28,176 bases of DNA from a virus. Under the pieces are notes generated by a model. That model was not told the DNA's origin and did not search any database. It saw nothing but the letters and a program-made list of their open reading frames with translations. The stretch is from the IMG/VR virus record IMGVR_UViG_3300025426_000098, positions 1 to 28,176 of that record. One strand, given 5' to 3'. This document shows positions 1 through 28,176 of this stretch, piece after piece; the first letter of the stretch is position 1; each line of letters begins with the position of its first letter. Made by a program: the position numbers and the translations under genes.

Positions 1-1
1 C

Positions 2-742
2 TATTCCAACGTAGATCAAATTTATACTGTGGCTCAGGGTCAACTAACAATCGTTACTGGATATCCATCAAGCGGTAAGTCAAACTTTGTAGATCAAATG
101 ATGGTCAACTTAGCCAAGGCGCATGACTGGAAGTTTGCATTGTGCTCATTCGAGAATCAACCCGAAGTCCATATCTCCCGCTTGATTGAGATTTACAAGG
201 AGAAAAGATTCTTTGAAGGAACGCAACGGATGTCTGAGTCGGAGAAGTCTGACGGTTTAAACTGGGTGCAAGATCATTTTTTATTTCTTGATGCCGAGGG
301 ATCTGAGCCGTCAACCATTGATTCTATTTTGGAGCGAGCCAAGATTGCAGTAGTCCGCATGGGTATTCGTGGGCTAGTGATTGATCCATACAACTACATT
401 GAGAACAAGAGCGGGCTGGCAGAGCATGAGTTCATTAGTTCAATGCTCACACGTATGCAAGCATTCGCTAAGTCATCGGGTGTGCACGTTTGGTTCGTGG
501 CTCATCCATCAAAGATCACACGCTCAGGCATGGATTTACCACGTCCTGATGGCATGGCAATCTCAGGCTCTATGGCATGGTGGGCAAAGGCTGACTGTGG
601 TTTGACTGTGCACAGAACTAAAGATCATGGGGTAGAAATCGCAGTGTGGAAGTGTCGCTTCCGTTGGGTTGGAACACAAGGCGAAACGACCCTCGGATAT
701 AACAAGGTGACTGGAACGTATTACGAACAAGAAGCGTTTTGA
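2..742 (+). CDS. DnaB/Twinkle-like replicative helicase, C-terminal part (5' end outside window)
   Basis: RecA-fold helicase domain that would unwind DNA at the phage fork. The frame is open to the left edge, and the residues before the first possible start (GTG at 29) already resemble the family's lead-in to the Walker A strand, so I read this as a gene cut by the window. Seen: Walker A GYPSSGKS near residue 20, Walker B-like LVIDPYNYIE, and the FVAHPSK segment typical of T7 gp4/Twinkle helicases. The end is complete at TGA 742. A Toprim primase domain may lie upstream, but that part is not visible. The 52 aa ORF follows on the same strand. Family assignment is good; whether it is fused to a primase is unknown. 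Confidence 0.85.
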   Translation, partial: YSNVDQIYTVAQGQLTIVTGYPSSGKSNFVDQMMVNLAKAHDWKFALCSFENQPEVHISRLIEIYKEKRFFEGTQRMSESEKSDGLNWVQDHFLFLDAEGSEPSTIDSILERAKIAVVRMGIRGLVIDPYNYIENKSGLAEHEFISSMLTRMQAFAKSSGVHVWFVAHPSKITRSGMDLPRPDGMAISGSMAWWAKADCGLTVHRTKDHGVEIAVWKCRFRWVGTQGETTLGYNKVTGTYYEQEAF

Positions 743-771
743 TTAACCTGCAATTTCCTAATTGCATCATC

Positions 772-779
772 GTTTAAAC
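772..779. repeat. GTTTAAAC palindrome in the gap between helicase and 52 aa ORF
   Basis: One of 22 copies of this octamer in the window, here extended to CGTTTAAACG and flanked by two direct copies of CTAATTG (758-764 and 783-789). TTGCAT lies 4 bases upstream, giving a weak promoter-like setting. The function is unknown. Confidence 0.6.
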
Positions 780-801
780 GCTCTAATTGGATACGGGATT
801 T

Positions 802-960
802 ATGGATTACTCACAAGATTTTTTAGATTTAAAAACAGCATTAACAGATTATCAAAATGCTATGAACACAAGGCGCTATGCCGATGCGTATGAGATTGGA
901 TTGAAGTTAATCATTCATGCACGAATGTTGAAAATCGTGGCGCAAGATTTGGCAGAATAA
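802..960 (+). CDS. Hypothetical small protein, 52 aa
   Basis: ATG at 802 to TAA at 960, too short for most gene callers. The product is helical and moderately charged (begins MDYSQDFLDL, ends AQDLAE), with no recognised domain. It fills the space between the helicase gene and the terminator of the opposing operon, and has normal-looking codon use. The ribosome binding site is weak, only a purine-rich CGGGA before the start. It could be a real small replication-region gene or a chance ORF; the unknown start quality limits confidence. Confidence 0.5.
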   Translation: MDYSQDFLDLKTALTDYQNAMNTRRYADAYEIGLKLIIHARMLKIVAQDLAE

Positions 961-965
961 AAAAA

Positions 966-993
966 AGCCCCCAAGGATTTCTCCAAGGGGGCT
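966..993 (-). terminator. Rho-independent terminator of the leftward operon
   Basis: GCCCCC at 967-972 pairs with GGGGGC at 987-992, with an inner GGA/TCC pair around a TTTC loop. On the minus strand the hairpin is followed by a run of T (the A-run at 960-966 on plus). It lies just past the stop of the last minus-strand gene. On the plus strand there is no T-run, so it mainly serves the leftward operon. Confidence 0.85.
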
Positions 994-999
994 ACTCGC

Positions 1000-1299
1000 T
1001 TAGTAAGAATGATCGTAAGCCCACTCAGTACAAGTGGCGATCTCTTTTTCGTAACAGCGTTTTAATACGTCCAACAGATCTGCATCAAGCCCATTCGCTA
1101 AACAGAATAGGATGTGCTTCTGATGGTGCACAACGTTCTCGGTAATGAAGTCGCTTGTGGCTGGATCGTAATGCTCGCAAGGCTCACCAGTCTCGCACGC
1201 ATGAATAATTTCATATTCAATATCATTCCAATGGTCTGCACGATTACATTCATCGTCCATGTAATCCTCAGCCAAGCTTTGTAAATATCTATCGCTCAT
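1000..1299 (-). CDS. Hypothetical acidic protein, 99 aa, last gene of leftward operon
   Basis: Starts at ATG 1299 behind GGAGAAATC, a strong Shine-Dalgarno. The start overlaps the stop of the upstream 57 aa gene as ATGA, so translation is probably coupled. The product is rich in Asp, Glu, His and Cys (for example EYEIIHACETGEPCEHYDP), with four Cys and several His, so metal binding is possible but no known zinc motif is clear. No family recognised. It ends seven bases before the operon terminator. Confidence 0.75.
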   Translation of the reverse strand: MSDRYLQSLAEDYMDDECNRADHWNDIEYEIIHACETGEPCEHYDPATSDFITENVVHHQKHILFCLANGLDADLLDVLKRCYEKEIATCTEWAYDHSY

Positions 1300-1469
1300 G
1301 ATTTCTCCAGTTTGTTTGGTTGACCGCTTTGTGCATCGTTGTAACCCTCGCCGTAATGATCTTGATCTTTTTGTGAATCATATAACCAAGAATCTTGGAA
1401 CTCAGCATCAGCGAGACCATCTTCATACCCTTGCTGATAGGGCGGTTTACGTCTTTCTAAATCACTCAT
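1296..1469 (-). CDS. Hypothetical small protein, 57 aa, with repeated GY-x-D motif
   Basis: A short gene found by reading the minus strand: ATG 1469 to TGA 1296. It is preceded by GGAGAAGATG and overlaps both neighbours (8 bases with the upstream zinc-ribbon gene, 4 bases with the downstream 99 aa gene), which is typical of coupled phage genes. The product has two related segments, GYEDGLADAEF and GYNDAQSG, and is polar and soluble. This GYxDGxxDA pattern is common in small phage proteins of unknown role. No function can be given. Confidence 0.75.
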   Translation of the reverse strand: MSDLERRKPPYQQGYEDGLADAEFQDSWLYDSQKDQDHYGEGYNDAQSGQPNKLEKS

Positions 1470-1617
1470 CATCTTCTCCTCTTAATTGATCAGCCATATC
1501 CATCATGCAACATAAACAAGTAGGACAAAATTCAACTGGAATGATACCGAACTCACCAGCTATACCTCCCTCGTCCTCGATTGAAAACTCAGTACTGCAT
1601 ACAGAACAATTACTCAT
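1462..1617 (-). CDS. Small zinc-ribbon-like protein, 51 aa
   Basis: Two Cys-x2-Cys knuckles (CSVC at residues 4-7 and CPTC at 31-34) separated by about 23 residues suggest a zinc ribbon; the tail is acidic. I chose ATG 1617, which sits in the stop of the preceding gene (ATGAGTAA) behind AAAGGG, rather than the longer open frame that would overlap the upstream gene by 62 bases. Possible roles are nucleic-acid or protein contact; no specific function is supported. Confidence 0.7.
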   Translation of the reverse strand: MSNCSVCSTEFSIEDEGGIAGEFGIIPVEFCPTCLCCMMDMADQLRGEDDE

Positions 1618-1807
1618 TGCAAGCCCTTTCTGAACGTAGTTCTTCCTCTTCATCGTCACCGTAGTCATCATTGTTATTTCGCTCTTCCCAGTAATCAGAG
1701 AATTGTTCTATAGCATCGCTGACATACACTGGCACGTAATTACTTACATCATTTTCAGTGCCATCATCCCAAGTTAACTTCAACTCCCATTTAACTATTT
1801 TGCTCAT
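1610..1807 (-). CDS. Hypothetical acidic protein, 65 aa
   Basis: Starts at ATG 1807 with AAGGAG seven bases upstream; a GTG six bases earlier is too close to that site. The N-terminal half looks like a small beta-sheet domain (KIVKWELKLTWDDG), and the C-terminal half is a run of Asp, Glu and Asn. It overlaps the upstream 57 aa gene by 17 bases and the zinc-ribbon gene by 8. The family is unknown. Confidence 0.7.
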   Translation of the reverse strand: MSKIVKWELKLTWDDGTENDVSNYVPVYVSDAIEQFSDYWEERNNNDDYGDDEEEELRSERACNE

Positions 1808-1964
1808 CTTCACGCTCCTTTAAGTATTGAACTGCTTCACTGGAAAACTGCAATTTCACTGCTTGCTTGGTACTGCGTTTAAACTCTTTAGGTGTGTGCC
1901 GACCACCATGCTTTGGCGCATACGCTAAAGTTTTTACTACTGGGTTAATTGGTTTGATTTTCAC
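1791..1964 (-). CDS. Hypothetical basic protein, 57 aa (68 aa if TTG 1997 is used)
   Basis: Lys- and Arg-rich at the N-terminus (KIKPINPVVKTLAY), then an acidic C-terminal helix (VQYLKEREDEQ). Two starts compete. GTG 1964 has AAAGG five bases upstream; TTG 1997 overlaps the previous stop as TTGA with only GGCGAG at eight bases. I prefer GTG on the ribosome site, but the coupled TTG is possible. No family recognised. Confidence 0.6.
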   Translation of the reverse strand: MKIKPINPVVKTLAYAPKHGGRHTPKEFKRSTKQAVKLQFSSEAVQYLKEREDEQNS

Positions 1965-1993
1965 GTGCGCCTTTCTTTGGGAACTGGCTCGAA

Positions 1994-2221
1994 TCAATGA
2001 ATGATCTCGCCATCATCAGGCAACTGTTCTCTGTAAAGACCAGTAATCATGATGGAGATATTACGAATAAGGGATTGCTCTTCAACGTCAAAGAACAACC
2101 CCACCTTTGCTAACGTCAACCCCAAGGCGGGGAGGATTGTCTCGACTGGCAAGCCATCGATCAACTCTCCTATTCCCGCCATCAGGTTCTCTACTTCATC
2201 TGCTTGATCTTGAATGCTCAT
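1994..2221 (-). CDS. Hypothetical helical protein, 75 aa
   Basis: ATG 2221 shares one base with the stop of the vWA gene (TGATG), with AAGGAG eight bases upstream, so it is probably translated by re-initiation after the vWA protein. Mostly amphipathic helices (NLMAGIGELIDGLPVETILP, then a Leu/Val-rich second helix). Its tight coupling suggests a partner or subunit of the vWA/AAA+ module, but that is inference from position only. Confidence 0.7.
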   Translation of the reverse strand: MSIQDQADEVENLMAGIGELIDGLPVETILPALGLTLAKVGLFFDVEEQSLIRNISIMITGLYREQLPDDGEIIH

Positions 2222-3027
2222 CACTTCAACTCCTTGAGTAGTTTGTTGAATGATGCTGATGCCAAGCCACTGACATTCTCAACATTCTCACCGCTCGTAA
2301 AGCATTGATCAACTGTAGTGCGACCGATACCGATTGCAACAATCTTGACACCAAGCTTATCTGCTACTGACTGCAAGTGTTTCATGTGCGCTTTGCAATA
2401 GCCATCCGCATCAGTGATCAAGAACAAGATCTTACGCTGTGCATCCTGACGATACAGATCCTCAATCGCTAGGCTCAGGGCTGAGTAGTCAGGTGTTGAT
2501 GACTGTGCCCACTGGCGAATCGATCCAAGCTTTGCCGATGCTTTGGCTAGGTTCTCTTTCCATGTTTTAAATGGAATGAATCTGACGTGCTCAGTGCGGA
2601 ACGCATCGCCACGTTTAGTCGCACCGCTCTCGTCTAAAGCTTTAAGACTGGTGTTGCCATGAAACCCTGTGACGTTGAACTCGACACCAGCTTTGTCTAG
2701 GATGCGTGACAACTGGATCGTGATTGATTCAGCGATGACGATTTTGTTATCCTCCTCCATTGATCCTGAGCAGTCGATCAAGATTGACACCGAAGACTTG
2801 ACCGCATCAACGTGCTGACGTTTGCTAAACACCGCTGTGCTACCGCAAGCAAATCGTGTAAACGCTTTGCGATCAACCTTGCCTGATTCCTCGTGCGTTG
2901 ACCAACCAACCAAGTCAACCGAACGTAGCAAGCGTAGGATGTTTGCACGTGTTGCACCAAGCCCGCTGGTCTGCGTATTGAACTGGGCTGAGAAGTTAGT
3001 CTCGCATTCTGTTTTGTTGAGAATCAT
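2221..3027 (-). CDS. Stand-alone von Willebrand A (CobT C-terminal-like) protein, 268 aa
   Basis: vWA domains bind a metal ion at a MIDAS site and mediate protein contacts; in CobT and MoxR-partner proteins they work with an AAA+ ATPase. Seen: the MIDAS motif DCSGS at residues 85-89, the STPDYSAL segment with the MIDAS Thr near 178, and LITDADG near 204-208. The start ATG 3027 has GGAGGTAAT directly before it and lies one base after the stop of the HExxH protein (TAATATG). In classical CobT the vWA domain is fused to the acidic linker; here it is a separate gene in another frame. A chelatase role is not supported because no CobN-like subunit is present in the window. Confidence 0.85.
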   Translation of the reverse strand: MILNKTECETNFSAQFNTQTSGLGATRANILRLLRSVDLVGWSTHEESGKVDRKAFTRFACGSTAVFSKRQHVDAVKSSVSILIDCSGSMEEDNKIVIAESITIQLSRILDKAGVEFNVTGFHGNTSLKALDESGATKRGDAFRTEHVRFIPFKTWKENLAKASAKLGSIRQWAQSSTPDYSALSLAIEDLYRQDAQRKILFLITDADGYCKAHMKHLQSVADKLGVKIVAIGIGRTTVDQCFTSGENVENVSGLASASFNKLLKELK

Positions 3028-3028
3028 A

Positions 3029-4048
3029 TTACCTCCATGAGAAGTTTGAATACTGTGGCTTACCAACAGCGGGGATCGGTCTAACCTGATCAGCTTGTGA
3101 ACGATGTTGCTTTAGTTCTTCACGAATGAAATCATTAGGCTCAACCTCACGACCACCATCATACGACTTACCACCACCACGCTTAGGATCTTTGCTTGGC
3201 TCATCACCTTGCTCACCATCCGCTTGCTCGTCACCGTCCTTGTCACCAGCTTGATCGCCACCTTGACCGTCTTGCTTGTCACCGTCTTGATCACCGTCTT
3301 GCTTTGGTGCTGGATTAGACCCATCAGGCTGACCGTCTTGCTCTCCATCAGGTTGATCGCTAGGCTGACCCTTACCATCGCCCTCACCCTGTCCAGCTTC
3401 CTCGTCTTGCTGTTTGATACGCTTGTACAACTCAACCGCAACCTTGACGATCTCACTAGTGTTAGTCGCTTTGCTTGCACGACCGAGCGCCCAGTGAATA
3501 TGCTTGGCATAGATTGAATCATCAGTGATGTTCGGTACGTCAATCACGTAACCGTTTAAACGTCTACCCTCAACAGCCAGCAAGAACGGAATGTTCTTTG
3601 CATCATTAGGATCTACGTAGCCATCACGATCCAGTACCGAGTTAATCAAGTTAACGAACAGTGCACGTGCGTTTGGCGCACGCTGTGATTCGATGACTGA
3701 CAACTCGATGCGTGGATCTTCAAGACCATTGATCAGGTTACCAACGTATGCACCGTAACGCTTGCGTGCTAGATCCCAAGGCTTGTTCTCGGTAAACCAT
3801 GCATGACCCAACTCATGCAGTGCGTAGCCGATCAAGTTATTGAACGTGGTCTGAGGGATCTCAGCACTCTCATCAATCGATGGGAAGATCACCGTTGCAT
3901 CAAGGTGAGTATCACCGTAGCGATTGAACTGAATGCCAGCAGTGCGACCAGTCCACAATACGTTGAGAGTACCGAACTCGAAGTCACTGTTCTTGAACAC
4001 ACGCTCTAGGGTTGTAGCGACCCCACGCTTTACATTTAGTCCGAGCAT
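3029..4048 (-). CDS. CobT N-terminal-like protein with HExxH motif and acidic repeat linker, 339 aa
   Basis: Seen: HELGH at residues 78-82 followed by NGLEDPRIE at about 107-115, the pair found in CobT-like and DUF2201-type putative metallopeptidase domains. Residues about 220-300 form a low-complexity linker of Gly, Asp, Gln, Glu and Lys. A basic tail closes the protein. It starts at ATG 4048 behind GGAGGG, which overlaps the stop of the AAA+ gene. Together with the next gene it equals a CobT cut between linker and vWA domain (339 + 268 aa). Whether the HExxH site is active is unknown, but both His and the Glu are present. It likely acts with the AAA+ ATPase upstream. Confidence 0.8.
   Translation of the reverse strand: MLGLNVKRGVATTLERVFKNSDFEFGTLNVLWTGRTAGIQFNRYGDTHLDATVIFPSIDESAEIPQTTFNNLIGYALHELGHAWFTENKPWDLARKRYGAYVGNLINGLEDPRIELSVIESQRAPNARALFVNLINSVLDRDGYVDPNDAKNIPFLLAVEGRRLNGYVIDVPNITDDSIYAKHIHWALGRASKATNTSEIVKVAVELYKRIKQQDEEAGQGEGDGKGQPSDQPDGEQDGQPDGSNPAPKQDGDQDGDKQDGQGGDQAGDKDGDEQADGEQGDEPSKDPKRGGGKSYDGGREVEPNDFIREELKQHRSQADQVRPIPAVGKPQYSNFSWR
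3190..3400 (-). repeat. Degenerate short tandem repeats coding the acidic linker
   Basis: Units of about 9-15 bases built on CACCGTC, CTTGATC and CTTGTCACC repeat through this stretch and encode Gly-Asp-Gln-Lys runs. Such repeats can expand or shrink by slippage, so linker length may vary between related phages. Confidence 0.7.
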
Positions 4049-4057
4049 AAAGCCCTC

Positions 4058-5488
4058 CTATTTAGTTAAGAATGATTTCAGATTAGCGATGTCAATCGTT
4101 GCACTGAATACACCACGCAACTCGCTTTCGCAATCAGCGGGGAACTTATTCACGATTGCATTCTCAAATGCAACTGCGACTGGTGCTCCCTTTTGAATTG
4201 CTCTAGCCCATGCAAACAACTGGCGCAAGCTTGGGGGCTGTGTCAGGATGCCCGCTCTTGCTTTCTCACGTGCAACGTTTGCAAACTTGATGAGGATCTC
4301 ACCAGCATCACGAGACAAGCCAGTGCGATTACACACGAGATTGATCTCATCATCAGCGGGTAGATACTCGAAGCGCAACGTATATGAGAAGCGATCAAGG
4401 AACGCTGTATTCTGATCACGCACACCAGCAAAATTGCCTGACGTATCTCCATGACCGTTGCTATTGTCTGCACCGAAGAACACCACGTGCGATGACACTG
4501 GGATGCGCTTGCCAGTCTCAGCGATCACGATCGAGCGATGAGGAGAGCGCTCACACAGTGCGTGCAGTACAGCTAAGTTCTGAGCACGAGCGAAACCGAT
4601 CTCATCAAGCAACACGATTGCGCCTGTGTGTTGGATAGCTTGAGTAATGACACCAGCTTTCCACACTACGTTGCTGTTCTCGATTGTGTTGCCACCGATA
4701 AACTCAGCACGCTCCAGCGCTTCGTCAAAGTTCACACGAAACAGTCTGCGACCAAGACGTGATGCCAACTGTGCAACGAACTCAGTCTTGCCTGTACCAC
4801 GCTCACCAGCAAGCCACACGTTGTCAGGCAATGGATCATCGAGTGCGATCAAAGCTTGGTGCAAGTGCTGAGGATTAAACACGTAGTCATCGACACGAGC
4901 GGGAGCATCAGGATCATTCCACACACCGACCTCGAACTCTGAGAAGTCAACGACCTCACCAGCGTATTCATACGAGAGCACACCATCGAATACGTCACGT
5001 GCTTTCTTGATCTGAAACACTGGCAAAGCGTTCGCAATCTCAGTGATCCGCTGTGCGGGTTCTGTCTTGCGGAACTTCTCAAACACCTTGGCAACTTCCT
5101 GAGCGATGTCAACGGTTGCAGTCTGCCCAACGCTTGCAAGCTTTGCGTTTAAACGGTCAGTCAACTTGGCGAAATCCTTGTCGATCTTGGTTTGAATCTG
5201 CAATGCATTGTCGAGCGCACTGTTGGCAGTCGTACGAATTGCATCAACATCATTCAGCGCCTTGTTGATATCGTTGCGAACGTCATCAGGAACTGCGCCA
5301 GTACGATTGATCGGACTAGGCTTGGTTGCCTTGACCTGATCAAGAGTAATGTGACCCATGTTGATCAGATCACCAACCTTTATAACGGCGATTGATTTAT
5401 CTGATTCAACGTGAAGCTTGGATTTCACCAGCACTTCATTGAGAACGGTCAGCGGGATAAGGGATAGGTTTTTTGTAATGTCACTCAC
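4058..5488 (-). CDS. CobS/MoxR-like AAA+ ATPase, 476 aa
   Basis: AAA+ ring ATPase that would remodel a protein target through the vWA partner. Seen: Walker A GERGTGKT at residues 228-235, Walker B IVLLDEI at 291-297, and FLDRFSYTLRF, which matches the arginine-finger region of CobS/MoxR proteins. CobS is usually about 330 aa; here about 200 extra N-terminal residues are helical and coiled-coil-like (70-140). The start is GTG 5488 with AAGGAG nine bases upstream. It lies between the SprT-like gene and the HExxH and vWA genes. Many phages carry such genes labelled cobaltochelatase; the real target is unknown. Confidence 0.88.
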   Translation of the reverse strand: MSDITKNLSLIPLTVLNEVLVKSKLHVESDKSIAVIKVGDLINMGHITLDQVKATKPSPINRTGAVPDDVRNDINKALNDVDAIRTTANSALDNALQIQTKIDKDFAKLTDRLNAKLASVGQTATVDIAQEVAKVFEKFRKTEPAQRITEIANALPVFQIKKARDVFDGVLSYEYAGEVVDFSEFEVGVWNDPDAPARVDDYVFNPQHLHQALIALDDPLPDNVWLAGERGTGKTEFVAQLASRLGRRLFRVNFDEALERAEFIGGNTIENSNVVWKAGVITQAIQHTGAIVLLDEIGFARAQNLAVLHALCERSPHRSIVIAETGKRIPVSSHVVFFGADNSNGHGDTSGNFAGVRDQNTAFLDRFSYTLRFEYLPADDEINLVCNRTGLSRDAGEILIKFANVAREKARAGILTQPPSLRQLFAWARAIQKGAPVAVAFENAIVNKFPADCESELRGVFSATIDIANLKSFLTK

Positions 5489-5501
5489 GATTTATTTCTC
5501 C

Positions 5502-6080
5502 TTAAACTAAAGCAAAGTTATGTGAATCGATCGGGCACAACGGCAAGCCCTGATCAGCCCACGTCTTGGTGATGCGGATTGTGTAGCCACACTTTGAGCA
5601 CTGCGCTTTGAGCATACGTGTTGACTGCTTCTTGCGATCGTGTCCAACGTTTAAACGAGCATGGGGATATTCTCCCAGCGAAGCGATCAGGCTACCGAAG
5701 TTGTCTCGGAAAGCTTGACCGATTTGCGTACTGCTTGGCTTGCCCTCTAGCCACACCGAACGAACAGCATGAGGAAAACGTCCACGATGACCGTCTCCAT
5801 CGGTTGCTGAATGGCACAGCTCGTGAACGAGAATGCCGAACACTTCAAACGGATCAGATACGACTGGCGAGATCAAGATCTCGTGAGTTGCATCCTCACT
5901 GGCTGAACTGCTCCAGTGCTCACCGATTGCACGATTAAGACTGCGTGCGTGTTTGCTAGGAAACCCGCAAGTCACACGAATGTTTTGCGGGAGCGGATAA
6001 CCGTTCGCATCGAATATCGAACGTAACTCATTGACGGCTGAGTTGAGCCATTCTTCACGTGTAGTCAATTTGACCTCCAT
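5502..6080 (-). CDS. SprT-like zinc metalloprotease, 192 aa
   Basis: SprT/Spartan-family fold. Seen: HELCH at residues 86-90, a third likely ligand in GDGHRGRF (H98), and a C-terminal zinc-ribbon remnant with C161, C164, C182 and H187. The family includes proteases that cut DNA-bound proteins, but phage members are mostly untested. ATG 6080 shares a base with the stop of the 30 aa gene (TAATG), so coupling explains it; however GGAGG then lies inside the first codons and points to TTG 6068 (188 aa) as another start. It is the second predicted zinc-peptidase motif in this operon, 1.5-2 kb from the first. Confidence 0.88.
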   Translation of the reverse strand: MEVKLTTREEWLNSAVNELRSIFDANGYPLPQNIRVTCGFPSKHARSLNRAIGEHWSSSASEDATHEILISPVVSDPFEVFGILVHELCHSATDGDGHRGRFPHAVRSVWLEGKPSSTQIGQAFRDNFGSLIASLGEYPHARLNVGHDRKKQSTRMLKAQCSKCGYTIRITKTWADQGLPLCPIDSHNFALV

Positions 6081-6172
6081 TAAATGTGAAAGTGATTAAG
6101 CAATGCGATCGCAAGATTGCCGAACACGATTGCCACGAGTACTGCTACTGCAAGATTAAAAAGTTCACGCAT
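6080..6172 (-). CDS. Predicted 30 aa single-pass membrane peptide
   Basis: ATG 6172 to TAA 6080, behind GGAGGG with eight-base spacing. After a short charged start (MREL) almost the whole product is one hydrophobic helix, FNLAVAVLVAIVFGNLAIAL, ending in HFHI. It overlaps the upstream 56 aa gene by 8 bases and the SprT-like gene by one. Strong ribosome site and overlaps argue for a real gene. It could be a small membrane partner or toxin-like peptide; no function can be assigned. Confidence 0.7.
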   Translation of the reverse strand: MRELFNLAVAVLVAIVFGNLAIALLNHFHI

Positions 6173-6335
6173 TGATTAAACCCTCCTCAATTAAATGTTG
6201 AACGGTACGACCGAACCAGCCTTGCAATTTGTAGGCAAGACCACTGTCATGCAAGTACTGCCAAGCTTGCACAATCTCGTCATGAGAACCTTCTTCAAAG
6301 CCCTCAGCGAGTGCTACTGCACGATATGAATCCAT
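6165..6335 (-). CDS. Hypothetical small phage protein, 56 aa
   Basis: The start ATG 6335 follows AGGAGG with seven-base spacing; a longer open frame exists upstream but would bypass this site and overlap the 73 aa gene. The product (begins MDSYRAVALAEGFEEG) carries a W-x2-L-x2-SGLA-x3-LQGWFGR-x6-I-x2-G pattern that recurs in short early proteins of many phages. Its role is unknown. Confidence 0.75.
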   Translation of the reverse strand: MDSYRAVALAEGFEEGSHDEIVQAWQYLHDSGLAYKLQGWFGRTVQHLIEEGLINA

Positions 6336-6406
6336 ACTGCATCCTCCTAAGTTAAACGATGCAAGGCGCATCCTCATGCCCTCCATAGAGGGCATTGAGA
6401 TAAGTC

Positions 6407-6628
6407 TTACAAGCAAAAGAAAAAGTTATTAGGAATAGCGCCAACTGCAATTGTTGGGCACTGAGCATTGGGGCTATGACCCAAAGTAACGATGTCTTTA
6501 GCAACGTACAGATCCAGTGGTAACACGTGAGCAATTGAACCCAATTCATACAGAGCATCTTTGAGTGTTGCAAGATTGTGTTCACGCTGAAACTGTTTAA
6601 CGATTGTGAGTGCTTGATCTAATTTCAT
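6407..6628 (-). CDS. Hypothetical protein, 73 aa, first gene of leftward operon
   Basis: ATG 6628 is preceded by GGAGG at four bases. Begins MKLDQALTIVKQF, with helical N-terminal half and a hydrophobic, Pro-rich C-terminus ending NNFFFCL. No family recognised. There is no gene upstream on this strand for about 780 bases, so the operon leader lies there. Confidence 0.7.
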   Translation of the reverse strand: MKLDQALTIVKQFQREHNLATLKDALYELGSIAHVLPLDLYVAKDIVTLGHSPNAQCPTIAVGAIPNNFFFCL

Positions 6629-6784
6629 AAATCCTCCGTTGTAGTGATGCAAGATCGCATCCTCGTTCGCACTGGTATGCAGTACGAACTGAGATTAAAT
6701 CTCGTTGGAGAGCCACTTGTTTTAGAACGCTCTGCTATCGCACGTTCATGCAACCTACCCTTATCGCATCAGGTGTTGCACATG

Positions 6785-6809
6785 GTGTGATTACACTTAT
6801 CGATCACAC
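6785..6809. promoter_or_regulatory. Inverted repeat GTGTGAT-N11-ATCACAC
   Basis: A perfect 7-bp dyad spaced by 11 bases within the leader of the leftward operon. It could be an operator or an RNA hairpin. Spacing differs from the CRP consensus (6 bases between TGTGA and TCACA), so I do not call it a CRP site. Confidence 0.4.
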
Positions 6810-6841
6810 TACGAAAATCCGTCTCGCATCTCGTTCGGTTG

Positions 6842-6856
6842 CCTGATCCCATCAGG
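6842..6856. other. Hairpin CCTGAT-CCC-ATCAGG
   Basis: Perfect 6-bp stem with a 3-base loop in the non-coding control region. No T-run follows, so it is not a simple terminator; it may be part of a structured leader. Confidence 0.4.
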
Positions 6857-6935
6857 GGGCAGAGCCTACTAGCCTTTGACGTGCAGTTTTATGTCCTGAT
6901 ATTGACAGCCCTCGTTTTAGACCTGACTGGCATCA

Positions 6936-7000
6936 GCGGTCACCGCATTTTTTTATCCACGCTCTCGGCTCGCACGTGTCGGTGGTTACTCACCGTTTTT
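6936..7000 (+). terminator. Two short T-tailed hairpins facing right (weak terminators)
   Basis: GCGG-TCA-CCGC (6936-6946) is followed by A and seven T (6948-6954); CGGTG-N6-CACCG (6980-6995) is followed by five T (6996-7000). Both are short stems. No plus-strand gene precedes them here, so they may protect the leftward leader from antisense reading, end a short RNA, or be chance. Confidence 0.35.
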
Positions 7001-7027
7001 GAATCTACTACTATCGAAACAGGCTCC

Positions 7028-7058
7028 ATGATAGCACGAACGTTTAAACCAACGTCAA
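7028..7058 (-). promoter_or_regulatory. Candidate promoter of the leftward operon with GTTTAAAC in its spacer
   Basis: On the minus strand TTGACG (7053-7058) is followed after 19 bases by TATCAT (7028-7033). The 19-base spacer is longer than the ideal 17. GTTTAAAC (7042-7049) lies three bases after the -35 box, where a bound protein would block or bend the promoter. Confidence 0.35.
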
Positions 7059-7290
7059 AGACTTTTTGCAGATATTTTTTTAAGCCCTTGATTCCTCGGT
7101 AAATATCTAATTAAATCAACAACTTACAACTGTGCAAAAAACTTACATTTACCAGCTCACAGCGTTAAAAAATTGAAAAGCGGGCAAAAAGAGCGGAGCG
7201 ATCGGGCTGAAGAATCACCACTTCACGTAGGGTAAAGGCTCATCATTTGAGCTAGTCAATAAGACGTGTAAACAGGGTTACTTTCACGAG

Positions 7291-7335
7291 CTGAATGCAA
7301 CCCCTGAATGCCTACTGCGAACACACTGCGAACAT
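7291..7335 (+). repeat. Two sets of direct repeats upstream of the small terminase gene
   Basis: CTGAATGC occurs at 7291-7298 and 7304-7311. Next to it ACTGCGAACAC (7314-7324) is followed directly by ACTGCGAACAT (7325-7335), 10 of 11 bases identical. The repeats end two bases before TTGACA at 7338. Iteron-like repeats here could bind the small terminase (a packaging site) or a regulator. Confidence 0.65.
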
Positions 7336-7337
7336 CA

Positions 7338-7366
7338 TTGACATCTAACGTTTAAACCATCACCAT
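7338..7366 (+). promoter_or_regulatory. Candidate promoter for the packaging operon (weak -10)
   Basis: TTGACA at 7338-7343 matches the sigma-70 -35 box exactly, but the base run at 17-base spacing (CACCAT, 7361-7366) is a poor -10. GTTTAAAC (7350-7357) lies in the spacer. An activator or a phage-specific factor would be needed. A small dyad, ACCAT-N5-ATGGT, follows at 7362-7376. Confidence 0.3.
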
Positions 7367-7406
7367 GCTTGATGGTCGTGTGACCGTTCATGCATAGGAG
7401 ATTGAA

Positions 7407-8045
7407 TTGAAAAAGACGAGAGATGAATTGATAACGATGCTGGAGGACGATGCTATTACCGTTGACGATGTTCGCACTAGCACAACGCAAGCGGGCACGA
7501 ATAGCGAAGCGATCCAGTCGGCTGTAGATCGTGTAGAGATAAAGAGAAAGAGAAATGGATTACCAGTAGGTGTAAAGACAGATAAGACTGGTAAGAAGCT
7601 TAATAAACCCACTGCCAAGATGCTGGCATTCGCATCCTACGTGCTCAATGGTGATGCTCCGAGAGATGCGTATCGTAAAGCTTACGACTGTAGTGGTAGT
7701 GCTGATGCCACGATCATTGCACGTGCGAACGAATTGATGAGACACAGTTCAATCACTTTACTTCTTGAACCTTTGATCACTGCCAAAAAAGAATTGGTAC
7801 TTGCGAACGAGGTAGCCACACGCAAGCACATCATGGAGGAGCTGTTCGTTCACAGCGCCAATGAAGAGACGAACGTTGGTGCACGACTGCGTGCGCTGGA
7901 GCTGATGGGCAAGGCTGTCGGTATGTTCATCGATAAGGTCGAGACCAAGGTCGAGGAGATCAACGCAGAGCAACTCAAGCAAGAACTCGAATCGCACTTG
8001 ACGTTACTCGACAACGTGACATCGATCAGAAAGAAAAAAGCGTGA
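7407..8045 (+). CDS. terS: Terminase small subunit, 212 aa
   Basis: DNA-recognition subunit that would bind the packaging site and load the large terminase. Residues about 65-115 match the Terminase_2 helical domain: KMLAFASYVLNGDAPRDAYR followed by the S-x-A-x-ANELM segment. The C-terminal helices probably form the oligomer and contact the motor. The start is TTG 7407 with TAGGAG six bases upstream; no better start exists nearby. The N-terminal 55 residues are polar and likely flexible. It opens the rightward packaging and head operon, although the large terminase comes two genes later. Confidence 0.85.
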   Translation: MKKTRDELITMLEDDAITVDDVRTSTTQAGTNSEAIQSAVDRVEIKRKRNGLPVGVKTDKTGKKLNKPTAKMLAFASYVLNGDAPRDAYRKAYDCSGSADATIIARANELMRHSSITLLLEPLITAKKELVLANEVATRKHIMEELFVHSANEETNVGARLRALELMGKAVGMFIDKVETKVEEINAEQLKQELESHLTLLDNVTSIRKKKA

Positions 8046-8081
8046 CGTGGGCTTGTGCGTTTGCGCTGGCGCACACCCACG
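8046..8081 (+). terminator. Strong hairpin just after the small terminase gene
   Basis: CGTGGG (8046-8051) pairs with CCCACG (8076-8081) and, after a CT bulge, TGTGCG (8054-8059) pairs with CGCACA (8070-8075): a 12-bp stem. It begins at the base after the stop codon. The first T-run (five T at 8098-8102) is about 16 bases further on, so it may attenuate transcription or protect the mRNA end rather than fully terminate. Confidence 0.55.
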
Positions 8082-8183
8082 CTACCCCCATGCCCCCTTT
8101 TTGACGGGATGGTCTGCATTGGACTCTACACTCTGAAATACACATTTAATTACATACTTTTTAGCTATCAGAACGTTTCCATA

Positions 8184-8199
8184 TGTTTCACGTGAAACA
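8184..8199. other. parS: Canonical parS centromere site
   Basis: TGTTTCACGTGAAACA, a perfect 16-base palindrome that matches the consensus chromosomal parS bound by ParB at all 16 positions. ParB loads at parS as a CTP clamp and spreads on flanking DNA; ParA and SMC then act on it. No ParA or ParB gene is in this window. The site is intergenic, between the small terminase gene and the 81 aa gene. Confidence 0.85.
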
Positions 8200-8228
8200 C
8201 ACCCCCTGTTGTTTTTTTGCAATGCAAA

Positions 8229-8276
8229 GTTTAAACGTTCGTGTAGAATACCCCCTATGAACGTTTCCGTTTAAAC
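8229..8276. repeat. Two GTTTAAAC palindromes 40 bases apart
   Basis: Copies at 8229-8236 and 8269-8276. The first reads GAACGTTTAAAC on the minus strand, the same 12-mer found on plus at 7038-7049. TTGCAA lies six bases before the first and TAGAAT seven bases after it, but the 21-base spacing is too long for a standard sigma-70 promoter. Confidence 0.6.
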
Positions 8277-8310
8277 ATGGAGGGGTATATATTTTGGAGG
8301 AAAAACACTT

Positions 8311-8556
8311 ATGGATTATGTTGGGGTTACTGATCGTATTGGCAATGATCCTATGAGCGATCAAAACTTTTTATTGCGTAGCACCATCATTGACCTTGAA
8401 ACAATGAGGACACCTTATGAACCAGCATCTCGTGGCTACATGGCACTTACAACAGCCATTAGCATTTTGCGGCAAATGCAAGTTGTTTATGACGTGGGCA
8501 ATTCTTGCTCACCAGCAAAACCTAAATTAAGAATAGTAAAGGAATGTAATGACTGA
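8311..8556 (+). CDS. Hypothetical protein, 81 aa
   Basis: ATG 8311 after GGAGG with ten-base spacing. Soluble, mixed helical protein with no recognised domain; the middle (TMRTPYEPASRGYMALTTAI) looks like a short helical bundle. It overlaps the LexA-like gene downstream by 8 bases, so the two are probably co-translated. The role is unknown. Confidence 0.7.
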   Translation: MDYVGVTDRIGNDPMSDQNFLLRSTIIDLETMRTPYEPASRGYMALTTAISILRQMQVVYDVGNSCSPAKPKLRIVKECND

Positions 8557-8779
8557 AAAACAAAAGCGGGTATACGACTTTATTCAAGCCTTTATTCGTA
8601 CGCATGGGTTTGCACCCAGCTATACCGAGATTGCTAAAGGATTAGAACTACGTAGCAAATCTAATATTCATCGTTTGGTGCACAATTTAAAAGACAAGGG
8701 ATTGATTAAAATCAACCCCCATATGGTGCGTAGCATCAAAGTAATCGATGCAACCGTTCGTGAGATGGCTGCCCTTTGA
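8549..8779 (+). CDS. LexA N-terminal-like winged-helix DNA-binding protein, 76 aa
   Basis: The whole protein matches the LexA DNA-binding domain: MTEKQKRVYDFIQAFIRTHG, then FAPSYTEIAKGL, LRSKSNIHRLVHNLKDKG and a wing with a conserved Arg-Ser-Ile. There is no protease/dimerisation domain, so SOS-type self-cleavage is impossible; it could act as a constitutive repressor, or compete with host LexA. It starts at ATG 8549 behind AAAGGA and overlaps its neighbours (8 bases upstream; TTGA with the large terminase). Its operator is unknown; the GTTTAAAC sites just upstream are one candidate, by position only. Confidence 0.8.
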   Translation: MTEKQKRVYDFIQAFIRTHGFAPSYTEIAKGLELRSKSNIHRLVHNLKDKGLIKINPHMVRSIKVIDATVREMAAL

Positions 8780-10287
8780 GTCTTCTTACTAAGGCGGAGA
8801 TTAAGAAGTATTTAGCGTTATTAGAAACGCTGCCTAAAGATTCGCCCCAAATTCCCAAAATACATCAACTGCTCAAGCAGGACAAAATTGAGCGTTGCAG
8901 GGAAAACTTTCTACCTTTTGTAAAGGAGATGTGGAGTGCCTTCATTCCCGGTAAACACCATGCTGTCATGGCTGATGCATTTGAAAGAGTTGCTAATGGA
9001 ACTCTTAAACGGCTTATTATTAATATGCCGCCTCGTCATACTAAATCTGAGTTTGCGTCTTATCTCTTTCCCGCTTGGTATCTTGGAAAGTATCCACAAA
9101 AGAAAATTATTCAAACTGCCCATACAGCAGAACTTGCCGTTGGTTTTGGACGAAAAGTCCGTAACGTTGTCAACACACCCGATTATCAAGCTGTATTCCC
9201 AACTAAGCTATCTTCTGATAGCAAAGCTGCGGGTCGTTGGAATACCGATAAAGGCGGCGATTATTTCGCTATCGGTGTGGGCGGTGCGGTTACAGGTAAA
9301 GGTGCGGACGTTCTAATTATTGATGACCCGCATTCGGAACAAGAAGCCATGCAAGGCAATCCCGAAGTATATGATCGGGTCTTTGAGTGGTATGGATCAG
9401 GACCACGTCAGCGTTTACAGCCGGGCGGGTCAATCATTATTGTGATGACACGCTGGTCTAAGCGGGATTTGACTGGTCAAATTTTAGATAACTCAATGAA
9501 AAGGGATGGAGATGAGTGGGAAGTCATCGAATTACCTGCGCTATTACCCTCTGGTAAACCTTTATGGTCTGAGTTTTGGTCGCAAAAAGAACTTGAAGCG
9601 ATCAAGGCGGAAATTCCTGTTAGCAAGTGGGAAGCCCAGTATCAGCAAAATCCTACATCTGAGGAAGGCGCAATTATTAAAAGGGAGCATTGGCGCATAT
9701 GGGAATCGGATGTCGCTCCTTACTGCGATTACATCATTCAGTCGTGGGATACCGCCTTTGAAAAGAGTAATCGTGCTGACTATTCCGCTTGCACCACGTG
9801 GGGTATCTTCTATAAAACGAATACTGAAGGCTTGGAAGTACCCAATATCATCCTTTTAGATGCTTATAAGGGACGTTTAGAGTTCCCAGAACTTAAACGC
9901 AAAGCGTTTGAGTACTACAAACACTGGAATCCAGACAGCCTAATTGTAGAAAAAAAGGCGGCTGGTGCGCCACTGATCTATGAAATGCGGGCAATGGGCA
10001 TACCGGTGTCGGAGTATACACCAAGCAAGGGTAATGATAAAATAGCCCGTGTAAACGCTATATCTGATCTTTTTGCGTCTGGTTATGTCTGGTGTCCAGA
10101 AGCACGATGGGCGGAAGAAGTGATGGAGGAATGCGCTTCCTTCCCTAACGGAGACCACGATGACATGGTTGACTCAACGTCACAAGCCTTGTTACGGTTC
10201 CGTCAGGGAGGTTTTATCCGTTTAAACAGCGATGAGCCAGATGAAGTAAAAGAATTTAGATCCAACCGAAACAAAGGTTACTACTAA
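8776..10287 (+). CDS. terL: Terminase large subunit, 503 aa
   Basis: The packaging motor and nuclease. Seen: Walker A-like MPPRHTKS at residues 84-91, Walker B VLIIDDPHSE at 179-188, the coupling segment IVMTRW at 222-227, and RNase H-like nuclease acidic residues in SWDTAF (D325), VEKKAAG (E392) and HDDMVD (D462-D463). The length fits the family. TTG 8776 overlaps the stop of the LexA-like gene as TTGA; a stop codon lies just upstream in this frame, so the choice is TTG or a much shorter protein, and the ribosome site is weak, suggesting coupling. Confidence 0.95.
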   Translation: MSLLTKAEIKKYLALLETLPKDSPQIPKIHQLLKQDKIERCRENFLPFVKEMWSAFIPGKHHAVMADAFERVANGTLKRLIINMPPRHTKSEFASYLFPAWYLGKYPQKKIIQTAHTAELAVGFGRKVRNVVNTPDYQAVFPTKLSSDSKAAGRWNTDKGGDYFAIGVGGAVTGKGADVLIIDDPHSEQEAMQGNPEVYDRVFEWYGSGPRQRLQPGGSIIIVMTRWSKRDLTGQILDNSMKRDGDEWEVIELPALLPSGKPLWSEFWSQKELEAIKAEIPVSKWEAQYQQNPTSEEGAIIKREHWRIWESDVAPYCDYIIQSWDTAFEKSNRADYSACTTWGIFYKTNTEGLEVPNIILLDAYKGRLEFPELKRKAFEYYKHWNPDSLIVEKKAAGAPLIYEMRAMGIPVSEYTPSKGNDKIARVNAISDLFASGYVWCPEARWAEEVMEECASFPNGDHDDMVDSTSQALLRFRQGGFIRLNSDEPDEVKEFRSNRNKGYY

Positions 10288-10295
10288 GGAATACT

Positions 10296-12821
10296 ATGGC
10301 AATTGATAAAGCCCTATACCAAGCCCCCAAAGGGATCGATGCTCTCGCTGCTGAAGAAGAGCCACTGGAAATTGAAATTGAACCAGACCACATTAATATA
10401 TCAACCGATGATATTGAAATTGATATTCAAGCCCTTGACCCAGAATTTGGCGAAAATCTTGCGGAGAATTTAGACGACTCGTTGCTGGCTTTAATTGCCC
10501 AAGAGTTGACTTCTGACTACGACTCTGATGTGGCGAGCCGCAAAGATTGGTTGCAAACCTACGTAGATGGTTTGGAATTATTGGGATTAAAGATTGAAGA
10601 GCGCAGTGAACCTTGGGAAGGTGCTTGCGGTATCTACCATCCTATTCTTGCTGAAGCGCTTGTAAAGTTTCAATCTGAAACCATTATGAGTCTGTTTCCC
10701 GCCCAAGGACCAGTTAGAACAAAAATTATTGGTAAAGAAACCAAAGACAAAATTGATGCAGCGCACCGTGTTGAAACGGATATGAACCACCGTTTGACAG
10801 ATAGAATGCCTGAGTATCGCCCTGAGACAGAGCGCACCATCTGGGGATTGGGTCTAGCTGGTAATGCATTTAAAAAGGTTTACTTTGATCCAAACTTAAA
10901 TCGCCCTATGGCTTTGTTTGTGCCAGCAGAAGATGTGGTTGTTCCTTATGGCGCAGCCAACCTAGAGTCTGCTGATCGTGTAACGCACGTGATGCGTAAA
11001 ACAGAAAATGAATTACGCAAGCTGCAAGTCATGGGTTTTTACCGTGATATTGATCTTGGAACTCCAATTAACTTCTTGGATGAAGTAGAAAAGAAAATTG
11101 CAGAGAAGCAAGGTTTTAGAGCAAGCTCAGATGACCGATACAAGCTTTTAGAAATGCACGTCAACCTTGATTTAGAAGGTTACGAGCATACAGATGAAAA
11201 CGGTGAACCCACTGGCATTGCTTTGCCTTATGTAGTCACTATTGAAAAGGGTACAAGTACCATCCTTTCAATCCGCAGAAACTGGAGACCAGATGATGAA
11301 ACATTCCAAAAACGTGCTCATTTTGTACATTATGGATACATTCCCGGTTTTGGCTTTTACCATTTTGGTCTCATCCATCTTATTGGTGCTTATGCTAAAA
11401 GTGGCACTTCCATCGTACGTCAATTGGTTGATGCAGGATCCCTCGCTAATCTGCCGGGTGGCTTTAAGACCCGTGGGTTGCGTGTCAAAGGTGACGACAC
11501 ACCAATAGCACCGGGTGAGTTTAGGGACGTGGACGTACCGTCTGGAGCAATGAAAGACAATATTATGCCGCTCCCATACAAGGAGCCAAGCCAGACCTTG
11601 CTTACTTTGTTAAACGGCATTATTGAAGAAGCTCGCAGATTTGCTAACACAGCAGACTTATCCGTATCCGATATGTCCGCTGCTGCGCCAGTTGGAACCA
11701 CGTTTGCTATTTTGGAGCGAACACTCAAAGTAATGTCGGCTGTACAAGCTCGTATCCATTTTGCTCTCAAGCAAGAATTAAAGCTGCTTAAAGAAATTAT
11801 TGCAGAAGATACTCCAGAAGACTATGACTACGATCCAGATAGCGGTAATCGGCACGCTAAAAAATCAGACTACGATGCCGTAGACTTGATTCCAGTAAGC
11901 GATCCTAATGCTTCTACGATGGCGCAAAAGATTGTTCAGTGGCAAGCCGTACAACAGTTGGCTCAGTCTAACCCACAGTTTTTTAATATGCAGTTGATGA
12001 ATCGCCAAATGGTTGAAATATTAGGCATTCCTAATGCCAATAAACTTGTGCCTATGGCTGATGATATTAAGCCTACTGATCCCGTTTCTGAAAATCAAAA
12101 CATTTTGATGCAAAAACCAGTCAAGGCTTTTGAATATCAAGATCACGAAGCCCACATTACTGTGCATATGATGGCAATGAAAGATCCAAAGATCCTACAA
12201 GTATTGGGACAAGGACCACAAGCCATTCAATTGCAAGCGGCTATGCAAGCGCATATTAATGAGCATTTAGGTTTTGCTTATCGTGTTGAAATTGAGAAAC
12301 AATTGGGTATGTCATTACCACCTAAGTCTGATGAAATGGGTGATGACGTTGGCATGAATCCAGAAGTGGAAGCTCGTTTGGCTCCAATGTTGGCTCAAGC
12401 TGCTCAACGTCTATTACAGAACAATCAGCAACAGGCGGCACAACAGCAAGCCCAGCAACAGGCACAAGATCCATTGGTTCAGATGCAGCAACAAGAGTTA
12501 CAACTTAAACAAGCTGAACTTGAGCGCAAAAAACAAAAAGATATGGTTGATGCTCAATTAAAAGCAAGTCAGCAACAAATTGAGAAAAGCCGTATCCAAG
12601 CACAGACGGTATTGGAAGCAGCTAAAACTCAAGCAGGTCTACAGTCTCAAGAAACACGAGACAAGATACAAATCGGTGCAGATTTGGTTAAGCATATTTC
12701 AAGCAAAGACCAAGAGCACAAAGTTCAAAACAAACAGCTATTTACACAAGGATTGAGAGACGCTCACCAAGTTGCAGAAGCTGAACAAGCCCGTTTAAAC
12801 GCTAAAAAGGGTAATAAATGA
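10296..12821 (+). CDS. Portal protein, P22-like, 841 aa
   Basis: Forms the ring at the capsid vertex through which DNA enters. It follows the large terminase by eight bases, with TAAGGA before ATG 10296. Residues about 70-600 match long P22-type portals (for example LEMHVNLDLEGYEHTDENG, the GAYAKSGTSIVRQLVD helix, and NGIIEEARRFANTADLSVSD). The last 150 residues are Gln/Ala-rich (QQQAAQQQAQQQAQDP) and then a charged coiled coil, like the portal barrel of P22. The acidic N-terminus (20-60) is low-complexity. The gene ends overlapping the next by ATGA. Confidence 0.92.
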   Translation: MAIDKALYQAPKGIDALAAEEEPLEIEIEPDHINISTDDIEIDIQALDPEFGENLAENLDDSLLALIAQELTSDYDSDVASRKDWLQTYVDGLELLGLKIEERSEPWEGACGIYHPILAEALVKFQSETIMSLFPAQGPVRTKIIGKETKDKIDAAHRVETDMNHRLTDRMPEYRPETERTIWGLGLAGNAFKKVYFDPNLNRPMALFVPAEDVVVPYGAANLESADRVTHVMRKTENELRKLQVMGFYRDIDLGTPINFLDEVEKKIAEKQGFRASSDDRYKLLEMHVNLDLEGYEHTDENGEPTGIALPYVVTIEKGTSTILSIRRNWRPDDETFQKRAHFVHYGYIPGFGFYHFGLIHLIGAYAKSGTSIVRQLVDAGSLANLPGGFKTRGLRVKGDDTPIAPGEFRDVDVPSGAMKDNIMPLPYKEPSQTLLTLLNGIIEEARRFANTADLSVSDMSAAAPVGTTFAILERTLKVMSAVQARIHFALKQELKLLKEIIAEDTPEDYDYDPDSGNRHAKKSDYDAVDLIPVSDPNASTMAQKIVQWQAVQQLAQSNPQFFNMQLMNRQMVEILGIPNANKLVPMADDIKPTDPVSENQNILMQKPVKAFEYQDHEAHITVHMMAMKDPKILQVLGQGPQAIQLQAAMQAHINEHLGFAYRVEIEKQLGMSLPPKSDEMGDDVGMNPEVEARLAPMLAQAAQRLLQNNQQQAAQQQAQQQAQDPLVQMQQQELQLKQAELERKKQKDMVDAQLKASQQQIEKSRIQAQTVLEAAKTQAGLQSQETRDKIQIGADLVKHISSKDQEHKVQNKQLFTQGLRDAHQVAEAEQARLNAKKGNK

Positions 12822-13006
12822 ATGAATTAGAAATAGCAATTGGCAGAATTGATGAACGGATATCAATGATGCAAAACCAATTAGGTAGTGGCGATGCGGT
12901 CGAATACAACCAATACCTAACTATATGCGGGATTATTAAAGGTCTGTTGACCGCACGTAGAGAAATAACCGACCTTAAACACAATTTGGAGATCTCGGAT
13001 GAGTGA
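12818..13006 (+). CDS. Hypothetical head-region protein, 62 aa
   Basis: Overlaps the portal stop by four bases (ATGA) and the next gene by eight. Helical, with a conserved-looking GDAVEYNQYLTICGIIKGLL segment and a charged C-terminus. Such short helical proteins commonly sit between portal and scaffold genes in aquatic phages. The role is unknown. Confidence 0.75.
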   Translation: MNELEIAIGRIDERISMMQNQLGSGDAVEYNQYLTICGIIKGLLTARREITDLKHNLEISDE

Positions 13007-13403
13007 AACAATTGATTTGTCACAGGCGGTCGATCTATCAGCGCTAATGGACAAATCCCAAGAAGAAAAAGCAAGCCAATTACCGAAGCCGTCAGGCTAT
13101 CGGATCCTATGTGCAATACCTGATATTGAAGATGCGTACGAAAGCGGACTCTTAAAGGCAGAAGCGACCATTAACTTTGAAGAAAAGCTGGCAACAGTTT
13201 TATTCGTAGTTGCGTTGGGACCAGACTGCTACAAAGATCCAACAAGGTTCCCATCAGGACCTTGGTGCAAAGTCGGTGACTTTATTATTGTCCGACCAAA
13301 CTCAGGTAGTCGTTTAAACATTCACGGAAAAGAATTCAGAATGATTAACGATGACACCGTAGAAGCTATTGTGGATGATCCACGTGGCATTAAACGCTCA
13401 TAA
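12999..13403 (+). CDS. GroES-like co-chaperonin, 134 aa
   Basis: Cpn10 fold, expected to cap a GroEL ring and help fold the capsid protein. Seen: GYRILCAIPDIEDAYESG (the first strands), ALGPDCY in place of the GroES VVAVGxG turn, CKVGDFIIVRPNSGSRLNI, and the final FRMINDDTVEAIVD strand. The mobile loop that binds GroEL would be the stretch around KAEATINFEEK; it lacks the typical GGI tripeptide. About 30 extra N-terminal residues precede the fold. GGAG lies seven bases before ATG 12999. T4 gp31 is a known functional parallel. It lies just ahead of scaffold and capsid genes. Confidence 0.82.
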   Translation: MSETIDLSQAVDLSALMDKSQEEKASQLPKPSGYRILCAIPDIEDAYESGLLKAEATINFEEKLATVLFVVALGPDCYKDPTRFPSGPWCKVGDFIIVRPNSGSRLNIHGKEFRMINDDTVEAIVDDPRGIKRS

Positions 13404-13414
13404 AGGAGAAAAAT

Positions 13415-14362
13415 ATGGCAGAAGCATTCCAATTCCCCGATGAAATCGAACAACCAGCAGATTTGCCAGAAGTAAAAGCAGAAATTGAAGCAAAACCCGC
13501 TGATTTTGAGATTGAAATTGAAGACGATACCCCAAAAGAGGATCGTAGACGCAGAAATTTACCCGAAGAAGTGGTGCAAGATCTCGAAAAAGACGAGATG
13601 GAGCAATATGACGACCACGTAAAAGACCGTTTACAGCAGTTAAAGAAGGTCTGGCACGATGAGCGTAGGGCAAAAGAAGCTGCTTTGCGTGAACAACAAG
13701 AAGCAATTGCTGCAACGCAAAAACTTTACGAAGAAAACAAGAAAATGAAAGCCTTGTTGTCTTCTGGAGAGCAAGAATACGTAGCTGCGGTTAAAAATTC
13801 AGTGGAATTAGAGCTAGATAAAGCAAAACGGATTTATCGTGAAGCTTATGAGTCTGGTGATACTGATCGTATTATTGAAGCTCAAGAAAACATGGTTTCA
13901 GCCATGCAAAAACAGGAGCGCATCAACAATTTTAAGATGCCCCCTTTACAAACTGAAGAAAATGAGGTAAAAACACAATATCAAGCTCCTCCTAAGCCCG
14001 ATATGAGGGCACAGAAGTGGCAAGAGCAAAATTCTTGGTTCGGTCAAGATGAAGAAATGACAGCAGCAGCGCTAGGTTTACACGAAAAACTTAAGCGCAA
14101 TGGTGTTCATATCGGCTCTGATGAATATTATGCGACCCTCGATCGTACGATTCGCAAACGTTTCCCCGAAAATTTCGAGGAAGAGGCTGTACCAGAAGTC
14201 AAAGAAACTCCTAAAGCAAAATCTCCATCGGTAGTTGCTCCAGCGAGTCGCAGCACGAATGCGAAACCAATCAAGCTGAAAACGAGCCAAGTGGCATTAG
14301 CCAAAAAACTTGGTATTACCCCAGAGCAATATGCTAGAGAAGTACTTAAATTAGGAGAATAA
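13415..14362 (+). CDS. Scaffold-like head assembly protein, 315 aa
   Basis: Very charged and helical: an acidic N-terminus, a long coiled coil (residues 55-175, with many Lys/Glu/Gln), a Pro-rich middle and a basic C-terminal helix (KLGITPEQYAREVLKL), the usual place where scaffolds bind the capsid. Its position between co-chaperonin and capsid genes supports the role. AAAGGAG precedes ATG 13415. No protease domain is visible. The family call rests on composition and order, not on a specific motif. Confidence 0.78.
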   Translation: MAEAFQFPDEIEQPADLPEVKAEIEAKPADFEIEIEDDTPKEDRRRRNLPEEVVQDLEKDEMEQYDDHVKDRLQQLKKVWHDERRAKEAALREQQEAIAATQKLYEENKKMKALLSSGEQEYVAAVKNSVELELDKAKRIYREAYESGDTDRIIEAQENMVSAMQKQERINNFKMPPLQTEENEVKTQYQAPPKPDMRAQKWQEQNSWFGQDEEMTAAALGLHEKLKRNGVHIGSDEYYATLDRTIRKRFPENFEEEAVPEVKETPKAKSPSVVAPASRSTNAKPIKLKTSQVALAKKLGITPEQYAREVLKLGE

Positions 14363-14363
14363 A

Positions 14364-14807
14364 ATGACTGCAAAAAGAAATAACCGTGATACCGAAGTTC
14401 GTGAAATGGCGGAGCGCCCAAAGCAGTGGCGACCACCAGAGTTACTCCCAGAACCCGATAAGGAAGAAGGATACGAGTATCGTTGGATTCGTGTATCTAT
14501 GTTGAATACCCCAGATCCTAGAAATTTATCGTCTAAGCTCAGGGAAGGTTGGGAACCCGTTCGAGTCGAAGAACAACCTAAGTTTAAACTGCTAGTCGAT
14601 CCAGATGGACGTTTTAAAGACAACATCGAAATTGGCGGATTGTTACTTTGCAAAACTCCAAAAGAGTTCGTAGACCAACAGCAAGCTTATTACGCTGAAC
14701 AGACACGGGCACAGACGGAAGCTGTAGACAACAATTTGATGCGTCAATCCGATGCTCGTATGCCTATTTTCAAAGAAAGTAAGTCTACAGTAACGGTTGG
14801 CAGATAA
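14364..14807 (+). CDS. Hypothetical virion-region protein, 147 aa
   Basis: Begins two bases after the scaffold stop, with TTAGGAG ahead. Contains a compact alpha/beta segment, YEYRWIRVSMLNTPDPRNLS, followed by LREGWEPVR, a pattern seen in proteins encoded next to capsid genes of marine and freshwater phages. C-terminal third is Gln/Ala-rich and helical. Its exact role (head maturation or minor capsid) is unknown. Confidence 0.75.
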   Translation: MTAKRNNRDTEVREMAERPKQWRPPELLPEPDKEEGYEYRWIRVSMLNTPDPRNLSSKLREGWEPVRVEEQPKFKLLVDPDGRFKDNIEIGGLLLCKTPKEFVDQQQAYYAEQTRAQTEAVDNNLMRQSDARMPIFKESKSTVTVGR

Positions 14808-14829
14808 TTTTAACTTTTAGGAGATTTAA

Positions 14830-15720
14830 ATGGCATATCCAATCGTACCTAGTACATACGGTTTTCGCCCAGTAAATCTTATTGGTGGTCAAGTTTTCTC
14901 TGGATCGACTCGTCAGATTCCTATCCAGTACGGCTTTGGCACTAATATTTTTTACGGTGATGTCGTAGGTATTTCACGTGGCTTTATCACACGCTCCACA
15001 GTTACTACTGGTGCTGGCGCTACTACTGGCGCAGCAGGTAATGGAACTGTAGGTGTGTTTTTAGGCTGCAACTACACAGACCCTGTTACCAAGCAAAAGC
15101 GCTACAGCCAATATTGGCCCGCAAGCACTTTAGCTGGTGATGCTTATGCAGTTGTTACTGATGATCCAGATACTTTATTCCAAGTTGCTGTTGCTTCAAC
15201 CCAAGGCGCTACCGCTATTGGTTCTGTTGCTACTGCAATGATCGGTTTAAACATCGCTGGTTCTGATTTAGCTGGTAACTTAAATACTGGCGATTCTTAC
15301 AATGGTGTTTTGGCTTCTAACGTTGGTAACAACGCAACATTGCCATTCCGTATCGTTGATTTGAAGCGTGATTCAGCTATTCAGTTCACTGCTACTTATA
15401 CAAGTGGTACAGGCACATTAACTGTTTCAGCTTTGCCTTCTAACTTGTTAGTTGGTACTGAAGTTGGTTATATTGCTTCAAACGGTCAATATGTTGGTAC
15501 AGGCGCTTATGTTTCGACATTTGCTGCTGCTGGCTCTACTTCAGTTGTATTGAATAGTGCTCAAGTAACAGTAAATAGTCCAACAGGCACTGCATCTACT
15601 GCAATGACTATTCCTGCTTCAAGCACTTTGGTGTTTACTCAGTATCCAGAAGTTTACGTTAAGTTTAACTTTGGTTTACACGAGTATTACAACAATACTG
15701 CTCAAGCTGTAACACTTTAA
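14830..15720 (+). CDS. Probable head decoration or structural protein, 296 aa
   Basis: Rich in Gly, Ser, Thr, Val and Ala with mostly beta-strand patterns, and lying directly before the major capsid gene, where decoration or stabilising proteins are usual. AGGAG lies before ATG 14830. Residues about 180-260 look like an inserted beta domain (TYTSGTGTLTVSALPSNL). No catalytic motif. It could also be a minor capsid protein. Confidence 0.7.
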   Translation: MAYPIVPSTYGFRPVNLIGGQVFSGSTRQIPIQYGFGTNIFYGDVVGISRGFITRSTVTTGAGATTGAAGNGTVGVFLGCNYTDPVTKQKRYSQYWPASTLAGDAYAVVTDDPDTLFQVAVASTQGATAIGSVATAMIGLNIAGSDLAGNLNTGDSYNGVLASNVGNNATLPFRIVDLKRDSAIQFTATYTSGTGTLTVSALPSNLLVGTEVGYIASNGQYVGTGAYVSTFAAAGSTSVVLNSAQVTVNSPTGTASTAMTIPASSTLVFTQYPEVYVKFNFGLHEYYNNTAQAVTL

Positions 15721-15735
15721 TCTAAGGAGCATTAA

Positions 15736-16638
15736 ATGGCTATTTCTCGTGCACAACTACTGAAAGAGTTGCTCCCCGGTTTGAATGCATTGTTCGGACT
15801 TGAGTATGCTCGTTATGGTGAAGAACACAAAGAGATCTACGAAACTGAGACCTCTGAGCGTTCTTTTGAAGAAGAAACAAAACTGTCAGGCTTTAGCGCT
15901 GCACCAGTCAAACCCGAAGGCAATGCCATCGCTTATGACAATGCGCAAGAAGCATGGACAGCTCGCTACAACCACGAAACTATTGCCCTTGGCTTTAGCT
16001 TGACTGAAGAAGCAATCGAAGACAACCTCTACGATTCTTTGTCAGCTCGCTACACCAAAGGTCTAGCTCGTGCTATGGCTTATACCAAGCAGGTAAAAGC
16101 TGCTGCTGTATTGAACAACGGTTTTAACGCTGCCTACACTTATGGTGACGGTCAAGCATTGTTCAGCACTGCACACCCATTGGTTAACGGCGGTACTAAC
16201 GCTAACACTCCTTCAACTCCTGCTGACTTGAACGAAACCGCATTGGAAAATGCTGTTATTCAAATCGCTGCATGGACTGATGAGCGTGGCTTACTGATCG
16301 CTGCTAAACCACGTAAATTGGTTGTTCCACCTGCATTGCAATTCGTTGCTACTCGTTTGTTAGAAACCGAACTCCGTGTTGGTACTAACAACAACGACAT
16401 CAACGCAATCAAGAACAATGGTTCTGTTCCAGAAGGTTACACAATTAACCACTTCTTGACAGCTACCAATGCATGGTTCCTGACAACTGATGTTCCAAAT
16501 GGTTTGAAACACTTTGTACGTACACCACTCCAGAATTCTATGGACGGTGATTTCGATACTGGTAACGTCCGTTACAAGTCTCGTGAGCGTTACAGCTTTG
16601 GTGTATCAGATCCATTAGGTGTATACGGTTCTTACTAA
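15736..16638 (+). CDS. Major capsid protein, Mu gpT-like (HK97 fold), 300 aa
   Basis: Forms the icosahedral shell. The whole length resembles the Mu-like major head subunit gpT family (PF10124): AISRAQLLKELLPGLNALFG at the N-terminus, an E-loop region around KLSGFSAAPVKPEG, ALGFSLTEEAIEDNLYDSL, and FSTAHPLVNGGTNANTPS in the middle. The usual length is about 300 aa. TAAGGAG is well placed before ATG 15736. A strong terminator ends the operon 37 bases on. No protease gene is nearby and no N-terminal cleaved domain is obvious. Confidence 0.92.
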   Translation: MAISRAQLLKELLPGLNALFGLEYARYGEEHKEIYETETSERSFEEETKLSGFSAAPVKPEGNAIAYDNAQEAWTARYNHETIALGFSLTEEAIEDNLYDSLSARYTKGLARAMAYTKQVKAAAVLNNGFNAAYTYGDGQALFSTAHPLVNGGTNANTPSTPADLNETALENAVIQIAAWTDERGLLIAAKPRKLVVPPALQFVATRLLETELRVGTNNNDINAIKNNGSVPEGYTINHFLTATNAWFLTTDVPNGLKHFVRTPLQNSMDGDFDTGNVRYKSRERYSFGVSDPLGVYGSY

Positions 16639-16675
16639 GAACTACCCCCCTGTTGGTTTAGACTGATAGGTGCAG

Positions 16676-16704
16676 CCCCCGCCCAAAAAGCGGGGGTTTG
16701 CTTT
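16676..16704 (+). terminator. Rho-independent terminator after the capsid gene
   Basis: CCCCCGC (16676-16682) pairs with GCGGGGG (16690-16696) around a CCAAAAA loop, followed by TTTGCTTTT. It ends the packaging and head operon at the junction with the opposing glycan cassette. Confidence 0.85.
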
Positions 16705-17426
16705 TATAGGACTAGATCAAATCCCGGTGGAATGCAAATTAAATCATGTTGTTGGGGTGGAACTGAATAGCCCATGCTTTCAAAGAAAGCGATAATATTT
16801 CCAGCATTAGACTTATGTTGCTCAACCATAAATACAGGTTTATAACAATCAATCCAGTCTTCAGCAGCAAAAAGTGCTTGCTCTTCCATACCCTCAATGT
16901 CCATTTTGATAAGATCAACGTGCTCGTTAAACCAATGCAAAGGGTAGACTTCAACTCTTTCGGTATGGTTTTTAACCATATCCATGTTGTCTGATTTATC
17001 AATTGGCAATAATTCATAACCACCAAAGTTTTGATAAGAATCGTAATCTGGCAAAGTTGCATCAATGTGATCTATTTCATCGTTTCCAATTGCAAAATTA
17101 TGGCAACTAACATTGCGTAGCCCGTTTAAACTTACCATTCCACAAAGTTGATAAAAGATTTGACGCTGCGCTTCAAAAGCCCGAACAGAAACTTGGTCTT
17201 TAAACGTGTTTGCTATGGCAAGAGTATGAGTGCCAATATTGGCTCCTACGTCATAAAATACTACGTGTTGTTTTTTTACCAATAACTTTTCAATAATTTT
17301 TTTAAGTAGGTTAATTTGATCACGCTCAAAGTAACCAGTACGCTGCACATCTCCGCATACACCCCTATCATTTTTATTTAAAATTAACAGTCCATATTCT
17401 GTATTAACGGCAAAGTTGGGATTCAT
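16704..17426 (-). CDS. FkbM-family SAM-dependent methyltransferase, 240 aa
   Basis: Family members methylate sugars or lipids. Seen: motif I YDVGANIGTHTLA at residues 58-70, an acidic residue after strand 2 (FEAQ, near 84-87) for the SAM ribose, and HVDLIKMDIEGMEEQAL at about 169-185, the FkbM signature. The start ATG 17426 overlaps the previous gene's stop (ATGA) with AAAGGA upstream. It is the last gene of the three-gene minus-strand cassette and runs into the capsid operon end. The substrate, probably a surface sugar on host or virion, is unknown. Confidence 0.87.
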   Translation of the reverse strand: MNPNFAVNTEYGLLILNKNDRGVCGDVQRTGYFERDQINLLKKIIEKLLVKKQHVVFYDVGANIGTHTLAIANTFKDQVSVRAFEAQRQIFYQLCGMVSLNGLRNVSCHNFAIGNDEIDHIDATLPDYDSYQNFGGYELLPIDKSDNMDMVKNHTERVEVYPLHWFNEHVDLIKMDIEGMEEQALFAAEDWIDCYKPVFMVEQHKSNAGNIIAFFESMGYSVPPQQHDLICIPPGFDLVL

Positions 17427-18190
17427 AGTATTTCCTTTAAAAATTCTTTGGTCATTTCCATGCCACGATCAAATGAAGCATCCACATCTTTATAGCGAAA
17501 TACCTTCATAACACCGTCTTTAATATATGGGTCAATAAACATTTCATCACGTGGTGGGTCGATATAATCTCCAAGCCATACGAACGTAGGAATACGATTC
17601 ATAGCACTCATTGTTTTAATGCCACTATCTGCTCCAATAACTGCATGACATTGATTTACGTAAGCCAAGCTTTTTGCTGGATTGCTATGGCAAACAAGCT
17701 TTAAGCTTTCGCTTTCTTTTAAATTAATACCTTTTAATTCGCTTTCTAAACCAAATGCCATCAAGTTGTAATCATCAGATACAAGTTCTTTAATTACACG
17801 GGCTGGGATGGACTTCAAAATCATGCCAAATTTCTTTTGAGTATCAATAGAATATGCGCTACCGTTGATATGAACACCAACTACGGGTTTACCATTAGTA
17901 AATAATGGTTTTTCAAGATCAAATGGAAATTCAGCAAAATACTGAGCATGTGGGCAGTGAACCCAATTAATAGACTTGTTTAAACTATTTAAAAAGTGAT
18001 TTTGACCGTCCAAAGTTTCAAAGATATGCAATGGATCAACGGGGATTCCAATCGTGTCAAAAAACTCTTTAGCGCCCTGTAAATGGGTTACTGAGGCATA
18101 TTTATAAGGTTTATCTTTGTTAGCATCAATAAAAGGCAAACACTGCAAAAAATCTCCAATACCGCCCAACAATAAAATTACTTGCTCCAT
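17423..18190 (-). CDS. GT9-like (heptosyltransferase-type) glycosyltransferase, 255 aa
   Basis: GT-B fold resembling ADP-heptose:LPS transferases. Seen: the N-terminal GGIGDFLQCLPFI (residues 9-21) and, in the second domain, CHAVIGADSGIKTMSAMNRIPTF, the GT9 donor-binding pattern with acidic then Ser-Gly. It is shorter than typical heptosyltransferases (about 320-350 aa), so the first domain is reduced. ATG 18190 lies inside the end of the TPR gene (13-base overlap) with AGAGGA nine bases upstream. It probably acts with the other two cassette genes; donor and acceptor are unknown. Confidence 0.78.
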   Translation of the reverse strand: MEQVILLLGGIGDFLQCLPFIDANKDKPYKYASVTHLQGAKEFFDTIGIPVDPLHIFETLDGQNHFLNSLNKSINWVHCPHAQYFAEFPFDLEKPLFTNGKPVVGVHINGSAYSIDTQKKFGMILKSIPARVIKELVSDDYNLMAFGLESELKGINLKESESLKLVCHSNPAKSLAYVNQCHAVIGADSGIKTMSAMNRIPTFVWLGDYIDPPRDEMFIDPYIKDGVMKVFRYKDVDASFDRGMEMTKEFLKEIL

Positions 18191-19788
18191 TTAATTAAGT
18201 CCTCTTTAATGTTTTGTACTACTGATTCCCAGTCGCCCAACTTGGGCTGGCGGTAAAGTTTTAAGGTGGGATACCAAGGGCTATCGGTTCTGTCCATGAA
18301 CCAGCGCCAACAAGTATCAAAACGATTCATCATCCATACTTCTTTGCCCATAGCAGCCGCTACGTGAGCCGTAGACGTGTCAACAGCAATCACTAGGTCT
18401 AGGCTCCAAATATAAGCTGCGGTGTCTGCAAAGTCCTTAAAAAGCGGTGTATGGTTACACATTATGGATCTCCAACCTAAACAATTGTAAAGTTCTTGCT
18501 CTGGTCCTTCGCCCTTTTGTAAAGAATAAAAGTTAACATTGTCAACTTTTAGTGGAAGTAAACGTTCTAAGGAGATATTTCTACGCTCATTGACAGCCCA
18601 AACTTCTGGCTGATCAGGTCTAAACCCTCCAGACCAAACCAAACCAACATTCTTTTTTCCATTTGCCAAAAGCATTGGAGAAAAATATTCAACTAAAGCG
18701 GGATCGGGTTTTAAATAAATACCATAAGGAATGCTATCCATACGTGTTTTAAACGCATAAGGAAGGCTCATAAGAGGAATATGCAAATCAAACGGCGGAA
18801 TAGGATCTCCCGTAGTAACAACTTGATCAACACCCTCTAAAGATGTAAGCAATTTAACCAGAGGCTTTTCAGTGCCAAGAATCACTGTAGCTCCAGCTTC
18901 TTTGGCTAATTTAGCATAACGGCAAAACTGCAACATATCGCCAAGACCTTGCTCGCCATGAATAAATAGTATCTTGCCGTTTAAACTTTGTGTACCATCG
19001 TAGCAAATGCCGGGTAAGTTTCGTCTTGGATAAGTTGTTCTATTCCAGCGCCATTCGTGCTCTTCCCAAGCAACATCATATTCACCACGTAATAAGTAGC
19101 ACAAAGATCTATTAAAACGAGCATCAGCAAGATTGGGGTCTATCTCCACAGCTTTGTTGTAGTCAGCCAAAGCTTCATCTGGTCTGCCCAAGTTTTGATA
19201 AACCAACCCACGGTTATTATAAAAAGCTTCTACCCCTTTGGGGTTTTGTTTGATTCCAGCGTCATAACATGATAAAGTTTCTTCCATGCGATGCAATTTT
19301 TGCAGGGCTATCCCTTTGTTGTTATATGCCTCTGCAAAGCGTGGATTGATTTTAAGTGCTTGATTATAAAGATCAATTTCCTCTTCAGTTCTATGAAGAC
19401 TGCCAACTACAATGCCTTTGTTGTAATAAGCTTCTGCATATCTAGGGTTTATTTTTAGAGCATTATCAAAATCCATGATAGCTAACTCTGGTTGCTTTAA
19501 TGCTTGAAATACATTAGCTCTATTATTTAAAGCTACGGCATTATTTGGGTGTCTTTCTATAGACTTATTAAAAAATTCTAAAGCCGCAAGATAGTTTTTA
19601 ACACTGCCCAAAATGCACCCAATTAAATGATAGGCATCTGGATGATCTGGCTGCTCTTTAATGATTTGCTCACACAAAAGAATTGCTCTTTGATTGTCTC
19701 CGCTTTCTTGGCTTTTTTGAGCTTGAATAAGACGAGCAATGTTTTGATCTTTGAGTGGTTTAATTTTGGTAACGTTCTTATTTTTCAT
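18178..19788 (-). CDS. TPR-repeat glycosyltransferase, 536 aa
   Basis: Residues about 15-255 hold roughly seven 34-residue TPRs (for example AEAYYNKGIVVGSLHRTEEE). Residues about 275-536 form a GT-B glycosyltransferase domain of the GT9/SPINDLY-related type, with GEQGLGDMLQFCRYAKLAKE, PLMSLPYAF, DLVIAVDTSTAHVAAAMGKE and WRWFMDRTDSPWYPTLKLYR. The closest known relatives, by pattern, are widespread TPR sugar transferases in aquatic bacteria and phages. The start ATG 19788 has no clear ribosome site. It is first in the cassette, so it may be transcribed from a promoter directly upstream. Confidence 0.87.
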   Translation of the reverse strand: MKNKNVTKIKPLKDQNIARLIQAQKSQESGDNQRAILLCEQIIKEQPDHPDAYHLIGCILGSVKNYLAALEFFNKSIERHPNNAVALNNRANVFQALKQPELAIMDFDNALKINPRYAEAYYNKGIVVGSLHRTEEEIDLYNQALKINPRFAEAYNNKGIALQKLHRMEETLSCYDAGIKQNPKGVEAFYNNRGLVYQNLGRPDEALADYNKAVEIDPNLADARFNRSLCYLLRGEYDVAWEEHEWRWNRTTYPRRNLPGICYDGTQSLNGKILFIHGEQGLGDMLQFCRYAKLAKEAGATVILGTEKPLVKLLTSLEGVDQVVTTGDPIPPFDLHIPLMSLPYAFKTRMDSIPYGIYLKPDPALVEYFSPMLLANGKKNVGLVWSGGFRPDQPEVWAVNERRNISLERLLPLKVDNVNFYSLQKGEGPEQELYNCLGWRSIMCNHTPLFKDFADTAAYIWSLDLVIAVDTSTAHVAAAMGKEVWMMNRFDTCWRWFMDRTDSPWYPTLKLYRQPKLGDWESVVQNIKEDLIKWSK

Positions 19789-19794
19789 ATTTGA

Positions 19795-19825
19795 ATTCTA
19801 TCATCAAAAAACTAAAAAAGAACAA
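19795..19825 (-). promoter_or_regulatory. Candidate promoter of the glycan cassette (weak)
   Basis: On the minus strand, TTGTTC (19820-19825) directly follows GTTTAAAC and is followed, after 19 bases, by TAGAAT (19795-19800). A start point about seven bases on would fall on the ATG at 19788, so the mRNA could be leaderless, which would fit the missing ribosome site. Confidence 0.3.
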
Positions 19826-19850
19826 GTTTAAACTTGCAAGATGTTTAAAC
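19826..19850. repeat. Pair of GTTTAAAC palindromes between divergent genes
   Basis: Copies at 19826-19833 and 19843-19850, 17 bases start to start. The first extends to the 14-bp palindrome CAAGTTTAAACTTG. They flank TTGCAA (19834-19839), itself a palindrome and the -35 candidate of the rightward promoter. The arrangement is that of an operator over two divergent promoters. Confidence 0.7.
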
Positions 19851-19862
19851 TTAGTGTATAAA
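19834..19862 (+). promoter_or_regulatory. Sigma-70-like promoter for the virion gene at 19953
   Basis: TTGCAA (19834-19839) and TATAAA (19857-19862) at the ideal 17-base spacing. GTTTAAAC lies inside the spacer (19843-19850), and another lies right before the -35. The predicted leader is about 85 bases. This is the best promoter match in the window. Confidence 0.55.
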
Positions 19863-19952
19863 TACAACTATCTGGGTGATTCGCCTATTCCACCACTGCC
19901 CCAGCAGACGATGCAAAGATCGGGATAGGTACTTTTGCATAAGGAGTCCATT

Positions 19953-20669
19953 ATGGGACGTAGTACATTTGAAGGTCCAGTCTTAGCTGGAGATAATCGT
20001 TTTGGTCCACAACGTGACGTTGGCGGTGTTCTTTTAACCCAATACGCATTCTTAGATTTTTCTAAAACAACTCCCGGCACCGCTGGTTATGCAGGTGGTT
20101 CTAGTGTTTTTGTTACACCTAATAATATTCCTAACAATATTGCAACTATTTGGACTCCACAATCTGGTTCATACAGCACTAGCGGTCCAACTGTAGCTAC
20201 TGTTCCTACTGCTGATGCTGCTGGTACTATTTATCGTGGTGTTTCTTTCTTGTTGCCAGCTAGTTCATATTTAAAATCTATTGAAGTTGACTATATTGCA
20301 ACCCCAACTGATGCTGCAACATTGACACCAAATACTATTGCCTACTATTGCTCAAATCAGTTTGTAACTTCTGCTACTGGTGCTGTATATGCAAGCATTG
20401 CTTCAAACTCTGCTTCTACAGTTGGTCGTACTTCTGCTACCTTTACAGCTACTCAATATGCAAACAGCCAGTCCACTTTGCAAGACGTGCAAAATATTCA
20501 ACCCGGTAACCAACCAACTTGGTTCAGCCAAGTAGTTATTACCGCTGCCATGACTGGTAACAGTGTTGGATCTCCTACATCTGGAAAACTTGCATTTACA
20601 ATTAGTTATGTTCAAGCCGATACTAATATTGGAAATAGTTCAACCTATCCATATGGTAACTTTGACTAA
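19953..20669 (+). CDS. Probable virion structural protein, 238 aa
   Basis: Start ATG 19953 has AAGGAG six bases upstream; a TTG 18 bases earlier is in frame but has no site. N-terminus MGRSTFEGPVLAGDNRFGPQRDVG is of a kind repeated in head-fibre or decoration proteins of aquatic phages; the rest is beta-rich with many Thr/Ser/Ala. It is followed by its own terminator, so it may be made at a different level from the next gene. It could be a decoration or vertex protein. Confidence 0.7.
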   Translation: MGRSTFEGPVLAGDNRFGPQRDVGGVLLTQYAFLDFSKTTPGTAGYAGGSSVFVTPNNIPNNIATIWTPQSGSYSTSGPTVATVPTADAAGTIYRGVSFLLPASSYLKSIEVDYIATPTDAATLTPNTIAYYCSNQFVTSATGAVYASIASNSASTVGRTSATFTATQYANSQSTLQDVQNIQPGNQPTWFSQVVITAAMTGNSVGSPTSGKLAFTISYVQADTNIGNSSTYPYGNFD

Positions 20670-20678
20670 TAATCCGAT

Positions 20679-20701
20679 GGGGAACTTCGGTTCCCCTTTT
20701 T
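20679..20701 (+). terminator. Textbook terminator with UUCG tetraloop
   Basis: GGGGAAC (20679-20685), loop TTCG, GTTCCCC (20690-20696), then five T. It ends the 238 aa gene's transcript at least partly; the next gene begins 19 bases later, so some read-through or a further promoter is needed. Confidence 0.85.
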
Positions 20702-20719
20702 AAAATTTAAGGAGATATT

Positions 20720-23248
20720 ATGTCAGGTGCATGGAGTTTATTGAATTTCTTTTCGCCCAATACCCAAACGGGTGCTATGGGTACACAAACTGCCTCTACC
20801 CCATTAACGGGTATTGATGGCGCTGCTCAATTTGTTGCTCCTCAACGTTTGCGTGACGTTGTAGGAAAACTTAAAGTTTCACAATCACAAAACATTTATG
20901 ATGCTGACTTTGAATATGGTGTCCAGCCTTTGCGTTGGGAACAGTTTATTCAAAACGTATCAGGTCAAGCATACATTGTCCAAAACCCCGGTTTAGGTGG
21001 TGTATCAATGAACATCGGTGGTGGCAACACTCCCGGTGACATTACCATTCGTCAATCACGTCCTTACCATCGCTATCAGCCCGGTAAAACGATGTATATG
21101 GCTTCTAACGTAAACTTTGGTTCATCGGTTAGCGGTCAGACACAACGTGTTGGTATTTTTGATGATTCTAACGGTATTTTCTTTTTGCAAAGTGGCGCAC
21201 CTTATCCCGGTAATCCATATGCAATGTATTGCGTAATTCGTTCCGACTCAGGTGGTTTGCCAGTAGATCAAGTATTCCCAATGGAAGCTTGGAATGGTAA
21301 TAAGAATATTATCAATGCTATTGACTGGACTAAGGTTCAGATGATTTGGATGGAATATGCTTGGTATGGTGCTGGTGCACTTCGTTGGGGTGTAGTCATC
21401 AACGGTGAACCTTGGGTTATCCATCAAGTTGGTACAGGTAATGGTGTAGTAAACGGAACAGCTCAGGTTAAACCTTGGAGCCGTACCGGTAATCTACCAG
21501 TTCGCTACGAGCAACGTGATAATGGCTCTTCTGGTCAATCTTTAATGACCCACTATGGTGTGTCAGTATTGGTTGAGGGCGGCATTGATAAACAGCGTGG
21601 ATTTACCTATTCTTATGGTAACTATGCAGCTTCTCAACAGCGTAGTTTGACTGGTGCAGTAACTCGTTACCCAGCTATGTCATTCCGCATGAGAGCGATT
21701 GGTTCAGATATTTTTGACCAAACTAACGCTGCTGCTACTGGCGGTACTCCGCAGACTTTGACAATTAGCGCAGCTACTCCAGCAATTTCTTCTGTTGTAG
21801 GTCAATCTAGTGGCGGTCAAGCTTTGGTTACCTTTGCATCTCCTCATGGATATGCAGTAACTAACCCAGCCAATGCTAATAGCCCAGCTCAATATATTAC
21901 TTTAAGTTCATTTACTGAAACTGCATCTATTACTGGCTATTCGATTGCCAGCGCAACATTAACAGTAACTACAATTACTGCTGGTGCTATTCAATCTGGT
22001 ATGTCATTGACTGGTACTGGAATTGCTTCTGGAACCACAATTACTTCTCAATTAACCGCAACTAGCGCTGCTGTTGGATCACAAGCTTATTCTAGCGGTG
22101 GTGCAATCGGTTCTAGCGTTGTTGTATTGGCGGCTGGCACTGGATTTGCAGTGGGTCAATTAATTGCTGGTACAGGTATTCAAGCAGGTACATACATTAC
22201 TGCTGTTAACGGTGCAACCATTACTGTAAACAAAACATTTACAGCACAAGTTGCTGGTACAGTTACATCATATGCAGTAGGCGGTGTTGGTACATATCAG
22301 TTAAGCTCTGCTCAAACTGGTGTATCTGGAACTTTAACTGCTATAACAACTTATGCAGCGCAGACTTGGTTGATTCAATCTGTTCCAACAACAAGCACAA
22401 TGATTCTTCCAATTTTATTGGTAAATGGCGCAACATTGACTTCTACTCCAACAGCAACATATTGGGGTGCAAATCAATGGGTTGGTAAATCAGTTTATTA
22501 TCAGGCAGCATTGCCAAGCCTTACTGGTGCAGCAATTGGAGCAGCTACTGTAATTGGTGGTGTAACTCAATTCCCTGTAACTTTAAGTTTTGCAGCAATT
22601 ACCAGTTTGGCAACCAACAACGTTATTACTATCTCTGGCGCAGCACCTACCCAATACAATGGTATTTTTAACGTAACAGCGCTAAATGCTACTCAGGCAC
22701 AGATCTATTTACCATCTAGTCCGAATGCAATTACTTTGGCTGGTCAAACTATTACATCGCCATATACAGCTCGTATTACAAGTAATACAACTTCTGCTAT
22801 TACTTTTGGTGATATTGTGACTGGTAATCCGTTGCCTAACGCACCAACTGCTGGCTGTTCATATCAGATTGGTTTGATTGATCGTGGACAATTGTTACCA
22901 CAAACATTGTTGACTAATACTAGCCAAACAGCTTTGATTGAGTTAATTGCTAGTACACCAACCAATCAGCTATCATTGCAAAATGCATCGTTTAAACCTT
23001 TGAATACACTTGGTTCATTTAATTCATTTGCTGAGGTTGATTTATCAGCAATTGGATTAAGTGGTGGTGAAGTAGTTTACGCATTCTCAACTCCAAATAA
23101 TGCACTGCAACAATTGGATTTGACTAACTTCTTCCCTGTATTGACCAACATTAAAGGTAACGTAGCTGATATTTTGACGGTTGCTATTACTACAAGCCAA
23201 ACTACCGTAGTTCAAGTTAACGTAGTTTGTCAGGAAGCGATGGCTTAA
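20720..23248 (+). CDS. Large virion protein, fibre- or surface-like, 842 aa
   Basis: The N-terminal half (1-350) appears to be a compact beta-rich structural domain (for example YQPGKTMYMASNVNFG, IDWTKVQMIWMEYAWYG, LVEGGIDKQRGFTYSYGNYA). Residues about 350-560 contain Gly/Thr/Ser repeats such as GMSLTGTGIASGTTITSQ and GQLIAGTGIQAGTYITAV, a beta-rich repeat found in phage fibres. The C-terminal third is beta-rich without an enzymatic motif. AAGGAG lies before ATG 20720. It is the largest post-capsid gene and may be a head fibre or tail needle/fibre. Confidence 0.7.
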   Translation: MSGAWSLLNFFSPNTQTGAMGTQTASTPLTGIDGAAQFVAPQRLRDVVGKLKVSQSQNIYDADFEYGVQPLRWEQFIQNVSGQAYIVQNPGLGGVSMNIGGGNTPGDITIRQSRPYHRYQPGKTMYMASNVNFGSSVSGQTQRVGIFDDSNGIFFLQSGAPYPGNPYAMYCVIRSDSGGLPVDQVFPMEAWNGNKNIINAIDWTKVQMIWMEYAWYGAGALRWGVVINGEPWVIHQVGTGNGVVNGTAQVKPWSRTGNLPVRYEQRDNGSSGQSLMTHYGVSVLVEGGIDKQRGFTYSYGNYAASQQRSLTGAVTRYPAMSFRMRAIGSDIFDQTNAAATGGTPQTLTISAATPAISSVVGQSSGGQALVTFASPHGYAVTNPANANSPAQYITLSSFTETASITGYSIASATLTVTTITAGAIQSGMSLTGTGIASGTTITSQLTATSAAVGSQAYSSGGAIGSSVVVLAAGTGFAVGQLIAGTGIQAGTYITAVNGATITVNKTFTAQVAGTVTSYAVGGVGTYQLSSAQTGVSGTLTAITTYAAQTWLIQSVPTTSTMILPILLVNGATLTSTPTATYWGANQWVGKSVYYQAALPSLTGAAIGAATVIGGVTQFPVTLSFAAITSLATNNVITISGAAPTQYNGIFNVTALNATQAQIYLPSSPNAITLAGQTITSPYTARITSNTTSAITFGDIVTGNPLPNAPTAGCSYQIGLIDRGQLLPQTLLTNTSQTALIELIASTPTNQLSLQNASFKPLNTLGSFNSFAEVDLSAIGLSGGEVVYAFSTPNNALQQLDLTNFFPVLTNIKGNVADILTVAITTSQTTVVQVNVVCQEAMA

Positions 23249-23249
23249 T

Positions 23250-23495
23250 ATGGCTAAGTCTCCAGCATGGACTCGTAAGGAAGGTAAATCACCTTCTGGC
23301 GGTTTAAACGCTAAAGGCAGAGCTAGTTTAAAAGCAGCAGGTCATGATATTAAACCACCACAACCAGAAGGCGGGTCACGGAAGAAATCTTTCTGTGCCC
23401 GCATGAGTGGTATGAAAAAGAAATTGACTTCAGCCAAAACAGCTAATGATCCAGATAGCCGTATTAATAAATCTTTAAAGAAGTGGAAGTGCTAA
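23250..23495 (+). CDS. Small basic phage protein (DUF6321-like), 81 aa
   Basis: Begins SPAWTRKEGKSPSGGLNAKG and continues with RASLKAAGHDIKPPQP and SFCARMSGM, a pattern I recognise from the DUF6321 family of phage proteins, role unknown. It has many Lys/Arg, suggesting nucleic acid binding. It starts one base after the stop of the 842 aa gene and directly precedes a membrane-anchored coiled-coil gene. No enzymatic motif. Confidence 0.8.
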   Translation: MAKSPAWTRKEGKSPSGGLNAKGRASLKAAGHDIKPPQPEGGSRKKSFCARMSGMKKKLTSAKTANDPDSRINKSLKKWKC

Positions 23496-23738
23496 ATGGA
23501 AGCAATTATGCAATTTTGGAATGTATTGTTGACTATCATCACGGCAGCCATTGGATTTTTTGTTAAAGAAAAGTTTACTGAATTAGATCGTGTAACAGTT
23601 CTTGTTAATAAAACTCGTGAAGAAATGGCACGAGATTATATTACTAAAACTGAAGTGCGTAATGATATGCAACAAATTATTGACAGATTTGATAAGCTAG
23701 AGGCTAAATTGGATCGTTTTATTGAAGGTCATAAATAA
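23496..23738 (+). CDS. Membrane-anchored coiled-coil protein, 80 aa
   Basis: One hydrophobic segment near the N-terminus (residues 6-24, FWNVLLTIITAAIGFFV) followed by a charged helix with heptad-like pattern (VTVLVNKTREEMARDYI, then DRFDKLEAKLDRFI). The topology resembles small single-pass phage proteins near lysis or virion genes, including spanin-like or holin-like ones, but no signature settles it. It starts directly after the previous stop and overlaps the next gene by one base (TAATG). Confidence 0.75.
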   Translation: MEAIMQFWNVLLTIITAAIGFFVKEKFTELDRVTVLVNKTREEMARDYITKTEVRNDMQQIIDRFDKLEAKLDRFIEGHK

Positions 23739-24193
23739 TGCCAAGTACAAGCAAAAAACAACATAATCTAATGGAAGCGGTTGCTCATAATCCAGCATTC
23801 GCAAAAAAAGTAGGTATCCCTCGCTCTGTTGGCGAGGATTTTAGTAAAGCCGACAAGGGCAAAACTTTTAAAAAGGGTGGAGAAATGAAAAAGAAAATGG
23901 CAAGCGGTGGCGAGACTATGGGTCCTCGTTCCATGAAAGAAGATGTAGAAGCTGGCTCAAACAAACATGGTAAACATGGCGAGAGCAAACTTCAAAAACG
24001 TGGTCATACACGTGGCAAAGAACTAGGAATTGATGGCAAAAAAGAGCCTATCGAAAGCGAAAAAAACATGAAGTCATTTATGGCTGGCATGAAAAAAGGC
24101 GGCAAAGTTAAAAAAATGGCTGCTGGCGGTACTGCTTCTAGCCGTGCTGATGGCATTGCTCAACGTGGTAAAACAGTTGGTAAATACTGCTAA
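23738..24193 (+). CDS. Small very basic virion-region protein with KKGG/MAxGG motifs, 151 aa
   Basis: N-terminus PSTSKKQHNLMEAVAHNPAF matches a family of short phage proteins with the pattern FAKKxGIPxSVGxDF. The middle and end are Lys/Gly/Met-rich, with FKKGGEMKKKMASGG and MKKGGKVKKMAAGG, and a last block SSRADGIAQRGKTVGK that recurs in unrelated aquatic-phage proteins. Net charge is strongly positive. It may bind DNA or the capsid interior; no function is established. ATG 23738 overlaps the previous stop. Confidence 0.75.
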   Translation: MPSTSKKQHNLMEAVAHNPAFAKKVGIPRSVGEDFSKADKGKTFKKGGEMKKKMASGGETMGPRSMKEDVEAGSNKHGKHGESKLQKRGHTRGKELGIDGKKEPIESEKNMKSFMAGMKKGGKVKKMAAGGTASSRADGIAQRGKTVGKYC

Positions 24194-24206
24194 TAAAGGA
24201 AATATT

Positions 24207-24410
24207 ATGAAAATGGATCACCCACCAATCTCCAAAGATATGGCTGCTGAAGAGCATATGATTCACCCAGAGCACATTGAAAAGCATCATGGCGGAGACG
24301 GTCATATGCAACATCACGAGCATTTTAAGAAACACGCTGCTGGTCATATGCTTCACCACGAACACGTTAAAGCAATGTGTGGTGGTGGCTATGCTAAGGG
24401 TAAGAAGTAA
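24207..24410 (+). CDS. Histidine-rich small protein, 67 aa
   Basis: ATG 24207 has AAAGGA upstream. Fifteen of 67 residues are His, spaced as HH, HxxH and HMxxHH groups (HMIHPEHIEKHH, HMQHHEHFKKH, HMLHHEHVKAM), with repeated Met, so metal binding is plausible. Three related blocks of about 16 residues suggest internal duplication. It is not a known enzyme; it lies among Lys/Gly-rich small proteins. Confidence 0.75.
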   Translation: MKMDHPPISKDMAAEEHMIHPEHIEKHHGGDGHMQHHEHFKKHAAGHMLHHEHVKAMCGGGYAKGKK

Positions 24411-24670
24411 TGATGGCGAGCCGTGGAATGGGTGATATTAACCCTTCCAAAATGCCTAAGAAAAAGGTTATTGAGCGTACCGATAACCCTGATTCTGTTG
24501 ATATGTATAAAAAGGGTGGTGAAGTTTGGAATAAGCCACGTCCAAAAGGATTAGGCAAACCCAAAAAAATGTCTGAAAGCAAAAAAGCCAGCGCTAAAGC
24601 AATGGCTAAAGCAGCGGGTAGACCTTATCCAAATTTAGTTGATAACATGAGAGCAGCGAGGAAAAAATGA
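24410..24670 (+). CDS. Small basic Lys/Pro-rich protein, 86 aa
   Basis: ATG 24410 overlaps the previous stop by one base (TAATG); ATG 24413 is a close second choice. The middle has KKGGEVWNKPRPKGLGKPKK and the end SAKAMAKAAGRPYPNLVDNM, a combination seen in small phage proteins next to adaptor genes. Strongly positive charge suggests DNA contact. The function is unknown. Confidence 0.72.
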   Translation: MMASRGMGDINPSKMPKKKVIERTDNPDSVDMYKKGGEVWNKPRPKGLGKPKKMSESKKASAKAMAKAAGRPYPNLVDNMRAARKK

Positions 24671-24900
24671 GTTTATTTAAACATTTTGAAGATGAAGCAG
24701 AACACGTATTAGATATTTTGAAAAAGGCTATCCGTCATGAAATGCAAGTTTTTGGTGCTGTTAATCCAACATCTGAAGCATTATTAAAGACTGTAGAAGC
24801 TCATTTAAAAACTCCCGCTTCTATGCCTGTAGAAGAGCCTGTAGCGCCCGTTCAAGTAGCAGTTGCTACCCCAGCATCAACTGAACAAAACGTGGCTTAA
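24667..24900 (+). CDS. Hypothetical protein, 77 aa
   Basis: Overlaps the previous gene by four bases (ATGA). The N-terminal 50 residues form acidic amphipathic helices (FEDEAEHVLDILKKAIRHEM); the last 27 are Pro/Val/Ala-rich, probably unstructured (VEEPVAPVQVAVATPA). No family recognised; it precedes the adaptor gene. Confidence 0.7.
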   Translation: MSLFKHFEDEAEHVLDILKKAIRHEMQVFGAVNPTSEALLKTVEAHLKTPASMPVEEPVAPVQVAVATPASTEQNVA

Positions 24901-24912
24901 AACGGCTAAATA

Positions 24913-25845
24913 ATGGCTTATACCAGTGGTACTTCGTCTTTTAACCTTGACCTCACTGAGCTTGTAGAAGAAGCCTTTGAGCGTTGTGGCTCGCAATTAC
25001 GCACTGGATATGATCTTCGCACAGCAAAAAGGTCTATCAATCTATTAACGATTGAATGGGCTAACCGAGGGATTAACCTTTGGACGGTAGAAGAAGTTTC
25101 TGTGCCTTTAGTCTATGGTCAAGCCATATATCCAGTAGATGCCAATACAATTGATATTTTGGATTTGGTAACTCGCACCAATAATGCCAGCGCATCAAAC
25201 CAGCAAGATATTAACTTAAACCGCATATCGGAATCTACCTATTCTACGATTCCTAATAAGCTTACCTATGGTCGCCCAATACAAACGTATTACAGCCGTG
25301 AAACAGGCAACTCTAACATTTATGCTGGAGTTAGTTTGGTTGGCGCTCTTACAGCCTCTGCTACTACTATCACTCTTAGCTCTACGGCTAATATGCGATC
25401 TACTGGATTTATTCAAATTGATAATGAAATTATTGGTTACGTCAATTTATCGGGCAATCAGCTTTTAAATTGCTACCGTGGACAGTACAATACTACTGCT
25501 GCGGCTCATAGCTCTGGCGCTTTAATTTATAACCAACAGTTACCGTTTTTAGCTGTCTGGCCCACACCAGATAATGGAACTCCGTATACCTTGGTTTACT
25601 GGCGCATGAGACGTATTCAAGATTCTGGAACAGGTGTATTTATTCAAGATATTCCGTTCCGTTGGATTACTTGTTTGGTTGCTGGATTAGCATATTATTT
25701 ATCTATGAAGCTTCCTAATATGGATATGCAACGTGCTGCTGGTTTAAAAATGGAATACATGACGCAGTTAGAACAAGCTACTGAAGAAGATCGGGAAATG
25801 GTTTCGATTAGATTTGTTCCTCGTAATATGTTCTATTCGAGGTAA
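24913..25845 (+). CDS. P22 gp4-like head-tail adaptor with inserted beta domain, 310 aa
   Basis: The ends match the P22 gp4 tail accessory type: LVEEAFERCGSQLRTGYDL near the start and WITCLVAGLAYYLSMKLP near the end, both helical, flanking a strand-rich core. Between residues about 145 and 205 lies an inserted domain, LTASATTITLSSTANM followed by IDNEIIGYVNLSGN, YRGQ and H-SSGA, a small beta domain shared with phage tail proteins. It should sit between portal and tail. It comes well after the portal rather than beside it. No ribosome site is strong. Confidence 0.85.
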   Translation: MAYTSGTSSFNLDLTELVEEAFERCGSQLRTGYDLRTAKRSINLLTIEWANRGINLWTVEEVSVPLVYGQAIYPVDANTIDILDLVTRTNNASASNQQDINLNRISESTYSTIPNKLTYGRPIQTYYSRETGNSNIYAGVSLVGALTASATTITLSSTANMRSTGFIQIDNEIIGYVNLSGNQLLNCYRGQYNTTAAAHSSGALIYNQQLPFLAVWPTPDNGTPYTLVYWRMRRIQDSGTGVFIQDIPFRWITCLVAGLAYYLSMKLPNMDMQRAAGLKMEYMTQLEQATEEDREMVSIRFVPRNMFYSR

Positions 25846-25847
25846 GT

Positions 25848-26276
25848 ATGCCAACTAAGTATGCTAGTGGTAAACACAGTATTGCGGAGTGTGACAGATG
25901 TGGTCAACGATATAAGCTTAGTGAATTAAAAAAGCTAACCATCAAGACCAAGCTGGTAAGTATTAAAGTTTGCCCAGAGTGTTGGGATCCAGATCATCCT
26001 CAGTTACGACTGGGTATGTACCCTGTTAATGATCCGCAAGCTGTGCGTGAACCACGACCAGATATAAGCTATTACGCTTCTGGTCCTAGTGGTTTACAGA
26101 TTAATCAGGGAGGCGGTACATCCCAAAGCCAAGCTGGATTTCCAGAGGGCGGTAGTAGGGTTATCCAGTGGGGATGGTATCCAGTGGGTGGATCCAGTGG
26201 TTTTGAAAGAAAACTTACACCTAACTATTTAATTGGTAAGGGCAATATTAATTCAGTAACTGTAGTAATAACTTAG
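25848..26276 (+). CDS. Zinc-ribbon virion-region protein, 142 aa
   Basis: CDRCGQ (C15 and C18) and CPECWDPDHPQ (C42 and C45) form a four-Cys zinc ribbon at the N-terminus; the motif CPECWDPDHPQ recurs in small phage structural-region proteins. The C-terminal 80 residues are Gly/Ser-rich with beta strands. It begins two bases after the adaptor stop. Role unknown, perhaps a minor virion component. Confidence 0.78.
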   Translation: MPTKYASGKHSIAECDRCGQRYKLSELKKLTIKTKLVSIKVCPECWDPDHPQLRLGMYPVNDPQAVREPRPDISYYASGPSGLQINQGGGTSQSQAGFPEGGSRVIQWGWYPVGGSSGFERKLTPNYLIGKGNINSVTVVIT

Positions 26277-26286
26277 GAGCAAAAAA

Positions 26287-26538
26287 ATGGCAAAGATGGA
26301 ATCTAAAAAAGAAGATATGAAACAAGACAAAGCTATGGCTGACAAAGAAATTAAAAAAGCTATGAAAGAACACGATGCTCAAGAGCATCCCGGCAAGCAT
26401 ACCAAGCTTAAACTTAAAAAGGGCGGTATGGATGTTAAAAAGATGGCTAAAGGTGGAGTAACTCAGTCTAATTTGCGTAGCATGGGTCGCAATATGGCTC
26501 GTGTTGCTAATCAAAAATCTAGCGCAAGAGGTCGTTAA
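26287..26538 (+). CDS. Small basic Lys/Met-rich protein, 83 aa
   Basis: Starts ATG 26287 after TAGGAG with seven-base spacing. N-terminal charged helix (KKEDMKQDKAMADKEIKKAM), then LKLKKGGMDVKKMAKGG, the KKGG/MAxGG motif also present in the 151 aa protein at 23738, and a basic tail. It may be virion-associated or DNA-binding; no function is known. Confidence 0.75.
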   Translation: MAKMESKKEDMKQDKAMADKEIKKAMKEHDAQEHPGKHTKLKLKKGGMDVKKMAKGGVTQSNLRSMGRNMARVANQKSSARGR

Positions 26539-26539
26539 T

Positions 26540-26854
26540 ATGGCAACCGCAAAAAATGTAAAACCTACTACCAAGAATAGCCCAGCTATTCGCACTGGTA
26601 AAGCCCCTTACGATAAACCTGCAAGTGATTATGCTCGTCCACACACAATGGATGGCAAAATTATTAATGGAAATGAAGTTATGGAAATGGGCGATTTTGC
26701 AACTGAAAAGTCTGCTAAAGAAGCCAACATTAAAGATCCATTACCAGCAAGCTCTGTAGGTTGGGGTAAAGGTACAACCAAAGAAGATGGTCAAGAAACC
26801 CGTGGAAATGGCGCTGCCACTAAGGGTCGTATTGCTCGTGGACCAATGGCTTAA
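26540..26854 (+). CDS. Hypothetical protein, 104 aa
   Basis: ATG 26540 follows AGAGG by eight bases and starts one base after the previous stop; an earlier in-frame start would overlap the upstream gene by 38 bases and lacks a ribosome site. The product is polar, with many Lys, Gly, Thr and Pro (NVKPTTKNSPAIRTGKAPYD), probably partly disordered. Role unknown; it lies between two virion genes. Confidence 0.72.
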   Translation: MATAKNVKPTTKNSPAIRTGKAPYDKPASDYARPHTMDGKIINGNEVMEMGDFATEKSAKEANIKDPLPASSVGWGKGTTKEDGQETRGNGAATKGRIARGPMA

Positions 26855-26857
26855 TAA

Positions 26858-27787
26858 ATGAACTACGAAACGTTATATAACAACATTCAGACTTACGCAC
26901 AAACGACAGAAACAGCGTTTGTAGCAAATATTCCGTTCTTTGTTGAACAGGCTGAAACACGCATATATAACGCAGTTCAAATTCCATCATTACGTAAAAA
27001 CGTTACAGGCAATTTTACAGTTGGAAACCAGTATTTAACTTTGCCGTTTGACTGGTTGGCAACCTACTCTATTGCCGTAGTTGATAGTAGTGGTAATTAC
27101 ACCTATTTACTTAATAAAGATGTGAACTTTATTCGTGAAGCTTATCCCAACAATGGAACGACAAGTTGGACTTTACCTAAGTATTACGCTATTTTTGGTA
27201 GTTCCACAAATAATGTTAATGAATTAACTGCCATAGTTGGACCAACACCAGATCAATCATATACTACTGAATTGCATTATTTTTACTATCCAGTATCTAT
27301 TGTGCAGGGTGTTGTTGCCGTATTGAATGCTACCTTTTCTGGTGGATCATTATACAGTGCAGGTTTGTATCAAAACGTACCATTAACTGGTGGATCAGGT
27401 TCTGGCGCTACTGCTGATATTTTAATAAATGGAAGCGGAGTTGTGTCATCCGTTACATTACAAAATGGCGGAAGTTTTTATCAAGCATCAGATGTATTAA
27501 GCGTATCAGCTAGTTCTGTAGGGGGAACTGGTTCGGGCTTTTCTGTTGGCATCGCTCAATTAAATAACCCATCTGGTCAAAGCTGGCTTGGCGATAACTA
27601 TGATCCAGTGCTATTTTATGGCGCTATGCGTGAAGCTATGCTTTTCCAAAAGCAGGAGCAAGACATTATTAAATATTACGAAGATAAATTCCAAGAAGCG
27701 CTTGGCGAAATTAAACGTCTTGGCGATGGTCTTGAGCGTGGTGATGCTTACCGTGATGGTCAGACTAAACTCAAGGTTAATACATAA
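26858..27787 (+). CDS. Adaptor/stopper-like head-tail protein with inserted Gly-rich domain, 309 aa
   Basis: Residues 1-150 resemble phage adaptor proteins: NIPFFVEQAETRIYNAVQIP, then LTLPFDWLATYSIAV and TELHYFYYP. The C-terminal part, SWLGDNYDPVLFYGAMREAM and KYYEDKFQEALGEIKRLGDG, is the usual ending. Between about 160 and 235 a Gly/Ser-rich beta module is inserted (LTGGSGSGATADILINGSG, then LQNGGSFYQASDVL), a mobile virion domain common in phages. Two such insert-bearing adaptors lie in this window. The gene overlaps the last gene by one base. Confidence 0.82.
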   Translation: MNYETLYNNIQTYAQTTETAFVANIPFFVEQAETRIYNAVQIPSLRKNVTGNFTVGNQYLTLPFDWLATYSIAVVDSSGNYTYLLNKDVNFIREAYPNNGTTSWTLPKYYAIFGSSTNNVNELTAIVGPTPDQSYTTELHYFYYPVSIVQGVVAVLNATFSGGSLYSAGLYQNVPLTGGSGSGATADILINGSGVVSSVTLQNGGSFYQASDVLSVSASSVGGTGSGFSVGIAQLNNPSGQSWLGDNYDPVLFYGAMREAMLFQKQEQDIIKYYEDKFQEALGEIKRLGDGLERGDAYRDGQTKLKVNT

Positions 27788-28176
27788 TGCCAATAGTACA
27801 GACTCAAACCACGTTGTTTAAAGCCAATATTTTGTCTGGTTTGGAGAACTTTACTTTAACTTCTCCCTATACCTACAAAATAGCTTTATATAACGGAAAT
27901 GCGAACCTTGATAATACAACCACCGCTTATACCAGTACGAACGAAGTCGTTGGGACGGGCTATACGGCTGGTGGACAGGTTTTAACCATATCTAACCCAC
28001 CAACCCAAGATACCACAAATAACATAGCATATATCTCGTTTAACAACGTAAGTTGGTCTGGTTCGCTTTCCGCAAACGGAGCGCTAGTTTATAATAGCAC
28101 CACTGGAGCGGCTTGTTTTATTTTGAATTTTGGTAGCACGATTACCAGTTCAAGCACGTTCACCGTTACGTTCCCA
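27787..28176 (+). CDS. Phage virion protein, beta-rich, 5' part (runs off window)
   Basis: ATG 27787 shares one base with the previous stop (TAATG). The 130 visible residues match a common aquatic-phage virion family: YTYKIALYNGNANLDNTTTA, then YTSTNEVVGTGYTAGGQVLT and a tail ending FILNFGSTITSSSTFTVTFP. The family is usually close to this length, so the gene is probably nearly complete, but no stop lies in the window. Location after the adaptor suggests a tail or neck component. Confidence 0.8.
   Translation, partial: MPIVQTQTTLFKANILSGLENFTLTSPYTYKIALYNGNANLDNTTTAYTSTNEVVGTGYTAGGQVLTISNPPTQDTTNNIAYISFNNVSWSGSLSANGALVYNSTTGAACFILNFGSTITSSSTFTVTFP

Follow-up and report, generated by a model that had tools for sequence, protein, structure and literature searches.

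Does an aquatic phage that carries a perfect bacterial centromere site make use of the ParB of its host? The window analyzed here was an entire public virus record of 28,176 bases, a linear fragment. A sequence-only reading had claimed a perfect parS in it, and the exact 16-mer TGTTTCACGTGAAACA, a palindrome, was confirmed at 8184–8199 (unstranded), matching the canonical chromosomal consensus at 16 of 16 positions. The same reading had called a chance match negligible (1e-9 to 1e-10 per position). This was right: arithmetic from the base composition gave about 1e-5 exact matches expected per 28 kb. A check for further sites found no second parS within ≤3 mismatches in the whole 28,176-base window, and shuffled versions of the window had 0.22 such near-matches on average.

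As first described, the site was intergenic and beside packaging genes. It is located in the region at 8046–8310 (unstranded), between a terminase small subunit (TerS)-like ORF and the terL operon. The TerS-like ORF (7407–8045, plus strand; PHROG phrog_51, E = 8.8e-10) ends 139 bases before parS, and the downstream neighbour is a small ORF starting at 8311, followed by a small LexA-type HTH ORF (8549–8779, plus strand; PF01726, E = 2.4e-15). The terminase large subunit gene, terL (8776–10287, plus strand; phrog_38, E = 9.9e-109), begins 592 bases from parS and was used as the anchor for finding relatives. Elsewhere in the window, a three-gene module on the minus strand (2221–5488) encodes a CobS/CbbQ-like AAA+ ATPase, a CobT-like VWA protein and a peptidase-like companion. 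Three more minus-strand ORFs (16704–19788) are located inside the plus-strand structural operon, against the direction of transcription; by eye they are methyltransferase-like, glycosyltransferase-like and a TPR protein.

Three clades of relatives were collected by terminase similarity. Clade A was composed of 80 IMG/VR loci with TerL 78–100% identical to that of the window. Clades B and C, also 80 loci each, were queried with the TerL of loci L107 and L124, respectively. All were searched with the pattern [TGC]GTT[TC]CACGTG[AG]AAC[ACG]. In clade A, 27 of 80 loci had one parS and none had two. In clade B, 62 of 80 loci had exactly one, and 61 of these 62 sites were exact. In clade C, 38 of 80 loci held 107 sites (1–5 per locus), 106 of them exact. 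Five equally degenerate control palindromes gave no match in 1.87 Mb of the three clades' loci. The site was also present in a cultured phage, Pelagibacter phage HTVC027P, which infects SAR11 and has a TerL 57% identical to the window's. Its single parS, CGTTTCACGTGAAACA, is at 16412–16427, with gp31 and gp32 on either side, in the interval from terS to terL. Conservation in relatives was thus confirmed. The possibility that the contig joins host chromosome at this point was excluded, because 27 relatives and HTVC027P have the site in a phage context.

The alignment of relatives proposed earlier, which asked whether the 16 bases stay fixed while the flanks change, agreed with this result. The core was kept in the 27 clade-A loci, and in many of them the flanks were wholly different. 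Information content was 0.05–0.2 bit in the flanks (clades A and C and unrelated loci) versus 1.8–2.0 in the core, a comparison that is partly circular since the sites were chosen by a pattern fixing 12 positions. The unbiased tests are the control palindromes, the position relative to terL and the all-or-none presence. In nearly all pattern-negative loci the best upstream site had 4–7 mismatches, indicating that presence is close to all-or-none; three loci of clades B and C had one mismatched core base. Across the three clades, bases other than positions 1, 5, 12 and 16 were very rarely substituted. Together, the all-or-none presence and the controls indicate that the parS sequence is held under selection. 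Among loci with enough upstream sequence, roughly one in two of clade A and 40% in clade C had no parS, indicating that the site is dispensable. Its presence on the TerL tree required at least 14 changes, and therefore gain or loss recurred. Sites outside gene-like ORFs numbered 20 of 28 in clade A, 46 of 62 in clade B and 64 of 107 in clade C; about 10% of the DNA is outside such ORFs. Near-matches of the form TGCTTCACGTGAAACC in five clade-A relatives were discounted, as they are inside the LexA-type ORF. Chromosomal parS clusters near the origin. A location near a replication origin, judged by GC skew, fitted the window and one clade-A genome and did not fit clades B and C.

We then considered whether the phages encode a partner for the site. 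The first reading had seen no ParB gene and had suggested searching for ParB and ParA. A Pfam search, which a highly diverged ParB could escape, found ParB_N (PF02195) neither in the window nor in 105 other phage records (46 clade-A or related, 44 clade-B or -C and 15 named). ParA-type ATPase (PF13614), HTH_ParB (PF17762) and tyrosine integrase were absent from 28 parS-positive records. In control genomes, every one of these searches picked up the family it was meant for. Related genomes are about 55–62 kb, so the content of the window's missing half was judged from relatives; the searched records included genomes of about 58–62 kb and HTVC027P. Of 50 virus records with an exact parS, only three had a ParB_N match. 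The plasmid prophages P1 and N15 and some mycobacteriophages also carry a partition site on the phage genome. In all of these, however, ParA, ParB and the matching site are the phage's own, whereas the window has the chromosomal consensus and no such proteins. A phage-encoded ParABS of the plasmid prophage type was not found.

A phage regulator might instead use the 16 bases as its operator, and the LexA-type HTH ORF, 350 bases downstream of parS, is a candidate. This gene was present near terL in 27 of 27 parS-positive and 26 of 26 parS-negative clade-A loci, so it was rejected as a parS-specific partner. The small ORF at 8311 was found in only 2 of 27 parS-positive loci. No gene tested tracked parS presence, and the variant spectrum of the site is that of chromosomal parS. 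We consider the operator explanation extremely improbable.

The position of the site was highly regular. The 665 kb examined upstream of terL contained all 197 sites of clades A–C, the window included; the 1.2 Mb downstream of or inside terL had none. The distance to terL was 107–152 bases in most clade-B loci (about 1,058 in four) and 404–1,496 bases in clade A. In the window, a promoter-like block directly follows parS on its 3' side (8217–8251, plus strand), consisting of TTGCAA, a spacer with GTTTAAAC and TAGAAT. Most parS-positive clade-A relatives had a block TTGACA..GTTTAAAC..TATAGCAAACT at the same place, and 15 of 28 clade-A loci had GTTTAAAC 29–36 bases 3' of parS. In clade B, a conserved promoter-like block followed parS. 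This arrangement would fit a transcriptional switch, in which host ParB loaded just before the late promoter slides over it and silences or anti-silences the terL and structural operon. There is a precedent: VirB, a ParB homologue, acts on transcription from virS sites upstream of its promoters (PMC10770331). Like the window, the VirB/virS system of Shigella has a parS-like site upstream of a promoter, and the mechanism of VirB is loading and sliding. VirB, however, is a dedicated plasmid-borne regulator, a CTPase of the ParB fold, whereas the window would have only host ParB and any regulation there is putative. The switch also fits poorly with clade C, whose arrays are spread over 0.1–4.7 kb before terL, with some clade-A sites, which are located in 5' UTRs or elsewhere, and with unrelated phages that have sites inside structural genes, such as genes 10 and 15 of phi29. 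In addition, a generic promoter scan gave no score to the 8217–8251 block; this promoter and terminator scan, a tRNA search and an Rfam search all returned no matches. A switch as the main function is possible but doubtful.

The 8-bp palindrome GTTTAAAC was itself abundant. The window had 22 copies, from position 255 to 23302, in coding and intergenic DNA (about one per 1.3 kb), against 0.8 expected from shuffles. Clade-A loci had about 449 copies in 626 kb, with 40 and 47 in two genomes of 58–62 kb. Only 0–2 copies were found in HTVC027P and in the clade-B and -C genomes checked. It looks like a putative dispersed binding site of a phage protein, reminiscent of stoperators. Clade B had other motifs: many loci (e.g., L213, L221 and L231) had a conserved GGGCCATGTTTYTNNCAAATA..ATATG just 5' of parS, and many had a palindrome, TTGCCTAATTATTAGGCA, just 3' of it.

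A location between terS and terL could also mean that the site is a packaging or genome-end element (pac/cos or a TerS site) that resembles parS by coincidence. Clade-B contig ends cluster 0–500 bases upstream of terL, and in Pseudomonas phage phiPsa374 (KJ409772.2) the TGTTCCACGTGAAACA spelling at 388–405 is within the annotated direct terminal repeat. The clade-B clusters are next to GC-rich repeats, however, and may reflect these repeats instead of a genome terminus. The TerS-like ORF was equally present in loci with and without parS, and the same 16 bases occur in phages with unrelated packaging (phi29-like phages, inoviruses and microviruses). The coincidence is very improbable, and a link of parS to genome ends is a lead only.

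To see how far the site extends, we scanned viral contigs for the exact 16-mer without a terminase query. It was found in at least 120 IMG/VR stretches; palindromes of the same composition were found in 1, 2 and 33. The scan led back to the same phages: among the matches listed, 80 loci included 14 with TerL 49–82% identical to the window's and five more with TerL about 30% identical, most of the latter with 2–5 parS copies. In unrelated contigs, the genes next to parS encoded portal, head, tail, adaptor and terminase proteins, phi29-like packaging among them. Among 50,697 named phage records, 315 had the exact parS and 164 the TGTTCCACGTGAAACA spelling, versus 0, 8 and 5 for three same-composition control palindromes, where the 8 and the 5 derive from one to two lineages each. 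The commonest hosts of named carriers were Listeria, Microbacterium, Arthrobacter, Gordonia, Bacillus and Pseudomonas. Neither Klebsiella nor Escherichia, both with many phages among the records searched, ranked in the top ten names for either spelling. Phage phi29 (NC_011048.1) had four TGTTCCACGTGAAACA sites, at 10445, 15903, 17243 and 18760, of which two fall within genes 10 and 15; B103 had two and Chedec 11 three. Spiroplasma phage 4 (4.4 kb) had one parS, and the filamentous phage bajarodino virus 3, an inovirus (PQ006097.1), had six exact sites in 6.2 kb. Hundreds of phages have parS without ParB, and for one of them, phi29, a connection to host ParB has been published. This spread, like the conservation upstream of terL, had escaped the earlier reading.

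These copy numbers bear on whether the site is a decoy, with hundreds of replicated phage genomes titrating ParB off host parS and disturbing segregation or division. Site copies would increase with phage replication, and up to 5–6 sites per genome occur in clade C and an inovirus. Titration needs no fixed place upstream of terL, however, and most clade-A and clade-B genomes have a single site. We consider the decoy unlikely.

The phage sites were also compared with host centromeres. They have the same 16-mer and the same tolerated variants as chromosomal ParABS centromeres, the difference being that the window's site is carried by a phage with neither parA nor parB in cis. One Burkholderiales MAG holds a contig with TerL 74% identical to the window's. 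All 31 genomes of the MAG's family had chromosomal parS variants, which differed from the consensus chiefly at positions 1, 5, 12 and 16, the variable positions common to phage parS and Burkholderiales-type chromosomal parS. The MAG's own small phage contig had no parS, and this single contig is only a hint at a Burkholderiales host.

The principle of a phage using host ParB is already known from phi29. According to a passage in PMC9437464, citing Meijer et al. (2005), phi29 DNA is trapped in spores by host Spo0J (ParB), so that host ParB acts on the phage genome. Like the window, phi29 is a virulent phage with host-type parS and no ParB_N domain, and in both parS is present and phage ParB absent. 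The window differs from phi29 in having a single intergenic site, placed before terL; the four sites of phi29 are dispersed, and its host sporulates. The nearest cultured parS-positive relative of the window is the SAR11 phage HTVC027P. SAR11 does not sporulate, and the spore rationale does not carry over directly to such hosts. In the open-licence literature (subscription papers and preprints aside), we found no paper on parS without ParB in other phages.

The conserved site, the host-like variants, the lack of phage ParB, the all-or-none presence and the phi29/Spo0J precedent support the use of host ParB. The earlier suggestion that the phage exploits host ParB is thus strongly supported by comparison; positioning, protection or condensation of the genome and diversion of ParB, the outcomes which that reading proposed, are candidate consequences. 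On this sequence evidence, the 16-mer is probably a functional parS acting in trans with host ParB, and host ParB very probably loads on it. During infection, host ParB-CTP would bind parS, close into clamps and slide over the neighbouring kilobases, and the cell would handle the phage genome like its own centromere DNA. The phage would most probably benefit by having host ParA and ParB, with SMC, place its genome and keep it there during a postponed or slow lytic cycle, as host Spo0J reportedly does for phi29 DNA in sporulating Bacillus. We tentatively take genome positioning or retention as the leading consequence of ParB loading, because of the phi29 precedent and the parS arrays in clade C and in inoviruses, phages that persist in cells. 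Sliding ParB may add an effect on late transcription, which is plausible because parS adjoins the late (terL) promoter region.

Few DNA-loading machines are understood as well as ParB clamps. To our knowledge, phi29 in spores is the one documented case of ParB taking part in a phage infection. Two things are new here: parS is conserved next to terL in relatives of a SAR11 phage, and the site has a broad distribution across phages. By these comparisons, the occurrence of parS in phages seems wider and more regular than one would expect from phi29. It is quite possible, and we offer it as a working view, that orphan parS is widespread and convergently kept. Many double- and single-stranded lineages might load host ParB to take over the centromere machinery, and the relatives of SAR11-type podoviruses might keep the site at the late terL region so that ParB loading is coupled to control of late genes or to packaging. 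If this is true, and selection keeps the site in aquatic lineages related to a SAR11 phage, across phages of many different hosts and in very small ssDNA phages, ParB would be a common phage–host interface.
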